A stretch of 64,000 nucleotides of DNA, from positions 1,984,001-2,048,000 of the forward strand of contig NZ_JBANDL010000002.1 in the NCBI RefSeq assembly GCF_037027445.1, given 5' to 3'. Each line of letters starts with the position of its first letter. The stretch's first letter is position 1. The notes under the pieces were generated by a model. The model was not told the DNA's origin and searched no databases. It was given only the letters and a program-made list of their open reading frames with translations. This DNA comes from Lysobacter firmicutimachus (lineage in GTDB: Bacteria > Pseudomonadota > Gammaproteobacteria > Xanthomonadales > Xanthomonadaceae). Positions 1 through 64,000 of the stretch are shown in pieces. Both the position numbers and the translations under genes were made by a program.

Positions 1-1203
1 ATCAAATTCTTCCAAGATCTCTGCCAATACCAGAAACAAGCTAGCCACGGCGTTCGGGTGAAGATGTGTTTCGGGCTCGTCGAACAGAACTATCGAGTTC
101 GGCTGGATCCATGCGAGAAGTGCAGTCACGAAGTGTGCCAAGATCGACTGGCCAGAACTAAGTAGGGACAACGCTGCGTCGTCTATCGAGGCACTGCTTA
201 TTTCTGCCTTCAAACTCACCGTTAGTTGTTCGCTGAGATCCCCTAGAATGGCTTGCATATGCCGGGTCCAGTCAGCTTGCCCTCCACGGTCACGTATTCT
301 GTTCTGGTTCCGACGGTAGGTTTCTACAAGCGAGGCGCGCGATAGCCCTCCTTTGTCATTCCTGATGCCGCAGTACACATAACTACTGGAGCTATCAGGC
401 GGTGGGCGTTTGAAGCGGTCAAAGGCACTGTACGAGATGGCTATGATGCGCGTGAAGAGAGGGCGGCCGAGGGGGAATCGTTTCTCTCGCTCGACCAGCT
501 TTTCGGCCGAGGTCCGCGAGATTTGTGCGAGATCGGCCCCCAAGCTCGCGAGAAACCTAGTTTTGCCAACGGCATTGCGGCCAATGATTCCCACGATGCG
601 GCCTGGGACACGGTCCTTGCGGTCGAAGGCGAAATGCGCATCAATATCGGCGTCTGCTCCGTCGATCATCCCAATGTATGAAAAGGCAAGCTGGGCGCGA
701 ACGGTGTCTCCCAAGGCCCACGCAGAACCGAAGCGACGGGCTCGGTGGGCGCCGTTTTCGCGCATCATCGCGTTTCGAAATGCTGTAGTTGGTTCAAAAT
801 CAGACGCGAACGCTGGTCGCCAGGCGATATCACGAAGCGCGTCAAGAACATCGCCAGACTTTGCGCCAAAGAGTTTGTGAAGATTCTTGTAGTAGTTGTC
901 CTGCTGGCCAATGGATACAAAGTCATCGCTCAGTTGAGAGAACGCATCCTGCAGATGGGTGGTCTCCGCTACTTGGATGGGCTCTCCGTCCGCGTTCGTT
1001 CGCTGGAGGATTTTTACCGCGCCTATGCGAGTTTCGTCGCCGTTTCTGTCGAGATAACTGAGGTGGAATTGTACCTTGTGCCCGTAGTCATCCCAGTTGT
1101 CCGTCGTAAGTACGAATGTTGGTCGGGGCGACGAGGGAACGGGTTGCTGCCGTGCGCGGACTAGAAATTTCAGATTCTTCGACAATGGGCTAGTTCCTTG
1201 CAT
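1..1203 (-). CDS. AAA/ABC-type ATPase, C-terminus cut by window edge
   Basis: The reading frame is open leftwards through position 1, so only the first 401 residues are visible. A Walker A motif (GRNAVGKT, about residues 208-215), an ABC-like signature (LLSSGQS) and a Walker B (VLFDEPETHLHP, near residue 374) identify an ATPase of the AAA_21/OLD-like group. The ATG at 1203 is the first start after an in-frame stop; its ribosome site is weak. Base composition is clearly less G+C-rich than the rest of the window, which suggests acquired DNA. Such ATPases often occur in phage-defence or DNA-repair gene pairs, but any partner would lie beyond the left edge, so the role is unassigned. The family call is strong; the function is unknown. 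Confidence 0.85.
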   Translation of the reverse strand, partial: MQGTSPLSKNLKFLVRARQQPVPSSPRPTFVLTTDNWDDYGHKVQFHLSYLDRNGDETRIGAVKILQRTNADGEPIQVAETTHLQDAFSQLSDDFVSIGQQDNYYKNLHKLFGAKSGDVLDALRDIAWRPAFASDFEPTTAFRNAMMRENGAHRARRFGSAWALGDTVRAQLAFSYIGMIDGADADIDAHFAFDRKDRVPGRIVGIIGRNAVGKTRFLASLGADLAQISRTSAEKLVEREKRFPLGRPLFTRIIAISYSAFDRFKRPPPDSSSSYVYCGIRNDKGGLSRASLVETYRRNQNRIRDRGGQADWTRHMQAILGDLSEQLTVSLKAEISSASIDDAALSLLSSGQSILAHFVTALLAWIQPNSIVLFDEPETHLHPNAVASLFLVLAEILEEFD

Positions 1204-1742
1204 CAGGGGTTAAATGAAAAATTAGCATCGTGGCGCGGTTGTGAGGTGATACGACAATTGTGTTCTTTTTAGACTGGCTCAATGCTAGCCGGGCGCTGTG
1301 TGGGCTTGTTATGGAGCCCTCAGTAGCACTGTTTGCTAGCCCATGAGTGCACTCGTGACAACTCTCTGCTGGAGGCGTGCGACGTGATTGTGGAAACTTA
1401 TTGCCGCAAGTTTATTTGCTAGGCAAAACGCAACAGTAGGATGTCATGTCTGGAAGTTTGGCTTTTTGGGTCGGAAGCCGGCGCCAGCGAATGCGTGAGC
1501 AATTCATGTGGACGCTCGATGCAGGCTTGGATTAAAAATTGGACTCATTTTTCAACAGGTTGTGAGGGTTCGGCGGAGCGTCAAAATGGTGCGTTCTGGA
1601 CGTAAGCGACTTTCAACGTTGATGGTCTATAAAATGTTCTCGCTAGGTATACGGGATTAGCCATTGAACTCGGCCAGGCCTCATTGACAACCACCAGATG
1701 ATTCCGCAAAGTTGAAATTACGGAGCGTCGAAACTCCTCGTA
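1204..1742. other. AT-rich gap without a gene
   Basis: No credible coding frame is seen here on either strand. The stretch is distinctly AT-richer than the rest of the window, matching the neighbouring ATPase gene. It contains a TATAAAAT box at 1628-1635 that could be a -10 element reading right towards the structured element at 1751-1919, but there is no good -35 match. It looks like part of an acquired or degraded accessory segment. Confidence 0.45.
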
Positions 1743-1750
1743 TAGCGGTG

Positions 1751-1776
1751 CCCACCTTCGTCAATGGTGGGTTTTT
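1751..1776 (+). terminator. Hairpin with T-run inside the C4-like element
   Basis: CCCACC (1751-1756) pairs with GGTGGG (1766-1771) and is followed by TTTTT. This is a short intrinsic-terminator shape at the left end of the C4/CI-like element. In phage P4, early termination in the leader is part of CI RNA immunity, so the position fits that model by analogy only. Confidence 0.45.
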
Positions 1777-1919
1777 CATGCCCGATGTTTGGGTGTGTCG
1801 ACGCGTTGCCTGCGTCGGGAGGGCGGCTAATACAACACCCGCAAGGGGAATACGCCCGCCGTCTATGCGCGGTTTCGAACCTCCCGACATCCCGCCGGTC
1901 GCGCAATGTGCCGCGCGGG
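1751..1919 (+). ncRNA. C4/P4-CI-like antisense RNA element (candidate)
   Basis: The segment is built of nested inverted repeats. GTCGGGAGG (1814-1822) pairs with CCTCCCGAC (1880-1888), GGGTGT (1791-1796) with ACACCC (1835-1840), GGGCGGC (1821-1827) with GCCCGCC (1854-1860), and CCCGC (1891-1895) with GCGGG (1915-1919). The core reading GCGGCTAATACAACACCC and GCAAGGGGAATACGC resembles my memory of the C4 antisense RNA of P1/P7-type phages and the CI RNA of satellite phage P4. Those RNAs base-pair with the leader of a downstream gene to shut off expression. A small ORF with a good ribosome site follows. The family match is from memory and the ends are approximate. Confidence 0.5.
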
Positions 1920-1948
1920 CTTTCCGCCTATGGACAGGAGTGCCGCGT

Positions 1949-2224
1949 ATGCCCCGCAAACCCGAGTTCGCGCCCCCGCAGGAGGGGGTGGTGATGTCCG
2001 TCGATGCGTTCGAAGCGCTGTCCGCTTTCCAGCGGGAGTTGCACGGGATCGTGCGGACTCTGCAGCCGGAGGTATTGATCGAGATCGGGTTTCCGGCGGG
2101 GCAGGATCATCGGGTGTTGCGGGAGGTGTTTCAGGCCTTGGCGCGGCGGTTGGACCCGGTGCTGGCGGCCTGTGTTTGGACGCTGGTCGGGGATGGCGGT
2201 GTCGGGGCGGGGCGGGCGCACTGA
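1949..2224 (+). CDS. Small hypothetical protein downstream of the C4-like element
   Basis: A 91-residue ORF starts at ATG 1949, with AGGAG at 1935-1939 giving normal spacing. A second possible start (ATGTCCGTC) lies 15 codons in. The sequence is mostly helical in character (for example AFEALSAFQRELHGIV) with no signal peptide or membrane segment. It sits where an antirepressor or Icd-like gene would follow a C4/CI RNA in phages, so it may be the regulated target. I do not recognise a family. The ORF could also be a remnant, since it is short and stands alone. Confidence 0.5.
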   Translation: MPRKPEFAPPQEGVVMSVDAFEALSAFQRELHGIVRTLQPEVLIEIGFPAGQDHRVLREVFQALARRLDPVLAACVWTLVGDGGVGAGRAH

Positions 2225-2370
2225 AGGCGGGCCGGTCTTGCTGCGGGCCGGTGTGGCTGGTCGCTGAGCCTCGATGGCGAGCCGTCGGGGCTGGGTGCCC
2301 GTCGATCGCGGGCCACCGGCGCGATCGGCCGTGTGGCATGGCATGCGCCGGGCCGGGACGGCGTCTCGTG

Positions 2371-3453
2371 CTAGCGCGCGCCACTCGTCGCCGGCATATC
2401 CCGCACGAGCTTGTACAACTTCTGTAGGTCCGAAGGATGCCCCTGCTTCCGGAACTGGCTGAAGATCAGGTAGCCCAGAATCGAGTTCCCGGTATCCCGC
2501 CGCGCCACCAGCGTCAGTTTCCGCGCCGGGTCCACCAGCAGGTATTGGCCGCCCCAGCCGTCGGCGTGCACGGTGTCGAGCTCGGAGTTCAACCACCAGG
2601 AGTAGCCGAAGCCGTCGTAGAACGGGTTCTGCGTGGCGGAATACGAGGCGGTGCTTTTGGCTATCCACTCGGCGGAGACGACCCGCTTGCCGTTCCAAAG
2701 GCCCTGCTGCGCTACCAGCGCCCCCAGCCGCGCCAGGTCGCGTGCGCTCATGTGGATGCGATAGGTCCGGTAATCGGAATCGGAGCCGCGTTGGTCATAG
2801 ATCACGTGCTCGCGGTGGAAGTCCTGCATGCCCAGCGGGGTGGCCAGCCAGGTATCGATGGCCTCGCCGATGGATAGCCCGGTCTTGCGTTCGAAGATGG
2901 CGCCCAGGACGTTGAAGTCCCAGTTGTTGTAGAAGTAGTTCGTGCCCGGCGCGAACTGGCCGCGCTGCGGGCGGCCTTCTTTGTTTTCCACCGTCTCCGC
3001 GCCGGAGGGCAGGTAGATGCCCGACCGGGCTTGAAGCAGGTGTTCGATGGTGGCTTGCTTTTCCGCCTGGGTGAGGGGCGTGCGGCTCTCGTCGACGCCT
3101 AGCGCTGCCAGATTCTCGTTCACATCGATCAACCCGCGGTCGACCGCCACGCCGAACAGCAGGCTGAGGATGCTCTTGCGCGCGGACGCCAGGTTCATGG
3201 GCGTGCCGACCTCGCCGTACTCCATCAGCACCGTTTCGCCGCGCAGCACGACGAACGCATCGATGGCGTCCGCCTGGGTCGTTATGTAGTCCGTGAGCTT
3301 GTTCGCCTGCTCCGGAGGCAGCGGAGCTTGCGCGAGGGGCAGGGGGCGGGTGGCGGGTGCGTCCCGGTCGATGAAGGGCCGAAGGCCCAGTACCAGCGAT
3401 ACCGCCAGAGCCGCAAGCAAGGTGATGCCCAGGTACTTCAGGATGCGCCGCAT
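2371..3453 (-). CDS. Serine hydrolase, beta-lactamase/class C fold
   Basis: The protein has 360 residues from ATG 3453, which is preceded by an ACGGGGG ribosome site; a longer frame to 3561 lacks this support. A hydrophobic segment near residues 7-25 (YLGITLLAALAVSLVLGL) is a signal anchor, placing the domain in the periplasm. The catalytic SxxK appears as SARKS, with a YNN motif (YFYNNWDF) further on and a TVHADGWGGQ stretch in the place of the third motif. These proteins include esterases, DD-peptidases and AmpC-like enzymes; the true substrate cannot be told. It lies next to a second, only distantly similar member of the same fold on the same strand. Confidence 0.85.
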   Translation of the reverse strand: MRRILKYLGITLLAALAVSLVLGLRPFIDRDAPATRPLPLAQAPLPPEQANKLTDYITTQADAIDAFVVLRGETVLMEYGEVGTPMNLASARKSILSLLFGVAVDRGLIDVNENLAALGVDESRTPLTQAEKQATIEHLLQARSGIYLPSGAETVENKEGRPQRGQFAPGTNYFYNNWDFNVLGAIFERKTGLSIGEAIDTWLATPLGMQDFHREHVIYDQRGSDSDYRTYRIHMSARDLARLGALVAQQGLWNGKRVVSAEWIAKSTASYSATQNPFYDGFGYSWWLNSELDTVHADGWGGQYLLVDPARKLTLVARRDTGNSILGYLIFSQFRKQGHPSDLQKLYKLVRDMPATSGAR

Positions 3454-3789
3454 GGATGGGCCCCCGTTGAGTACGTTGTCGGTGCCGTCCACCGGATCGG
3501 CGACGGAGCACGTTGGGTCTGACGCGTTCTTTCGATCCTTGGGCCAAAGCGCGACCCGCATCGTCGTGGCGGTGGCTGGACCGGGCCATGCCAGCAGGCG
3601 GGTTGGGCTAACGGCCTTTTGCGAGGCTGCAACAACAGCGGTGCGGGTTCAACCGGTCGACGCAACAGCTGCGCCCAGCTTACTGGCCACAAACGGCGTC
3701 GGGGACTGTTTTGAGTCGTCCCCGATACCGTTTCCCGGGTGGCGAGCTCGCCAGGGGGCGGCGAACCCAGGCCTTGATCCCGCTGTCGC
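3454..3789. other. Gap between two serine hydrolase genes
   Basis: The 336 bp hold no convincing gene on either strand and no clear terminator. Frames crossing it are extensions or antisense shadows of the flanking hydrolase genes. Confidence 0.5.
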
Positions 3790-4950
3790 CTACTTCGCCG
3801 GGCTCAAGGTCGGGAACAACGTGCCCAGCACGGTCTTGGTTGCCTTGTCGCCGCCCATGTCCTCGGTGGCGTTGGCCACCACCAGGGCGCCGGTGTTCGT
3901 GTTCGGGAACAGCACCGCCCAGGCGAGCCAGTTGCCGTCGGAGCCGCCGTGCACCAGCACGGGGCCCTGGCGTCCTGCGATCGAATCCTGGACGCCCCAG
4001 TCCAGGCCCGAGCCGCTGCCGGGTTGCGCCGTTTGCATCAGCCGGTACGAGGCGCGGCTCAGCAATTTGCCACGGCCTTGGCTGCCGGCCAGTTGGTCGA
4101 GGCAGAAGCGCGCCCAGTCGGCCAGGCTCATGTGCATGTTTCCGGCCGCGGTGTACATCATCGGCACGCCGTCGTCGGACACTTTCGGCGCCGTCGTCAC
4201 CGGCTTGCCGCCACGGTGGCCGAGCGGCTGGCCGGCCTGGGTGGGGCCGAAACCGGCGCTCGCCATGCCCAAGGGCTGGAAGACTTCGCGGCGCATCAGT
4301 TCCTCGAAGTCCGATCCGGTGGCGCGCTCGGCGATGACGGCCGCGATGAGGAAGCCGGTGTTGCAGTAGTTGAATTCCGTACCGGGTGCGGCAGCCGGCG
4401 CATCCTTCAACGCCTGGGCGATGAAGGCCAGGCGTTGTTGCGGCAACGGCCGGGTGTCGACGAAGAAGGTATCGAGGACCTTCAGGTCGCGGATGTTCTC
4501 CGGCAGGCCCGACCGGTGCGAGAGCAGCTGGACCAGGGTGACCGAGCGGTATTCCGGTCGCATCGTCTCGGCCAGGTCGGGCAGCAGCGTCGCCAAGGGG
4601 GCGTCCCAGGACAGCACGCCGCGATCGACCAGCTTGGCGATCAGCGCGACCGTCATCGGTTTGCCGGTGGATCCGATCAGCCAGACATCGTCGGCGCCGA
4701 CCGCGTCGGCCGCATCGCTGCGGCGCAGGCCGCGCACGGCTTGTTGGGCGATCGCGCCGTCGCGCATGACCAGCGCGCCGAGTGCAGGCGTCTGGGTGCC
4801 TTCCATCGCGCCTTTCAGCAGGGCGTCGAGATCGACGGCGTTCGGCGGCGGTACGTCGTTGGGGTGGGCCTGCACCGCGAGCGGCGCTTGCAGGAGCAGC
4901 ATGGAGGCAAGAACGAGCTGAAGGAAGCTTCGACGCGCTGGATGTTTCAA
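3790..4950 (-). CDS. Secreted serine hydrolase, beta-lactamase family
   Basis: I place the start at TTG 4950 because AGGGGATCC lies just upstream and a typical signal peptide follows at once (arginine pair, then FLQLVLASMLLLQAPLAVQAHP). The ATG at 5031 would put 27 uncharged-poor residues in front of it. The mature protein carries SxxK as STGKP, Y-x-N as YCN (EFNYCNTGF) and HGG (LVHGGSDGN), the full triad of class C beta-lactamase/DD-peptidase-like hydrolases (PF00144). It is probably periplasmic or secreted. It may hydrolyse peptides or esters rather than beta-lactams; the sequence does not decide this. The upstream 3' neighbour is another family member. Confidence 0.85.
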   Translation of the reverse strand: MKHPARRSFLQLVLASMLLLQAPLAVQAHPNDVPPPNAVDLDALLKGAMEGTQTPALGALVMRDGAIAQQAVRGLRRSDAADAVGADDVWLIGSTGKPMTVALIAKLVDRGVLSWDAPLATLLPDLAETMRPEYRSVTLVQLLSHRSGLPENIRDLKVLDTFFVDTRPLPQQRLAFIAQALKDAPAAAPGTEFNYCNTGFLIAAVIAERATGSDFEELMRREVFQPLGMASAGFGPTQAGQPLGHRGGKPVTTAPKVSDDGVPMMYTAAGNMHMSLADWARFCLDQLAGSQGRGKLLSRASYRLMQTAQPGSGSGLDWGVQDSIAGRQGPVLVHGGSDGNWLAWAVLFPNTNTGALVVANATEDMGGDKATKTVLGTLFPTLSPAK

Positions 4951-5153
4951 GTGGATCCCCTGGTGTGCGGCTGCTCGATGGGTGGCGACGCGCCCCTTCG
5001 TCGCTACCGGGCCGCGGCGAGGCGCTTGCATGGATCGCGCGCCCGCCGCATGGATCGATGCTGCGGTTTACAGCGGATGCGTGCATGAGCTGCAAGTCAT
5101 GGCTGCGGCGGGATGAGGCATGGAGGCGATAGCAACAGCGACAGCGCAGCGAC

Positions 5154-5215
5154 AGCAACGGCAACGGCAACGGCAACGGCAAATCCCCCCCTTGGCCCCC
5201 CTTTTTCAAAGGGGG
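5154..5215. repeat. GGCAAC hexanucleotide repeat and C/G-rich hairpin
   Basis: About four GGCAAC units (5154-5182) are followed by a hairpin in which CCCCCTTT (5197-5204) pairs with AAAGGGGG (5208-5215). No gene lies between 4951 and 5370; besides this repeat the gap carries a REP at 5307-5329. The hexamer run could vary in copy number by slippage, but it lies outside any coding frame I accept. Confidence 0.6.
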
Positions 5216-5306
5216 AAGCGTTGGGGTGGGGGGCGTTGGGGCTGGAGGGGTGAGGGTTGCGGTTGCGCTTGGAGGCGGATGCGGGCGTGGAATGGGCGCG
5301 GCCTGG

Positions 5307-5329
5307 GTCGCGGCTTACGCCGCTCCTAC
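5307..5329 (-). repeat. GTAG-type REP palindrome
   Basis: On the minus strand this reads GTAGGAGCGGCG followed by TAAGCCGCGAC, the same element as in the 57 kb array. It lies about 40 bp beyond the pgaD stop codon. A REP there could stabilise the 3' end of the pga message or help end it. Confidence 0.75.
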
Positions 5330-5370
5330 AGGAAGGGGAGGCGCGCTTAGCCACGCCGGGGAGGGTGGGC

Positions 5371-6510
5371 TCAGCGCTGCGGCTTGAACTCGATCGGGAC
5401 GATCACGACGGCGGCGATGGGGCGGCCGTTGCGTTTGGCGGGGGCGAAGCGCCAGTTGCGTACGGTGGCGACGGCGGCGCGGTCGAGGTCGCGGTTGCCG
5501 CTGCGTTTGCCGATCTCGACGCGTTGCGGGCGGCCGTCGGCGCCGACGCGCACGCGCAGGGAGACCAGTCCGCCTTCGCCGCGGCGCAGGGCGTCGAGCG
5601 GGTAGGGCGGTTTCGGGCTGTGGCCGGGCAATGGGCGGGGTTTGGCGCTGGCGCCGCGCGGGGCGGTGTCGCGTTGCGCGCGCGGTGCGGCGACCGCGGG
5701 CGTGGCGTCTGTCGCGTCCGCGCTCGGGGCCGGCGGTTGGGCGGTGTCGTCGTCGCTGGTGCTCGGCGGGTTCGGCGGCTGCGGCGGCGCCAGCGGCGGG
5801 CGGTCCAGGCCGGGCGCGCCTTCGATCTGCTGCGACGAGCTTTCGCTTTCGATCTGGCGGTAGCCGTGCGATACGACCAGCAGCACGGCGACCACGAACA
5901 CCACCGCCAGGCCCAGCATCGGGATCCAGGCGGTTTCGGGCAAGGTGTGGCGGGTGAAGGCCGGCATCGGCGCGGCCAGCGCCAGCGGCTTGGGCGGCGG
6001 CGGTTTGACCGTGGTGACGCCGAGCGGCACGGCCTGGTTGGGGTCCATGTGCAAGGTGCTGATGCGGCCTTGGTTCAGCGCTTGCGCGACCTCGGCGCTG
6101 GCGCCGAGCGCGGCGGCCACCTCTTCCAGCGCGACCGGCGGCGGTGCGCTGCGCCGCTCCACGCCGCTGAAGCGGTGGCGGTTGTATTCGGCCCACAGGA
6201 TCAGCACCGTCGCGGCGCCGACCGCGGTGGCGGGCAGCGCCAGCAGCAGGAAGGGGTCGATCTCGTGCTGGCGCAGGTACAGTTCGGCTTCGGTGCGGCG
6301 GATGCCGAACAGCCACATGAACAACGTGATCAACGGCACCCACAGGTAGAGGTAGATCGCCCAGAAGGCGCCGGTGGTCAGGCCCCAGAAGGTGCGCGGC
6401 AGCAGCGGCTGCGAGTACGGCCGTTGGATCAGCCGCGAGTCGTGCTTGTGCCGCCGAGAGCGGCGGGGCTGCGGCCGCTGCGGCACCTGGCCGGGCTTGG
6501 GCGTGCTCAT
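5371..6510 (-). CDS. pgaD: PgaD-like PNAG synthase subunit fused to TonB C-terminal domain
   Basis: This 379-residue protein is the last gene of the pga operon and overlaps pgaC by ATGA. Residues about 25-160 match the PgaD/HmsS small inner-membrane partner of the PNAG synthase, with membrane segments near 41-69 and 85-106. A third segment (194-214) leads to a proline-rich periplasmic linker (about 235-300). Residues 300-378 are a TonB C-terminal domain (PPYPLDALRRGEGG, then GNRDLDRAAVATVRNWRF and IPIEF-like ending). PgaD alone is normally about 140 residues. PgaD binds c-di-GMP together with PgaC; the added TonB domain suggests a periplasmic contact, perhaps with PgaA or peptidoglycan, which is inference. 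Confidence 0.85.
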   Translation of the reverse strand: MSTPKPGQVPQRPQPRRSRRHKHDSRLIQRPYSQPLLPRTFWGLTTGAFWAIYLYLWVPLITLFMWLFGIRRTEAELYLRQHEIDPFLLLALPATAVGAATVLILWAEYNRHRFSGVERRSAPPPVALEEVAAALGASAEVAQALNQGRISTLHMDPNQAVPLGVTTVKPPPPKPLALAAPMPAFTRHTLPETAWIPMLGLAVVFVVAVLLVVSHGYRQIESESSSQQIEGAPGLDRPPLAPPQPPNPPSTSDDDTAQPPAPSADATDATPAVAAPRAQRDTAPRGASAKPRPLPGHSPKPPYPLDALRRGEGGLVSLRVRVGADGRPQRVEIGKRSGNRDLDRAAVATVRNWRFAPAKRNGRPIAAVVIVPIEFKPQR

Positions 6511-7766
6511 CGCAGCCCCCGATCCGGGCTCACCCACACCGCGCGGGTGCCGCGGCGCTTGGCCAGCGCCTTGGGCACTGCGGCCACGGTGGTGGTGAAG
6601 CTCAGCAGCCAGAACACCATCGGGTACCAGATCATCCAGTAGTAGTTGCGGCCCACGCCGGTTTCGTAGCGGCGGTCGATGACGATGCTGGCGGCGAACT
6701 GCAACAGGCAGATCATCGCCAGGATCACGCCGTGCCACGACGGCAGCAGGGTCGGCACGCGCAGCTGCTCGGGCAGTTCGAACACCAGGCCCAGCGCCCA
6801 CAGCAGGATGATGAAGGCCATCATGTAGGCCCAGGCCAGGCTCAGCAGGTATTCGCCCAGCACCGCCCACATGCGGCGGCGGCGCCACGAGACCAGGTCG
6901 CGGGTGTGGCGCAGCAGCACTTCGACGCCGCCCTGGGCCCAGCGCAGGCGCTGCTTCCACAGGCCGCGCACGGTTTCCGGCATCAGGATGAAGCACATCG
7001 CATTGGGCTCGTAGCGGATGTCCCAGTGGTTCATCTGCAGGCGCCAGCTGATGTCGATGTCCTCGGTGACCATGCTGTCGGACCAGTAGCCGATCTGGTG
7101 CAGCGCGGTGCGGCGGAACGCGCAGATCACCCCGGACACCGTGAAGATGCGGCCGTAGACGCGCTGGGCGCGCTTGATCATGCCGATGATCGAGGCGAAC
7201 TCGCCGACCTGCAGGCGGCCGAGCAGGGTCGATCGGTTGCGGATGCGCGGGTTGCCGGTGACCGCGCCCACGCGCGCGCCCGAGCACAGGTGCCAGACCA
7301 TCCAGTGGGTGGCGTACTCGTCGAGCAGGGCGTCGCCGTCGATGCAGACCAGGTACTCCGAGCGCGCCGCCAGCGCGCCCATGCGCATGGCGTTGGCCTT
7401 GCCGAGGTTGCGGTCGAGGTGGACGACCCGCAGCGAGGGGTACTGCGCGGCGAGCAGGTTGAGCTTCTCGCCGGTGTCGTCGCCGCTGCCGTCGTTGATG
7501 GCGATGACTTCGAACGCGGGATAGCGCTGCGCCATCGCCGAGGCGATGGTCTCGCGGACGTTGTCGCCCTCGTTGTGGCAGGGGATCAGGATCGACACGA
7601 ACGGCGTCGACTCCAGCGGCGGCGGATCGGTGCGGCCGCGGGCGTGGCGCTCGCGGCGCAGGTAGTAGTACAGCCCGCCCGCGATCCAGAAGAACGACAT
7701 CACGATCGGGTAGTAGAAAGCGAATTTGAACGACACCGCGAGTAAGGCGCTGAGAACCTCGTACAT
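6507..7766 (-). CDS. pgaC: PNAG synthase glycosyltransferase PgaC
   Basis: The 419-residue inner-membrane GT2 enzyme polymerises UDP-GlcNAc into poly-beta-1,6-N-acetylglucosamine. An N-terminal membrane segment (about 8-35) precedes the catalytic domain. Its motifs are NDGS (91-94), DGD (143-145), TED (234-236) and QRLRW (272-276), the D, D, D, QxxRW set of processive beta-glycosyltransferases. Several membrane helices follow to the end. The length fits PgaC/IcaA. It lies between pgaB (65 bp gap with a hairpin) and the pgaD fusion, with a 4-bp overlap to the latter. Activity in known systems needs PgaD and c-di-GMP. Confidence 0.93.
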   Translation of the reverse strand: MYEVLSALLAVSFKFAFYYPIVMSFFWIAGGLYYYLRRERHARGRTDPPPLESTPFVSILIPCHNEGDNVRETIASAMAQRYPAFEVIAINDGSGDDTGEKLNLLAAQYPSLRVVHLDRNLGKANAMRMGALAARSEYLVCIDGDALLDEYATHWMVWHLCSGARVGAVTGNPRIRNRSTLLGRLQVGEFASIIGMIKRAQRVYGRIFTVSGVICAFRRTALHQIGYWSDSMVTEDIDISWRLQMNHWDIRYEPNAMCFILMPETVRGLWKQRLRWAQGGVEVLLRHTRDLVSWRRRRMWAVLGEYLLSLAWAYMMAFIILLWALGLVFELPEQLRVPTLLPSWHGVILAMICLLQFAASIVIDRRYETGVGRNYYWMIWYPMVFWLLSFTTTVAAVPKALAKRRGTRAVWVSPDRGLR

Positions 7767-7804
7767 GGCAGTCTCCGATGAGGCGCGCGTGCGCGGTGGA
7801 AGGG

Positions 7805-7824
7805 CCCGGCGCTTCGGCGCCGGG
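7805..7824 (-). other. Intercistronic hairpin between pgaB and pgaC
   Basis: CCCGGCGC and GCGCCGGG form a perfect 8-bp stem around a 4-base loop (CGAA on the transcribed strand). No T-run follows, so it is more likely an mRNA-stabilising or processing structure than a terminator. It could set the ratio of export to synthase gene products. Confidence 0.4.
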
Positions 7825-7831
7825 GGCGGGG

Positions 7832-9739
7832 TCAGCGTTCGATGTAGGGGAAACCGCGCGCGGACATGATTTCGCGCGCGTCGCGGGTCGAGGGGACGTC
7901 GTCGATGAAGTTGTCCGGGTACCAGGCCAGGTGGCGCACGCCGGCGGCCTGCAGGCGCCGCGCCATGGTCTTCAGCCGTTGCGCCGGGATCGGCTTGTTG
8001 TCGCGCCAGTCCACGGTCTGCAACTCGAACAGGGTCCGCGCCAGGCCGCGGGGCGAGCGCGCCACTTGCGCCACCAGCCGGTCCATCCAGGCCTGCGGCT
8101 CGCGGCTGTTCTCCATCCACGGCATCGCCATCACCGCGGTGTAGTCGTAGGCCTGGTTGAACGCGGCCAGGTTCTGCGCGAACCAGCGCTCGCTGTCCGG
8201 GCGCAGCACCGGCTCGGCGAACAGGTTGCGCACGGTGATCAGCTTCGGCCGCCACTTGCCGGCGGCGCGGGTCAGTTCCTGAGTGAATGCGATCAGGGCC
8301 TGGGTGCGCTGGGCCGCCTGTTCCGGCGCCTGGCCGAGCAGTTCGTCGTCGCGCAGCAGGGCGTCGTCGTGGAACAACAGGCCTTCGCTGTAGCCGCTGA
8401 CGGCGAGGTCTTCGTAGATGTCGGCGACGATCTTGCGCGCCTGCGGCTCGAACGGATTGAGGCGGAAGGTTTCCTTGGGGTTGCTGGCGGCGATGGCCAA
8501 ACGCCGGCGCAGCGCGGGGTCGGGCAGCTCGAAGCCCAGCACCGGCAGCCAGGCGAACACCTTGACCCCGGCGCGGGTCTTGAGCTGCCAGGCGACCCGG
8601 TTGTACAGGTCGGCGCGCATCGGCAGGTGGCGGTTGGGGAAGTACAGCGCGTCGGCCGAACCGTTGCCGTCGGGGTCGGCGAAGGCCTGCAGGAACACAT
8701 GACTGGGACCGACCTGCTTGACCCGCTCGATCAGCTTGTCGAGGTTGCGCGCCTGTTGCGCCGGATCGGCGTCGTAGACGTAGTCCAGGTCGATCTGCAG
8801 CGCGCGCAGGCCGTCCAGGCCTTCGTCGTGGCGCAGTTCGTAGGCCAGGTCGTTGACGGTCGGGTTGTCGAACACCAGCAGCCGGGCGAGGCCGTGCAGG
8901 TCGCGGCGCAGGGTCTGGTGGCGGCCTTCCAGGTCGAAGGTGACCTGCATGCCGAGCTGGTCGGCGATGGCGTTGGTCTGGCTGTTGTAGGCCGCGTACG
9001 GCCACACCACCGATTGCGGGGCGACGCCGAGTTCGCGCTTGATCGCGGCGACGCTGTCGCCCAGGTCCTTGCGAATCCGCGCCAGGTACTCGGCCTCGGT
9101 CTCGTAGCGCTCGGCCTTGGGGTCCCAGACCCGGGTGATCGCCGCCGGCATGCTGTTGCCCTGCGGGTTGGAGGTCACGCCGCGGTGCAGGGCGTGGCTG
9201 TGCGAGGCGACTTCGATCAGGCCCGAGGCCTGCATCTCGCGCAGTTGGTCCCAGGTGACGAAGTCGTCGTGGGTGAACATGCGCGGGCCGTAGTCGACCT
9301 GCTGGTCGCGCGGCAGGTCGACCCAGGAGGTCACCACCGCCATCAGCGCCGGGTAACCGTAGGCGCGCAGCAGCGGGAAAGCGTGGGTGTAGATGCTGCG
9401 CAGGCCGTCGTCGAAGGTCAGCAGCACCGCTTTGGGCGGCAGCGGCTTTTCGCCGCGCGAGGCGGCGATGACCTGGCTCAGCGACACCGGGTGGTAGCCG
9501 TGGCCGGCCAGCCAGTCCAGGTGGGCGGCGAAGTTCTGGGTGCTGACCGCATAAGCGTCGGGATCGCCTTTGCGGGCGACGTCGTCGCGCACATCGTGGT
9601 AGCTCAGCACCAGCAATTCGTCGGCCTGGGCCGGCGCCAGCGCGGCCAGGGCCAGGGCCGCGGCGGCGAACAGGCTGCGCAGCGTGTGCGCGGCCCAGGC
9701 GTGGCGAGCGGCGGCGGGGAGTCGCAGATCCATGTTCAT
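7832..9739 (-). CDS. pgaB: PNAG N-deacetylase PgaB
   Basis: The 635-residue periplasmic enzyme removes acetyl groups from PNAG before export. The N-terminal NodB-type domain has SYHDV (46-50), TFDDG (108-112, D110 and D111) and SHSHALH with H180 and H185; the spacing equals that of the catalytic and metal residues of E. coli PgaB. The C-terminal half matches the PgaB glycoside-hydrolase-like domain (LYFPNRHLPMRADLF-type segment). The signal peptide ends near APAQA and has no lipobox cysteine, unlike the lipoprotein PgaB of E. coli. The start overlaps the pgaA stop by ATGA, which fixes it at 9739. Confidence 0.93.
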   Translation of the reverse strand: MNMDLRLPAAARHAWAAHTLRSLFAAAALALAALAPAQADELLVLSYHDVRDDVARKGDPDAYAVSTQNFAAHLDWLAGHGYHPVSLSQVIAASRGEKPLPPKAVLLTFDDGLRSIYTHAFPLLRAYGYPALMAVVTSWVDLPRDQQVDYGPRMFTHDDFVTWDQLREMQASGLIEVASHSHALHRGVTSNPQGNSMPAAITRVWDPKAERYETEAEYLARIRKDLGDSVAAIKRELGVAPQSVVWPYAAYNSQTNAIADQLGMQVTFDLEGRHQTLRRDLHGLARLLVFDNPTVNDLAYELRHDEGLDGLRALQIDLDYVYDADPAQQARNLDKLIERVKQVGPSHVFLQAFADPDGNGSADALYFPNRHLPMRADLYNRVAWQLKTRAGVKVFAWLPVLGFELPDPALRRRLAIAASNPKETFRLNPFEPQARKIVADIYEDLAVSGYSEGLLFHDDALLRDDELLGQAPEQAAQRTQALIAFTQELTRAAGKWRPKLITVRNLFAEPVLRPDSERWFAQNLAAFNQAYDYTAVMAMPWMENSREPQAWMDRLVAQVARSPRGLARTLFELQTVDWRDNKPIPAQRLKTMARRLQAAGVRHLAWYPDNFIDDVPSTRDAREIMSARGFPYIER

Positions 9740-11817
9740 TGCTCTCCCCAACGGAAGTTCAGATCGAAGCCGAGTCGTTCCTCGCGCTGGCCGTCGTAGA
9801 CCGGGCGCGACCAGCTCAGGCCGTAGGTCAGCTTGCGGCCGGTGCCCAGCCCCCATTCGTGTTCGTAGCGCAGCTGCGGAATCCAGGCGCTGCCGTAGCC
9901 CTGCTGCCAGTAGGGGCCGGCGTAGGCGGTGAAGCGTTGCAGCAGGTGGCGGCTGTAGCGGCGCCAGGCGACGTGGTTCAGGCGCAGGCCGAGATTGAGC
10001 GAGGCGTCGCGGCTGGGGTTGAAGTAGGGCACGTCGGCATCGCGGCGGCTGGCGCGGCTGGCCGAGAGGTCGGCCAGGCCGTCGAGCTGCAGGTGCGGGC
10101 GGGTATAGGCGCGCTGGTCGAGCGACAGCGCGAACGCGCTGCGGCGGTTGTCGTCGCTGTAGCGCAGCTGTTGCACGCTGGCGGCGACCGCGGTGCGGTC
10201 GCTGGGCGTCCAGCGCAGGCCCAGGCTCAGCGCGTCGGCGTCGATGCCGGCGCGGCGCGCCTGCAGCGAAGCGTCCGGCGACTGCCGGTACCAGGACGCG
10301 CTGCCGCGCCAGGCGTCGTTGAAGCGCCAGCCGGCGTCGAGGTAATAGCCGGTGCGGTCGTCGCGGTCGAGCCAGCGGTCGCTGGCGCGGTCGACGCCGA
10401 ACCCCAGGCTGAGCCGGTCGTAGGCGTACAGCGCGCCGACGCCCTGGCGGCGGTCGTGCACGCGTTCGCCCGGGTAGTCGGCCCAGGCGTCTTGCGCGTG
10501 CGCGGTGAGGCGCCAGCGATCGTGGATCAGCGGGCTGCGGATTTCGGCGCGGTGGGCGCCGTCGCGGCTGCCGAGCGGCGAGGTGCTGTCGCCGCCGCCG
10601 TCGGCGCGGCTGCGATGGCTCGAGGTCGACACCTGCCACTGCCAGCCCAGCCGGCTGTCCCAGGACTCGCGCATCTGCCGCACCTGCACGTCGCGTTCGC
10701 GGCGCGCCAACAGCTCGTCGTGGATCGGCCGCGCCAGATCGACCCGGTCGTGTTCGAGGTAGGCGCCGATCTGGCCGATCCGCGCGCCGACGCTGGTCGG
10801 TTCCAGGGTGCTGGCCATGCGGAAGCGTTCCAGCGCGCGCTCGGTCCAGCCGCGGCGCTGGTAGGCGACGCCGAGGTTGGTCTGCAGGCCGGCGTTGTTC
10901 GGGCCGATCGCCGCCAGCGCTTCCAGATCGCGCTGTGCGCCGACGGTGTCCTCGCCGTACAGGCCGACCATGATCAGGTTGGTGTCGGCGTCGTAGTGGC
11001 GCCAGTTGGCGTGGCTGACCTTGGCCCCGGGCACGCGTACGAAGGCGGGCTCGGCGGCCTTGATCTTCTGCAGTTGTCTCTTCGCGTCGTCGAAGCGCTC
11101 GGCCTCGGAATAGGCATAGGCCAGCTGCAGCTGCGAGTCGTGGTCTTCCGGCATTTCGCGCACGACCCGCTCCAGCACCGTCGCCGCTTCCTCGGGGTGG
11201 CGCGCGGCCAGCAACGAGGCGCCGACCCGGGCCAGGGCGTACAGCGGCACCTGGACGCCTTCGGCCTGCAACTGGCGGTAGTTCTGCACCGTGTCGGCGT
11301 GGCGTTCGAGGATGTTGAGCATCACCAGCTCGTCGAAGCGCGTGCGCAGGTCGGCCTGGCGCTGGCTGTCGCTCTGGCTCTGGCGGTACTCGGCCATCGC
11401 GCTGCGCGCGGCGCGGATTTCCTCCAGCCGCTGCGCTTCGTTCTCCGGATACAGCCCGCCCCACACCACCATCCGCGCCAGGCGATTGGATTCCAGGCGC
11501 TGGCGTTCTTCGGCGCTGAACAAACCGGGACGTTCGCGGTACAGGCTCCAAGCGCGGTAGGCGTTGCCAAGATCGGCCAGGGTCAACACCTGCAGGCGAT
11601 ACAGCGCCTCGTCGCCGGGACGGACGGCGAGGCCGGCTTCGATCTGTGCCAGGGCCGCCAGCCACTGCCGGTCGGCGCGCAGGCGCTCGATCTCGGGCAG
11701 GGGGTTCAGGGGCTTGGGTTGACTCTCAGTGGCTGAAACTGACGAAAAAGGGCAGATTGAGCTCGCAGAAACCAAGGTGAAGGCAAGGGCGTAAGCAAGG
11801 CGATGCGTAATCGGCAT
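9736..11817 (-). CDS. pgaA: PNAG outer-membrane export porin PgaA
   Basis: The first gene of the operon encodes 693 residues, somewhat shorter than the roughly 800 of E. coli PgaA. A signal peptide covers about residues 1-30. Helical TPR-like repeats follow (about 40-380, for example ALYRLQVLTLADLGNAYRAW and LQTNLGVAYQRRGW). The last 290 residues alternate hydrophobic and polar positions with many aromatic residues, as in an outer-membrane beta-barrel, and end in FDLNFRWGEQ. The TPR part is known to bring in deacetylated polymer from PgaB and the barrel secretes it. A perfect Clp/CRP site lies 56-71 bp upstream of the ATG. Confidence 0.92.
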   Translation of the reverse strand: MPITHRLAYALAFTLVSASSICPFSSVSATESQPKPLNPLPEIERLRADRQWLAALAQIEAGLAVRPGDEALYRLQVLTLADLGNAYRAWSLYRERPGLFSAEERQRLESNRLARMVVWGGLYPENEAQRLEEIRAARSAMAEYRQSQSDSQRQADLRTRFDELVMLNILERHADTVQNYRQLQAEGVQVPLYALARVGASLLAARHPEEAATVLERVVREMPEDHDSQLQLAYAYSEAERFDDAKRQLQKIKAAEPAFVRVPGAKVSHANWRHYDADTNLIMVGLYGEDTVGAQRDLEALAAIGPNNAGLQTNLGVAYQRRGWTERALERFRMASTLEPTSVGARIGQIGAYLEHDRVDLARPIHDELLARRERDVQVRQMRESWDSRLGWQWQVSTSSHRSRADGGGDSTSPLGSRDGAHRAEIRSPLIHDRWRLTAHAQDAWADYPGERVHDRRQGVGALYAYDRLSLGFGVDRASDRWLDRDDRTGYYLDAGWRFNDAWRGSASWYRQSPDASLQARRAGIDADALSLGLRWTPSDRTAVAASVQQLRYSDDNRRSAFALSLDQRAYTRPHLQLDGLADLSASRASRRDADVPYFNPSRDASLNLGLRLNHVAWRRYSRHLLQRFTAYAGPYWQQGYGSAWIPQLRYEHEWGLGTGRKLTYGLSWSRPVYDGQREERLGFDLNFRWGEQ

Positions 11818-11872
11818 GAACCACCAAGATCCGTGGGGAAGACGCGACCGGTCCGTGACGCGAATGAAAAAA

Positions 11873-11888
11873 TGTGAGCTAAGTCACA
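11873..11888. promoter_or_regulatory. Perfect Clp/CRP-type operator upstream of pgaA
   Basis: TGTGA-GCTAAG-TCACA matches the CRP/Clp consensus TGTGA-N6-TCACA exactly, and the symmetry extends to AATGTGA/TCACATT. It lies 56 bp from the pgaA start and 235 bp from the GH92 gene read the other way. In Xanthomonas, Clp binds such sites and is released by c-di-GMP. Clp control of PNAG genes here is inference; the site may activate or repress. Confidence 0.75.
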
Positions 11889-12030
11889 TTGAGGCTTGCC
11901 CTCATTGACGCAAAAGCTATGCCAAAGACTCGTGAATCGCGGGCTTGATTTTTGCAGCGAAGTGCTTGTCCCGATTGGCTTTTGCGCATTGCCTGGATAC
12001 GTTCGCAATGCTGCGGCGCGGTTTGACAGT

Positions 12031-12056
12031 CTCGATTTAGATCGATTTAAATCGGG
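12031..12056. promoter_or_regulatory. AT-rich palindrome ahead of the GH92 gene
   Basis: CGATTTAAATCG (12043-12054) is a perfect palindrome and is preceded by a related half, CGATTTAGAT (12033-12042). It lies about 70 bp before the GH92 start in an otherwise G+C-rich genome, so it may be an operator for that gene. No specific regulator can be named. Confidence 0.35.
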
Positions 12057-12122
12057 TGAAACGGCGTATCGAATATTCGCCAACGGGCGAAGCGTGACGC
12101 CGCGCAAGCATGGGAGCGGGGC

Positions 12123-15100
12123 ATGTCGTTGGGTCATAACGCTCGCCGCGGTCGCGGCCGGCCGCAGGATGTCGCAAGCCGTCGGATCGCACGCCGTTGT
12201 TCGATCGCGGTCGCGATCGCATTGGCCTGGCCGGCGTTCGCGGCGGCGCCGCGCAGCTTCTCGACCTCGTTCGAAACCGGCGAAGCGGTACCCGCAGCCG
12301 CTCCCGACGTGCCGGGCTCGCTGCATGTGGACGGTGGCCCGGACGCGGGCGCGGCCTTGACCGCCAAGCCCGGCGTCGGCTTCACCGGATTGCGCTCGCT
12401 GCGCTATCAAGGCGAGGGCGGGCACGAACAACGCCTGCACGCGTTCGACGTCGATCTGGCGCTGAGCAAGGACAGCGTGCTGTCCTATCGCGTATTTCCC
12501 TTGTCGGACGAGCGCGTGTCGGGACGGCGCGCGACGGTGCCGGCCGACGGCCTGCGCAACACTTCCGGCTTCGTTGCGGTCGATCTGGAATTCGACGACG
12601 GCAGCCGGCTGTCGCAGCGCGCGCCGCTGGACCGGTACGGCCAGCCGCTGACCGCGCGCGGCCAGGGGTTGGCGCGGCTGCTGTATCCGGACCAATGGAA
12701 TGCCGTCTCCAGCCGCATCGGCGACGTCGCGGCCGGACGCCGCGTGCGGCGCATCCTGGTCGTGCACGATGCCGACCACGCTGCGCCGTTTCGCGGCTGG
12801 CTGGACGATCTGCGCATCGAGCGCATGCCGGCGGCGAAGGGCCCGGCGCCGCGGCCCAGCGACTACGTCGACACCCGTCGCGGCAGCAATTCCAATGCGC
12901 GTTTCTCGCGCGGCAATACCTTCCCGGCGGTCGCGTTGCCGCACGGTTTCAATTTCTGGACCCCGACGACGAACGCCGGTTCGCACTGGATCTACCAGTA
13001 CCAGGAGCGCAACGGCGACGACAACCGGCCGCGCCTGGAGGCGCTGGCACTGTCGCACGAGCCCAGCCCGTGGATGGGCGACCGCCAGACCTTCCACGTC
13101 CTGCCGGCGATCGGTACCGCCCGGCCCGAGTTCGACCGCGGCAAGCGCGCGCTGAGCTTCGGCCACGACCAGGAGACCGCGCGCGCCGATTACTACCGGG
13201 TGCGCTTCGACAACGGCCTGGTCGCCGAGCTGACCCCGACCGATCATGCCGCGATGCTGCGCTTCACTTTCCCGGACGCGAACGCGCAATTGCTGTTCGA
13301 TCATCGCGACGAGCACGGCGATATCCGGCTGAATCCCGACGACGGCAGCCTGAGCGGCTGGAGCGACAGCCGCAGTTCGCTGTCGACCGGCGCGACCCGG
13401 TTGTACTTCTACGCGCGTTTCGACCGGCCGGTGCGCGGCGGCGAGCGCCTGCCGCGCGAGAAGGGCCGCGACCGCGTGTCGGCCTGGTACGGCTTCGACC
13501 TCGGCGCCGAGCCGTCGCGGCAATTGACGATGCGCATCGCCACCTCGCTCATCGGCGTCGAACAGGCCAAGCGCAACCTGGCGCTGGAAATCGGCGCCGA
13601 CGAGGGCTTCGACGCGGTGCGCGAGCGCGCCCGCGCGGCCTGGGACGCCAAGCTCGGCGCGGTGCGCATCGAAGGCGCGCCCGAGCACGAACGCGCCACC
13701 TTGTACTCGAACCTGTACCGCCTGTTCCTGTATCCGAACAGCGGCTACGAGAACACCGGCACCGCAGAACAGCCGGTGTACCGCTACGCCAGCCCGTTCG
13801 CGCCCCCTGCCGGCGCCGATGGCGATACCGCCACCGGCGCGACCGTGGTCGACGGCAAGGTGTTCGTCAACAACGGCTTCTGGGACACCTACCGCACCAG
13901 TTGGCCGGCCTATGTCTTGCTGGCGCCGACCCAGGCCGGCGAGATGATCGACGGCTTCGTCCAGCAGTACCGCGACGGCGGCTGGATCGCGCGCTGGTCT
14001 TCGCCGGGTTATGCCGACCTGATGGTCGGCACCAGTTCCGACGTCGCCTTCGCCGACGCCTGGCTCAAGGGCGTGCGCAATTTCGACGTGCGTTCGTTCT
14101 ATCAGTCGGCGATCCGCAATGCTTCCAGCGTCAGCCCGATTCCGGGCGCGGGGCGCAAGGGCATCGAGCGGGCGATCTTTACCGGCTACACCGACACCAC
14201 CGTCGGCGAGGGCCTGTCCTGGTCGATGGACGGTTACATCAACGACTTCGCCATCGGGCGTTTGGCCGCGGCGCTGGCGCAGGAGGCTGCGGCCGACGAT
14301 CCCTATCGCGCCGGCTACGCCGACGATGCGGTCTATTACCGCAATCGCGCGCTGGGCTACGTCAACCTGTTCCATCCGCAATTGGGTTTCTTCGTCGGTC
14401 GTCATCGCGACGGCCGCTGGCGCTACACCGCCAGCGAGTTCGACCCGCTGCGCTGGGGCGGCGACTACACCGAGACCAACGCCTGGAACATGGCCTTCCA
14501 CGCGCCGCAGGACGGCGCCGGCCTGGCGGCGCTGTACGGCGGCCGGGTCGCGCTGGGCAACAAGCTCGACCTGTTCTTCGCCACGCCCGGCCTGTTCGAG
14601 GTCGGCAGCTACGGCCAGGTGATCCACGAGATGCTGGAAGCGCGCGACGTACGCATGGGCCAGTACGGCCACAGCAACCAGCCCTCGCACCACATTCCCT
14701 ACATGTATGCCGCCGCCGGCCAGCCGTGGCGGACTCAGGAGAAAGTGCGCGACATTCTCGACCGGTTGTACGTCGGCGGCGAGATCGGCCAGGGCTATCC
14801 GGGCGACGAGGACAACGGCGAGATGTCGGCGTGGTGGCTGTTCAGCGCCGCCGGTTTCTATCCGCTGCGGATGGGCTCGCCGGAGTACGTGATCGGCGCG
14901 CCGCGCTTCGAGCGGATGAGCATCCGCCTGGAGAACGGGCGCGAGTTGCGCATCAACGCGCCCAAAGTCGGGGCGCGCAACCGTTACGTGCAGTCGCTGC
15001 GGGTCAACGGCGAGCCCTGGGACCGGTTGACGCTGCCGCACGAACTGCTGGCGCAAGGGGCGGTGCTGGATTTCCGCATGGGCCCGTCGCCGTCGAACTG

Positions 15101-15563
15101 GGCCAGCGCGCCGCAGGCGCTGCCGGAATCGTTGAGCGCCGACGGCGAGAAGCCGACGCCCTGGCGCGACCTGGGCCGGCGCGACAACGCGACCGTGGCC
15201 GGCATCGCGGCCAAGCAGGCGGCGGCCTTGTTCGACGACGACTCCGGCACCGGCGTGCGTCTGAACGTGCCGATGCCGTCGATCGCCTGGACCTTCAAGC
15301 GTCCGGCGACGGTGCATCTGTACACGCTGACTTCCTCGGCCAAGCGCGGCGATGCCCAGGCCTGGGCCTTGCAAGGTTCCAACGACGGCGAGCAGTGGAC
15401 CACCCTCGACGAGCGCAGCGGCCAGGCCTTCGCCTGGCGCCGGCAGACGCGTGCGTTCGCGCTGGCGCAGCCGGCGAGCTACAGCCGCTACCGCCTGCGC
15501 CTGGTCGGCGAGGGCGGCGCGATCGAACTGGCCGAGGTGGAGTTGATCGGCGAAGCGCCGTGA
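12123..15563 (+). CDS. GH92 alpha-mannosidase, secreted
   Basis: The 1146-residue protein begins with an arginine-rich signal peptide ending near PAFAAA. An N-terminal beta-sandwich (from about residue 45) leads into YVDTRRGSNSNARFSRGNTFPAV, typical of GH92. The catalytic (alpha/alpha)6 domain contains NQPSHHIPYMYAAAG and the hallmark GDEDNGEMSAWWLFSAAGFYP near residues 894-914. A C-terminal discoidin-like (F5/8 type C) module covers about the last 130 residues. GH92 enzymes are calcium-dependent exo-alpha-mannosidases acting on N-glycan or yeast mannans, so this enzyme probably trims mannose outside the cytoplasm. A GGGAGCGGGG ribosome site precedes the ATG. It is transcribed away from the pga operon and shares its upstream region. 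Confidence 0.9.
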   Translation: MSLGHNARRGRGRPQDVASRRIARRCSIAVAIALAWPAFAAAPRSFSTSFETGEAVPAAAPDVPGSLHVDGGPDAGAALTAKPGVGFTGLRSLRYQGEGGHEQRLHAFDVDLALSKDSVLSYRVFPLSDERVSGRRATVPADGLRNTSGFVAVDLEFDDGSRLSQRAPLDRYGQPLTARGQGLARLLYPDQWNAVSSRIGDVAAGRRVRRILVVHDADHAAPFRGWLDDLRIERMPAAKGPAPRPSDYVDTRRGSNSNARFSRGNTFPAVALPHGFNFWTPTTNAGSHWIYQYQERNGDDNRPRLEALALSHEPSPWMGDRQTFHVLPAIGTARPEFDRGKRALSFGHDQETARADYYRVRFDNGLVAELTPTDHAAMLRFTFPDANAQLLFDHRDEHGDIRLNPDDGSLSGWSDSRSSLSTGATRLYFYARFDRPVRGGERLPREKGRDRVSAWYGFDLGAEPSRQLTMRIATSLIGVEQAKRNLALEIGADEGFDAVRERARAAWDAKLGAVRIEGAPEHERATLYSNLYRLFLYPNSGYENTGTAEQPVYRYASPFAPPAGADGDTATGATVVDGKVFVNNGFWDTYRTSWPAYVLLAPTQAGEMIDGFVQQYRDGGWIARWSSPGYADLMVGTSSDVAFADAWLKGVRNFDVRSFYQSAIRNASSVSPIPGAGRKGIERAIFTGYTDTTVGEGLSWSMDGYINDFAIGRLAAALAQEAAADDPYRAGYADDAVYYRNRALGYVNLFHPQLGFFVGRHRDGRWRYTASEFDPLRWGGDYTETNAWNMAFHAPQDGAGLAALYGGRVALGNKLDLFFATPGLFEVGSYGQVIHEMLEARDVRMGQYGHSNQPSHHIPYMYAAAGQPWRTQEKVRDILDRLYVGGEIGQGYPGDEDNGEMSAWWLFSAAGFYPLRMGSPEYVIGAPRFERMSIRLENGRELRINAPKVGARNRYVQSLRVNGEPWDRLTLPHELLAQGAVLDFRMGPSPSNWASAPQALPESLSADGEKPTPWRDLGRRDNATVAGIAAKQAAALFDDDSGTGVRLNVPMPSIAWTFKRPATVHLYTLTSSAKRGDAQAWALQGSNDGEQWTTLDERSGQAFAWRRQTRAFALAQPASYSRYRLRLVGEGGAIELAEVELIGEAP

Positions 15564-15984
15564 AGGCGGAAGCGGTCGGAGAGGAGCGCACGACGAACGG
15601 GATGCGCGGTCGCCGGCGACGGACGCTCGTCGGTCCGCGCGCCCGGCTCAGCGGTCGTTGACTGCGGCTGTGACGCGTTACAGGCTTTAACGCCAGCCGA
15701 AGGCATCGGTGCCGGCGAGCCCGCAACGCGCCACGGTGCGCGTACGCATGGCCCGTTGCGCTTCGCTGAGGCGCTGGCGCCAGCGTGGTTCTCGTCGCGA
15801 CCGTGACGGCTTGCAGGCTTTAACGTCGCGCTCCGATCCGTCGCAGTGCGACGTCGGTCCGTTCGTGCGAATCGTTCCCGGTTTGTCCCGGTATCGCCCC
15901 GGATTGTTCCTCGGCAGGCGGCGCTTGCGGGGCTAGGGTCGGGGAGCTGTCCCCATCCACCGGACGATCCGCAGCGAGGCGCAT
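15564..15984. other. Gene-free gap with a short direct repeat
   Basis: No gene is seen. Two imperfect copies of CAGGCTTTAACG (near 15680 and 15812), each preceded by GTGACG, are spaced about 130 bp apart. Their meaning is unknown. No intrinsic terminator for the GH92 gene is obvious. Confidence 0.4.
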
Positions 15985-18303
15985 ATGGAACGCATGCGAC
16001 GTAACCGCAGCGCAGGGCGGCTTGCCGCCGTGTTGGCCGCGGGCCTGATGCTGGCCGCGCCCTGGGCGCAGGCGCAGAACTTCGAAACCTATTACGGCAA
16101 CCAACCTTGGCGCGACCGCGGCGAGGACGTCAAGACAGTCAACTTCTGTCCCGGCGGCGGCTCGGTCACCGTCGGCACGCGCCGCTCCAGCGACGGCCAG
16201 GAACAGGTCCTGGTCACCCGAGCCAACGACAGCGGCGTCACCGACAATCCCGGCCTGAATACCTGGCAGCAGGCGTATCCGATCGCCGGCAGCAAACTGT
16301 CGAACGCGTTCGGCGTGATCGAACTGACCGGCGGACGCGGTTTCGCCGTGACCGGTGCGGTCACCGTCGGCGACGGCAGTTTCGTCTATGTGTTGCAGAT
16401 CGACTGCAAGGGGTATCCGCGCTGGACCACGCTGCTGGACAATCTCGATCCCTCGCACCGCGCCACCGGCTACGACTTGATCGAAGGCGGCACCACCGTG
16501 TCGAGCACCGCCGGCAACGGCCAGATCGTGGTGGTCGGCGAGGAGATCGACCGCAACGGCCGCAGCTTCGGTCGTATCGCGCGCCTGGACCCGGCCGGCA
16601 ACGTCATCTGGGATCAGGACTACGACGGCGGCAGCGATTGGCCGAATCTGCGCTTCCGTGCGGTGACCGAGAACTTGGCCGGCACCGGCGGCTACACCGA
16701 TCTGGTGGTGGCCGGTTCGGCTTGGTCGGGCACGGCGCGCGGCGGCCTGATGTTCCGTACCGACGGCGGCGGCGCGCCGGTGTGCAGCAGCGTGCTCGCC
16801 ACCGGTCAGGACCACCGCGACTTCCACGGACTCGCCGCGCTGTTGAGCCCGAACTATCAGGGCGAGACCGTGCTGGTCGGCGCCGCCAGCACGCTCGGCG
16901 GCGGCAACGCCCAGGTCTATATGGCGCGCTACTCGCGTCTGACCTGCGCGCCGAAAGTGCAATCGGTCTGGCAGGACCGCGCCCAGGCCAGTTTCACCGC
17001 CTTCGACGTGGTCGAGGCGCGCACCCTCGACGGCCGCGACGGCGCGCTGGCGGTGGTCGGCACCATCGCCGGCACCCAGGGCTTCCTGCTCGCCGCCAAC
17101 CACCGCGACCTGCTGCGTTACGGCGGCCTGGGCCCGCGCCGCTTCGGCGACAAGTTCCGCGAAAGCCTGTACGCGATCGACCGCAAGCGCGACCGCTTCA
17201 TCCTCGCCGGCGACACCTACGGCGACTGGCAGGGCGTCGGCGATGCGCAGGACGTGTACTTCGTCCAGGTCGACCCGGGTTTGAACACCGGCTGCGCCGA
17301 TCCCTGGGAGCCGGCCGCGGTGCCGGTCGACCTGCCGTACAAGCAACCTCTGCCGCATCCGATCCGGATTCCCGAGTTCCGCCGCGTCGACACCCCGCTG
17401 CTGCAGGCCAGCGATTGGGGCTATGCCTGCGCGCTGGACCCGCCGGAAGGCTGCCCGGGACTGATCAACAACGGCATCGTCCAGCTCGGCGTGTCCAGCA
17501 CCGGCTACCTCAACATCGAGTGCCCGAACATCGACCTGTCCAGCGGCCGCTACGGCACCCGCCTGGTCGGCCTGCGCTACATGCCGACCAACGGCGAAGC
17601 TTCGGCGCCGGGCGCACCGTGCGAAGGCTGGGGCGTGGCCAACGCCGATCCGGCGGCGCCGGTGAGCGGGCGCACTTCGCGTTGCGCCGGCACCAGCAAC
17701 GTGTCGGTGGTGAGCTTCACCTACACCCCGAGCACGGCGACGTCGGTGGTCAACGTCGGCAACACCTTCCGCGTCACCCACCAGTACACGCCGATCGCCG
17801 CGACCAGCTATCTGTACCGGGTCGACGTCAAGATCGACAACATCGGCCGCACGCCGGTCAACGACCTGCGCTACACCCGCGGCATCGACTACGACATCCC
17901 GCCGAACACGTTCTCCGAGTACATCACCATGGCCGGCGCTTCGCCGTTCCTGTTGGCCTGGAACAACAACGGCTTCAATTCGCTGGACCCGTTGGCGGCC
18001 AACAGCGGCACGTCGGGACCGATGACCGACTTCGGCCCCGGCGACCTGGGATCGCACATGGACTTCCGCTTCGGCGTGCTGCCGGTCGGCGCTTCGCGCA
18101 GCTTCGTCACCTTCTACGGTGCGGCGCCGACCCAGACCGCGGCCTTGAACGCGCTGTCCATCGTCGGTGCGGGGCTGTATTCGTTCGGCCAGACCAACTG
18201 GGACGGCGTCGGCGGCGCCGGCAACACCAATCCCAACCCCGGCACCTTCGGCGCCACCACCGGCGCGCCGGCGACCTTCATGTACGGCTTCAAGACGCAG
18301 TGA
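15985..18303 (+). CDS. Large secreted protein of unknown family
   Basis: The 772-residue product has a clear signal peptide (MRRNRSAGRLAAVLAAGLML... ending PWAQAQ). The mature part up to about residue 440 repeats a pattern of strands with glycines and VAVVGT/ILAGDTYGDW-like turns, suggesting a beta-propeller. A cysteine-containing segment (CALDPPEGCPGLI) then leads to a C-terminal domain rich in FTYTPSTATSVVNVGN-type strands. I do not recognise the family. It probably acts outside the cell or in the periplasm. It stands alone: the GH92 gene is 421 bp upstream and the downstream gene is convergent. A strong terminator lies 44 bp after the stop codon. Confidence 0.75.
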   Translation: MERMRRNRSAGRLAAVLAAGLMLAAPWAQAQNFETYYGNQPWRDRGEDVKTVNFCPGGGSVTVGTRRSSDGQEQVLVTRANDSGVTDNPGLNTWQQAYPIAGSKLSNAFGVIELTGGRGFAVTGAVTVGDGSFVYVLQIDCKGYPRWTTLLDNLDPSHRATGYDLIEGGTTVSSTAGNGQIVVVGEEIDRNGRSFGRIARLDPAGNVIWDQDYDGGSDWPNLRFRAVTENLAGTGGYTDLVVAGSAWSGTARGGLMFRTDGGGAPVCSSVLATGQDHRDFHGLAALLSPNYQGETVLVGAASTLGGGNAQVYMARYSRLTCAPKVQSVWQDRAQASFTAFDVVEARTLDGRDGALAVVGTIAGTQGFLLAANHRDLLRYGGLGPRRFGDKFRESLYAIDRKRDRFILAGDTYGDWQGVGDAQDVYFVQVDPGLNTGCADPWEPAAVPVDLPYKQPLPHPIRIPEFRRVDTPLLQASDWGYACALDPPEGCPGLINNGIVQLGVSSTGYLNIECPNIDLSSGRYGTRLVGLRYMPTNGEASAPGAPCEGWGVANADPAAPVSGRTSRCAGTSNVSVVSFTYTPSTATSVVNVGNTFRVTHQYTPIAATSYLYRVDVKIDNIGRTPVNDLRYTRGIDYDIPPNTFSEYITMAGASPFLLAWNNNGFNSLDPLAANSGTSGPMTDFGPGDLGSHMDFRFGVLPVGASRSFVTFYGAAPTQTAALNALSIVGAGLYSFGQTNWDGVGGAGNTNPNPGTFGATTGAPATFMYGFKTQ

Positions 18304-18333
18304 TCGCCGCGGCGGCGGCCGGCGCTACGGCCG

Positions 18334-19632
18334 TCATCGCACGCGAGCCCCGGGGGCCTGCGCCCCCGGGGCGTTTTCGTACTCCGCGCGGCGCAGGCCG
18401 CGTTGCAGATGGACGACTCCGGCCAGCAGGCACAGCGCGATCGCCGCGGCCAGGGCCGCGGCCGCCGGCGCCAGGCGCAGGCGGTCGGCGAGCAGGCCGG
18501 CGAACAGCGTCGCCAGCGGCATCGCGCCCATGGTCGCGGCGGAGAACCAGGTCATCTCGCGGCCCATGCGCTGCGCATCGGCATTGCGCTGCAGCCACGA
18601 CAGCGACTGGATGCCGTAGTAGTTCGATGCCGCCGCGAGCAGGCAGAACGCGGCCAGGGTCGGCGGCAGCGCGGCGCTGGCGGCGAGCAGGGCATAGGCG
18701 AGGGCGGCCGCAGCCCAGCACAGCAGGATTTTGCGCAGCACCGCCCGCATGGGATCGGTGGCGCGCGCCGCCAACGGCGCGGCGACGGCGATGCCGGCGA
18801 ACTGGGCCAGATAGATCAGGAAATAGCGCGCATCGCCGCGTTCGACCAGCAGCAGCGGCAATAGCACCTGCACCGGACCGAAGGCGAGCACGGTGCTGAT
18901 CAGCAAGTAGGCGTAGTAACTGCGCGGCACGGCGGCCGCGGCCGGGAGCGCCTGCGCCCCGCTGGATGCGTCCGGGCCGGCGCCTGCGCCGCGTACCGGC
19001 CCGCGCCGGCGCACCGCCGCCAGCAGCCACAACGAGGCCGCCACGCAAATGGCGTCGATCCAGAAGGCCCACGCCAGGCTGCGCGCGTCGTGGCTGCGCA
19101 GAATCAGACTGCCCGCGAGCATCGGCAACAGCGTCATCGCCAGGCTGGACGCGACCGCGAACACCGCGTTGCCGGCGGCGAGCAGGGGTTTGCGGATGTA
19201 CAGGCCGAAGCTGGCGCGACCGGCCGGGTACGCCAGCGCCCAGACCAGGCCGCCGAGCAGGGCGATCGCGTATACGCTTTCGATCGTGATCCGGCCGCTG
19301 CCGGCCAGGATCGCCAATGCGGCATTGAGCGCCACGTAACAGGCGCGGCACCACCACAGCACGCGCAGCGGATCGAGCCGATCGAGCAGGCCGCGGCCGA
19401 ATCCGAGCAGCAGCGCGCTGGGCAAGGCTTCGATCGCCGCGGTCAGGCCCAGGTCGAAGGCGCGGCCGGTCAGGCGCATGACCAGAAACGGCAGGGCGAT
19501 CAGGGTGAAACTGGCGCCGAAGGTGGTGATGAGATTGTCGAGCAACAGCCAGCCCAGGCGCGGATCGCGCCGGCTCAGCCGCCATAGGCGCGCGGCGTCG
19601 GCGGCGCGGCGGCGCAGCGCGAACCGGGGCAT
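18334..19632 (-). CDS. MFS exporter
   Basis: The 432-residue protein has about twelve hydrophobic segments (for example LGWLLLDNLITTFGASFTLIALPFLVM and SALLLGFGRGLLDRLDPL after loop 2), with a longer hydrophilic centre near residue 210. This is the layout of major facilitator exporters similar to the EntS/multidrug group. The gene follows the methyltransferase by 25 bp on the same strand and is likely co-transcribed with it, so it may export the product of that enzyme. Its last codons overlap a terminator hairpin that serves the convergent upstream gene. The substrate cannot be deduced. Confidence 0.85.
   Translation of the reverse strand: MPRFALRRRAADAARLWRLSRRDPRLGWLLLDNLITTFGASFTLIALPFLVMRLTGRAFDLGLTAAIEALPSALLLGFGRGLLDRLDPLRVLWWCRACYVALNAALAILAGSGRITIESVYAIALLGGLVWALAYPAGRASFGLYIRKPLLAAGNAVFAVASSLAMTLLPMLAGSLILRSHDARSLAWAFWIDAICVAASLWLLAAVRRRGPVRGAGAGPDASSGAQALPAAAAVPRSYYAYLLISTVLAFGPVQVLLPLLLVERGDARYFLIYLAQFAGIAVAAPLAARATDPMRAVLRKILLCWAAAALAYALLAASAALPPTLAAFCLLAAASNYYGIQSLSWLQRNADAQRMGREMTWFSAATMGAMPLATLFAGLLADRLRLAPAAAALAAAIALCLLAGVVHLQRGLRRAEYENAPGAQAPGARVR
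18347..18377 (+). terminator. Strong intrinsic terminator inside the MFS gene end
   Basis: GCCCCGGGGGC and GCCCCCGGGGC form a perfect 11-bp stem with a CTGC loop, followed by a G and TTTT. It serves the secreted-protein gene ending at 18303. The same bases encode the last residues of the convergent MFS gene (PGAQAPGARVR). Confidence 0.8.
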
Positions 19633-19657
19633 CGGTGCGGCGTCGCTATGCGCCGGC

Positions 19658-20344
19658 TCAGGACGCGGCCGCGCCGGTGCGGCGCAGGAAGAACAATTCG
19701 CCGTCGCGCTCCACCGTCAGGCCATAGGCGCTGGCGATGGCGCGCAGCTTGCCGGCGTCCAGGCGCCATACCGGCTCGACATCGTCGACGCCGAGGTCGA
19801 GGGTCCATTGCATGCCCAGCCAATGGGTGAGCACGAAGCCGCGCTCGCTCAGCAGCCCGGCCAGGGTTTCGAAATAGCGCTCCAGATGGCGCTGGCAGCA
19901 GGCGAAGCTGGCCAGGTTGTTGTCGAGAACGCAGTCGAAGCGGCGGTCGCGGAACCGTTCGGCGAACTCCAGGCCGTGCTTGTTGAGCAGATGGACCTGG
20001 TAGTCGGCGATGCCGAGGCTGCGGCCGTGCTCCCATTCGCCCTCCGCCACGGTCACCGAGGTCACCCGCGCGCGGCCGGCGAGCAGGCGCGCGACCGAGG
20101 AATTGCCGGTGCCGATGTGCAGCACTTCGCCTCCGTCCAGTTCGGCCCGCTCCAGCCAGAGATTGATCGCTTGCTGGTCTTCGGTGGGTTCGCACTGCGA
20201 GTAGTCGAGCAGCGGCCAGGTGGCGCGCTCTTCGGCGGCGCGGTGGGTGGCCGCGTGCGGTTCGCGTCCGCAATCCAGGCGCTGCGCGCCGATGTCGAAG
20301 CGCGGCCGGAACGCGGCGGCGGAGGCGAGCGAGGGTTCGTTCAT
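19658..20344 (-). CDS. SAM-dependent methyltransferase-like protein
   Basis: The 228-residue protein contains a class I methyltransferase motif I in the form VLHIGTGNSSVARLLAG (about residues 74-90) and an acidic post-motif (DCVLDNNLASF) where an acceptor-site loop is expected. A THWLGMQWTLDLGVDDVEPVW segment follows. It lies just upstream of the MFS exporter gene on the same strand and is divergent from a GT2/NodB pair across a 417-bp gap. A role in modifying a small exported metabolite or a glycan is possible but not shown. Start ATG 20344 is the only good one. Confidence 0.7.
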   Translation of the reverse strand: MNEPSLASAAAFRPRFDIGAQRLDCGREPHAATHRAAEERATWPLLDYSQCEPTEDQQAINLWLERAELDGGEVLHIGTGNSSVARLLAGRARVTSVTVAEGEWEHGRSLGIADYQVHLLNKHGLEFAERFRDRRFDCVLDNNLASFACCQRHLERYFETLAGLLSERGFVLTHWLGMQWTLDLGVDDVEPVWRLDAGKLRAIASAYGLTVERDGELFFLRRTGAAAS

Positions 20345-20761
20345 GGCAAGGGCCGAGTCGAGCGATGGAGGAGCCGGGTAATGCGGAGCGATGCGAATGC
20401 GGGCGCCCACAGCCGGCGGAGTGGATCGATTCTTCAACGCGCGCTGTCGCGGTGTCGAGAGAATGCGCGCGCCGTTCGCGGAACTGCTAAACGTCGTCAC
20501 AGAAAAGCGAGCGCGCCTGCTTCCATTCTTGCTTGCGAAAAACGCGGCCATGCATCGCGTTTTCGACCGTAGCCAGGTTACGGTTTTGTTGCAGGTTCCG
20601 CCCGTTGCGCCGTTCCTCCCCCGTTGTAGCCGATGCAAGCACCGAACGTGCGGCCCTCGTCATGCGGGGCGTCGTATCGACGCGTCCGGTCTGCCCAACA
20701 GACCCTGCGGTCCGCCGCGCGCAATGCGTGCGCGGAGCGCGTTGCCGGATGCGTTGTTCTC
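20345..20761. other. Divergent control region without a gene
   Basis: This 417-bp gap separates the leftward methyltransferase-MFS pair from the rightward GT2-deacetylase pair, so it should hold both promoters. I see no convincing -35/-10 pair, palindromic operator or small gene. Confidence 0.4.
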
Positions 20762-21952
20762 ATGCTGAGCCAGTTCTTCTTGACCGGCCTGGTCGGTTTC
20801 TCGACCTTGATCCTGTTGTGTTGCCTGATCTTTCTCGCCGGTTGGGCGGTGTGGCGCGTCTTGCGGCGGCCGCCGTCGCCGACGTTGGCCGACTATCCCT
20901 TCGTTTCGATCCTGGTGCCGTTCTACAACGAGCCGCCGGCGTCGTTCCTGCGTACGCTGGAGGCGATCGAGAACGCCGAATACCCCGGCCGGATCGAAGT
21001 GCTGCTGGTCGACGACGGGTCCACGAACGCTACGCCGCAGGCGCTGGCGCAGTGGCTGCAGCCGCCGCGCGAAAAGTGCTATCGCCTGGTGTCGTTGGCG
21101 CGCAACGGCGGCGCCAAGGGCCTGGCCCTGGATGCGGCCTTGCCGCAGCTGTCGCCGGAGTCGGACGTGGTCACGGTGATCGACAGCGATACGGTGATCC
21201 TGCCGTGCTCGTTGCGGCGCGCGGTCGAGGCCCTGTACGCCTCGCCGCGCCATGCCGCCGCCTGCGGGCTGATCGTGCCCGACGAGCGCCATCGCTCCTG
21301 GCTGCACCGGCTGCAGTTCTACGAGCATGTCGGGGCGCTCGCGGCGATCCGCTATGTGCAGAGCAAGATCGGTGTGGTCAACGTGGTCGCCGGGGCGTTC
21401 TCGTTGCACCGCACCGCGGTGATCCGCGAACTCGGCGGCTGGGGCGACTGGCTGGTCGAGGACATTTCCTGGACCTGGCGCGCCTTCGCCCACGGCTATT
21501 CGATCGCCTACGCGCCCGACGCGATCGCGTACACGATCTGCCCGACCACGCTGCAGGGCCTGTTCCGCCAACGCCGGCGCTGGGCGCGCGGACGGCTGGA
21601 GTCGTTCCGCGTCGCCTGGCGCATCTCCTGGGCGCGGACCATGACCATGCTGCCGTGGTGGCTGCTGTGGGCGCAATCGGCGCTGGTGCCGACCTTGCTG
21701 CTGTTGATCGCCGGCGCGTTGGTCTATCGCAGTCCCAGCCTGCTCGCGATCGCAGGACTGAACTGGTCGCTGATGGCGCTGCTGAATTTCGTCTCGATGA
21801 TTCAGGCGCGCACCCGGCTGGGCCTGAGACCGTTGGACCTGGCCCTGGTCTCGGTGTGCAACACCGTCATCGACGTGCTGCTGTTGCCGGCCAACCTGAT
21901 CGGCTTGCTCGACGAACTGCGCGGCGGTCGCAAGACCTGGCTGACGCGCTGA
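20762..21952 (+). CDS. Processive family 2 glycosyltransferase (NodC/PgaC-like)
   Basis: The 396-residue inner-membrane enzyme starts at ATG 20762 with one N-terminal helix (FFLTGLVGFSTLILLCCLIFLAGW). Catalytic motifs are DDGS (84-87), DSD (141-143), VED (232-234) and QRRRW (270-274), the signature of processive beta-glycosyltransferases such as hyaluronan, chitin and PNAG synthases. Two to four helices follow. Seven bp downstream is a NodB-like polysaccharide deacetylase, so the two probably make a partly de-N-acetylated amino-sugar polymer or oligomer. It is distinct from the pgaC gene in the same window. The sugar and linkage are unknown. Confidence 0.85.
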   Translation: MLSQFFLTGLVGFSTLILLCCLIFLAGWAVWRVLRRPPSPTLADYPFVSILVPFYNEPPASFLRTLEAIENAEYPGRIEVLLVDDGSTNATPQALAQWLQPPREKCYRLVSLARNGGAKGLALDAALPQLSPESDVVTVIDSDTVILPCSLRRAVEALYASPRHAAACGLIVPDERHRSWLHRLQFYEHVGALAAIRYVQSKIGVVNVVAGAFSLHRTAVIRELGGWGDWLVEDISWTWRAFAHGYSIAYAPDAIAYTICPTTLQGLFRQRRRWARGRLESFRVAWRISWARTMTMLPWWLLWAQSALVPTLLLLIAGALVYRSPSLLAIAGLNWSLMALLNFVSMIQARTRLGLRPLDLALVSVCNTVIDVLLLPANLIGLLDELRGGRKTWLTR

Positions 21953-21959
21953 GCGGCGC

Positions 21960-22661
21960 ATGGACTGGCACGGATTCCTGCAGGCCCGGCCACAGGCCTA
22001 TCTCGGCCGCGGCGCCGCGGACCGGCGCGTACTGGCGCTGACCTTCGACGACGGACCCGGTCGCGCCACGCCGGCCCTGCTCGATGCCTTGCGCGAACTC
22101 GATGTGCGCGCCAGCTTCTTCTGCGTCGGCGCGGCGATGCGCGCGCAGCCAGCGTTCGTACAGCGATTGCTCGATGAAGGGCACGAACTGGGCAACCACT
22201 CCGAGCGCCATGCCGATGCGCGCGGGATCGAGGCCGGGCAGTGGATGCGCGAGGAAGTAGAGCCGACGGCCGAGGCGCTGGCGGCGGCCGCGCGCGACCG
22301 GCCGGTCGCGGCGGCGCCGTTGTTCCGCCCGGCCTACGGCGAACTCGATGCCGCGCAATTCGACGCGCTGGCCGCGGCCGGCTACGTCGTGGTCGGCTGG
22401 TCGGTCGACCCGCGCGACTGGTTGGAACCGGACGCGCCGGGCTATGTCTCCTGCGTGGTCGAGTCCGTATTGGCGCGTATCCACCCCGGCGCGATCGTGC
22501 TGCTGCACGACGGCGACGACGAAAGCGGCGGCGCGCGCCACGGCATCGTCGAGATCGTGCGTCGGCTGGTGCCGGCGCTGCGGAACCAGGGCTATGGCTT
22601 GGTAAGGGCCGGGGAACTGATGGCGGCGGCGGGCGCGGGCCGGACGACGGCGATAAGCTGA
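21960..22661 (+). CDS. Polysaccharide deacetylase, NodB family
   Basis: The 233-residue enzyme shows the NodB homology domain: TFDDGPG (28-34), HELGNHSERH with H80 and H84 as metal ligands, RPAYG (123-127) and LLHDG (181-185). The catalytic aspartates are intact. No signal peptide is visible, so it may act in the cytoplasm, as NodB does, on the product of the GT2 enzyme encoded 7 bp upstream. Chitin, PNAG and peptidoglycan amino sugars are the usual substrates of the family. The close spacing indicates one operon. Confidence 0.88.
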   Translation: MDWHGFLQARPQAYLGRGAADRRVLALTFDDGPGRATPALLDALRELDVRASFFCVGAAMRAQPAFVQRLLDEGHELGNHSERHADARGIEAGQWMREEVEPTAEALAAAARDRPVAAAPLFRPAYGELDAAQFDALAAAGYVVVGWSVDPRDWLEPDAPGYVSCVVESVLARIHPGAIVLLHDGDDESGGARHGIVEIVRRLVPALRNQGYGLVRAGELMAAAGAGRTTAIS

Positions 22662-22700
22662 CGCTTCGATGCCTTCGCGAGTCTGTCGGCTTTTGTCGCT

Positions 22701-23078
22701 TCAGGCTTCGGGCGGCTGCTGCTGCGGCGGCGGTACCGGCCGCGGTGCGCGGCGCGGTGGCGGCGCTTCGCGGTGCGGTTCGAGGTAGACCGCATTGAGC
22801 AGGGGCAGGGCGACGAACAGCGCTCCGAGCCACAGCATCGACGCAGTGAAGAAGCCGAAGCTGAGCAGCATGGCGCCCATCAACAGGGCGAACAGGCCCG
22901 AGCCCAGGCGCACGATCAGGGCGAACAGCGAGGATTCGATCCATGCCGCCGAGGCCAGCGCGACCACGAACGGCGCCAACCCGAACAGGGTGCCGATCGG
23001 CGAGGGACGGCCGCCGAAGGCGGTGAGAATGACCGCTGCGATGGCGATCCAGTTCCACAAGATCAGATAGCGTCCCAT
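22701..23078 (-). CDS. Small integral membrane protein
   Basis: The 125-residue protein is almost all hydrophobic, with about four membrane helices (LILWNWIAIAAVILTAF, FVVALASAAWI, LFALLMGAMLLSFGFF, WLGALFVALPLL) and a proline-rich cytoplasmic tail (PPPRRAPRPVPPP). No family is recognised. The gene is convergent with the NodB-like gene and is followed upstream by a secreted-protein gene on the same strand. Confidence 0.7.
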   Translation of the reverse strand: MGRYLILWNWIAIAAVILTAFGGRPSPIGTLFGLAPFVVALASAAWIESSLFALIVRLGSGLFALLMGAMLLSFGFFTASMLWLGALFVALPLLNAVYLEPHREAPPPRRAPRPVPPPQQQPPEA

Positions 23079-23170
23079 GTGTTGCGGGTCCTTTGGCTGG
23101 GGATCGTTGGTCCGCGACGTTGCGTCAGGTAACGGCAGCGCGCGGCATAGGCCAAAACACAGGCCGCGAC

Positions 23171-23761
23171 TCAGCGCCGGCCGGGCGCTGGGGCCAGTCG
23201 GGTCAGGGCCCCCGGCTTCCAGGCGTAGTGCCAGGTATGCCGGCCGGGCGCGGGGCAGGCGGCGCTGTGGCCGTTTCCGGCGCCGGCATCGTCCTGACAG
23301 AACGGCGATGCCTCGCGAGCGAGGAATGCCACCGAAATGCGCTGGTCCGCCACCCGGATCGATTCGACCTCGCCGGGAATCTGCGCACTGGCGTTCTCGA
23401 CGTAGCCGAGCGCGCGGACCCGGGCCAGATGGGCTTTCTCGGCGTCGTCGCTGAGGCGCGAGGGCTGCGCGCGCGGATCGTTCGGGCGCAGTGCGTCCAG
23501 CACCGTCAGCGAGTTCTCGCAATCGAAATTGGCCTGGGCGCAGGTGGCCGTCAGCAGGAACAGGATTTCGGCGCGGCCGTCGCCGTCGAGATCGGCGACC
23601 TGGACCCGGCGGGCGCGGAAATCGCTTTGGATGTCGTCGCCGTAGCGGTTGTCGGCGACCGCGTCCGCTGCGCGTTGGGCCGCGGTCGTATCCGCAGGCG
23701 CGGCGAACGACAGGCCCGCCCAACAGGCGAGCGACGACAAGACGACGGCAGTCCTTGGCAT
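23171..23761 (-). CDS. Secreted hypothetical protein with an FG-GAP-like motif
   Basis: The 196-residue protein has a signal peptide (VVLSSLACWAGLSFAAP). VQVADLDGDGRAEILFL near residue 55 is an FG-GAP/VCBS-like calcium-binding turn. Four cysteines in the mature part (TCAQANFDCEN, FCQDD, ACPAP) could form disulfides in the periplasm. No further domain is recognised, and the role is unknown. Confidence 0.65.
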   Translation of the reverse strand: MPRTAVVLSSLACWAGLSFAAPADTTAAQRAADAVADNRYGDDIQSDFRARRVQVADLDGDGRAEILFLLTATCAQANFDCENSLTVLDALRPNDPRAQPSRLSDDAEKAHLARVRALGYVENASAQIPGEVESIRVADQRISVAFLAREASPFCQDDAGAGNGHSAACPAPGRHTWHYAWKPGALTRLAPAPGRR

Positions 23762-24392
23762 GGCGACGATTCCCGGCGCCTCGAGGGTGAGGCGGCTGCG
23801 GCCTAGATTACGCCACCGTGCGCGCTGCGCAACGAGACGCCGGCGGTCCGGAGGCGGTGGCGCGACGTGGCCGCGCCGTGCCGGGCGGTCGTGTGGTGGC
23901 CCGGTGCGCCCGGCGCCGGTTTTATGCGGCCCAAGCCTCGCCAGCGACGACGGCCTAGGCCGGAGCGGATTGCGTCCGCGGCTGCGCCCGCGGCGCCGTT
24001 GCGACCGCCTTGGCGCTGGCCGAGCCCGTCTTGCTCGACGCCTGCACACGCAGCGACGCCTGCGGCGAGGCCTGTCCGGAGCGGGTGCTCGCGCGCGACG
24101 CAGCGGGCCGGCGACTTGGCGCTATCGCGCGGATACCGACCCTTTATCGCGCCTGGGCGCGGCTTCGAGTTTTACGGCACTCCGAAAGGCGCGCGCTGAT
24201 CTGGGCCCTGCCTCAAGCGGTGGCAGGGGCACGCGCGAGAAGACCTGCGTCGACTGCCCCAAGCGCATCGCCCCTTGGTTGCCTGACGTGAGCGGGGTGC
24301 CGCAAGGCTAGAACAGGGCGGCGCGAACTCGCCTGCGGGCGAGCAACCGACGGACGCGAACGGTTCCGTCCGCGCTGCCGCGTAGCGGGCGC
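23762..24392. other. Gene-free gap of about 630 bp
   Basis: Several frames are open here, as expected at this G+C content, but none has a good start, a recognisable product or neighbours that support it. A frame at 24010-24291 is the best of them and still looks random. The right part precedes the end of the first FAS1 module. Confidence 0.45.
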
Positions 24393-24878
24393 TCAGCGCG
24401 CGTCCGGAAACCGGTTGACCCGGTCGATGCCGTGGATGGCGGCGTTGCTCGCATGCAGGTTGGGCTGGACGACCTTGGCGATGCCGACCATCACATGCCT
24501 GTCGACCGATTGGATCGCCAGGCTGTTTCCGTGCAAGGTCTTCAGCGAACTCCAGCGCTCGAACTCGGCCACGGTCTTGCGCCTGGCGATCAGGTGATGG
24601 CACAGCAAGTCGATCAGGCGCGGCTGGTTCGGCGCGAGCAACAGCGATTCGAGGTAGCCATCCGGAAGCATGCCGAACGCTGCATCGGTGGGGATGAAGG
24701 CGGTGAACGGACCGGGCCCGTCCAGCAGTTCGCGCAATCCGGCGCGTTCGGCCGCGTCGCAGAACACGGAGAACCCGTGCTCGGCGGCGACTTCGAGCAG
24801 CTTTCTTGCGGTGCTGTCCGGGCGGGCGATGGAGACGATCCGCGGCATGACGCGCGCGGACAGGGCGGAGGAGTTCAT
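24393..24878 (-). CDS. Fasciclin (FAS1) domain protein, copy 1, type a
   Basis: The 161-residue protein is one FAS1 domain. It carries GPGPFTAFIPTDAAFGMLP (H1-like box), a CHHLI segment and the terminal HGIDRV box. There is no signal peptide, whereas FAS1 proteins are usually exported. It is one of four genes in a module repeated at 27871-29843; its counterpart there is very similar throughout. It lies 64 bp downstream of the small two-helix membrane protein gene, on the same strand. FAS1 domains mediate adhesion or ligand binding, but the role of intracellular ones is not known. Confidence 0.88.
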   Translation of the reverse strand: MNSSALSARVMPRIVSIARPDSTARKLLEVAAEHGFSVFCDAAERAGLRELLDGPGPFTAFIPTDAAFGMLPDGYLESLLLAPNQPRLIDLLCHHLIARRKTVAEFERWSSLKTLHGNSLAIQSVDRHVMVGIAKVVQPNLHASNAAIHGIDRVNRFPDAR

Positions 24879-24942
24879 GTGGTTGTCCTTGGATGGCAGC
24901 GCACTGAAGCGCGCGCTGCGATGGTGCGATGGATGGAACGAA

Positions 24943-25284
24943 TCACCAGCCCCAGACGCTGATGGCCAGGAGCAGAATGCAGCCCGATATCGCGGTCGCC
25001 CAGTACGAGGCGAGCATCTGCCCGCGATTGTCCTTGCAATACAGCGCGCCGCCGCGATCCTGGCTGAGTCGGAAGTTCCGGTCCCTGAGATAGATCATGA
25101 GATTGCGCGCACCGCGCGGCGTATTGGGCGGCCCGTTCCGTTCCGATGGGCGAGGGCTGCGGAGGTGATCGCGCTGCTTCGGATGCAAGGTGCCAAGCAG
25201 TTTCCAGAATCTGGCCCGAAGCAGGGATTCGATCGCGATCGCCGAAACGAACAGGATCAGCGCGGACAAGGTGATCGCGTTCAT
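24943..25284 (-). CDS. Two-helix small membrane protein, FAS1 module copy 1
   Basis: The 113-residue protein has an N-terminal helix (AITLSALILFVSAIAIESLL) and a C-terminal helix (YWATAISGCILLLAISVWGW) around a charged centre. The centre carries LMIYLRDRNFRL and RGGALYCKDNRG, both nearly unchanged in the second copy (28417-28758). The start overlaps the stop of the upstream 83-residue ORF by ATGA, so the two are translationally coupled. The hydrophilic part with a conserved cysteine probably faces the cytoplasm. No known family is recognised. Confidence 0.75.
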   Translation of the reverse strand: MNAITLSALILFVSAIAIESLLRARFWKLLGTLHPKQRDHLRSPRPSERNGPPNTPRGARNLMIYLRDRNFRLSQDRGGALYCKDNRGQMLASYWATAISGCILLLAISVWGW

Positions 25285-25532
25285 TCGGCGCCCGCCCGGG
25301 CAGCGGCCAGCCGTCGCCGTAGTCCGCGCGAGCCCTTGTCAGGGAGCGGTTCGCGTCGGTCGCGATCGGTAAAGTAGTGCCGCCACGGTGTGGCCGGCCT
25401 CAGCGGGGCGGGATCGGGAGCGAGAATGGGCCAGCCTTCGCTCTCTGCGTCCTGGATCGCTCGCAGGTCCTGCAGGACGAGATTGCGCGCTGCGTGGGCC
25501 CGGAGCAGTTCGAGGTGCGCTTGAGCGTACAT
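25281..25532 (-). CDS. 83-residue soluble protein, FAS1 module copy 1
   Basis: The first 57 residues are well conserved with the counterpart at 28755-29006, including AHLELLR, QDxRAIQDAESEGWP and LRPATPWRHYF; the last 26 residues have drifted. The conservation at the protein level argues that this is a real gene. It is the first gene of the leftward trio and overlaps the membrane-protein gene by 4 bp. No family or signal peptide is recognised. The AIQDAESEGWP stretch suggests a short helix followed by a turn. Confidence 0.65.
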   Translation of the reverse strand: MYAQAHLELLRAHAARNLVLQDLRAIQDAESEGWPILAPDPAPLRPATPWRHYFTDRDRREPLPDKGSRGLRRRLAAARAGAE

Positions 25533-25823
25533 GCCGTTCTCCGGCCTGCACGCTGAGGAGCGGCTGGCGGCAGACGCTTCGATGCTTGCAGGTACACACC
25601 CTATCAGACTTCCTGCGGTTCGGCGCGACGGCGAACTCGTCACGGCGAAGTAACGGAGCAAGGCGCATGTTGGCCGGGTTGCGGTGCAATGCCGCAACGG
25701 CTGCTCAAGCCGCGCCGCACGTCCATTCACTCTCCGCATTGAGTCATCGCTCCCGATACGCGGGGGCATCGGCTTCGGCCATCCTCGATTCGCCCGATGC
25801 GAATCCATCAGCAGGCCACTTCC
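25533..25823. promoter_or_regulatory. Conserved divergent control region, FAS1 copy 1
   Basis: The stretch 25678-25753 differs at only two positions from 29155-29230 in the second copy, a tighter match than in the coding parts. It includes the inverted repeat GTTGCGG (25678-25684) and CCGCAAC (25692-25698) around TGCAATG. This may be an operator or an RNA hairpin in the FAS1b leader. Promoters for both gene directions should lie here. Confidence 0.6.
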
Positions 25824-26285
25824 ATGACTACTCCCCAGAACACCCAGCAAACCGAGACGTCGAACCTCAGCGTGCTCGACACCGTCGCCGCCAACGGTTC
25901 GTTCGGCATTTTCGGCCGCGCCGTGGAACAAGCCGGCTTGAAGGAAACCTTGGCCGGACCGGGACCGTTCACCGTCTTCGCGCCGACCGATGCGGCTTTC
26001 GACAGCCTGCCGGCAGGCAAGTTGGACGATCTGTTCAAGCCGGAAAACCAGGAGCAACTGAGCTCGATCCTCAAGTACCACATCGTCAACGGCCGGCGCA
26101 GCGTGGCCGACGTGGGCAAGTGGGATGCGGCCAGGACCGTCAACGGCCAGCCGGCGCCGATCAAGCGCGAGGGCGAGACCGTCAGCATCGACGGTGCGCG
26201 CATCACCGTGGCCGACCTGAGCTCGGCCAACGGGTTCGTGCACGGAATCGACAAAGTCAACCTGCCGGCGGCGAAGCAGAACTAG
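25824..26285 (+). CDS. Fasciclin (FAS1) domain protein, copy 1, type b
   Basis: The 153-residue protein is a single FAS1 domain without a signal peptide. It contains FGRAVEQAGLKETLAGPGPF, TVFAPTDAAFDSLPAGKL, a YHIVNGRR segment and the closing VHGIDKVNLPA. I chose ATG 25824 over 25797 because the counterpart at 29302 begins at the same place. The second half is almost identical to that counterpart. It is transcribed away from the other three genes of the module and ends in its own terminator. The role is unknown; bacterial FAS1 proteins are often linked to surface adhesion or stress. Confidence 0.88.
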   Translation: MTTPQNTQQTETSNLSVLDTVAANGSFGIFGRAVEQAGLKETLAGPGPFTVFAPTDAAFDSLPAGKLDDLFKPENQEQLSSILKYHIVNGRRSVADVGKWDAARTVNGQPAPIKREGETVSIDGARITVADLSSANGFVHGIDKVNLPAAKQN

Positions 26286-26328
26286 CGCACGCCGCGAGGC
26301 AGGGATAGCCTTCATCGAGATCGTTGGA

Positions 26329-26352
26329 AAGGCCGGCGCAAGCCGGCCTTTT
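26329..26352 (+). terminator. Intrinsic terminator of FAS1b copy 1
   Basis: AAGGCCGGC pairs with GCCGGCCTT around GCAA, and a T-run follows. The equivalent hairpin after copy 2 has one base pair changed on both sides, so the stem has been kept by selection. Confidence 0.8.
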
Positions 26353-26565
26353 CCGTTGTGGCGCCGCCGGGCGGGTAAGCGACGGGGCCGTGGGCGCTGC
26401 GACAGGCGAATCGATCCAGGGTTCGCGGCAGCGCGCCGAGAGCGGCCCGGATGCCGGGTGCCGACCCTGCGCCGGTACTGCGTTGGGCAGGCCGCGGGCG
26501 CAGCGTGCGTCGGCGGAGCTGCGATCCGGTCCTCCCGTGCCGCGCCGATGCGGTAGCCTTCGCCC

Positions 26566-27261
26566 ATGCGCATCCTCGTCGTCGAAGACCAAACGGACCT
26601 GCGGCAGGCGGTGGCCAAGCGCATCCGCGCGCTCGGCCACGCCGCCGACGAAGCGCCGGACGGCGCGATGGCCGAATCTTTCGTTCGCAGCTACGTCTAC
26701 GACGCCTTGATCCTGGACCGGCTGCTGCCCGACGGCGACGCCCTGGTCCTGCTGCGGCGCTGGCGCGGCGAGGGCCTGGGCGCGCCGGCGTTGTTCCTAA
26801 CCGCCTGCGATCAGGTCGACGACCGCATCGAAGGCCTGGCCAGCGGCGCCGACGACTATCTGATCAAGCCGTTTTCGATGGACGAGCTGATGGCGCGGAT
26901 CGCGGCGATCGCCCGTCGCGGCGGTTCCATCCGACCCACCCGGCTGCGGGTCGGCGATCTGGAGATCGACCTGGGCCGGCGCGAAGTGCATCGGCGCGGG
27001 GTGCTGTTGCCGCTGCGGCCGAAGGAGTTCGCGGTGCTGCAGCGGCTGGCCGAACGCGCCGGCCGGGTGGTGTCGCGCAGCGAGCTGATCGCCGGCTGCT
27101 GGGGCGAGGACCGCGAGCCGGCTTCGAACGCCGAAGAAGCGGTGATGGCCGCGTTGCGGCGCAAGCTCGGCGATCCCTCGCCGCTGCGCATGGTGCGCGG
27201 CGCCGGCTATGCGCTCGAAGACGGCCCGCTTGAGGGCGGCGATGGCCCCCAGGCTCCGTGA
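26566..27261 (+). CDS. OmpR/PhoB-type response regulator, orphan
   Basis: The 231-residue protein has a receiver domain with the acidic pocket E7/D8, phospho-acceptor D51 (ALILDRLLPD), T79 and K101 (LIKPF). A C-terminal winged-helix DNA-binding domain follows, with LRPKEFAVLQRLAERAG and the closing VRGAGYAL. The family binds direct repeats at sigma70 promoters. No histidine kinase gene lies next to it, which is unusual for this class. It sits between the two FAS1 modules; control of the modules by it is possible but not shown. Confidence 0.92.
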   Translation: MRILVVEDQTDLRQAVAKRIRALGHAADEAPDGAMAESFVRSYVYDALILDRLLPDGDALVLLRRWRGEGLGAPALFLTACDQVDDRIEGLASGADDYLIKPFSMDELMARIAAIARRGGSIRPTRLRVGDLEIDLGRREVHRRGVLLPLRPKEFAVLQRLAERAGRVVSRSELIAGCWGEDREPASNAEEAVMAALRRKLGDPSPLRMVRGAGYALEDGPLEGGDGPQAP

Positions 27262-27623
27262 CCGCCGGCTGCGCGCCGTCGCGCGGCGCCCGCGCTTCGG
27301 TAACCGGCGACCCGATGCAGACCGCCCCCTGTACCGCAACGGCGGCATGGCGCATCGCGTGATCCAGCAGCAACCGGCGGCGCTCCGAATCGAGCGCGGC
27401 ACCGCGCCGATGCGCCGGGGCGGCCTGGGAGGGGGAGTCGGCGCAGGTCGAGCGCGCGCGATGCCAAGGCGATGCCGACGGTTGCCGGACATGATTGGAG
27501 CGCAGGGCTGAATGGAGGATTCGGGGGCCGGGTCGGCCGGCCGACGGAAGGCGGGGAGCCGAGGCCGATTAGGAGGATGATGGTCGCAGGGCCGGACGCG
27601 TGTCCGGCCGATGGAGGCGCGCC
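27262..27623. other. Gap with a perfect inverted repeat before a small ORF
   Basis: No accepted gene lies here. GGCCGGAC (27590-27597) and GTCCGGCC (27602-27609) form an 8-bp inverted repeat around GCGT. It lies 14 bp before the GTG of the next small ORF and could be an operator or a translation-blocking hairpin. Confidence 0.45.
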
Positions 27624-27866
27624 GTGGCGACCCAAAACATGGCCTGGTTCATTACCGCCTGCGACGACCGTGGCCAATGCGGCGATCTGCTGTGCATCCG
27701 TTCCAGCGACGTAACCTCGCTTGGCGATGGGACCGAGAAAACCGAGCAGTTGTCGATCTCGATCCGCAATCGCGAAGGCAGGGCGCTGAGGCGGCGTAGC
27801 GAAGGCATCTACGTCGACGATGGGGTGAACAGAGTCTATTGGTCGCAAGATCCTTCCGCGCCCTAG
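27624..27866 (+). CDS. Small hypothetical protein
   Basis: An 80-residue ORF begins at GTG 27624, with GGAGG at normal spacing. The sequence (for example MAWFITACDDRGQCGDLLCI) has three cysteines in its first third and reads as a small folded protein. Codon use is less G+C-biased at third positions than in most neighbours. It ends 4 bp before the stop of the convergent FAS1a copy 2. No family is recognised, and the opposite strand is also open, so the call is tentative. Confidence 0.5.
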   Translation: MATQNMAWFITACDDRGQCGDLLCIRSSDVTSLGDGTEKTEQLSISIRNREGRALRRRSEGIYVDDGVNRVYWSQDPSAP

Positions 27867-27870
27867 CCGA

Positions 27871-28362
27871 CTATCGGCCAGGGGCGGGGAAAAGGTTGAC
27901 GCGATCGATGCCGTGGATCGCGGCGTTGCTCGCATACAGGTTGGGCAGGGTGACCTTGGCGGCGCCGACCATCACTTGCTTGTCGATCGCCTGGATCGCC
28001 AGGCTGTTCCCATGCAGGGTCTTGAGCGAATCCCAACGCTCGAACTCGGCGACGGTCTTGCGTTTCGGGACGATGTGGTGGCACAGCAGGTCGACCAGGC
28101 GCTGCTTGTTCTCGGCCAGGAACAGCGATTCGAGATAGCCCGGCGGAAGCTCGGCGAATGCGGCGTCGGTGGGCAGGAAAGCCGTGAACGGGCCCGGCCC
28201 ATCGAGCAGATCGCGCAATCCGGCGCGCTCGGCCGCGTCGCAGAAGATCGCGAAGGATCCCTGTTCGGCCGCGACGTCGAGCAGTTTCTTCGCGGCCGGT
28301 TCGGGGCGTGCAATGGCGGTGATCCGCGGCATCGTGCCGGCGGACGGAGCGTGGGAATTCAT
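27871..28362 (-). CDS. Fasciclin (FAS1) domain protein, copy 2, type a
   Basis: The 163-residue protein closely matches the type a protein of copy 1. It shares ARKLL-like start helix, CDAAERAGLRDLLDGPGPF, TAFLPTDAAFAELP, LCHHI and the closing HGIDRVNLFP. No signal peptide is present. Differences from copy 1 are spread over the length and the reading frame is intact in both, which indicates that both copies remain under selection. The gene lies 54 bp after the small membrane-protein gene. Confidence 0.88.
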   Translation of the reverse strand: MNSHAPSAGTMPRITAIARPEPAAKKLLDVAAEQGSFAIFCDAAERAGLRDLLDGPGPFTAFLPTDAAFAELPPGYLESLFLAENKQRLVDLLCHHIVPKRKTVAEFERWDSLKTLHGNSLAIQAIDKQVMVGAAKVTLPNLYASNAAIHGIDRVNLFPAPGR

Positions 28363-28416
28363 GGGGTCGGCCTTGTGTGGCAGCGCGACTGCGCGCGCTG
28401 CGATGGGTGGGGCGAG

Positions 28417-28758
28417 TCACCAGCCCCAGATGCCGATGGCCAGCAGCAGAAGGCAACCCGATATCGCGGTCGCCCAGTACGAGTAGATCATCGGGCCGCG
28501 ATTGTCCTTGCAATACAGGGCGCCGCCGCGATCCAGGCTCAGGCGGAAGTTCCTGTCTCTGAGATAGATCATCAGCTTTCGCGCACCGCCTCGCTGGGTC
28601 GGCGGCGCTTCCCGCTCGGATTCGCGGCCGCGGTGGGCGTGGTCGTGCTGCTCGGGGTGCAGGTGGCCGAGCAGTTTCCAGAATCTGGCCTGGAGCAGGG
28701 ATTCGATCGCGATGGCCGCAACGAACAGGATCAACGCGGACAGAGTGATCGCGTTCAT
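28417..28758 (-). CDS. Two-helix small membrane protein, FAS1 module copy 2
   Basis: The 113-residue protein is the counterpart of the one at 24943-25284 and has the same length. The N-terminal helix, the LMIYLRDRNFRLS stretch, DRGGALYCKDNRG and the C-terminal helix ending in WGW are nearly unchanged. The variable part is the histidine- and glutamate-rich linker after the first helix (HLHPEQHDHAHRG), which could bind metal. It overlaps the upstream 83-residue ORF by ATGA. Confidence 0.75.
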   Translation of the reverse strand: MNAITLSALILFVAAIAIESLLQARFWKLLGHLHPEQHDHAHRGRESEREAPPTQRGGARKLMIYLRDRNFRLSLDRGGALYCKDNRGPMIYSYWATAISGCLLLLAIGIWGW

Positions 28759-29006
28759 TGCCGATCTCGCACGGCGATGCGCGGGCAGCGCCGCCGTCCG
28801 CTCGGATCCTGGCCAGGAAAGGGGCGGGGCGAGGCGCGATCGAAAAAATAGTGCCGCCACGGCGTGGCCGGCCTCAACGCGGCCGGATAGCGGCAGGGAA
28901 CCGGCCAGCCTTCGCTCTCCGCGTCCTGGATCGCGCGCGCGTCCTGTCGGTCGAGATCGCGAGCCGCGTTGGAGCGAAGCAGTTCGAGGTGCGCGTGGGC
29001 GTACAT
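28755..29006 (-). CDS. 83-residue soluble protein, FAS1 module copy 2
   Basis: This is the counterpart of 25281-25532. Both are 83 residues and share AHLELLR, RAIQDAESEGWP and LRPATPWRHYFxDR. The C-terminal third is unlike copy 1 and is rich in arginine and proline, so the conserved N-terminal part is probably the functional unit. No family is known. It heads the leftward trio of copy 2. Confidence 0.65.
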   Translation of the reverse strand: MYAHAHLELLRSNAARDLDRQDARAIQDAESEGWPVPCRYPAALRPATPWRHYFFDRASPRPFPGQDPSGRRRCPRIAVRDRQ

Positions 29007-29301
29007 GCCGTCCTCCGGCCTGCGGGCTGAGGAGCGGCTGGGAAGACGCTTCGGTGCTTGCAGGTAGCCACCATATCAGACCGCGCATTGCCCGGCGTGA
29101 CGAGAGCGCCGCCTCGTCACAGCAAAGTAACGAGGCCAAGCGCATGTTGGGCGGGTTGCGGTGCAATGCCGCAACGGCTGCTCAAGCCGCGCCGCACGTC
29201 CACTCACTCTCCGCATTGAGTTATCGCTCCTGATCTTTCAGGGGCATCGGCTTCGGCCATCCTCGATTCGCCGAAAGCGGATCCACCAGCAGGTGACCTC
29301 C
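29007..29301. promoter_or_regulatory. Conserved divergent control region, FAS1 copy 2
   Basis: It matches 25533-25823. The GTTGCGG/CCGCAAC inverted repeat is at 29155-29161 and 29169-29175. The following 55 bp up to 29230 are almost unchanged between copies, which suggests a shared regulator or leader structure. Confidence 0.6.
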
Positions 29302-29775
29302 ATGAATACCAATCAGAACTCCACTCCGAGCGCCAATCAAACCGCTGCCTCGACCCTCAGCGTGCTCGATACCGCCGCCGCCAACGGCTCGTTCGGCATT
29401 TTCGGTCGCGCGGTGGAAAAAGCCGGGCTCAAGGAAACCCTGGCCGGCCCGGGCCCGTTCACCGTCTTCGCCCCGACCGACGCGGCCTTCGACAGTCTGC
29501 CGGCCGGCAAACTGGACGAGCTGTTCAAGCCGGAAAACAAGGAACAGCTGAGCGCCATCATCAACTACCACGTCGTCAACGGCCGCCGCAGCGCGGCGGA
29601 CGTCGGCAAGTGGGATGCGGCCAGGACCGTCAACGGACAGCCGGCGCCGATCAAGCGCGACGGCGAGACCGTCAGCATCGATGGCGCGCGCATCACCGTG
29701 GCCGACCTGGCCTCGGCCAACGGGGTCGTGCATGGCATCGACAAGGTCAACCTGCCGGCGGCGAAGAAGAACTAG
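29302..29775 (+). CDS. Fasciclin (FAS1) domain protein, copy 2, type b
   Basis: The 157-residue protein begins with a short serine/asparagine-rich tail and then matches type b of copy 1 almost position for position. Shared features include SVLDTAAANGSFGIFGRAVE, GPGPFTVFAPTDAAFDSLP, VGKWDAARTVNGQPAPIKR and the closing HGIDKVNLPAAKKN. There is no signal peptide. ATG 29302 follows AGGTGACC. It diverges from the three leftward genes and is followed by a terminator. Confidence 0.88.
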   Translation: MNTNQNSTPSANQTAASTLSVLDTAAANGSFGIFGRAVEKAGLKETLAGPGPFTVFAPTDAAFDSLPAGKLDELFKPENKEQLSAIINYHVVNGRRSAADVGKWDAARTVNGQPAPIKRDGETVSIDGARITVADLASANGVVHGIDKVNLPAAKKN

Positions 29776-29818
29776 CGCGGCCGCGAGGCAGGGATCGCCT
29801 CCATCGCGAGTTGAAGCG

Positions 29819-29843
29819 AAAGGCCAGCGCAAGCTGGCCTTTT
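29819..29843 (+). terminator. Intrinsic terminator of FAS1b copy 2
   Basis: AAGGCCAGC pairs with GCTGGCCTT around GCAA, followed by a T-run. Compared with copy 1, a G-C pair has become A-T on both strands of the stem, a compensatory change. Confidence 0.8.
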
Positions 29844-30058
29844 CCGTTCTGGCGACGGCCCGGTTCGGATTCGGTCGCGTACATGTGCGCACTCATTCGA
29901 CCTGCGCGGCAAACGCGCATTTCGGCCTCGGAATCCAGACCAGGACGGCATGGTCGAGGCCGAAGACGGTAGGACCGGCGCCCGACCTGTTTTCCGGGCT
30001 GCACGACTGGGTGCTGGAGCTGTAGGCGCCTGCATCGCGCGGGCGGCGCCGTCGAAGG

Positions 30059-30469
30059 TCAACGCTCGCTGCCGCCGCCGTCCTGGGTTTTGCCCGGCGC
30101 CGGAGCGATGTCCAGGACATAGGCGACGCCGCCGGCGCGTCCGGAGGTCATCGTGCCGAACTCGGTCGCAGACACGGCGAAGCGGTAGCGTCCCGGCCGC
30201 GCCGGCTCGCCTTCGATCCGGGCGCAGTCCTCGCCGCGGGCGTGCTCCAGCCGCAGCCCGTCGGGCAACTCGCCCGAGTCGATCTCGAACGCGGCGATCG
30301 GATTGCCGGGGTTGGTAACGCAGAGGGATTGGGCATAAGGCGCACGAACCGAACCGGAGGGCAGGGCGTCGGGTTGCAGGCGCAACTCGCGGCTGCAGCC
30401 GGACGCGCCGGCCATCGCCGTGCACGTCGCGAGCGCAAGCCAGAGCGCATCGGTCTTGACCTTGAGCAT
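30059..30469 (-). CDS. Lipoprotein with a putative Ig-like (He_PIG) domain
   Basis: The 136-residue protein has a signal peptide with lipobox ASGC (cysteine near residue 25), so it should be lipidated and anchored to a membrane. The rest contains GSVRAPYAQSL, GELPDGLRLEHARG and EGEPARPGRYRFAVSATE, the pattern of the putative-Ig (He_PIG) family found in surface and adhesion proteins. It is divergent from the Sel1-like gene at 30586. The exact role is unknown. Start ATG 30469 is the only one that gives a normal signal peptide. Confidence 0.75.
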   Translation of the reverse strand: MLKVKTDALWLALATCTAMAGASGCSRELRLQPDALPSGSVRAPYAQSLCVTNPGNPIAAFEIDSGELPDGLRLEHARGEDCARIEGEPARPGRYRFAVSATEFGTMTSGRAGGVAYVLDIAPAPGKTQDGGGSER

Positions 30470-30585
30470 GGGGCCTTTGCATGATCGATCGCATTCGATC
30501 TTAGCCGCTGCTCGGTTCCGATGGCGGCGGACGGACGCGCCGCTCGAAGGCGGCGCGGTTGGCCTATCGCAGGGAGGGGAAGGCT

Positions 30586-31839
30586 TTGAAACAGGTTTGG
30601 TCGGCCGGTTTGGCCTTGCTGGGCGTTTTGTCCGGCGCCGACGCAACGGCGCGCTGCATGGACGTGGAGGGCCGGGTGGCCGCCTGCAGGATCGCCGGGC
30701 AGGCGAAAAGCCTGGCGATCTGCCTGGCCGGCGACGAAGCGGTGTATCGCTACGGCCCGAACCAGGGGCCGGACGAACTGGTGCTGCGCGCGCCGCTGAC
30801 CCAGCTCGGCTATTACCGTGCGGACGGCGCCCAGGGCACGATCGACGAGACGGTGGTGTTCGCCAACGGCGACCATGCCTATCGGGCCCGCTTCGGCTTT
30901 CGCGACGGCCAGGCGCCGGATCCGACCGAGCTGCGCAAGATCGGCGAGCTGCAGGTCCAGCGCAAGGGCGACACGGTCGCCGCCCTGACCTGCGCCGCGG
31001 ACAGCATCGAGCGGGTTCCCGAGCTGCTGCTCGACCGGATGCGCAAGCTCGGGCGCACCCACGCCAGCGACGCGGTCGAGTTTCCCAATTACGACATCGA
31101 GTATCCCGGCCCGGTCGCGCAGTCGCCGGCCTGCGAACGCGACTCGAACGTGGACAGTTGCTGGAGCCAGGGCGTCTCCGCTGCGCGCGGCGGCGATCCG
31201 GCGCTGGCGCTGGGTTACTTCGACAAATCCTGCGACGCCGACCTGGGCCCGCAAGGTTGCTACGAAGCCGGCAAGCTGTACCTGCACAACCGCAAGCTGC
31301 GCGACTACCCGCGCGCTTACGAACGCCTCGGCCGGGTCTGCGCCAGCGACGACATCGGCCAGGGGCCCTACGCCTGCAAGTACCTGGGCTGGATGCATCA
31401 CACCGGCATCGGCGCGCCGCGCGACACGGCCCAGGCCTGGACCTATCTGTCCAAGGCCTGCTTCCTGCACAACCCGGATTTGTTCCTGGACGCCGAAGGC
31501 TGCCACTTCCTCGCCGAAGCGGCCTTGGCCGGAGCGCCGCGCAGCGAACGGCCGCAGCGCGTATCCGGCGAGCGCGGTCAGCTGGCCTATCTCGCGCTGG
31601 CGATGGGCTGCGCCGACGGCGCCGAGGGCATCTGCGCCCAGGCCAGGACGCTACTGTCCGACGCCCGCGCCGCATCTGCCGCCTGGGTCGCCGGTTGCGA
31701 CGCGGACGCCGCGGCGTCGCCGCTCGGCGACTGCGCCGGCCTGATCGCGCCGCAGGCCGATTACGAAGCCAATCGGGCCTTGCGCAAACGGATTCTTTCG
31801 CGATTCCGCGACGCGTCGAGCGCGCTGGACGCGCCCTGA
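30586..31839 (+). CDS. Secreted Sel1-like repeat protein
   Basis: I choose TTG 30586 because GGGAGGGGAAGG sits just upstream and a signal peptide follows (KQVWSAGLALLGVLSGADATA). The mature protein, about 400 residues, has Sel1-type helical repeats from about residue 180 (DPALALGYFDKSCDADLGPQGCYEAGKLY, then DIGQGPYACKYLGWMHHTG). Regularly placed cysteines in the repeats recall the HcpA/disulfide-rich Sel1 proteins of the periplasm. Such proteins usually bind other proteins. The downstream gene is the tRNA on the other strand. Confidence 0.78.
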   Translation: MKQVWSAGLALLGVLSGADATARCMDVEGRVAACRIAGQAKSLAICLAGDEAVYRYGPNQGPDELVLRAPLTQLGYYRADGAQGTIDETVVFANGDHAYRARFGFRDGQAPDPTELRKIGELQVQRKGDTVAALTCAADSIERVPELLLDRMRKLGRTHASDAVEFPNYDIEYPGPVAQSPACERDSNVDSCWSQGVSAARGGDPALALGYFDKSCDADLGPQGCYEAGKLYLHNRKLRDYPRAYERLGRVCASDDIGQGPYACKYLGWMHHTGIGAPRDTAQAWTYLSKACFLHNPDLFLDAEGCHFLAEAALAGAPRSERPQRVSGERGQLAYLALAMGCADGAEGICAQARTLLSDARAASAAWVAGCDADAAASPLGDCAGLIAPQADYEANRALRKRILSRFRDASSALDAP

Positions 31840-32013
31840 AAGCGCGCTGCCGTCGCCGCGTTCGAACCCGGCGGGCACGGCCGGCAAGCGGCGCAGGTGA
31901 GGCATGGCGCCGATGCCGAGGAGCTGCGCCGATCGCGCGACCGGCCTGCAGGCGAGGGCGGTTGTCTGGTTGGCGCTTGCTACGGCGGCTTGCCGCCGCC
32001 GTAGCGCAGGCAC

Positions 32014-32043
32014 AAAAAAACCGGCGCGAGGCCGGCTTTTTCG
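32014..32043 (-). terminator. Intrinsic terminator downstream of tRNA-Pro
   Basis: CCGGC and GCCGG pair, flanked by an A-run on one side and a T-run on the other, so the hairpin could work in both directions. Read on the minus strand it lies 12 bp after the tRNA 3' end. It may also serve the Sel1-like gene. Confidence 0.7.
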
Positions 32044-32054
32044 TCGTATCAGAT

Positions 32055-32131
32055 TGGTCGGGGAGACAGGATTTGAACCTGCGACTTCTACGTCCCGAAC
32101 GTAGCGCTCTACCAGGCTGAGCTACACCCCG
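32055..32131 (-). tRNA. tRNA-Pro (anticodon CGG)
   Basis: The minus strand folds into a cloverleaf. The acceptor begins CGGGGTG and ends CTCCCCG-A with an encoded CCA (TGG at 32055-32057). The D-arm starts TAGCTCAGCCTGG, the anticodon arm is CTACG-TTCGGGA-CGTAG, and the T-arm has GTTCAAATC. The loop gives anticodon CGG, reading CCG proline. One acceptor pair (T6-T67) is a mismatch. The sequence resembles bacterial tRNA-Pro. Confidence 0.95.
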
Positions 32132-32405
32132 ACTGCTGAGCCGCAAATTCTAGCGACGTCCCCCCGGGTGATGCAAGAGGGGCGATGCAAAAAATTCATC
32201 GCGACGGGTCCGGCCCCGATCAAAGCCCGCCCGGAGGCGGTTCCGGCGCTTTCGCCCCGGATCGGTCGTCGTGCCCCGGCGCGGCAAGCCAGGAGCGGGG
32301 CGGGACGTTAAACTGTTTGCGTCGGTTGCGCCAGCCGTTCGTCCGTCCGCGGACGGGCCCGGGCGCCGCCGCCGGCCCGTCCGCCCGACCCCATTGGAGT
32401 ACCGC

Positions 32406-33791
32406 TTGATCAAGCCCCGCACCCCGCCCGGGGTCATGGAGCTCTTGCCCCGTGACCAGATCGCCTTCCAGCGCATGCTGGACACGATCCGCCGCAACTT
32501 CGAGCGTTTCGGCTTCCTGCCGATCGAAACGCCGGTCATGGAGCTGTCGGAGGTACTGCTGACCAAATCCGGCGGCGAGACCGAGCGCCAGGTCTATTTC
32601 GTCCAGTCCACCGGCGCGCTGGAGAAGAGCGCGCAGTCGGGCGAGCGCGGCGTGCCGGAAATGGCCCTGCGCTTCGACCTGACCGTGCCGCTGGCGCGTT
32701 ACGTGGCCGAACACGAGCACGAATTGGCGTTCCCGTTCCGCCGCTACCAGATGCAGCGCGTGTACCGCGGCGAGCGCCAGCAGCGCGGCCGCTTCCGCGA
32801 GTTCTATCAGTGCGACATCGACGTGATCGGCAAGGACGCGCTCAGCGTGCGCTACGACGCCGAGCTGCCGGCGGCGATCTACGCGGTGTTCTCCGAGCTC
32901 AACATCGGCGCCTTCACCATCCAGCTGAACAACCGCAAGCTACTGCGCGGCTTCTTCGAAGCCCAGGGCGTGGCCGATGCGCAGCAGCAGGCGCTGGTGC
33001 TGCGCGAGGTCGACAAGCTGGACAAGCGCGGCGCCGACTACGTGCGCGAGACCCTGACCGGGCCGGAGTTCGGCCTGGCCGCGGATGCGGTCGCCACCAT
33101 CCTCGACTTCGTCGCGATCCGCTCGACCTCGCACGAGGACGCGCTGGCGCGCCTGGCCGCGCTGGGCGAGGGCAACGAATCGCTGCGCCAGGGCGTGGCC
33201 GAGCTGCGCGAGGTGCTGGGGCTGGTGCGCGCGCTGGGCGTGCCGGAAAAGAACTACGCGCTGAACTTCTCGATCGCGCGCGGCCTGGACTACTACACCG
33301 GCACGGTCTACGAGACCACCCTCGACGACTACCCGCAGGTCGGTTCGATCTGCTCGGGCGGCCGCTACGAGGACCTGGCCAGCCACTACAGCAAGTCCAA
33401 GCTGCCCGGCGTCGGCATCTCGATCGGCCTGACCCGGCTGTTCTGGCAGTTGCAGGAAGCCGGCCTGGTCAGCACCGCCGACAGCAGCGTGCAGGTGCTG
33501 GTCACCCAGATGGACGAGGCCCACCTGCCGCACTGCCTGGCGATCGCCAACGAGCTGCGCCACGGCGGCCTCAATACCGAAGTGGTGATGGAGGCGTCCA
33601 AGCTCGGCAAGCAGTTCAAGTACGCCGATCGCGCCGGCATCCGCTTCGTGGTCGTGCTCGGCGAGGACGAACTCGCCAAGGGCACGGTGACGGTCAAGGA
33701 CCTGCGCCGCGAAGATCAGTTCGAAGTCGCGCGCAGCGAACTCGCCCGCACCCTGCGGGTCGAGCTCGAACAGTCGCGGGTCATGCAGTGA
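32406..33791 (+). CDS. hisS: Histidyl-tRNA synthetase
   Basis: The 461-residue class II synthetase charges tRNA-His. The start is TTG 32406, preceded by TTGGAGTACC, giving [14 protein letters not shown] at the N-terminus as in related HisS proteins. Motif 2 ([27 protein letters not shown]), the histidine-A box [13 protein letters not shown] and the C-terminal anticodon-binding domain ([13 protein letters not shown] onward, with [17 protein letters not shown]) are all present. It is transcribed in the same direction as the his operon but 4.9 kb ahead of it, with other genes between. A 256-bp gap with no gene follows. Confidence 0.95.
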
Positions 33792-34047
33792 TCGATCCGC
33801 GCGCCGGTCGCGTCGGCACCGCCGGCCGTCCGGACGCGCCGACGCGCCGTTGGCGCGCGCCCCCTTCCCATCCCGCGCGGCATCCGCCGCGGCGGGATCG
33901 GGCGCCGGCTGCGGCCGGTTTCCACCCCGCGACCGGCGGCCGCCGGCGCGGTTCCCATCGTTCCATTGACGCACCGACTCCCGAGTATGCGCGGCCGGTT
34001 CCGGCCGTCGCAGATGATCGCCAGGGTGCGATGCGGAGAACCCACGC

Positions 34048-35946
34048 TTGAACAAGATCCAACTCGATGGCCGCTCTTTGACGCGGTCGCAGCTCGTCGC
34101 CGTGGCTTACGGCGCCCAGGTCGAACTGTCCGCGGCGCAACTGCCGGCGGTAGCGCGCGCGGCCGACTTCCTGGCCGAACAGGTGCGCCGCGAAGAACCC
34201 ATCTACGGCGTTTCGACCGGCTTCGGCAGCAACGCCGACCGCCTGCTCGGCGCGCATCACCTGCGCGACCAGCTGCCGGGCGCCAAGCGCAACGAAGAGA
34301 CCCTGCACGAAGAGTTGCAGCGCAATCTGATCGTGACCCACGCGGTCTGCGTCGGCGAGCCGTTCGCGCCGGAAATCGTCCGCGCCATGCTGTGCATCCG
34401 CATCAACACCCTGATGCGCGGCCACTCCGGCATCCGTGTGCAGACCCTGCAGGCGCTGACCGATATGCTCAACGCCGGCATCGTGCCGGTGGTGCCGCAG
34501 CTGGGCTCGGTCGGCGCCAGCGGCGATCTGGCGCCGCTGTCGCATCTGGCCATCGTCCTGCTCGGCGGCGGCGAAGCCTTCTACCAGGGCCAGCGCCTGC
34601 CCGGCGCCGAGGCGCTGGCGCGCGCCGGTCTGGCGCCGGTCAAGCTGTCGTACAAGGAAGGCCTGGCGCTCAACAACGGCACGGCGCAGATGCTGGCCTG
34701 CGGCGTGCTCGCCCTGGCCAAACTCGAGGACCTGCTCGATACCGCCGATCTGGCCGCGGCGATGACCATCGACGCCTTCGCCGGCCGCCTGGGCGCGTTC
34801 GCCCAGGAAGTGCACGCGCTGCGTCCGCATCCGGGCCAGGTCGAAGTCGCCGCGAACCTGCGCAAGCTGCTCGACGGTTCCACGCTGTCCGACATTCCCT
34901 ACCACCTGGTGCCGCGCTTCCGCGCCTGGCAGCCGCAGAGCTGGGACACCCCGGCCGCGCAGCAGCTCAGCTTCGACATCGGCTGGGACTGGGTGCCGTT
35001 CGGCCAGCGCCACGGCCGCGAGAAGTTCTACAATCGTTTCCGCCCGTTCCGCGGCGGCAAGAAGCACCAGCCCCAGGACAGCTACTCGTTGCGCTGCATC
35101 CCGCAGGTGCACGGCGCGGTGCGCGACGCCATCGCCCAGGCCGCGCGCGTGCTCGAAGTCGAGCTCAACTCGCTGACCGACAACCCGATCGTGTTCCCGG
35201 ACGCGCAGGCCGAGCACGTCGAGCAGCAAGTGATCTCGGCCGGCCACTTCCACGGCATGCCGCTGGCGCTGGCGATGAGCTATGTCAAGGCGGCGATCCC
35301 GGTGCTGGCGAGCATTTCCGAGCGCCGCCTCAACAAGCTGGTCGATCCGGCCACCAACGACGGCCTGCCGGGCTTCCTGATCGGCAACGAAGACTCGACC
35401 GAATCCGGCCACATGATCGTGCAGTACACCGCCGCGGCGATCGTCAACGACCTCGCCAGCCGCGCGCATCCGGCCTCGGTGTATTCGATTCCGACCAGCG
35501 CCAACGCCGAAGACCATGTCTCGATGGGCGCCAACGAGGCGCGCCACGTGCTGGCGATGGCCGACGACCTGGGCAAGGTGCTGGCGCTGGAGCTGTACAC
35601 CGCCGCCCAGGCGCTGGACCTGCGTCGCGACATGATCAACGCCGCGCGCGATCTGGCCGATCGCGCCGACGCCGCGACGCTGGCCGCCAAGGTCGCCGGC
35701 GGCCCGCTGGCGGCCAGCGATGATCACGCCGGCTTCCTGGCCGAAGTCGAAGGCCTGCGCGCCGAACTGGCCGCGGCCGAAGAGTTCCGCCCGGGCCGCG
35801 CGGTCGCCGCCGCGCACGCCGCGTTGCGCGAGGCCATCCCGTTCCTGGATCACGACCGCGCCCTCGACGGCGAAGTCGCGACCGCGGTGCGGCTGGTGCG
35901 CGACGGCACCGTGCTCGACGCGGCACGCGCTACGCTGCAGGGCTGA
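34048..35946 (+). CDS. MIO-dependent amino-acid ammonia-lyase (HAL family), enlarged
   Basis: The 632-residue protein belongs to the histidine/phenylalanine/tyrosine ammonia-lyase family. The Ala-Ser-Gly that forms the MIO cofactor is at 157-159 (GSVGASGDLAPLSH). Also present are IYGVSTGFG (Y53), NNGTAQ, SYSLRCIPQVHG, NSLTDNPIVF and SIPTSANAEDHVSMG. H98 in the substrate-selectivity loop suggests histidine or tyrosine as substrate. Usual HutH proteins have about 510 residues; here about 60 extra residues sit at 281-342, rich in Trp, Arg and Gln. The other hut genes are absent nearby. The TTG start follows GGAGAACC. Its neighbour is a 2-oxoglutarate oxygenase gene. Confidence 0.85.
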   Translation: MNKIQLDGRSLTRSQLVAVAYGAQVELSAAQLPAVARAADFLAEQVRREEPIYGVSTGFGSNADRLLGAHHLRDQLPGAKRNEETLHEELQRNLIVTHAVCVGEPFAPEIVRAMLCIRINTLMRGHSGIRVQTLQALTDMLNAGIVPVVPQLGSVGASGDLAPLSHLAIVLLGGGEAFYQGQRLPGAEALARAGLAPVKLSYKEGLALNNGTAQMLACGVLALAKLEDLLDTADLAAAMTIDAFAGRLGAFAQEVHALRPHPGQVEVAANLRKLLDGSTLSDIPYHLVPRFRAWQPQSWDTPAAQQLSFDIGWDWVPFGQRHGREKFYNRFRPFRGGKKHQPQDSYSLRCIPQVHGAVRDAIAQAARVLEVELNSLTDNPIVFPDAQAEHVEQQVISAGHFHGMPLALAMSYVKAAIPVLASISERRLNKLVDPATNDGLPGFLIGNEDSTESGHMIVQYTAAAIVNDLASRAHPASVYSIPTSANAEDHVSMGANEARHVLAMADDLGKVLALELYTAAQALDLRRDMINAARDLADRADAATLAAKVAGGPLAASDDHAGFLAEVEGLRAELAAAEEFRPGRAVAAAHAALREAIPFLDHDRALDGEVATAVRLVRDGTVLDAARATLQG

Positions 35947-35967
35947 AGTCCCAGGCGCCTGTGCATT

Positions 35968-35991
35968 CCCTCTCCCGCTCGCGGGAGAGGG
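35968..35991. repeat. CCCTCTCCCG hairpin repeat
   Basis: CCCTCTCCCG and CGGGAGAGGG form a perfect 10-bp stem with loop CTCG, 22 bp after the ammonia-lyase stop codon. It resembles the small dispersed palindromes common in Xanthomonadaceae and could stabilise or end the transcript. Confidence 0.6.
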
Positions 35992-36049
35992 GTAGGGGCG
36001 CGATGAACGCCAGCGGCGAAGGCCAGCGGTGAAAGGCAGGGGGCCCGTC

Positions 36050-36598
36050 ATGCAGATCGTCCGTCACAACGACCGCGTTTTCACCTTGCGTCCGCTGCTG
36101 GCGCCGGACGAATGCGCCGAACTGATCGCCTTGGCTGAGGCGCACGGCTTCGAGCCTGCCGGCGTGCGCACCGCCGACGGCGGCCAGAAACCGATGGCGC
36201 ACGTGCGCAACAACGAGCGCGCCGTGTTCGAATCGCCGCACTGGGTCGGCGCCCTGTGGCAGCGCCTGCGTGCGGTCGGCCTGCCGGCGTTGGACGGCGA
36301 AGTCGCGGCCGGCTTGCCGCGCGCCTTGCGCTTCTACAAATACGGCCCGGGCCAGCGTTTCCGCATGCACAAGGACGGCCCCTGGAGCGAAGACGGCCGG
36401 CTCAGCCGGTTGACCCTGCTGGTCTATCTCAACGACGGTTTCGGCGGCGGCGACACCGACTTCCGCCAGTTCCGGGTCGTGCCGCGCGCCGGCGACGGCC
36501 TGCTGTTCGTCCACGACACCTGGCACGAGGGCGCGACGGTCGAGTACGGCACCAAGTACGCGCTGCGCTCGGACGTGATGTACGCGCCGCCGGCATAA
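36050..36598 (+). CDS. 2-oxoglutarate/Fe(II) dioxygenase, prolyl 4-hydroxylase-like
   Basis: The 182-residue enzyme carries the iron triad H107-x-D109 (RFRMHKDG) and H159 (DTWHEG), with R173 (YALRSDVMY) for 2-oxoglutarate. LTLLVYLNDGFGGGDTDF is the typical double-stranded beta-helix core of the P4Hc family. It hydroxylates an unknown protein or small-molecule substrate in the cytoplasm, since no signal peptide is seen. I use ATG 36050, which has GGCAGGGGG upstream. It follows the ammonia-lyase gene by about 100 bp including a hairpin, so co-expression is possible. Confidence 0.88.
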   Translation: MQIVRHNDRVFTLRPLLAPDECAELIALAEAHGFEPAGVRTADGGQKPMAHVRNNERAVFESPHWVGALWQRLRAVGLPALDGEVAAGLPRALRFYKYGPGQRFRMHKDGPWSEDGRLSRLTLLVYLNDGFGGGDTDFRQFRVVPRAGDGLLFVHDTWHEGATVEYGTKYALRSDVMYAPPA

Positions 36599-36610
36599 GC
36601 GGCGCGCGGT

Positions 36611-38485
36611 TCAGGACGCCAACCGCTCCGCCCCCCAGACCCGCACGCAGTCGCGGCCGTCGGCCTTGGCCAGATACAGCGCCTGATCGGCGAATTGCAG
36701 GGCCGCCTCCACCCCCAGATCCGCATCCGGCGCGATCTCGTGCACGCCGATGCTGGCGGTGACCGGGATGTCGCGGCTGCGGCTGGGGCAGGGCTGGGCG
36801 GTGAGGCGTTCGCGCAGTTCCTCGGCGACCCGGGCGCCGGCATCGAGATCGTGGTCGGGCAGCACGGCGACGAATTCCTCGCCGCCGAAACGCGCCAGCA
36901 GGGCGTGGTGCGGAATCAGCACCTGGGCGATCAGGCCCGCGGCCCAGCGCAGGCATTCGTCGCCGATCAGATGACCGTAGCGGTCGTTGATCTGCTTGAA
37001 GTGGTCCAGGTCGATCATCATCAGCACCAGCGGCCGGCGTTGGCGGCGCGAGCGGTGCAGCAGCGATTCGAAGGCCTCGCGGAAATGGCTGCGGTTGTGC
37101 AGGCCGGTCAGCGCGTCGCGCTGGCTGGTTTCGCGCAGCCGTTCGTGCGCGTCCTCGAGCTGGACCAGGGCCTGGCGCAGCTCCAGCGTGCGCAGCTCGA
37201 CCTTGTGCTCGAGCTGGTCGCGCGCCTCGCGCACGATCCGCTCGTTCTCGCTGCGCAGCGACGAGTAGCGGTAGCCCAGGGCGACCGAAAGCAACAGCAT
37301 CTCCAGAGCCGAGCCGATCTGCACCCCGTATTCGGTGATGAACATCTTCGGCAGCAGGTCGAAGGCGATCGCGGCGAACATGCCGGTGCCGAGCAGGAAC
37401 GCCGACCACGCCAGCAGGAACAGCCGCGCCGGCTTGTAGCCGCGGCGCATCGCGACCAGGCTCTCGACCGCGATCCAGGCGATGCTGACGAACACCGCCG
37501 CCGAGGCGATCGGGGTGGCCACGCGATAGGGCAGGCGGGTCGCGGCCAGGCCGAGCACCACGAAGAACGCGATCATCGCCAGGCCGACGTAGTCGCCGCC
37601 GCGCCAGCGTTGGCGCAGGCCGAGGAACTCGCGCGCGAACTGCTGCATGCCGATCTGGGCCAGGCAGATCGACAACGGCACCGAATGGTCGGCCAGCCAG
37701 GGCGACTGCGGCCACAGGTATTCGAAGCCCAGGCCGTTGAGGGTCAGCAACACCAGGCCGAAGGCGCAGATGTGGAACAGGTACCAGAAGTAGCTGGAGT
37801 CGCGCAGGCTCAGCCACAGCACCAGGTTGTAGAAGAACAACGCGGCGAGGATGCCGTAGTACAGGCCGATGCCGAGCTGAGCGTCGCGCGCCAGTTCGGT
37901 GAACGCGCTGGGGGTGTACAGGGTCAGCGGCACCTGCATCGAGCTTTGGCTGCGCACGCGTACGAACACGTCGACGGTCTCGCCGGCCGGCAGGTCGATC
38001 CAGAAATTCGGATGGCGGTAGCGGATCGCGCGCGCCGCGAACGGCAGGCTGTCGCCGCCGGCCTGGTAGGTCGCGACGCCGTCGGCGCCCGCGGTGTACA
38101 CGTCGAGCCGGTCGCTGAGCGCGAACTCCTGGACCAGCAGCCAGCGCGGCACTTCGGCGTTGCGGTTGCGCACCGCGATGTGGAACCAGAATGCGCCGGG
38201 CTGGAACCCGAACGAGTTGCGCCCGCCGGGCAGGGGCTGGAAGCGGCCGTCGAGCATCGCCTGGCGCGCGCCGTCGAGTTCCAGCCGGCCGCCCGGGTCG
38301 TGGTAGTAGGCGGTGAACGGCGCCAGCTCGACCGCGCGCGTGCCGCGGCCCAGGTCGAGCACGCTATGCGCCTGCGCCGGCAGGGACGCGGTGAGCAAGG
38401 TCCACGACAGGGCGAGGCAGAACAAGCGGAGCGCCGCGGCAGCGCGGCGCAGGCGGACGGGCACGGCGGACTGGGTCGTGTTCAT
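36611..38485 (-). CDS. Diguanylate cyclase with 7TMR-DISM sensor
   Basis: The 624-residue membrane protein has a signal sequence and a periplasmic DISM-type extracellular sensor domain (about 40-185, with FWFHIAVRNRN and RWLLVQEF). Seven membrane helices (about 200-400) and a coiled-coil segment (ENERIVREARDQLEHKVELRTLELRQALVQ) follow. The C-terminal GGDEF domain has GGEEF as its active site and RDALTGLHNR at its start. It should make c-di-GMP in response to a periplasmic signal, perhaps a carbohydrate. It is convergent with the dioxygenase gene and divergent from the his operon. c-di-GMP made here could act on the PgaC/PgaD synthase. Confidence 0.93.
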   Translation of the reverse strand: MNTTQSAVPVRLRRAAAALRLFCLALSWTLLTASLPAQAHSVLDLGRGTRAVELAPFTAYYHDPGGRLELDGARQAMLDGRFQPLPGGRNSFGFQPGAFWFHIAVRNRNAEVPRWLLVQEFALSDRLDVYTAGADGVATYQAGGDSLPFAARAIRYRHPNFWIDLPAGETVDVFVRVRSQSSMQVPLTLYTPSAFTELARDAQLGIGLYYGILAALFFYNLVLWLSLRDSSYFWYLFHICAFGLVLLTLNGLGFEYLWPQSPWLADHSVPLSICLAQIGMQQFAREFLGLRQRWRGGDYVGLAMIAFFVVLGLAATRLPYRVATPIASAAVFVSIAWIAVESLVAMRRGYKPARLFLLAWSAFLLGTGMFAAIAFDLLPKMFITEYGVQIGSALEMLLLSVALGYRYSSLRSENERIVREARDQLEHKVELRTLELRQALVQLEDAHERLRETSQRDALTGLHNRSHFREAFESLLHRSRRQRRPLVLMMIDLDHFKQINDRYGHLIGDECLRWAAGLIAQVLIPHHALLARFGGEEFVAVLPDHDLDAGARVAEELRERLTAQPCPSRSRDIPVTASIGVHEIAPDADLGVEAALQFADQALYLAKADGRDCVRVWGAERLAS

Positions 38486-38605
38486 CTTCCATGGCGGTGA
38501 CGGACGCAGGCCGTTGCGTCGCGCGGGCGGGAGGCGCCCGCGGAGGGGGCGCGGGCAGGGCGTGTTCTGGGTCTTAACGCGATTAGCGGCCGGTTCAGGC
38601 CGGGC

Positions 38606-38634
38606 TTGACGATCTTCGCTGCGCTCGCTAATGT
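38606..38634 (+). promoter_or_regulatory. Sigma70-type promoter of the his operon
   Basis: TTGACG (38606-38611) and TAATGT (38629-38634) are separated by exactly 17 bp. The -35 box is close to consensus and the -10 is moderate. It reads towards the TrpR-like gene and hisG, and its -10 box lies inside the operator described next. Confidence 0.75.
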
Positions 38635-38654
38635 ATTAACGTGTTAGTACATTA
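38629..38654. promoter_or_regulatory. Long palindromic operator over the -10 box of the his promoter
   Basis: The outer arms TAATGTA and TACATTA are perfect, and TAAC and GTTA form an inner pair around a 2-bp centre. In all, 22 of 26 positions are symmetric. The spacing and the GTA...TAC edges recall TrpR-family operators. It overlaps the -10 element, so a bound repressor would block RNA polymerase. The obvious candidate is the TrpR-like protein encoded 69 bp downstream. Confidence 0.75.
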
Positions 38655-38722
38655 ATGCATTCGTGATCCGGTCGTCGGGTCTGGATGCGCCACTGCCTCG
38701 CAACGCCAGCCGAATCTCCTGC

Positions 38723-39034
38723 ATGAAGCGCCGCGCCACCGATCTCGACCAAAGCCAGGATGCGCTCGCCGATCTGGCCGATGCTTTCGCCGGATTGCGC
38801 AGCGCCGAGCAGGTGCGGGCCTTCCTGGAAGACCTGTGCACGCCGGCCGAGCTGGAAGCGATGAGCGACCGCTGGCGGGTCGTGCCGCTGCTGGAGCAGG
38901 GCGTGCCTTATCGCGAGATCCACGACCGCACCCAGGTCAGCGTGACCACCATCGGCCGCGTCGCGCGCGTGCTCGAGCGCGGTGCCGGCGGCTACGCCGC
39001 GGCCCTGCACCGCCGCCCCGGCCGACACCGCTGA
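38723..39034 (+). CDS. TrpR/YerC-like repressor heading the his operon
   Basis: The 103-residue protein matches the Trp-repressor-like (YerC/YecD) family. It contains EQVRAFLEDLCTPAELEAMSDRW and the helix-turn-helix GVPYREIHDRTQVSVTTIGRVARVL (about 60-84). The start is ATG 38723, where the family's N-terminal part begins; the frame is open from 38663. The protein is the first gene of the his operon and lies behind a promoter whose -10 box is inside a palindromic operator. It probably represses itself and the his genes when histidine is plentiful. That function is inferred from position. Confidence 0.88.
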   Translation: MKRRATDLDQSQDALADLADAFAGLRSAEQVRAFLEDLCTPAELEAMSDRWRVVPLLEQGVPYREIHDRTQVSVTTIGRVARVLERGAGGYAAALHRRPGRHR

Positions 39035-39130
39035 TCGCGCTCTGCGCGTCGCGGCCCCTGCGCCGCGGCCCGCGTCAGTTCCCTCCTTGTCCGTTAGCCG
39101 CTCGCCCCGCATCCCCACCGAGACCCGTCC

Positions 39131-40045
39131 ATGAGCCCTCCCGCCAGCGCCGTCGCGCGTGACCGCCTGCGCATCGCGATCCAGAAGTCCGGCCGCCTCG
39201 CCGACCCGGCGCGCGCCCTGCTGAGCGCCTGCGGCCTGAGCTGGCGCGAAAGCCGCGACCGCCTGTTCTGCTACGGCGAGACCTTGCCGGTCGACCTGCT
39301 GCTGGTGCGCGACGACGACATCCCGGGGTTGATCGCCGATGGGGTCTGCGATCTCGGCGTGGTCGGCCGCAACGTGCTGCTGGAACAGGACGGCGATCGC
39401 CGCGGCAACGGCCGCGCGGCGGCGTTCCGCGAGTGGCGTCCGCTCGGGTTCGGCGCTTGCCGGCTGGCGATCGCGGTGCCCGACGCCTGGCATTGGGAAG
39501 GGCCGCAGCAGCTCACCGGCAAGCGCATCGCCACCAGCTACCCGGCATTGCTGAGCCAATGGCTGGCCGAGCAGCGCATCGAGGCGCAGGTGGTGCTGCT
39601 GTCGGGATCGGTCGAGATCGCGCCGCGCCTGGGCCAGGCCGAGGCGATCTGCGACCTGGTCTCCAGCGGCGCGACCCTGGCGGCGAACCAGCTCAAGGCG
39701 GTGCAGACCCTGGTCGAAAGCGAGGCGGTGCTGGCCGGACCGGCCGAACGGTTCGACGACGTCCGCGGCGAACTGGCCGACCTGTTGCTGCGCCGGCTCG
39801 ACGGCGCGATGCGGGTGCGCAACAGCAAGCTGCTGATGTTCCAGGCCCCGCGCGACCTGCTCGACGAACTGCTGCCGCTGCTGCCGGACGCCGAGGCGCC
39901 GACGGTGATGCGCCTGGACAACGACGACGGCGTCGCCCTGCAGGCCTTGTGCCACGGCGCGGTGACCTGGCAGCGGCTGGAGGAACTCAAGCGCGCCGGC
40001 GCGCGCGGCCTGATGGTGCTGCCGGTGGAGGGCATGCTGGCATGA
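39131..40045 (+). CDS. hisG: ATP phosphoribosyltransferase HisG, long form
   Basis: The 304-residue enzyme joins ATP and PRPP in the first step of histidine synthesis. The N-terminal catalytic part has [21 protein letters not shown] and [12 protein letters not shown]; the PRPP loop reads [18 protein letters not shown]. The C-terminal part (about 225-304, VLPVEGMLA ending) is the histidine-binding regulatory domain of the long HisG, so no HisZ partner is needed. That also matches the absence of hisZ here. The stop codon overlaps the hisD start by ATGA. Confidence 0.95.
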
Positions 40046-41355
40046 GCGCGCGCATGCAACGTCTGCTTTGGAACGCATTGGACGAGGCCGCGCGCGAGCA
40101 GGCCCTGCGCCGCCCGGCGCAACAGACCCGCGCCGATACCGCCGCGGCGGTGGCGGAGATTCTCCAGGCGGTGCGCCGCGACGGCGATGCCGCCCTGCGC
40201 CGCTACGCCGAGCGCTTCGACGGCCGCGCGCCGGAGCGCTTCGCGGTGTCGGCCGGGGAGTTCGAACAGGCCGAACGCTCGTTGAGCCCGGCGCTGCGCA
40301 CGGCGATCGACGAGGCCGGCGAGCGCATCGCCCGTTTCCACGAGGCCGGCATGACCCGGCCCTACGCCCTGGACACCGCCGAGGGCGTGCGCTGCGAGCG
40401 CGTGCTGCGGCCGATCCGCCGGGTCGGCCTGTACGTGCCGGCCGGCTCGGCGCCGCTGCCCTCGACCGCGCTGATGTTGGGCGTGCCGGCGCAACTGGCC
40501 GGCTGCCCCGAGGTCGCCCTGTGCACGCCGTCGCGCGCCGACGGCAGCGCCGATCCGGCGGTGCTGTACGCCGCGCGCCGCTGCGGCATCGAGCGCGTGT
40601 ACAAGCTCGGCGGCGCGCAAGCCATCGCCGCGATGGCCTTCGGCACCGCCAGCGTCGGCAAGTGCGACAAGCTGTTCGGGCCCGGCAACGCTTACGTCAC
40701 CGAGGCCAAGCGCCAGGTCGCCCTGCTCGAGGGCGGGGCGGCGATCGATCTGCCGGCCGGCCCCTCCGAAGTGCTGGTGATCGCCGATGCCGGCGCACGC
40801 GCCGACTTCGTCGCCGCCGACCTGCTGTCGCAGGCCGAACACGGCCCGGATTCGCAGGTGATCCTGCTCAGCGACGATGCGGCCCTGCTGGATGCGGTGG
40901 ACGCCGAACTCGAACGCCAGCTCGCGGTCTTGTCGCGCGCCGACACCGCGCGCGCCGCGCTGGGCGCGTCGCGCTCGATCCTGGTCGATTCGATCGACAG
41001 CGCGCTTGCGGTCAGCAACCGCTACGCGCCGGAACACCTGATCCTGGCCCTGCGCGACGCGCGCGCCTGGCTGGGCGAAGTCGAGGCCGCCGGTTCGGTG
41101 TTCCTCGGCGACTGGGCGCCGGAAGCGCTCGGCGATTACTGCAGCGGCACCAACCACGTGCTGCCGACCAGCGGTGCGGCGCGCTATGCCGGCGGGGTCA
41201 ACGTGGCCAGCTTCCAGGTCGCGATCACGGTGCAGGAGGTGCAGCCGCAGGGCTTGCGCGCGATCGGCCCCTGCGCGGTCGAGCTGGCCACGGCCGAAGG
41301 CCTGGACGCGCACCGCGAGGCGGTGGCGCTGCGCTTGCGCGCGGTGGCGGCATGA
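40042..41355 (+). CDS. hisD: Histidinol dehydrogenase HisD
   Basis: The 437-residue zinc enzyme oxidises L-histidinol to L-histidine in the last two steps of the pathway. Typical segments are [65 protein letters not shown] and the glycine-rich [17 protein letters not shown] near the C-terminus. The zinc-binding Gln and His of the AEHGPDSQ stretch are present. It overlaps hisG and hisC by four bases on each side, which indicates coupled translation. Confidence 0.96.
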
Positions 41356-42482
41356 GCGATCAATCTTCGATGAGCGACCAGGCGATGAACGACGATCCGG
41401 TACTGCTGCTGCGCGAAGACTTGCGCGATTTCGCCGGCTACAGCTCGGCGCGCAGCGAAAAGCGCGACGGCCGGGTCTGGCTCAACGCCAACGAGGCGGC
41501 CTGGCCCAGCGTGGCCGACGGCGAAGGCGCGGTGCGCCGCTACCCCGATCCGCAGCCGGCGGCGCTGCGCGAGCGCCTGGCCCGGCTGTACGGCTGCGAG
41601 CCGCAGCAACTGCTGGCCGGGCGCGGCAGCGACGAGGCCATCGACCTGCTGGTACGGGCGCTGTGCCGCCCCGGCGGCGACGCGATCGCGATCACCCCGC
41701 CGACTTTCGGCATGTACGCGGTCTGCGCGCGCCTGCACGGCGTGCGCACCATCGAGGCGCCGCTGCGCGATACGCCCGACGGCTTCTCCTGCGATTTCGC
41801 CGCGCTCGCCGACACGGTCGAGCGCGAGGCGGTCAAGCTGGTGTTCCTGTGCTCGCCGGGCAATCCCTCCGGCAGCTTGTTGCCGTTGCCGCAGATCGCC
41901 GCTTTGGCGCGGCGCCTGCGCGGCCGCGCCCTGGTGGTGGTCGACGAGGCCTACATCGAGTTCGCCGAGGGCGCCTCGGCGGTGAGCCTGCTCGGCAGCG
42001 AACGCAACATCGCCGTGCTGCGCACCCTGTCCAAGGCGCACGCATTGGCCGCGGCGCGGATCGGCACGGTGATCGCCGATGCCGGGCTGATCGCCGCGCT
42101 GCAGCGCTGCCAGGCGCCGTACCCGTTGCCGACCCCCTGCGTCGGTTTGGCCCTGCGCGCGCTGGCCGAAGTGCCCCTGAACACCACCAAGGCGCGCACC
42201 GCCACCGCGATGAGCGAGCGCGAGCGCCTGGCCGAGGCCTTGCGCGGCCTGCCCGGCGTGCGCCGGGTCTATCCCTCGCAGGCCAACTTCCTGCTGGTGC
42301 GCTTCGACGACGCCCAGAGCGCGTTCGATGGCCTGCTCGACACCGGCGTGGTGGTGCGCGATGTGCGCGCCGCGCCGCAACTCGGCGATGCGCTGCGCAT
42401 CAGCCTGGGCACGCCGGAGCAGAATGCCGCGGTGATCGAGGTGCTGAGCCGGATCGCGCGCCGGGCCGGAGTCGCGGCATGA
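41352..42482 (+). CDS. hisC: Histidinol-phosphate aminotransferase HisC
   Basis: The 376-residue PLP enzyme transfers an amino group to imidazole acetol phosphate. Family features are LNANEAAWP near the N-terminus, [32 protein letters not shown] and [14 protein letters not shown] with the PLP lysine. The N-terminus repeats MSDQ twice ([15 protein letters not shown]), so three starts are possible; the first overlaps the hisD stop by ATGA and is chosen. It is followed by hisB with another ATGA overlap. Confidence 0.95.
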
Positions 42483-43636
42483 GCGCGGGCACGCCGATCC
42501 TGTTCGTCGATCGCGACGGCACCCTGATCGAAGAGCCGGCCGATTTCCAGATCGACAGCTACGCCAAACTGCGCTTCGTGCGCGGGGTGATCCCGGCGAT
42601 GCTGAAGCTGCGCGACGCCGGCTACCAGTTCGTGATGGTCACCAACCAGGACGGCCTGGGCACCGAGTCCTATCCGCGCTGGAGCTTCGACGGTCCGCAC
42701 GAGCTGATGATGCAGGTGTTCGAAAGCCAGGGCATCGTGTTCCGCGAGGTGTTGATCGACACCAGCTTCCCGGCCGAGAACCGGCCCACGCGCAAGCCCG
42801 GCATCGGCCTGGCGCTGCACTTGCTGAAAGACCGCAGCATCGATTGGCAGCGGTCGGCGATGGTCGGCGATCGCGAAACCGACAACGGCTTCGCCGCCAA
42901 CCTCGGCGTCCGCGCGTTCCAACTGCGCACCGAGCAGTTCGGCGGCGAGTGGGACTGGGCCGGCATCGCCCACGCCTTGGCCGACCGGCCGCGCACCGCG
43001 CGGGTGCAGCGCAATACCCGCGAGACCCGGATCGAGGTCGCGCTGGACCTGGACCGCGCCGCCGAGCCGCGGGTCGCGACCGGGCTGGGTTTCTTCGACC
43101 ACATGCTCGAGCAGATCGGCAAGCACGGCGGCTTCGCCCTGGAGCTGCGCTGCGAGGGCGACCTGCACATCGACGAGCACCACACCATCGAGGACAGCGC
43201 CCTGGCGTTGGGCCAGGCCCTGCGCGAGGCGCTGGGCGACAAGCGCGGCATCGGCCGTTACGGCTTCGACGCCGCGGCGGGCGGCGAGGGCGAAGGCGAA
43301 GGTGTTCAGGAAAAAAGCACACTTATTCGGCAGGCCGATGTCGTCTTGCCGATGGACGAGACCCTGGCGCGGGCCGCGCTGGATTTCTCCGGCCGACCGT
43401 ACTTCGTGTTCTCCGGCGCGTTCGCGCGCGAGCGCGTGGGGGATTTCCCTACCGAGCTGGTCGCGCACTTCTTCCGCTCGTTGTGCGAAACCGCGGGTCT
43501 GAACCTGAATCTGAACGTGGAAGGTGATAACGATCACCACAAGATCGAGGCCTGTTTCAAATCGGTGGCGCGTGCGCTGCGTCAGGCGATCCGTCGCGAA
43601 GGTCGCGAGCTGCCGAGTACGAAAGGGGTTCTGTAA
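42479..43636 (+). CDS. hisB: Bifunctional histidinol-phosphatase / imidazoleglycerol-phosphate dehydratase HisB
   Basis: The 385-residue protein has an N-terminal HAD phosphatase domain ([13 protein letters not shown]11 and D13; [15 protein letters not shown]) that removes phosphate from histidinol phosphate. The C-terminal IGPD domain has [34 protein letters not shown] and [15 protein letters not shown], with the metal-binding histidines intact. Between the strands GIGRYGF and LPMDE, directly joined in E. coli HisB, there are about 25 extra residues (264-288, [11 protein letters not shown] then [11 protein letters not shown]). Most of this insert is more AT-rich than the gene around it. The stop overlaps the hisH start (TAATG). 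Confidence 0.94.
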
Positions 43637-44247
43637 TGACCTGGGTGGTAGTAGTGGATTCGGGTGGGGGGAACGTCGGCTCGGTGCGTTATGCATTGGA
43701 GCGGTTGGGCGCGCGTTCGATCCTGAGCGCGGACCCTGCGACGATCGCCTCGGCCGATCGCGTGATCCTGCCCGGCGTGGGCGCCGCCGCCCCCGCCATG
43801 GCGCGGTTGCGGGAGCGAGGCCTGGTCGATGCGATCCGCCGCTTGCAGCAGCCGCTGCTCGGGATCTGCCTGGGGATGCAGCTGTTGTACGAGTCCTCGG
43901 AGGAGGGCGAGGTGGAATGCCTCGGACTCCTTGCGGGCCGTATCACCCGACTGCCATCAGGACCAGGAGTGCGTGTGCCACACATGGGCTGGAACCTCCT
44001 CCAGAAACGCGCGCCGCGAGATCGCGGCGATGCCCTGCTCGCCGGGCTCGGCGAGCGCGACCAGGCCTATTTCGTCCACAGCTACGCCGCCCCGGTGACC
44101 CAGGACACCCTGGCCAGCGCCCGCTACGGCGTCGACTTCACCGCCGTGGCCGGACGCGGCAACTGCTACGGCGCCCAGTTCCACCCCGAACGCTCGGCCG
44201 CGGTCGGTTCGCGTCTGCTCGCGAACTTCCTGGCCCTGGAGGCGTGA
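43636..44247 (+). CDS. hisH: Imidazole glycerol phosphate synthase glutaminase subunit HisH
   Basis: The 203-residue class I glutamine amidotransferase supplies ammonia to HisF. The triad is in [11 protein letters not shown] (nucleophile Cys), VPHMGWN before it in the oxyanion region, and QFHPERS (His, Glu). [20 protein letters not shown] is the typical N-terminus. It starts at ATG 43636, overlapping the hisB stop by one base. Partner HisF is encoded two genes downstream. Confidence 0.95.
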
Positions 44248-44249
44248 AC

Positions 44250-44999
44250 ATGGGCAACGCCACCTTGTATCCCGCGATCGACGTGCGCGACGGCCGGGTC
44301 GTACGCCTGCACCAGGGCGACTACGCCCAGGAGACCCGCTACGAGACCGAACCGCTGGCGCTGGCCACCCGTTATGCCGAGGCCGGCGCCAAATGGTTGC
44401 ACCTGATCGACCTCGACGCCGCCCGCTACGGCGGCTACACCCTGGCGCCGCTGCTGCGCGCGATCACCACCTCCAGCTGGATGCGGGTGCAGACCGGCGG
44501 CGGCGTGCGCAGCGAGGCCGACGTCGAGGCCATCCTCGACGCCGGCGCCGACCGGGTCGTGATCGGCTCGCTGGCGGTCAAGGAACCCGAACAGGTGATC
44601 GGCTGGTTCCGCCGCTTCGGTACCGAACGCATCACCATCGCCCTGGACGTGCGCCAGACCGGCGACGGCGGCTGGGAGCTGCCGGTGGCCGGCTGGACCG
44701 AAGCCAGCGGTGCGCGCCTGGAGCCGGTGCTGGAGGTTTACGCCGGCGCCGGCCTGCGCCACCTGCTGTGCACCGACGTGTCCCGCGACGGCACCATGGC
44801 CGGTCCCAACCTGGACCTGTACCGGCACCTGCATGCGATCGCGCCGCAGGTCCAGGTGCAGGCGTCCGGCGGCATCCGCGACATCGCCGACATCGTCGCC
44901 GCCGACGGCGTCGGCTGCAGCGGCGCGGTGCTCGGCAAGGCCCTGATCGAAGGCCGCTTCCAGCTCGGCGACGCATTGCGCCAGGTGCGCCGATGCTGA
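44250..44999 (+). CDS. hisA: ProFAR isomerase HisA
   Basis: The 249-residue TIM-barrel protein catalyses the Amadori rearrangement of ProFAR to [24 protein letters not shown] begins the barrel with the catalytic D11-like aspartate; the second catalytic aspartate is in [16 protein letters not shown]. The phosphate-binding glycine loops QTGGGVRS and QASGGIRD are both present. It starts 3 bp after the hisH stop and overlaps hisF by 7 bases at its end. The N-terminal Ala-Thr variant is of no concern. Confidence 0.95.
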
Positions 45000-45805
45000 A
45001 CGCCTCCGCGCCCGCGCTGAACTCTACGCCGCTGAGCCGGCGCATCGTGCCGTGCCTGGACGTGCGCGACGGCCGGGTGGTGAAGGGCGTGCGCTTCCGC
45101 GATCACGTCGACATGGGCGACATCGTCGAGTTGGCGCTGCGCTATCGCGACGAGGGCGCCGACGAACTGGTGTTCTACGACATCACCGCCAGCCCGCAGG
45201 GCCGCAGCGTCGATCGCGACTGGGTCGAGCGGGTCTCGCGCGCGATCGACATTCCGTTCTGCGTCGCCGGCGGCATCCGTTCGGTCGAGGACGCGCGCGG
45301 CGTGCTCAATGCCGGCGCCGACAAGATCTCGATCAACACGCCCGCACTGGAACGGCCGGCGCTGATCGGCGAGATCGCCGCCGAGTTCGGCGTGCAGTGC
45401 GTGGTGGTCGGCATCGACAGCCTGCGCGACCCCGACGGCGAATGGCGGGTGCGCCAGTACACCGGCGACCCCGACCGCACCCAGGCGCTGGCCCGGCGCA
45501 CCCTGGACTGGGTGGTCGAGGCGCAGCGCCTGGGCGCCGGCGAGATCGTGCTCAACTGCATGGGCAGCGACGGCGTGCGCAGCGGCTACGACATCGAACA
45601 ACTGTCTGCGGTGCGGGCGGTATGCGAGGTGCCCCTGGTCGCCTCCGGCGGCGCCGGCGCGATCGAGCATTTCGGTGCGGTGTTCCGCGAAGCCGACGTC
45701 GACGCGGCCTTGGCGGCCAGCGTGTTCCACTCCGGCAGCATCCGCATTCCGGTCCTCAAGGCAGTGTTGCGAGAGCAGGGTGTCCCAGTCCGCGAACTCC
45801 AATGA
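44993..45805 (+). CDS. hisF: Imidazole glycerol phosphate synthase cyclase subunit HisF
   Basis: The 270-residue TIM-barrel enzyme makes IGP and AICAR from PRFAR with ammonia from His[21 protein letters not shown] holds the first catalytic aspartate (CLDV) and [11 protein letters not shown] the second. [13 protein letters not shown] and [12 protein letters not shown] are the phosphate loops. The N-terminus is about 14 residues longer than usual because the ATG lies inside the hisA end; a later start cannot be excluded, but no other ATG fits. Confidence 0.95.
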
Positions 45806-46466
45806 CGGCGCCGCGTCCGGCCTGGACGCAGCGCAGATCGACGCCCTGGCCTGGGACAAGCAGGACGGCCTGTTGCCGGCGGTGATCCAGGACGCGGCGG
45901 ACCTGCGCGTGCTGATGCTCGGCTACATGGACCGCGCCGCGCTCGACGCGACCCTGGCCAGCGGCCATGTGACCTTCTACAGCCGCAGCAAGCAGCGCCT
46001 GTGGACCAAGGGCGAAAGCTCCGGCCACTTTCTCGACCTGGTCTCGATCGAAACCGACTGCGACCGCGACACCTTGCTGGTGCGCGCGGTGCCGCACGGG
46101 CCGACCTGCCATCTCGGCCGGGTCAGCTGTTTTCCCAAGGCCCCCGGCGACGAGTTGGCCTTCCTCGGCGAACTCGACGAATTGATCGCCCGGCGCGAGC
46201 GCGAGCGTCCCGAGGGCAGCTACACCACCCACCTGTTCGCCAAGGGCGCGGCCGCGATCGCCAAGAAGGTCGGCGAAGAGGCGGTGGAGACCGCGCTGGC
46301 GGCGGTCGGCGAAGACGACGCGGCCTTATGCGCCGAAGCCGCCGACCTGTTGTTCCACCTGCAGGTGCTGTTGCGCGCGCGCGGCCTGTCGCTGGCCGAC
46401 GCGGTCGCGGTGTTGCGCCAACGCCACGGCCAGCCGCATCGCGGCGCGCGCCGGCGCGAGGACTGA
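45780..46466 (+). CDS. hisI: Bifunctional PR-AMP cyclohydrolase / PR-ATP pyrophosphatase HisIE
   Basis: The 228-residue protein joins two steps. The HisI part (about 17-125) has [43 protein letters not shown] and the metal-binding cysteines in [11 protein letters not shown] and CHLGRVSCF. The HisE part (about 133-216) has [30 protein letters not shown] use GTG 45780, which overlaps hisF; no in-frame ATG lies before the domain. It ends the his operon, and the next gene is convergent. No clear terminator is seen in the 29-bp gap. Confidence 0.93.
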
Positions 46467-46495
46467 GGGCCAGACGCCGCCCCAGCGCCGCCGAC

Positions 46496-47287
46496 TCAAC
46501 TGATGTCGTTCTCGAACGCCGCCCGCGCCAGTCCGCCGATGGTCACCGACTGATCGCTGAGGAAGGCCTTCTCGAACCAGTTCAAGGTATTCCACTGGTC
46601 CTCGACGCCCTTGTGCATGTATTCCTTCTGCAGCTCGGAATACGGCGACACCGGGCCGGGCCCGTTCTGCGGGATCTCGCCGTTCTTCTTCTTGTCCATG
46701 TAGGTGTCGACCATGATGCCGGCGACGATGTTGTTGGACTTCTGCGTCTCCCAGCGCGCGCGCAGGTAATCGGCGGCGACGGCGAGATTGGTGTCGTAGA
46801 AGTGGCCCGGGGTCCAGCGCAGGTCGCGCAACTGTTCGAATGCGCCCTGGATGTCGTCGGGATGACGCTCCATCGCGTCCTTGATGTAAGCCTCGACCTT
46901 GCCGCGATCTTCCGGCGCCCACTGGGTCGCTTCGGTCTTGTAGGCCCCGATCGCCGATTCGATGGTTTCGCGCGACGCGGCGGGCAGGTCGGGATGACGC
47001 TCGAGGATCTTCTGTCCGTACTGCTCGACCAGTTGCGCCACCGTCGGCTCGCGTTCGGTCTTGCCGCGGCCGGGCAGGGCGAGGATCTGCAATTGGATCT
47101 CGACCGCGACCGCCTTGTCGATCGCGGCGCGGTCGTCGGCGAGCTGCGAGGCGCCGGCGCCCTGGCTCAGGTGGGTCTGGTACTGGCGGATCGCCCGGTC
47201 GGTGGCCTCCGAAGCGGTCGGCGGCTCGGGCGGTTCGGGGCGATAGGGGTAGGCGGTCGGTGCCGCCGCAGTGATCGGCGTGACCAT
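46496..47287 (-). CDS. Hypothetical soluble protein
   Basis: The 263-residue protein starts at ATG 47287, with TTGGAG upstream. A proline-rich N-terminal tail (about 1-28, YPYRPEPPEPPTASEA) precedes an acidic, mostly helical body (for example REPTVAQLVEQYGQKILERHPD). The conserved-looking block NIVAGIMVDTYMDKK follows. No signal peptide, membrane segment or known domain is seen. Disordered N-termini of this kind occur in secreted effectors, but there is no direct evidence. It is convergent with hisI and upstream of a 358-bp gap. Confidence 0.7.
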   Translation of the reverse strand: MVTPITAAAPTAYPYRPEPPEPPTASEATDRAIRQYQTHLSQGAGASQLADDRAAIDKAVAVEIQLQILALPGRGKTEREPTVAQLVEQYGQKILERHPDLPAASRETIESAIGAYKTEATQWAPEDRGKVEAYIKDAMERHPDDIQGAFEQLRDLRWTPGHFYDTNLAVAADYLRARWETQKSNNIVAGIMVDTYMDKKKNGEIPQNGPGPVSPYSELQKEYMHKGVEDQWNTLNWFEKAFLSDQSVTIGGLARAAFENDIS

Positions 47288-47645
47288 GACGGACTCCAAC
47301 GGGTTGGGGGAGACTCACCCTAGGACGCCGCATTCGCCGTGCACATCCGGGCCGTCCCTAGGCCTTTGTTAAGCCGGAACCGGCTTCGCAGCGGGTATCG
47401 GCCGAATCCGATACGCCTGCCCCTATAGGGGCGCCGTGAGCCGCGACCGACCGCAGCGGTGTGGACGAGCCTCGCGGCCGAAACCCGGAGTCGCCGGGTC
47501 CCGGCGAGTCGAGTGCCGTTTGGCTTCGGATACCGCGCTTGCGTACGTCGCTTCGGTTGCCGCGGCCCACGCCGCCGCCGCAGGAGCGGTGGGGCACGAG
47601 GCGGCGGCGCCCGCGCATAATGGGCCGTTCCCAAGGAGTTTTCGC
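47288..47645. other. Divergent gap with a degenerate REP
   Basis: The 358 bp separate two divergent genes and hold no gene that I accept. Near 47424-47460 a sequence reading TAGGGGCGCCGTGAGCCGCGACC resembles a worn GTAG REP. A CCTAGG-rich stretch lies at 47355-47362. No clear promoter boxes are seen. Confidence 0.4.
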
Positions 47646-49259
47646 ATGCGTCCGATCGCGTCCGCCGCCCTGTTGTCCGCCCTGTTCGCTACGGCCGCCT
47701 CGGCGACGCCGCAGTGCGAGGGCACGGTCTATGCCGACCGCAATGGCAACGGGCGCCGGGACGCCGGGGACGCGGGATTGGCCGGGCAGCGGGTGTCCGA
47801 CGGCGAAATCATCGTCGTGACCGATGCCCTAGGGCGCTACCGGCTGACGCCGCGCGAGGGAAGCAGCCAGTTCCTGATCAAGCCGGCGGGCTATCGGCTG
47901 CCGGCGCGCGGCAACGGGCTGCCCGATTACTGGCTCAACGTGCGCGAAAACGAAGGGCCCGCGCTGAAGTACGGCGGCATGCCGCGCAGCGAAGCGACGT
48001 GCCGGGACTACGGTCTGATCCCGCAGCGCGCGCAGGGCGGCGAGGATCTCGACGTGCTGGTGTTCGCCGACCCGCAGACCAAGAGCGCGGTCGACGTGGG
48101 CTACTACGAGCGGGCCATCGTCGAGCCGCTGGCGCGCGAGGGCGCGGCTGCCCGGTTGGGCCTGAGCCTGGGCGACATCACCCACGACGATCTGTCGCTG
48201 TATCCCCGGCTCAATGCCGCCACTGCGCGCCTGGGCGTGCCCTGGCTGCATGCGCCGGGCAACCATGATCTCGATTTCGACGCGGCCCGCGACGAGGACT
48301 CGCTGCTCAGCTTCCGCCACGTCTACGGCCCGGACACCTACGCCTGGGAAGAACCGCAGGCCAACTTCGTGGTGTTCGACGACGTGGTCTACCGGCCGGG
48401 GCCGAAGCCGGACTACATCGGCGGCCTGCGCGAGGACCAGTTCGTCTTTCTCGAACGTTACCTCGCCGATGCGCCGAAGCAGCGCCTGCTGGTGCTGGCC
48501 ATGCACATTCCCTTGTTCGACGCCGCGCCGGGACGCGAGAGCTTCCGCCGTGCCGACCGCGAACGCCTGTTCGCGCTGTTGCGGCCGTTCCCGCACGTGC
48601 TGGTGCTGAGCGGGCACAGCCATGCCCAACGCCATGTCTTTCACGCCGCGGCGAGCGGCTGGCAGGGCGCCGCGCCGCTGCACGAGTACAACGTCGGCGC
48701 CGCCTGCGGGGCGTTCTGGTCCGGCGTGCGCGATGCCCAGGGACTGCCCGACAGCACCATGAGCGACGGCACCCCGAACGGCTACGCACGCCTGCGCATC
48801 GGCGCGGATGCGCGTTATGCGCTGAGCTGGCATCCGGCGCCGTCGGCCGGACGCGCGCTGGACGCGGACTCGGTGGCCAACGCGCACCTGCGCCTGTACG
48901 CGCCGAAGACCTTGCGCCGCGGCTCGTATCCGATCCGCGGCGTGTACGCCAATGCGTTCATGGGGCGCGAGGACAGCCGGGTGGAATTGCGTATCGACGG
49001 CGGCGAATGGACGCCGATGCGTCGGGTCGAACAGCCCGACCCGGCATTGTTGGCCGAAAACGCCCGCGACGACGGCGCCGAGCGCTTGCGCGGCTACGAC
49101 CGCGCTGCGATCGCGATGCCGTCGGCGCATCTGTGGAACGCGGCGCTGCCGACCGATCTGGCGGCGGGAGAGCATGCGATCGAAGTACGGGTATTCGATG
49201 CGTGGCAGGGCGAGCAGCGCTTGTCCACGCGCTATCGCCTGATCGAGGCCGCACCGTGA
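47646..49259 (+). CDS. Secreted calcineurin-like phosphoesterase
   Basis: The 537-residue protein has a signal peptide (SAALLSALFATAASA) and AAGGAG-type ribosome site. An N-terminal fibronectin/SdrD-like domain (GTVYADRNGNGRRDAGDAGLAGQRVSD) is the metallophosphatase N-domain. The catalytic domain shows VFADPQTK, LGDITHDD, PGNHDLDFD and GHSHAQRH, the dinuclear-metal motifs of this family. A C-terminal beta domain (about 400-537) completes the three-domain arrangement known from PF16371/PF00149/PF16370 proteins. The substrate is unknown and it acts outside the cytoplasm. The stop overlaps the next start by GTGA. Confidence 0.88.
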   Translation: MRPIASAALLSALFATAASATPQCEGTVYADRNGNGRRDAGDAGLAGQRVSDGEIIVVTDALGRYRLTPREGSSQFLIKPAGYRLPARGNGLPDYWLNVRENEGPALKYGGMPRSEATCRDYGLIPQRAQGGEDLDVLVFADPQTKSAVDVGYYERAIVEPLAREGAAARLGLSLGDITHDDLSLYPRLNAATARLGVPWLHAPGNHDLDFDAARDEDSLLSFRHVYGPDTYAWEEPQANFVVFDDVVYRPGPKPDYIGGLREDQFVFLERYLADAPKQRLLVLAMHIPLFDAAPGRESFRRADRERLFALLRPFPHVLVLSGHSHAQRHVFHAAASGWQGAAPLHEYNVGAACGAFWSGVRDAQGLPDSTMSDGTPNGYARLRIGADARYALSWHPAPSAGRALDADSVANAHLRLYAPKTLRRGSYPIRGVYANAFMGREDSRVELRIDGGEWTPMRRVEQPDPALLAENARDDGAERLRGYDRAAIAMPSAHLWNAALPTDLAAGEHAIEVRVFDAWQGEQRLSTRYRLIEAAP

Positions 49260-49849
49260 GCGCCGCGCCCAAAGGCCCGGCCGACGACCTGCCGGTGATC
49301 GCCTTCGCCGATGCCGCGACGTTCGAGCGTTGGCTGGAAAGCGGTGCGGAGCCGCGCGGAGTGTGGCTGAAAATCGCCAAGAAAGGGCAGGGCGCGGTGA
49401 CGGTGAACTACCAGGAGGCCCTGGACGTGGCCTTGTGCCACGGCTGGATCGACGGCCTCAAGCGCGGCCTGGACGAAGTGTATTTCCTGCAGCGATTCAC
49501 TCCGCGCCGGCCGCGCAGCCTGTGGTCGAAGATCAACATCGGCAAGGTCGAACGGCTGATCGCCGAAGGCCGCATGCGCCCGGGCGGGCAGCGCGAGGTC
49601 GACGCGGCCCAGGCCGACGGGCGCTGGGCGGCGGCCTACGAATCGGCCAGCAAGATGAGCGTGCCCGAGGATCTGGCCCTGGCGCTTAAGCGCGAGCCGA
49701 AAGCCCGCAAGTACTTCCAGGCGCTGGACGGCGCCAATCGCTACGCGGTGTTGTGGCGAGTGCACACCGCGAAAAAGCCGGAGACGCGCGCGGCGCGGAT
49801 CGCCAAGTTGGTGGCGATGCTGGCGCGCGGCGAGAAGATCCATTCCTGA
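49256..49849 (+). CDS. YdeI/OmpD-associated family protein
   Basis: The 197-residue protein begins at GTG 49256 inside the upstream stop. ESGAEPRGVWLKIAKKG, YQEALDVALCHGWIDGLKRG, RFTPRRPRSLWSKINI and VERLIAEGRM are the typical blocks of the YdeI family. Members are cytoplasmic and linked in E. coli to stress and polymyxin tolerance; the biochemical role is not settled. A KYFQALDGANRYAVLWRVHTAKKPETRAARI helix ends the domain. Coupled translation suggests joint expression with the phosphoesterase. Confidence 0.85.
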   Translation: MSAAPKGPADDLPVIAFADAATFERWLESGAEPRGVWLKIAKKGQGAVTVNYQEALDVALCHGWIDGLKRGLDEVYFLQRFTPRRPRSLWSKINIGKVERLIAEGRMRPGGQREVDAAQADGRWAAAYESASKMSVPEDLALALKREPKARKYFQALDGANRYAVLWRVHTAKKPETRAARIAKLVAMLARGEKIHS

Positions 49850-49966
49850 TGAAGAATTGACGCGGGCTTTACGCGCCGGACGGCGCTCGGGAATGGCGGC
49901 TTTACGCCGGCGCTTCCTACATTGGGCCTCAAGGCGCGCCGCCCCGAGTGCGCCGCGAGTGCGAAC

Positions 49967-50419
49967 GTGTCGATCCTCATCCTGCGCGGCCCGCAGCCCG
50001 GTGCCGCCGTCGAATGGCCGCTGCAGCCCTTGGCCGGCCCGGTCCGCGCCGGTTTGATCGAGCGCGCCGCCAGCGCCGGCAAATCGATCGCGCTGCGCTG
50101 CTGCCGCAGCGAGCGTGAACTGGTCGAGTGCCTGCGCGGCATGCGTGCGGCCAACACCGAACTGCTGCTGCTCGATCCCGGCGCCTGCGTGCCGGCCAGC
50201 GCCGAATTGCGCGACGCACTGGACGGTTTGCCGATGCCCTACATCGAAGTCCACGACGACCGGATGGGCGCGCTGGAACCCTCGATCGTCCCGCATTGCG
50301 GCCCGCGCCTGCGCCTGGTCCACGGCTATGCCGCGCACAGCTACACCCTGGCCCTGTCGATCGCGCTGGAGCACCTGGGGTGCGACGAATGCGGTAACGC
50401 TGTCCATGTCGGCACCTGA
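49967..50419 (+). CDS. Type II dehydroquinase-like protein, catalytic residues lost
   Basis: The 150-residue protein has the AroQ outline: LILRGP near the start where AroQ has LNGPNLN, LLLLDPGA for INPGA, LRDAL, PYIEVHDDR for VEVHLSN, and ALSIALEHLG at the end. Missing are the Arg-Tyr catalytic pair of the lid loop and the histidine after the PGA box (CVPAS replaces FTHTS). The arginine near REP is also gone. It probably no longer makes dehydroshikimate and may have a binding or structural role. GTG 49967 is my start; TTG 49922 is an alternative. A small ORF overlaps its end. Confidence 0.65.
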   Translation: MSILILRGPQPGAAVEWPLQPLAGPVRAGLIERAASAGKSIALRCCRSERELVECLRGMRAANTELLLLDPGACVPASAELRDALDGLPMPYIEVHDDRMGALEPSIVPHCGPRLRLVHGYAAHSYTLALSIALEHLGCDECGNAVHVGT

Positions 50420-50645
50420 GCCGAACATGGACAGCGCCGATACGCACCATTTCTATTTCGCCGACTACGAGATCCTGGTCGGCGGCCGTTTCTGCATTCG
50501 CGGCCAGGCCACGTTGGACTATGCGCCGACGGATACGACGCCGTTCGACCCGGCCGAGTTGGTCGAGCGCCTCCGCCGCCGCATCGCCGACGAGCGCGGC
50601 GTCGAGCGCGATGAAGTGCGGATCCGTCATCTGAGCCGGTTGTAG
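50406..50645 (+). CDS. Small protein overlapping the AroQ-like gene
   Basis: The 79-residue ORF starts at ATG 50406, with a second in-frame ATG at 50427, and overlaps the AroQ-like gene by 14 bp in another frame. It contains FYFADYEILVGGRFCIRGQATLDY, which reads as three beta strands, and a helical ELVERLRRRIADERGVERDEVRIRHL end. No family is recognised. The overlap suggests that it is made together with the AroQ-like protein. Confidence 0.55.
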   Translation: MSAPEPNMDSADTHHFYFADYEILVGGRFCIRGQATLDYAPTDTTPFDPAELVERLRRRIADERGVERDEVRIRHLSRL

Positions 50646-50677
50646 CCGCCAACCGCCGCGATCGACGCATCGCTCCC

Positions 50678-50931
50678 TGTAGGGGCGGCGTCCCACGGGG
50701 ACTTTCTGCGGTCATGAGCCGCGACCGCCGCAGCGGGGCGTATGCGAGCGCAGCGCCCAAACCCCGGATAGGCCGTCTAATGCGGAAGAACCCTGTGCCC
50801 GGGCTGCGGACACGGGCATGACTTGCCGCGACGGCGTCCGCTTTGGGGTAGGAGCGACGCAAGTCGCGACCGCCGTGTTGCGGCTTGCGCCGTAGCTGCG
50901 GCACCCCCGTCGCGGCTTGCGCCGCTCCTAC
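50678..50931. repeat. Cluster of GTAG-type REP palindromes
   Basis: In the 311-bp gap after 50645 there is a REP at 50848-50870 (GTAGGAGCGACG then CAAGTCGCGAC, plus) and another at 50909-50931 (minus). A degenerate copy begins at 50678. The two good copies face each other across 38 bp, a typical REP doublet. No gene is seen in the gap. Confidence 0.7.
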
Positions 50932-50956
50932 ACGAGCCCGTCGGCCGCAGCGTCGC

Positions 50957-51655
50957 TCAGACCGGGTCGATCTGCGCGAACGATTCCACCCGGGTGTGGC
51001 CGTGCGTGGCATCGCCCTCGCGCGGCTGCGGGTAGTCTTCGCGGCGGTCGACCAGCACCGTGCCGACGCCGGCGTCGCGGGCGGCGTCGAGTTCCTCGAC
51101 CACGTCGGACAGGAACAGGATCTCGTCGGCGGGCAGGCCGATCGATTCGACGATGCGCGCATAGCTGTCGCGCTCGCGCTTGCCGCCGACTTCGGTGTCG
51201 AACCAGCCCGAGAACAGCTCGGTCAGATCGCCCGCATCGCTGTGGCCGAACAGCAGCCGCTGCGCCGGCACGCTGCCGGAGGAGTACACGTACAGGCGCA
51301 GGCCGGCGTCCTTCCAGCGGCGCAGCGCCGGCGCGGCATCGGGGTACATGTGCGAAGTGAAATCCGCGCTGCGGTAGCCGTCGGCCCAGATCATGCCCTG
51401 CAGGGCCTTGAGCGCGGTGTGCTTGCGGTCTTGGTCGATCCAGCCCTGCAGCACCTCGACCACGGTCGAGTCCTGGCACACGCCGCCGTTCTCCAGCGCC
51501 ACCGCGTCCAGCCACTTGCGCACCGCCGGTTCGCGCCCGCGCGCGGCGACGAAGCCCGGCAGGGCCCGGCGCGCGTAGGGGAACAGCACGTCCTTGACGA
51601 ACGAGATGCTGCTGGTGGTGCCTTCGATGTCGGTGAGAATGGCGCGGATGGGCAT
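50957..51655 (-). CDS. mtnC: Enolase-phosphatase MtnC
   Basis: The 232-residue HAD enzyme converts 2,3-diketo-5-methylthiopentyl-1-phosphate to the acireductone in methionine salvage. The nucleophile motif is [10 protein letters not shown] (D9, E11), with [12 protein letters not shown] as motif [19 protein letters not shown] carries motif [12 protein letters not shown] is typical of MtnC. It lies 220 bp after mtnD on the same strand. The 220-bp gap carries no gene. mtnA, mtnP and mtnK are not in this window. Confidence 0.94.
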
Positions 51656-51875
51656 GGGGCGAGGAATTAGGTAAAAGGAACGGGTTGGGAGAAACGAAGC
51701 GGAGGCGAATTGCGAGTCGCGATCAGAGAGCGGCGCGGCGCCGATCCGTACGCGCTTGGCCGCTTCTCGGCATCGAGCGGGTGCGGGCTGAGGTCCGGGA
51801 TAAAGTGTGCAGAGCGGAGCTTTGGCGGACGACCGCCGAAGACGGCGCAGGATGCTCGCTACTCGTTCCCCGCTC

Positions 51876-52433
51876 TCAGCCCGCCTGTCCCTTCTCGTAG
51901 CGCGGGAACTGCTGGGCCAGGTCGCTGCCGGTGAAATAGCCGACCCAACCGTCCGGCTCGGTGAAGAAACGGATCGCGACGAAGCTCGGCTCCGGGCCCA
52001 TGTCGAACCAATGCAGGGTGCTGTCGGGCACCGAGATCAGGTCGCCTTGCTCGCACTTGATCTCGTACACGTTGGGTTCGACGTGCAAGGTGAACAGGCC
52101 CGAGCCGGCGACGAAGAAACGCACTTCGTCTTCCTTGTGGTAATGCTCGTCGAGGAACTTGCCTCGCATCGCCTCGCGCTGCGGATTGTCCGGGGCGATG
52201 CTGACCACATCGACGGTCTTGAAACCTCGTTCGGCGGTGATGCGCTTGATGTCGGCGCGGTAGGCGGCCATGATCGCTTCCGGCGTGTCGCCCGGCTTGA
52301 CCGGCTGGGCGGCCTGCCACTGTTCGAAGCCGACCCCGATCTTGGCCAGTTCGCGTGCGATCTGCGCCTGATCGCTGGTGCTCAGCGTCGGCGTGCCGGG
52401 CTCGTCCTCGGCGAAAATGCGCAGGCGGCTCAT
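51876..52433 (-). CDS. mtnD: Acireductone dioxygenase MtnD
   Basis: The 185-residue cupin oxidises the acireductone to the keto-acid of methionine plus formate, using iron; a nickel form gives a different product. Metal ligands are H97, H99, E103 ([13 protein letters not shown]) and H141 (STLHWFDMG). The metal-binding pattern and length match the family. It overlaps mtnB by ATGA (52430-52433), so the two are translated together. It uses the product of MtnC. Confidence 0.95.
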
Positions 52434-53068
52434 CGCTGCAGTCTCCTCAGTTCCAGTTCGCATCCGAGCAGGAATTCGAACGCCTCCAGGTGGCGCCGGG
52501 CCTCGGCCATGTCGCGGCCCCAGGCGTACAGGCCGTGGCCGTCGATCAGATAGCCCCACATCGGTTGGTGGTCGAGGGTGGCGTCGACCTGGGCGGCCAG
52601 GGTCGGCATGTCCTGGGTGTTCGGGTACACCGGCAGGTCCAGCTCGGTGTCGTGGGTGGTGGTGCCGCGGAAGGCCTTGAGCAGCTCGTAGCCCTCCAGA
52701 TGCACGTGGCCCTGGCCGGCGAACAGGCGCGAGGCCACGGTCTGGGTCTGCGAATGGGTGTGCAGGACACAGCCGACCTCGGGGTAGCGCTTGTACAGCT
52801 GGGTGTGCAGCAGGGTCTCGGCCGAGGGGCGGTGCTCGGTGGCGACCGGCTGCCCGTCCAGGTCCACGACCATGATGTCGGCCTCGGTCAGGCGGCCCTT
52901 GTCGCGGCCGGACACGGTGATGGCGACGTGGGACTGGTCGATCCGGCGCGAGAAATTGCTGCTCGTGGCCGGAGTCCAGCCGCGCTGGGCCAGCTCGCGC
53001 ACATTGACGATGATCTCGCCGGCGCAGTGCGACAGGTGCTGGGGGTCGTAGGGCAGGGGGCTGTTCAT
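52430..53068 (-). CDS. mtnB: Methylthioribulose-1-phosphate dehydratase MtnB
   Basis: The 212-residue class II aldolase-like zinc enzyme dehydrates methylthioribulose-1-phosphate. It carries [32 protein letters not shown] (catalytic Glu), VLHTHSQT with H103 and H105, and [10 protein letters not shown] with the third zinc histidine. It is the first of the three salvage genes, and its start at 53068 lies about 20 bp after a terminator hairpin of the permease gene. Confidence 0.94.
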
Positions 53069-53082
53069 GGTCTCAGTTTACA

Positions 53083-53115
53083 AACAAACGGCGACCGGGG
53101 CGGCCCGGTCGCCGT
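53083..53115 (-). terminator. Intrinsic terminator of the APC permease gene
   Basis: ACGGCGACCGG and CCGGTCGCCGT form an 11-bp stem. On the minus strand it is followed by TTTGTTTGT. It lies between the permease stop codon and the mtnB start, so it separates the two transcripts. Confidence 0.75.
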
Positions 53116-53170
53116 GGGTTTGCCCCGGCTGGCGGCAACACAGCGTTGCCGCGGGCCCGCGCAGTGCCGT

Positions 53171-54598
53171 TCAGGCCTTGCGCAGGCGGCTGTGGCGGAA
53201 GCCGTACAGGAAGTAGACCAAGATCCCGACCGCGGTCCAGACCGCCATCAGCATCCAGTTGTGCGCGCTCATGGTCGACAGCAGGATCAGGCAGCTGACG
53301 ATGCCGGCCAGGCAGATCGGCCAGGCGAACGGAATCCGGAACGGGCGCGGCAGGTCGGGCTGGGTGCGGCGCAGGATCAGCACGCCGGCGCAGACCGCGG
53401 CGAAGGCGATCAGGGTGCCCATCGAGGTCATGTCGCCGAGGATGTCGAGCGGGAACAGCGCCGCCAGCAGGGCGATGCCGATGCCGGTGATGACGGTATT
53501 GATGTGCGGGGTGCGGTACTTGGGATGGATCTTGGTGAACACCGGCGGCAGCAGGCCGTCGCGGGCCATGATCATGAAGATGCGCGGCTGGCCGATGATC
53601 ATCACCAGCACCACCGAGGACAGGCCGACCAGGGCGCCGACCTCGACCACCACGCGCAGCCAGTTCAGCGCCGGATGGGCGGCGATCGCGGTGACCACCG
53701 GCTCGTCGGTGCCCAGGGTGGTGTAGGGCGCCAGGCCGGTCATGACCGCGGCCATGCCGATGTAGAGCACGGTGCAGATCGCCAGCGAGGCCATCATGCC
53801 GATCGGCATGTCCTTCTGCGGCTTGTGCGATTCCTGCGCCGCCACCGACACCGCCTCGAAGCCGATATAGGCGAAGAACACCATCGAGGCGCCGCGCAGC
53901 ACGCCTTCCCAGCCGTATTTGCCGTGCCCTTGCGATTCGGGGATGAACGGGGTCCACAGCTCGGGGTTCACGTACTTCCAGCCGACCGCGATCACCAGCA
54001 CGATCAGGCCCGACTTCAGCAACACCATCGCCATGTTCATGGCCGAGGATTTGCGGATGCCGACGTAGCACAGCCAGGTCAGCAGCAGCACGATCGCCGC
54101 CGCCGGCAGGTTGGCGATCGCGCCGGTCGGGCGCAGCTTGGCGTCCAGCGGCGCCTGCACCAGCGCCGCCGGCAGGGTGATGTCGAAGTGTTGCAACAAA
54201 CTGAGGAAGTAGCCGGTCCAACTGACCGCCACCGCCGAGGCGGAGACGCCGTACTCCAGTATCAGCATCCAGCCGATGAACCAGGCCGAGAGTTCGCCGA
54301 GGGTGGCGTAGGTGTAGGTGTAGGCGCTGCCGGAGACCGGCACCATCGCCGCGAACTCGGCGTAGGCCAGGGCGCAGAAGGTGCAGCAGATCGCGGCCAG
54401 GACGAAGGACAGCATGATCGCCGGGCCGGCGTGTTCGGCCGCGGCCTTGCCGGTGATGACGAAGATGCCGCCGCCGATCACCGCGCCGATGCCGAGCGCG
54501 GTCAGGCCCCAGGGGCCGAGGGTGCGGTGCAGGCTGAGGCCGTCGGCGTCGCTGTGGGCAGCGTGCGGGTGTTTGGTCGCCCGGAGTTGTTCCAGCAT
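53171..54598 (-). CDS. APC-family amino-acid permease 1
   Basis: The 475-residue inner-membrane protein has about twelve to thirteen helices. IGAVIGGGIFVITG in the first helix is the substrate-binding glycine-rich break of cationic amino-acid transporters; VFFAYIGFEAVSVAAQE and PISGSAYTYTY-like segments are also family marks. A TAT-type N-terminal tail of 30 residues precedes the first helix. It resembles the YfnA/CAT group. It is related in sequence and in gene order to the second permease at 54851-56332, and both lie upstream of the methionine salvage genes. Confidence 0.9.
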   Translation of the reverse strand: MLEQLRATKHPHAAHSDADGLSLHRTLGPWGLTALGIGAVIGGGIFVITGKAAAEHAGPAIMLSFVLAAICCTFCALAYAEFAAMVPVSGSAYTYTYATLGELSAWFIGWMLILEYGVSASAVAVSWTGYFLSLLQHFDITLPAALVQAPLDAKLRPTGAIANLPAAAIVLLLTWLCYVGIRKSSAMNMAMVLLKSGLIVLVIAVGWKYVNPELWTPFIPESQGHGKYGWEGVLRGASMVFFAYIGFEAVSVAAQESHKPQKDMPIGMMASLAICTVLYIGMAAVMTGLAPYTTLGTDEPVVTAIAAHPALNWLRVVVEVGALVGLSSVVLVMIIGQPRIFMIMARDGLLPPVFTKIHPKYRTPHINTVITGIGIALLAALFPLDILGDMTSMGTLIAFAAVCAGVLILRRTQPDLPRPFRIPFAWPICLAGIVSCLILLSTMSAHNWMLMAVWTAVGILVYFLYGFRHSRLRKA

Positions 54599-54652
54599 GG
54601 GGTTCGTCCTGGTGTTGCGTGTGTCCGCGATCCGGATCCCCTGCGTCCCGTC

Positions 54653-54727
54653 ATTCCCGTCAAGGCGGGAATCCGAAGACTTCGAAGTCGTGCCCCGGCG
54701 AAGCCCTGGAGTCCCGCTTTCGCGGGA
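54653..54727. repeat. Dispersed CATTCCCG-type inverted repeats
   Basis: ATTCCCG and CGGGAAT pair at 54653-54672, and TCCCGC and GCGGGA pair around TTTC at 54712-54727, with CGAAGCCCTGGAG between them. This is a common composite repeat of Xanthomonadaceae intergenic DNA. It lies in the 252-bp gap between the two permease genes. Confidence 0.6.
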
Positions 54728-54798
54728 ACGACGGCTTCGAGGAGCGGGCCCGAACGGCGAGCCGGTCGCTGCGGTGGAAACGTCTGTGCGTGGAAAGG

Positions 54799-54828
54799 AA
54801 AAAGGCCGGCGGAAGGTGTCCGCCGGCC
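54799..54828 (-). terminator. Intrinsic terminator of APC permease 2
   Basis: GGCCGGCGG and CCGCCGGCC form a 9-bp stem. On the minus strand it is followed by TTTTT. It lies 22 bp after the permease stop codon. Confidence 0.85.
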
Positions 54829-54850
54829 TCGAATCATGAATGCGCCGGGT

Positions 54851-56332
54851 TCAGGCCTTGCCGCCCGCCGCCCTGCGCAGCTTGCTGTGGCTGTAGCCGT
54901 AGAAGGCGTAGATCAGCAGGCCGATCACGGTCCAGCCGGTCATCAGGTGCCAGTGCTCCGAGAACGGCTTCCAGAACAGGTACAGGCAGGCCGCGGCGCC
55001 GAGCGGGCAAACCACCACGGCCAGCGGCACGCGGAACGGACGCGGCAGGTCGGGGCGGGTGTTGCGCAGGATCAGTACGCCGATGCAGACGGTGGCGAAA
55101 GCGAGCAGGGTGCCCATCGAGACCAGTTCGCCGAGCAGTCCGATCGGCAGCAGGCCGGCCAGGATGCAGGCGAACACGCCGACGATGATCGTGCCCATGT
55201 ACGGGGTCTGGAACTTCGGATGGACCTTGGCGAACAGTTGCGGCAGCAGGCCGTCCTTCGCCATCGAATAGAAGATGCGCGGCTGGCCCATCAGCATCAC
55301 CAGGATCACCGAGCTGAGGCCGGCGATCGCGCCGATCTCGACCGCGAGCTTGAGCCAGCCCAGCGCCGGATAGGCCTCCAGCGCGGTCGCCACCGGCTTC
55401 GGAGTGCTCAGCATGTGGTACGGCAGCAGGCCGGTCAGCACGCCGGAGACGATGATGTAGATGATGGTGCAGATCACCAGCGAGCCGAGGATGCCGATCG
55501 GCATGTCGCGCTGCGGGTTCTTGGCCTCGCCGGCGGCGGTGGAGACCGCGTCGAAGCCGATGTAGGCGAAGAACACCACCGAGGCGCCGCGGACGATGCC
55601 GTCGATGCCGTACTTGCCCGGGCCCTGGTTCTCCGGAATGAACGGCACCCAGTTGTCCGGGTTGACGTACTTCGCGGCGAAGGCCACGAACAGGGTGATC
55701 ACCACGACCTTGATCGCGACGATGATCGAGTTGATGAAGGCCGACTGGGTGATGCCGACGTAGCACAGGCCGCTGAGCGCGGCGACGATCGCCACCGCCG
55801 GCAGATTGACCAGGCCGCCCGTGTAGACGATCGCGCCATCGACCACGTTCAGCGGCGCCGCCGACAGCGAGGTCGGCAGGCCGACGCCGAAACTGGTCAG
55901 CAGGCTGTTGAGGTAGCCCGACCAGCCGACCGCGACGGTCGAGGCGGCGAACAGGTACTCCAGGACCAGGTTCCAGCCGATGAACCAGGCCACGAACTCG
56001 CCCAGGGTGGCGTAGGAATAGGAGTAAGCGCTGCCCGAGACCGGCAGCATGGCCGAGAACTCGGCGTAGCACAGGCCGGCCAGGGCGCAGGCGAAGCCGG
56101 CGATGATGAAGCTCAGCACGATCGCCGGGCCGGCGTGTTCGGCGGCGGCGTGGCCGGAAAGGACGAAGATGCCGGCGCCGATGACCGCGCCGATGCCCAG
56201 CATCACCAATTGGGTCGCGGTCAGCGACCGTTTCAGCGTGGCTTCGCCTTCGAGGCTGCCCTCCACGGGCTCGCCGGCGTCCACGTGGCCGGCCGGCGCC
56301 ACGGGCTTGGTGATGAACAGGCCTCTCGACAT
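54851..56332 (-). CDS. APC-family amino-acid permease 2
   Basis: The 493-residue protein has the same layout as its neighbour, with IGAVIGAGIFVLSG in the first helix, SGSAYSYSYATLGE and VVFFAYIGFDAVSTAAGE. The long helices are well kept. A 45-residue hydrophilic tail (GEPVEGSLEGEATLKRSL) leads into helix 1. GGGGAG precedes the ATG. The two permeases differ along their length, so the duplication is old. It probably imports a cationic or neutral amino acid; which one is unknown. Confidence 0.9.
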   Translation of the reverse strand: MSRGLFITKPVAPAGHVDAGEPVEGSLEGEATLKRSLTATQLVMLGIGAVIGAGIFVLSGHAAAEHAGPAIVLSFIIAGFACALAGLCYAEFSAMLPVSGSAYSYSYATLGEFVAWFIGWNLVLEYLFAASTVAVGWSGYLNSLLTSFGVGLPTSLSAAPLNVVDGAIVYTGGLVNLPAVAIVAALSGLCYVGITQSAFINSIIVAIKVVVITLFVAFAAKYVNPDNWVPFIPENQGPGKYGIDGIVRGASVVFFAYIGFDAVSTAAGEAKNPQRDMPIGILGSLVICTIIYIIVSGVLTGLLPYHMLSTPKPVATALEAYPALGWLKLAVEIGAIAGLSSVILVMLMGQPRIFYSMAKDGLLPQLFAKVHPKFQTPYMGTIIVGVFACILAGLLPIGLLGELVSMGTLLAFATVCIGVLILRNTRPDLPRPFRVPLAVVVCPLGAAACLYLFWKPFSEHWHLMTGWTVIGLLIYAFYGYSHSKLRRAAGGKA

Positions 56333-56530
56333 CGAACTCCCCTCTCTCTCGTAAGAAGTGATCTGAAGTGATCTGTGCCCGTCGTTCTGCGACGACGATG
56401 GATGACCGACTCCCGGAGCGGGGCGGCGGGCCACCTTAACCCAGTGCGGAAACGGGCGGCAAGCGGAGCCGGTCATGGCCTTTGCGGCGATAATCACGGT
56501 CCCGGCTCTGCGCCCTGTGCTTTTTTCGGT

Positions 56531-57130
56531 ATGCCTGTGAAACATTCGGACTCGATCGGTCAGCTGCGTTCCAATCTCGACCTGTACGCGCGCCAATGGC
56601 CCGACGAAGCCGAACATACGCTGCCGTTTCTGGCCTTGCTCACCGAAGCCGACGGCGGAGAGACGGCGCCGGACGGCGCCACCGAACCCGGCGACCCCTT
56701 CCTGCGCGAGCGTCTGGCCGGCCATTTCACCGGCGGCGCCTGGCTGATCGACCGCGCCGGCCGGCGCGTGCTGCTGACCCACCATCGCAAGCTCGGCCGC
56801 TGGCTGCAGCTCGGCGGCCACGCCGACGGCGACCGCGACCTGGCCCAGGTCGCCCTGCGCGAGGCCGAGGAAGAGTCCGGCCTGACCGGACTGAGCGTGG
56901 AGCCGGAACTGTTCGACCTGGACCGGCACTGGATCCCGGCCCGCCACGAAGTCCCCGGGCACTGGCACTACGACCTGCGCTACGTGGTTCGCGCCGGCGA
57001 CAACGAAGACTACGTGGTCAGCGAGGAATCGCTGGACCTGGCCTGGCGCGACATCGCCGAGCTGTTGGCCGACCCGACCAGCGACGAATCGATGCGGCGC
57101 ATGGCGCGCAAGTGGCTGGCGCGGGGGTGA
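56531..57130 (+). CDS. Nudix hydrolase
   Basis: The 199-residue protein starts at ATG 56531. The Nudix helix is REAEEESGL preceded by GGHADGDRDLAQVAL, matching the Nudix box except that the first glutamate is replaced by D or R. An N-terminal helical part (about 1-55) precedes it. The family hydrolyses nucleoside diphosphate derivatives and related compounds with Mg2+. It stands alone and is divergent from permease 2 across about 200 bp. The REP array begins 110 bp after the stop codon. Confidence 0.85.
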   Translation: MPVKHSDSIGQLRSNLDLYARQWPDEAEHTLPFLALLTEADGGETAPDGATEPGDPFLRERLAGHFTGGAWLIDRAGRRVLLTHHRKLGRWLQLGGHADGDRDLAQVALREAEEESGLTGLSVEPELFDLDRHWIPARHEVPGHWHYDLRYVVRAGDNEDYVVSEESLDLAWRDIAELLADPTSDESMRRMARKWLARG

Positions 57131-57196
57131 GGATCGCGGCCGGCCGCTGCGCCAGCGCCGCAGCGGCTCGCCTGTAGCAAGCGGCGGCGTCTGCCT

Positions 57197-57240
57197 GTAG
57201 GAGCGGCGTGGTTGCCCTGTAGGAGCGAGGTGGTTGTCCT
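57197..57240 (+). repeat. Two truncated REP starts ahead of the array
   Basis: GTAGGAGCGGCG (57197) and GTAGGAGCGAGG (57219) each keep the 5' GTAG half but lack the right arm, and both run into GTGGTTG. They look like decayed or partial REPs next to the array. Confidence 0.55.
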
Positions 57241-58500
57241 GTAGGAGCGGCGTAAGCCGCGACCATCGCAGCGGTGTGCGATACCGCGTTCCCGTCCGCA
57301 GCGGCGGATCGACAAAAACACACCCGTTGTTGCCGCGTTGCCGGTCTTCGCCGGCGCCGCGCTTGCGTCCACCGCTTCGGCGGTCGCGGCTCACGCCGCT
57401 CCTACAAGGAAGCGGCGTCATCGGGGGTAGGAGCGACGCGAGTCGCGACCGCCATATTTCCAGCTTGGCCGTCCTCACCCCAAAGCGGCGTGGTCGCCTG
57501 TAGGAGCGGCGTAAGCCGCGACCATCGCAGCGGTGCGATACCGCGTTACCGTCCGCAGCGGCGGATCGACAAAAACTCACCCGTCGTTGCCGCGTTGCCG
57601 GTCTTCGCCGGGGCCCGCGCTTGCGTCCACCGCTTCGGCGGTCGCGGCTCACGCCGCTCCTACAAGGAAGCGGCGTCGTCAGGGGAGGAGCGACGCGAGT
57701 CGCGACCGCCATATTTCCAGTTTGGCCGTCTTCACCCCAAAGCGGCGTGGTCGCCTGTAGGAGCGGCGTAAGCCGCGACCATCGCAGCGGTGCGATATCG
57801 CGTTACCGTCCGCAGCGGCGGATCGACAAAAACTCACCCGTCGTTGCCGCGTTGCCGGTCTTCGCCGGCGCCGCGCTTGCGTCCACCGCTGCGGCGGTCG
57901 CGGCTCACGCCGCTCCTACGAGGAAGCGGCGTCATCAGGGGTAGGAGCGACGCGAGTCGCGACCGCCATATTTCCAGCTTGGCCGTCCTCACCCCAAAGC
58001 GGCGTGGTCGCCTGTAGGAGCGGCGTAAGCCGCGACCATCGCAGCGGTGTGCGATACCGCGTTACCGTCCGCAGCGGCGGATCGACAAAAACTCACCCGT
58101 CGTTGCCGCGTTGCCGGTCTTCGCCGGCGTCGCGCTTGCGTCCACCGCTTCGGTGGTCGCGGCTCACGCCGCTCCTACGAGGAGCGGCGTCATCAGGGGT
58201 AGGAGCGACGCGAATCGCGACCGCCATATTTCCAGCTTGGCCGTCCTCACCCCAAAGCGGCGTGGTCGCCTGTAGGAGCGGCGTAAGCCGCGACCATCGC
58301 AGCGGTGCGATACCGCGTTACCGTCCGCAGCGGCGGATCGACAAAAACTCACCCGTCATTGCCGCGTTGCCGGTCTTCGCCGGCGCCGCGCTTGCGTCCA
58401 CCGCTGCGGCGGTCGCGGCTCACGCCGCTCCTACGAGGAGCGGCTTCGTCAAGGTAGGAGCGACGCGAGTCGCGACCGTCGTGTCGAACGGTCGCGTCGC
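57241..58500 (+). repeat. Tandem array of 257-bp units, each with three REPs
   Basis: Units begin with GTAGGAGCGGCG at 57241, 57500, 57757, 58014 and 58272, giving steps of 259, 257, 257 and 258 bp, with the last unit truncated. Each unit carries REP A (plus), REP B (minus, ending CGCTCCTAC; 57383-57405 in unit 1) and REP C (plus, GTAGGAGCGACG; 57427-57449 in unit 1). Between A and B is about 120 bp with CGACAAAAACACACCC-like text. Differences between units are few. Open frames across it have shared nonsense products. No gene lies between 57131 and 58518. Confidence 0.9.
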
Positions 58501-58518
58501 AAAACCGGGTGCCGACGC

Positions 58519-60606
58519 TCAGCCCCGCCCGATCGCCGGATCGCTGACGCCCGGGCTGCCGTTCTCGGCATGGCCGGCGATGCGGCGCAGATAACGGGCA
58601 TCGGTATCGCAAGTGACGCTGAAGTCGTACCAGCGCCGGCTGGTCGCCAGCGGCCAGTGATCGCGCACCCGTGCGCCCGGGGCGAGGTCGTAATGGCGTG
58701 CCGGCGCATCGCTGTAGTGGTTCGGGCGCAGGGTCAGGCGGCAGGCCGCGCGGCCGGTGTTGACGAATTCCAGGCTCAGCAGTTCGCCGATCGCATCGTG
58801 GCGCACGATCACTTCCGGATTGGCGCCGGTCGCCGACAGCGCCTTGTTCAGATCGCCGCGGAACTGCCGCAGGAATCCGTTCGGACCATAGGTTGCCAAG
58901 TCGTAAATGCCCTGAGTGTACTGGCGCGCGCTCCAGTAGTCCGACAGCGCGGTGTTCGCGTCCAGGGTGTAGTACCACGGCCCGTCGCTGCGATTGCCGG
59001 CGTACACGTTCAGGCAGGCGCCGGCGACACCGTCGTTGCCGAAATCCAGCCAGTAGCGGCCGCTGGAAGCTTCGATCCGCCCGTCCACGCGCAGCTCGTA
59101 CGGCAGCGCCCGCGCAGGCCGCGCGCCACGCTCCTGGCGCGGCATCGACGGCTTGCTCGGCGGCTTGGGCGCGCTGAGCTTGCAACTGGCGTCGGCGCCG
59201 CTCATCGCGCCGGAAGTGTCCGGCAGGGTCGGCCACTGCGCATTGGGGTTGGCGAAATCGAACGCAGTGCTGAGATCGCCGGCGACGCTGCGGCGCCAGG
59301 CGCTGATGTTCGGTTCGGCGATGCCGAAGCGCGCTTCCAGGAAGCGCAGCACCGAAGTGTGGTCGAACACCTGCGAATTGACCCAGCCGCCCTTGCTCCA
59401 CGGCGAGATCACGAACATCGGCACGCGGATGCCGAGCCCGACCGGGATGCCCTTGTAGTTTTCGGTCGCGGTGTCGACCGTGCTCTTGCCGAGGCTGGAC
59501 GTGATCGCCGGCAGCGGCGGCGGAACGTGGTCGAAGAAGCCGCCGTTCTCGTCGTAGTTGATGATGAAGACGGTCTTGGACCAGACCTCGGGATTGGCCA
59601 CCAGCGCCGCCAGCAGGCGCGCGGTCAGCGACTCGCCGTAGGCCGGGGTCGCTTCCGGATGCTCGCTCATGATGTAGGACGGCACGATCCACGACACCGC
59701 CGGCAGGGTGCCTTCGCGCACGTCCTTGGCGAACTCGGCGATCAGGTGTTCGCCGCGCGAGGTCTTGGCGTTGGTTTCGTTGGAGCCCGGGACGATGGCG
59801 CGGGCGCGCTTGTACAGCTCCGAAGCGGTGTCCAGCTTGCGGAACTTGGCGAAGTAGGCGAGCGAGTTGTCGCCGTAGTTGTCGTGCTCCTGGTACACCC
59901 GCCACGGGATGCCGGCGTTCTGCAGCCGTTCGGCGTAGGTGGTCCAGCGATGGCCGGCGAAGTTCGGGTTGTCGCGCGCCATGTCGCCGGTCCAGTTGCC
60001 GTCGTCGGCGTTGTTGACCGCCTGCGGCCCGAAGTCGCCGACGGTCATGCCGCTGGTGCCGGCGAACAGGTGCATGCGATTGGGATTGGTCGGGCCGTGG
60101 TGCGAGCAGTAATAGGCGTCGCAGACCGTGAACGCGTCGGCCAGGGCGTAGTAGAACGGCAGGTCCTCGCGGCGGAAGTGGCCCATGCACATCGAGCCCT
60201 TGGTCGCGACCCAGGCGTTGTAGTCCTTCCAGCGGGCGTGCGAGCCCTTCCAACTGTGGTCGATGTCGGCCATGCAATGCGCGGCGGTGCGCATGGTGTC
60301 GAGGTGGAACGGCAGCACCGGTTGCGGATTGGTCGCCGACTTGGGCTGCTCCCACACCGTCTTGCCGCCGGGCAGCGGAATCGGCCGCGGATCGTCGAAG
60401 CCGCGCACGCCGCGCAGCGCGCCGAGGTAATGATCGAAGGAGCGGTTCTCCTGCATCAGGATCACCACGTGCTGCACGTCCTGGATAGTGCCGGTGACAC
60501 GCGCGGCCGGAGTGGCGAGCGCGGCGCGGATGGTGGGCGGCAGCAGGCTCAGCGCGGCGGCGGAGCCGGCGAGCTTGAGGAAATCGCGACGAGTGGAGGT
60601 GACCAA
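58519..60606 (-). CDS. Phospholipase C, Tat-exported (PLC phosphoesterase family)
   Basis: The 695-residue enzyme starts at TTG 60606, which has CCAGGAGCC upstream and gives VTSTRRDFLKLAGSAAALSLL, a twin-arginine signal. The phosphoesterase domain (about 40-440) has HVVILMQENRSFDHYLGALRG and YDENGGFFDHVPPP, the catalytic and metal motifs of bacterial phosphatidylcholine- and sphingomyelin-cleaving PLC. Two C-terminal beta domains (about 500-695) follow, as in Pseudomonas PlcH/PlcN. The enzyme is exported folded and may release phosphate or choline, or attack host membranes. It is convergent with the REP array. Confidence 0.9.
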   Translation of the reverse strand: MVTSTRRDFLKLAGSAAALSLLPPTIRAALATPAARVTGTIQDVQHVVILMQENRSFDHYLGALRGVRGFDDPRPIPLPGGKTVWEQPKSATNPQPVLPFHLDTMRTAAHCMADIDHSWKGSHARWKDYNAWVATKGSMCMGHFRREDLPFYYALADAFTVCDAYYCSHHGPTNPNRMHLFAGTSGMTVGDFGPQAVNNADDGNWTGDMARDNPNFAGHRWTTYAERLQNAGIPWRVYQEHDNYGDNSLAYFAKFRKLDTASELYKRARAIVPGSNETNAKTSRGEHLIAEFAKDVREGTLPAVSWIVPSYIMSEHPEATPAYGESLTARLLAALVANPEVWSKTVFIINYDENGGFFDHVPPPLPAITSSLGKSTVDTATENYKGIPVGLGIRVPMFVISPWSKGGWVNSQVFDHTSVLRFLEARFGIAEPNISAWRRSVAGDLSTAFDFANPNAQWPTLPDTSGAMSGADASCKLSAPKPPSKPSMPRQERGARPARALPYELRVDGRIEASSGRYWLDFGNDGVAGACLNVYAGNRSDGPWYYTLDANTALSDYWSARQYTQGIYDLATYGPNGFLRQFRGDLNKALSATGANPEVIVRHDAIGELLSLEFVNTGRAACRLTLRPNHYSDAPARHYDLAPGARVRDHWPLATSRRWYDFSVTCDTDARYLRRIAGHAENGSPGVSDPAIGRG

Positions 60607-60789
60607 GGCCGGGCTCCTGGCTGGGCGGGCGGCGGGCTGCCGCGGGAAAAAGACTAGCCTGAGAGGCGCAGATTGCAGGTTCGTGGCAGCCCTGCGCGCG
60701 CGAGCGGGATCACGTTTCCGCAAGCCGCGGCGGATAATTTGGCCGCGAAATTCTGTGAATGCGGTCGCGCGAAGCGTTGGGCGGCTCTT

Positions 60790-60954
60790 GTAGGAGCGGC
60801 GTCAGCCGCGACCACCGCTGCGGTGATCGCGAGCGCGGCCGGCCGAAGCCCGGGCGGATGCGGCCGCCGGTTTCGCTAAGACGGGCGGGTCTGATGCTTC
60901 GGAAGGAGCGCGGTATCGCACCGCTTCGGCGGTCGCGGCTCACGCCGCTCCTAC
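60790..60954. repeat. Pair of GTAG-type REPs in a gene-free gap
   Basis: One REP is at 60790-60812 (plus, GTAGGAGCGGCG then TCAGCCGCGAC) and the other at 60932-60954 (minus). The 403-bp gap 60607-61009 holds no gene. The text just before the second REP (GCGGTATCGCACCGC) resembles the text next to REP A in the 57 kb array, so the two sites share more than the palindromes. Confidence 0.7.
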
Positions 60955-61009
60955 AAAGGCCGCTTGCGCCGCTGCGCCCCGGATGCGGCGCGGGCAGGCG
61001 GCGCATGGC

Positions 61010-61483
61010 TCAGTCGCGCAGCCACTTGGTCATCAGCCGGCGCGGATGCGCGCGGTAGCCCGCGCGCTCGTAGATGCCGCGGGCGTGGGCGTTGTCGTCG
61101 TTCACTTCCAGCCGCAAGGCGCCCAATCCTTCGGCCCGGCACAGGGCCTCGATCTCGGCCAGGGCGCGCTTGGCCAGCCCGCCGCCGCGGTGCGCCGGCA
61201 GCACGAACAATTCGTCGAGCAGGCCGTAGCGTCCGCCGAACTCCAGGCTGAAGCAGAAGCCGAGGACGAAATAGCCGGCTATCGCGCCGTCGCGCAGGAT
61301 CAGCCGCAACCGGCCCGCGTTCGGGTCCGACACCAGGGTCAGCAGCGCCTGCCGCAGCGCCGGTTCGTTCCACGGCAGGTGCTCGACCGTGTAGAACTCG
61401 CGCAGTACCGGCATCAGCCGCTCCAGGTCGGCGGCGCCGGCGGCGGCGAAACGGTAGTCGGGGGCGGGGGAGGCGTCGTTCAT
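61010..61483 (-). CDS. GNAT-family N-acetyltransferase
   Basis: The 157-residue protein has the acetyl-CoA binding pattern FVLPAHRGGGLAKRALAEIEAL and the closing LEVNDDNAHARGIYERAGYRAHPR motif of GNAT enzymes. GRYGLLDELFVLP forms the beta4 strand before it. The substrate is unknown. It overlaps the start of the upstream lipoprotein gene by 4 bases (ATGA), so the two are likely co-translated. Confidence 0.87.
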   Translation of the reverse strand: MNDASPAPDYRFAAAGAADLERLMPVLREFYTVEHLPWNEPALRQALLTLVSDPNAGRLRLILRDGAIAGYFVLGFCFSLEFGGRYGLLDELFVLPAHRGGGLAKRALAEIEALCRAEGLGALRLEVNDDNAHARGIYERAGYRAHPRRLMTKWLRD

Positions 61484-61842
61484 GGCCACTCCTGGCTGCG
61501 GCCGTAGCGCGTCATCCACGCGGCGACGGACGGATCGGATCGGTACTCGGCGCGAAGCGCGTCCCAGCGCGCGCGTTCGTCGCGGCGTCGCTGCTCGGCC
61601 TCGCGCGACAGGGCCTCCATGGCCTGCGCGTCGGAGGGCTCGCCGCCGGAGAAGTCGAGGTTGTGCTCGTGCGCGATGACGAATTCGCGCAGTTCGTGCG
61701 GCAAGCCGCACCAGCCGCCGGCATGGCCGGCTTCGATGCGCGGCGGCGTCTGGCAGCCCGCGCCGGCGTCCGCGCCGAGGCGCGAGCACCCGGCCGCCAG
61801 CGCGAGCGCGCCGGCGGCCCACAGCGCGATCTCAGTCCGCAC
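61480..61842 (-). CDS. Small lipoprotein
   Basis: The 120-residue protein has a signal peptide with lipobox LAAGC (cysteine 19). The mature part is charged and helical ([16 protein letters not shown], then [20 protein letters not shown]) with two more cysteines in its first third ([15 protein letters not shown]). No family is recognised. It overlaps the GNAT gene at its end and the efpL stop by 11 bp at its start. Confidence 0.7.
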
Positions 61843-62398
61843 GGCCGGCGAACTCGCCGGTGGTGGTGTTGACCAGCACGCGTTCGCCGTTGCCGATGTA
61901 TTCCGGCACCATGATTTCGATGCCGGTCGACAGCTTGGCCGGCTTCGGGCGCTTGGTCGCGGTACCGCCCTTGAGCTCCGGCGGGGTCTCGATCACTTCG
62001 ATCGCCACGCTCTGCGGCAGCTGCAGCGCCACCGGCTGGTCGTCGATGATCTGCACGTAGCAGCCCGACAGGTCCCCGACGATGTAGCCGGCAGCGTCGC
62101 CGACCACGTCGGCATCGAGCGTATAGGGGGTGTAGTCCTCGTCGTCGAGGAACACGAAGGCGTCGCCGTCCTTGTACGAGAAGGTCGCCTGGCGACGGCT
62201 CAGCTCGACTTCCTTGAGCTCGTCTTCGGCGCCGACGCTGAGGTCGAACTTGGTGCCGCCCGGCACCGAGTACATGGTGAAGCGGTACTTCACGTTGCCG
62301 CCGCGGCCCTGCGGCGAGCTGCGTTCGATATCGCGCACCTGGTACACGGTGTTGTTGTGTTCGACCACGTTACCTTTTTTGACGTCGTAGGCTTTCAT
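61832..62398 (-). CDS. efpL: EF-P-like protein EfpL (YeiP)
   Basis: The 188-residue protein belongs to the EF-P superfamily. [14 protein letters not shown] is the KOW-domain tip loop with an arginine instead of the lysine of EF-P, as in the YeiP/EfpL subfamily. [14 protein letters not shown] and the end GRAD are also typical of that branch. Such proteins relieve ribosome stalling at proline-rich and other difficult motifs. The three OB-like domains are complete. Start ATG 62398 has [16 protein letters not shown]. The downstream lipoprotein gene overlaps it. Confidence 0.9.
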
Positions 62399-62420
62399 CG
62401 TTGTTCGGAATTCGAGATTG

Positions 62421-62506
62421 GGGATTCGGGGTTGGCAAAAGCGGAGGGGGACGCCGGGCGGAGCGGGGATCGCTTTGCCGATCCCGAATTCCCAAACCCG
62501 AATCCC
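62421..62506. repeat. Imperfect inverted repeat between efpL and the SDR gene
   Basis: GGGATTCGGG (62421-62430) pairs with CCCGAATCCC (62497-62506), and the inner GGCAAAAGCG pairs with CGCTTTGCC. The element looks like the filler hairpins common between Xanthomonadaceae genes and may act as a weak transcription stop. Confidence 0.5.
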
Positions 62507-62514
62507 GGCCTCGC

Positions 62515-63285
62515 TTACTTCGGCGCCAGCCGGGTAGCGCCGTCCAGGCGGATGGTCTCGCCGTTGAGGTAGCGGTTGCCGAGGATGTAGCCGACCAGGT
62601 CGGCGAATTCTTCCGGGCGGCCCAGGCGCGAGGGGAAGGGGATCGAGGCCGACAGCGACTGCTGCACCGATTCGGGCATGCCGTCGACCATCGGGGTCCA
62701 GAAGATGCCCGGAGCGACGGTCATCACCCGGATGCCGAAGCGCGACAGTTCGCGCGCCATCGGCAGGGTCATGCCGACCACGCCGCCCTTCGAGGCCGAG
62801 TAGGCGGCCTGGCCGATCTGGCCTTCGTAGGCCGCGACCGAGGCGGTGTTGACGATCACGCCGCGCTCGCCGTCTTCGCCGGCTTCGTTGTGCTGCATCA
62901 GGTTGGCCGCGGCCTTGGCGACGTTGAAGCTGCCGACCAGGTTGACCATCACCGTGCTCTGGAACTGGCCCAGCGGCATCGGCGCTTCCTTGCCCAGCAC
63001 GCGGCCGGCGCCGAGGATGCCGGCGCAGTTGATCGCCGCGTTCAGCCCGCCCAGGAACTCGCGCGCGGCCGCCAGGTTGGCCGCGACCCCGGCCTCGTCG
63101 GTGACGTCGGTGCGGAAATAGCGCGCCTTGTCCGCGCCCAGCGCCGCCACGGCTTGCGCGCCCTTGTCGTCGTTGACGTCGAACAGGGCGACCTTGCCGC
63201 CACGGGCGACCAGGTGCTGGGCCACGGCCAGGCCGAGGCCGGAGACGCCGCCGGTGACGACGGCGCGGGCGTTTTCGAGTTGCAT
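62515..63285 (-). CDS. Short-chain dehydrogenase, 3-hydroxyacyl-CoA dehydrogenase type
   Basis: The 256-residue NAD(P) enzyme has TGGVSGLG (11-18) for cofactor binding, NCAGI, and the catalytic S149, Y162 and K166 (YSASK). D37 after the second strand (ALFDVND) points to NAD. The whole sequence, including [33 protein letters not shown], resembles type II 3-hydroxyacyl-CoA dehydrogenases (HSD10-like). Such enzymes work in fatty-acid or branched-chain amino-acid breakdown. The gene stands alone. Confidence 0.88.
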
Positions 63286-63368
63286 GGGCGGTTCCTGAAG
63301 GCGGAAAGCCGCCATTCTAAAGGAGCCGGGGTATCGGCGCCGACCGCGGCCGGCGGCCGCGGACGCGG

Positions 63369-63851
63369 TCAGACCGTGCGCAAGTACCAGGTATGGCTGC
63401 CCGCCAGCTCCGCGTAACCCATCGGCGCGTCCAGCAACTGGAAGCTGTTGGCCTCCAGCAGCCGCTGCGCCTCGCTCATGCGGTCCAGCAATTCGACGTA
63501 GCACTGCGTATAGCCGTAGCCGCGCGCGGTCAGCAGGCACTTGTCGAGCAGGGCCTGGCCCAGGCCGATGCCGCGCACCGACGGCAGCAGGTAGAACTTG
63601 CGCAGCTCGCAGATGCGCTCGTCGCCGCCGAGCAGCGGCGCGATGCCGGCGCCGCCGCCGAGCTTGCCGTCGCGTTCGACCAGGAAGTAGGCGCTGCGCG
63701 GGCGGCTGTAACTGCGCTGCATCGCGTCCAGTTCCGGGTCGCTGATCGCGGCCGCGCCGAACTCCGCCTGCACCTGGCGGGCGATCGCGGCCAGCGCGGC
63801 ATCGTCGCGGGGCAGGATCGAGCGCAACTGGACGCCGGGCGGCAGGGCCAT
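63369..63851 (-). CDS. GNAT-family N-acetyltransferase 2
   Basis: The 160-residue protein has LRKFYLLPSVRGIGLGQALLDKCLLTARGYG, the acetyl-CoA loop of GNAT enzymes, followed by CYVELLDRMSEAQRLLEANSF. I use ATG 63851; a longer frame to 63881 begins with HRSPTQSYR and is less likely. The target is unknown. It is similar only in fold to the GNAT at 61010-61483. Confidence 0.85.
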   Translation of the reverse strand: MALPPGVQLRSILPRDDAALAAIARQVQAEFGAAAISDPELDAMQRSYSRPRSAYFLVERDGKLGGGAGIAPLLGGDERICELRKFYLLPSVRGIGLGQALLDKCLLTARGYGYTQCYVELLDRMSEAQRLLEANSFQLLDAPMGYAELAGSHTWYLRTV

Positions 63852-64000
63852 GCGATAACTCTGTGTCGGGGACCGGTGCACATCCTCGCTCAGGACGGGG
63901 CCGATGCGAAGATGCCGGTAGCCGCATCGGGACTCGGCGCCGGGAGGGCGCAGGCGCTGCGGAGCCGGTTGTACAGTAACGGCCGGCGCCCGGACCGCCC
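63852..64000. other. Right edge without a recognised gene
   Basis: The last 149 bp contain no gene that can be supported. They presumably lead into the next gene beyond the window. Confidence 0.4.

Follow-up and report, generated by a model that had tools for sequence, protein, structure and literature searches.

Proteins of the fasciclin (FAS1, PF02469) family usually carry an export signal, although this is not a criterion of membership, and for the cytosolic members of bacteria no established role is known to us. Excerpts of published work place fasciclin genes in photo-oxidative stress regulons, namely those of RpoE/RpoHII in Rhodobacter and of SAK1 in Chlamydomonas, the latter also containing SOUL genes. 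These regulons belong to other phyla and other regulators. The DNA analysed is a stretch of 64,000 nucleotides of Lysobacter firmicutimachus (hereafter the window; contig NZ_JBANDL010000002.1), in which a block containing two FAS1 genes, A and D, and two small genes, B and C, occurs twice.

The duplicated block and its proteins

The two blocks are direct repeats lying 3.47-3.49 kb apart (Table 1). All eight open reading frames proposed in an earlier note on this DNA lie where it placed them and are intact (8/8), and the overlap it described as common to both blocks consists of 4 nt shared by C and B in each copy. Its further statement, that the blocks share the same terminators, holds only in part: the plus-strand D genes have a common downstream GGCC..GGCC-TTTTCC hairpin (repeat D11), and for the minus-strand A genes no common terminator was found. 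The D-gene hairpin is absent from the sites listed by a consensus terminator scan, which returned four terminator-like sites against a mean of 3.4 in shuffles and thus no excess.

Table 1. Features of the two blocks (window positions)
Feature	Positions	Strand	Remarks
FAS1a (A1), copy 1	24393-24878	-	161 aa, without hydrophobic N-terminus
B1, two-helix membrane protein, copy 1	24943-25284	-	113 aa, distantly UspB-like
C1, 83-aa protein, copy 1	25281-25532	-	AESEGWP motif
Control element, copy 1	25638-25748	+	covariance model R1, 100.4 bits; contig positions 2009638-2009748
Promoter box, copy 1 (putative)	25640-25654	+	direct repeat TCAC-N7-TAAC
-10 motif CATGTT, copy 1 (putative)	25666-25671	+	counts in alignment columns 29-34
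Hairpin H1, copy 1	25679-25697	+	
Hairpin H2, copy 1	25698-25712	+	loop CUCA pairs with UGAG 25740-25743 (pseudoknot)
Hairpin H3, copy 1	25749-25767	+	
Hairpin H4, copy 1	25771-25780	+	GGC-UUCG-GCC
FAS1b (D1), copy 1	25824-26285	+	153 aa
FAS1a (A2), copy 2	27871-28362	-	163 aa
B2, membrane protein, copy 2	28417-28758	-	113 aa
C2, 83-aa protein, copy 2	28755-29006	-	ORF
Control element, copy 2	29115-29225	+	covariance model R1, 97.9 bits; contig positions 2013115-2013225
Hairpin H1, copy 2	29156-29174	+	followed by H2, whose loop pairs with UGAG 29217-29220
Hairpins H3 and H4, copy 2	29226-29258	+	
FAS1b (D2), copy 2	29302-29775	+	157 aa

Amino acid identity between the copies is 75% for A, 79% for B, 59% for C and 87% for D, with dN/dS values of 0.28, 0.34, 0.55 and 0.21, respectively. 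Because these values lie between 0.21 and 0.55, no neutral decay is visible in any of the four genes; both copies are under purifying selection, though gene C is only weakly constrained. The 113 nt upstream of D are 91% identical between the copies and include a run of 30 nt without any difference.

All four FAS1 proteins pass the PF02469 curated cut-off with 85-113 bits against 22, and no further FAS1 match occurs in the genome. In keeping with the lack of a signal peptide that the earlier note had pointed out, none has a hydrophobic N-terminus, the highest mean over 11 residues being 1.13. For B and C no Pfam or NCBIfam family was found at E<=1. B resembles UspB (PF10625), the E. coli stress membrane protein, in that both are two-helix membrane proteins of about 110 aa, and UspB is the top Pfam family for B, weakly matched by 6 of 20 members (best E 0.013) and aligned by hhalign with P 2.9e-4 over 49 columns that leave the N-terminal half unaligned. 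The window's own B protein, and likewise its genome, yielded no UspB match; membership of B in the UspB family was rejected, the matches falling below the Pfam curated cut-off. The structure predicted for B by AF2, with a mean pLDDT of 69, was too weak for a fold search.

A structured element ahead of FAS1b

Between C and D, on the plus strand, lies a stretch of constant DNA in which a T[CA]AC-N7-TAAC box is followed by a -10-like motif and then by a predicted structured leader; no such element is found by the covariance model R1 on the C-B-A strand of the window. Its conservation, its position, its covarying pairs, its pseudoknot and its spread through a bacterial family are all apparent from sequence comparison. 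The repeat T[CA]AC-N7-TAAC is strongly conserved across the aligned elements, and in 20 Lysobacter genomes the box pattern occurs at 22 sites as against one for the reversed pattern. A consensus scan found no sigma-70 promoter, and sigma-54 and ECF promoters were rejected on inspection by eye, since neither their spacing nor their conservation fits.

The predicted leader runs, in order, through H1 with a GCAA loop, H2, a C-rich strand, the distal UGAG about 35 nt beyond the H2 loop, H3 and H4 to the start codon. The H1 loop often holds an AUG, in several rows as AUG-UCG-UAA, and the window copies contain a 17-codon frame. H1 and H2 together show 72 double-change cells compared with 23.1 in shuffles, which ignore ancestry and were applied to an alignment that had been fitted to these helices. 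The pseudoknot between CUCA and UGAG, for which the alignment had not been fitted but the shuffles again ignored ancestry, is paired in 95.1% of cells and shows 9 double changes compared with 2.0. Compensatory base changes are present in the predicted helices. Fixed-column folding of the 3' part recovered H4 but not H3, and H3 was therefore compared with chimeras, whose mean MFE was -9.1 against -13.4 for the hairpins' own, only 21 of 58 hairpins beating 95% of their chimeras. Single-sequence folds of the two window leaders are unexceptional (z -1.8 and -0.5). A leader peptide was considered and rejected, the frame, as judged by eye, not being kept between species.

Distribution and gene partners

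The covariance model finds the element in 71 of 297 genomes of the bacterial family to which Lysobacter belongs, representing 21 of 54 genera, and in the searches made it was found in this one family only. Among 90 aligned copies, 71 precede a FAS1 open reading frame on the same strand, as do 56 of the 70 copies outside the model-building set, and the distance from the model end to the first possible FAS1 start has a median of 77 nt (60-90 nt in 46/71). The other 19 copies are not ahead of FAS1; several are weak matches without a clear gene, and some of the copies precede genes for SOUL haem-binding or AENEGxP proteins. CHRD occurs among the companion genes at other loci. A dispersed repeat was rejected as an explanation, since below E 0.4 the genome from which the window comes has no copies apart from the two in the window.

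The FAS1 proteins of the window share with other FAS1 proteins a domain match above the curated cut-off; FAS1 proteins led by the element differ in being single-domain proteins without an export signal. By one measure for both groups, the highest mean over 11 residues, a hydrophobic N-terminus is present in none of the 71 element-led proteins but in 29 of 31 comparison proteins, which were selected by score among the FAS1 hits in the bacterial family and none of which has the element. Of the 71, 32 cannot hold a signal, because fewer than 11 residues precede the domain. By these N-termini the element-led FAS1 proteins are cytosolic.

The 4227 Rfam families gave no match at E<=1 in window positions 23500-30700. 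In the related loci scanned, six to eight in number, the sole matches were to tRNA and C4 and two below threshold, none of them at the element. Searches of open-licence papers returned no report of such an element. As a structured RNA it is apparently uncatalogued.

Proposed regulation and its alternatives

Taken as a whole, the best explanation, which we hold to be probable, is that the two blocks are paralogous copies of a stress-type set of genes assembled around the conserved control element. The element itself is, in our judgement, rather likely to combine an activator-dependent stress promoter with a structured 5' leader RNA; here we infer the promoter, the type of activator, the signal and the effect of the leader. 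The direct repeat, with its 11-bp period, would be located where an OmpR/PhoB-type activator could stand in for the -35 box, and GCG[CT]AnnnT after it would act as a weak -10. Transcription would begin just ahead of H1, so that about 145 nt of structured leader would form the 5' end of the FAS1b mRNA; this leader in turn would set mRNA stability or translation. The activator would turn on the cytosolic FAS1 gene and its companions (the UspB-like B and AENEGxP proteins; SOUL and CHRD at other loci), the inducing signal being stress, perhaps photo-oxidative. The response regulator encoded at 26566-27261 was considered as the cognate activator, but none of the other loci in the comparison has a relative of it next to the module.

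A different arrangement, that of the earlier note, would make the four genes a single working cassette with jointly acting products, the common upstream DNA reflecting ordinary co-regulation. This would fit the intactness and purifying selection of both copies, the frequent overlap of C and B genes across loci, the position of an AENEGWP-type C gene immediately before B in 12 of 21 loci and the presence of a FAS1 gene in the fetched stretch at 20 of the 23 places examined for B out of 25 listed (16 of 19 after exclusion of the window and the same-species genome), so that B does not, in most cases, occur without FAS1. A fixed cassette, however, is contradicted by gene content and order, which differ between species: C-B-A operons at loci L062 and L064, D with B at L061 and L063, and C-B without FAS1 at L066. 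Moreover, most genera with the element and its FAS1 gene lack B and C, the element standing ahead of FAS1 in 21 of 54 genera and B being present in 2 of 54. We regard the cassette as unlikely. The putative promoter, leader RNA and cytosolic FAS1 gene together form, by this distribution, a more widely conserved unit than the four genes, and a four-protein machine is less well supported than an element-centred gene set.

The other alternatives concern the leader. Were the H1 palindrome and the direct repeat before it DNA operators for a dimeric regulator, the RNA fold would be incidental; H1 is indeed a perfect inverted repeat adjoining the conserved direct repeat, but the stem letters change in a compensatory manner while the GCAA loop is kept, G-U is commoner than A-C in H1 (17:1 in the best 60 rows, falling to 27:12 in all 90), and the long-range pseudoknot and further hairpins covary, all of which makes this possibility quite improbable. 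The most doubtful proposal is that the leader gives rise to a 5'UTR-derived small RNA acting in trans via its C-rich strand or loops: the single-stranded C-rich stretch that separates H2 from UGAG and the occurrence of the leader ahead of unrelated genes such as SOUL would suit it, whereas no T-run was seen by eye after H3 or H4 and the closeness of the leader to the start codon fits a role in cis. It is also conceivable, though unlikely, that the leader is a sensor RNA of a new class, pseudoknotted and riboswitch-like, responding to a stress-linked molecule or state, a porphyrin or redox signal for example in view of the SOUL gene partners, and steering a family-wide regulon of cytosolic FAS1 and SOUL genes.

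Under the preferred reading of a promoter joined to a structured leader, a candidate regulon is defined by a family-wide element that marks cytosolic FAS1 genes, along with genes for SOUL and UspB-like proteins; the box, the leader and the pseudoknot offer direct handles for finding its signal. If true, an apparently uncatalogued structured RNA would be added to soil bacteria used in biocontrol.

Compared with OmpR/PhoB-type promoters, the element is similar in having an 11-bp direct repeat whose end lies about 11 nt ahead of a -10-like motif, and dissimilar in its half-site, TNAC, and in the conserved GCG ahead of the putative -10. The leader, in turn, is set apart from known structured 5' leaders by finding no Rfam match in the loci scanned and by its confinement, in the searches made, to one bacterial family. 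With riboswitches and with autoregulatory and mRNA-stabilising leaders it nevertheless shares a conserved same-strand fold close upstream of the start codon and, like known pseudoknotted 5' leaders, it combines compensatory changes, a pseudoknot and several gene partners.

The duplicated block and its small proteins

All four genes of the duplicated block (A, FAS1a; B, a two-helix membrane protein; C, a protein of 83 residues; D, the divergent FAS1b), which lies in a genome of 5.32 Mb, are whole in both copies, as the earlier note on a working cassette had claimed. The dN/dS values between copy 1 and copy 2 that it asked for (A 0.28, B 0.34, C 0.55, D 0.21), at dS of 0.35-0.59, likewise indicate purifying selection on every gene, weakest on C. 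The pair of blocks is a diverged duplication under purifying selection, with C least constrained. The inter-block region holds an OmpR-type response regulator gene and one small ORF; the ORF list contains no histidine-kinase gene adjoining the regulator, and the regulator was not seen at the other loci compared.

Relatives of B occur at 25 places in 18 of the 297 genomes of the family and 2 of its 54 genera. The proposed association of B with FAS1 genes held, a FAS1 gene being found on the same fetched stretch at 20 of the 23 places covered (G223:C1 and G078:C5 are outside the count) and at 16 of 19 once the window and the same-species genome are left out; the places lacking one are L066, L068 and L069. 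B is weakly similar to UspB: PF10625 is matched weakly by 6 of 20 members (best E 0.013), and a profile comparison with E. coli UspB by hhalign has P 2.9e-4. An ORF of the C type, recognised by the motif A-E-N/S-E-G-W-P, lies immediately 5' of B in 12 of 21 B loci, and in 8 of these the two genes share 4 nt; no ORF with this motif was found in the other 9. The short C motif also occurs in a family of 130-aa proteins adjoining SOUL genes (15 proteins found), two of which were tested and have no Pfam match. The C4 match in L070 hints at a phage or satellite remnant nearby.

Coordinates and strands of features in the window and in fetched loci
Locus	Coordinates	Strand	Feature
Each block		-	A (FAS1a), B (membrane protein), C (83 aa)
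Each block		divergent	D (FAS1b)
Window	26566-27261	+	OmpR-family response regulator; best NCBIfam match PmrA, below cut-off
L065	1423-4053	-	DNA ligase D adjoining B/C genes; matching gene in L066
L070	4586-4667	+	C4 antisense RNA match, 53.5 bits
L073	7025-8560	+	DUF1254/DUF1214 protein adjoining FAS1 locus; also L076, L078 (three genomes)
L072	8778-9278		AENEGxP-type small protein sharing short motif with C, beside SOUL or element-led; also L145, L068
L078	4539-5003		As for L072
L251, L247, L241	box at 1501		CHRD-domain-type proteins, secreted; several Lysobacter species
L235, L242	G000:C2:1402336-1402367 (own genome)	-	Conserved box, ~75 nt, GC-rich hairpin at end; counterpart in G252

A shared element and the genes that it leads

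The stretch 5' of D is identical between the copies at 103 of 113 positions, the gene-bearing repeats being lower at 73-86%. This element, a box followed by a -10-like motif and leader hairpins H1 and H2 (with H3 and H4 further 3'), was recovered by nhmmer at B loci in front of FAS1 genes, of C-B-A operons (L062, L064) and of SOUL genes, and 20 of the recovered copies were used to build a covariance model, R1. Under strict filters, which may miss weak copies, R1 matches 71 of the 297 family genomes and 21 of the 54 genera; across 274 genomes of the class only the window's own genome matches. There the third-best match has E 0.43, and the same-species genome carries two copies on one contig. 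A pattern scan of an 84,980-species collection returned 45 loci, 43 of which score with R1; the two without a score come from MAGs named Comamonadaceae and Frankiales. The carriers that have names belong mostly to Lysobacter, Pseudoxanthomonas, Luteimonas and Arenimonas, with a few MAGs otherwise named. FAS1 matches occur in 174 genomes and element matches in 71, the two sets being counted separately. Three genomes of Lysobacter in which the element is matched weakly (G157, G190, G283) have no FAS1 match.

Among 90 aligned copies drawn from 85 loci, 71 have a FAS1 ORF 3' on the same strand, as do 56 of the 70 outside the set from which R1 was built, and the distance from the end of the model to the first possible start has a median of 77 nt (60-90 nt in 46 of the 71). 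The other 19 include SOUL proteins (PF04832 in all three tested), C-B-A operons, AENEGxP-type proteins and an AlaDH/PNT-like gene (L142), and several are weak matches where a clear gene is absent. Small ORFs with a common PRGETRV peptide lie 3' of weak matches at L171 and L182. By one measure for both sets, a hydrophobic N-terminus is found in none of the 71 element-led FAS1 proteins and in 29 of 31 from 30 comparison loci, picked by score as the family's best FAS1 matches and not at random; R1 has no match at E<=1 in these loci.

A putative promoter box and a predicted leader fold

The columns T3 (86 of 90 rows), A5 (88), C6 (88), T14 (85), A16 (86) and C17 (87) are near-fixed and belong to a box, T[CA]AC-N7-TAAC, with an 11-bp period; G26 (88), A30 (90) and T34 (88), equally near-fixed, follow further 3'. 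The motif [CT]AnnnT looks like a -10 hexamer (TATATT in L143), and H1 begins 8-10 nt after it; a sigma-70 promoter scan found none. In 20 Lysobacter genomes the box pattern has 22 sites against 1 for its reverse, 13 of them, on our reading, being element copies. A leaderless box precedes CHRD-type genes at three of the nine others (L251, where PF07452 was confirmed in the protein, L247 and L241), and some of the rest lack a clear gene. The L235/L242 box, which no plausible gene follows, could mark a small RNA gene.

In H1 and H2 together 72 double-changed cells were observed against 23.1+-3.5 in shuffled alignments, none of 500 shuffles reaching 72, although these statistics ignore ancestry and both hairpins belonged to the model behind the alignment. 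A palindrome in double-stranded DNA would not be expected to prefer G-U over A-C, and the best 60 rows contain 17 G-U and 1 A-C in H1 and 6 and 1 in H2 (27 and 12, and 12 and 5, in all 90 rows). The H2 loop CUCA pairs with UGAG some 35 nt further 3'. When this helix was scored on an alignment made without fitting to it, 95.1% of cells were paired, with 9 double changes against 2.0+-1.2 shuffled; the variants include CUCG/CGGG (5), CUCU/AGAG (1), CACA/UGUG (1) and UCCG/CGGG (1), and the pairing is broken in some rows. H3 is present in most leaders with varied stem letters, its mean MFE being -13.4 against -9.1 for chimeras (21 of 58 rank in the best 5%), and segments of the H3 part have z below -1 in 49 of 68. 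H4, GGC-loop-GCC, has compensatory changes at 3 of 5 pairs. Against the RNA reading, the window's two leaders folded singly are unexceptional (z -1.8 and -0.5).

A proposed wider regulon and its possible signal

On our reading the block is a local version of a larger regulon, in which a promoter dependent on a putative activator would be joined to a structured, pseudoknotted leader that would set the output of cytosolic FAS1 and its partners. Two further genomes of Lysobacter (G293, G263) have C-B-A and D+B at different places, with a separate element for each locus (L061-L064). In the window the two parts lie divergently on either side of a single D-facing element, the whole unit being duplicated. 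The stress signal may be photo-oxidative, by analogy only: Rhodobacter sphaeroides induces a fasciclin gene, RSP_1409 (PMC7074977), and one fasciclin and two SOUL genes are induced by singlet oxygen in Chlamydomonas (PMC4067076).
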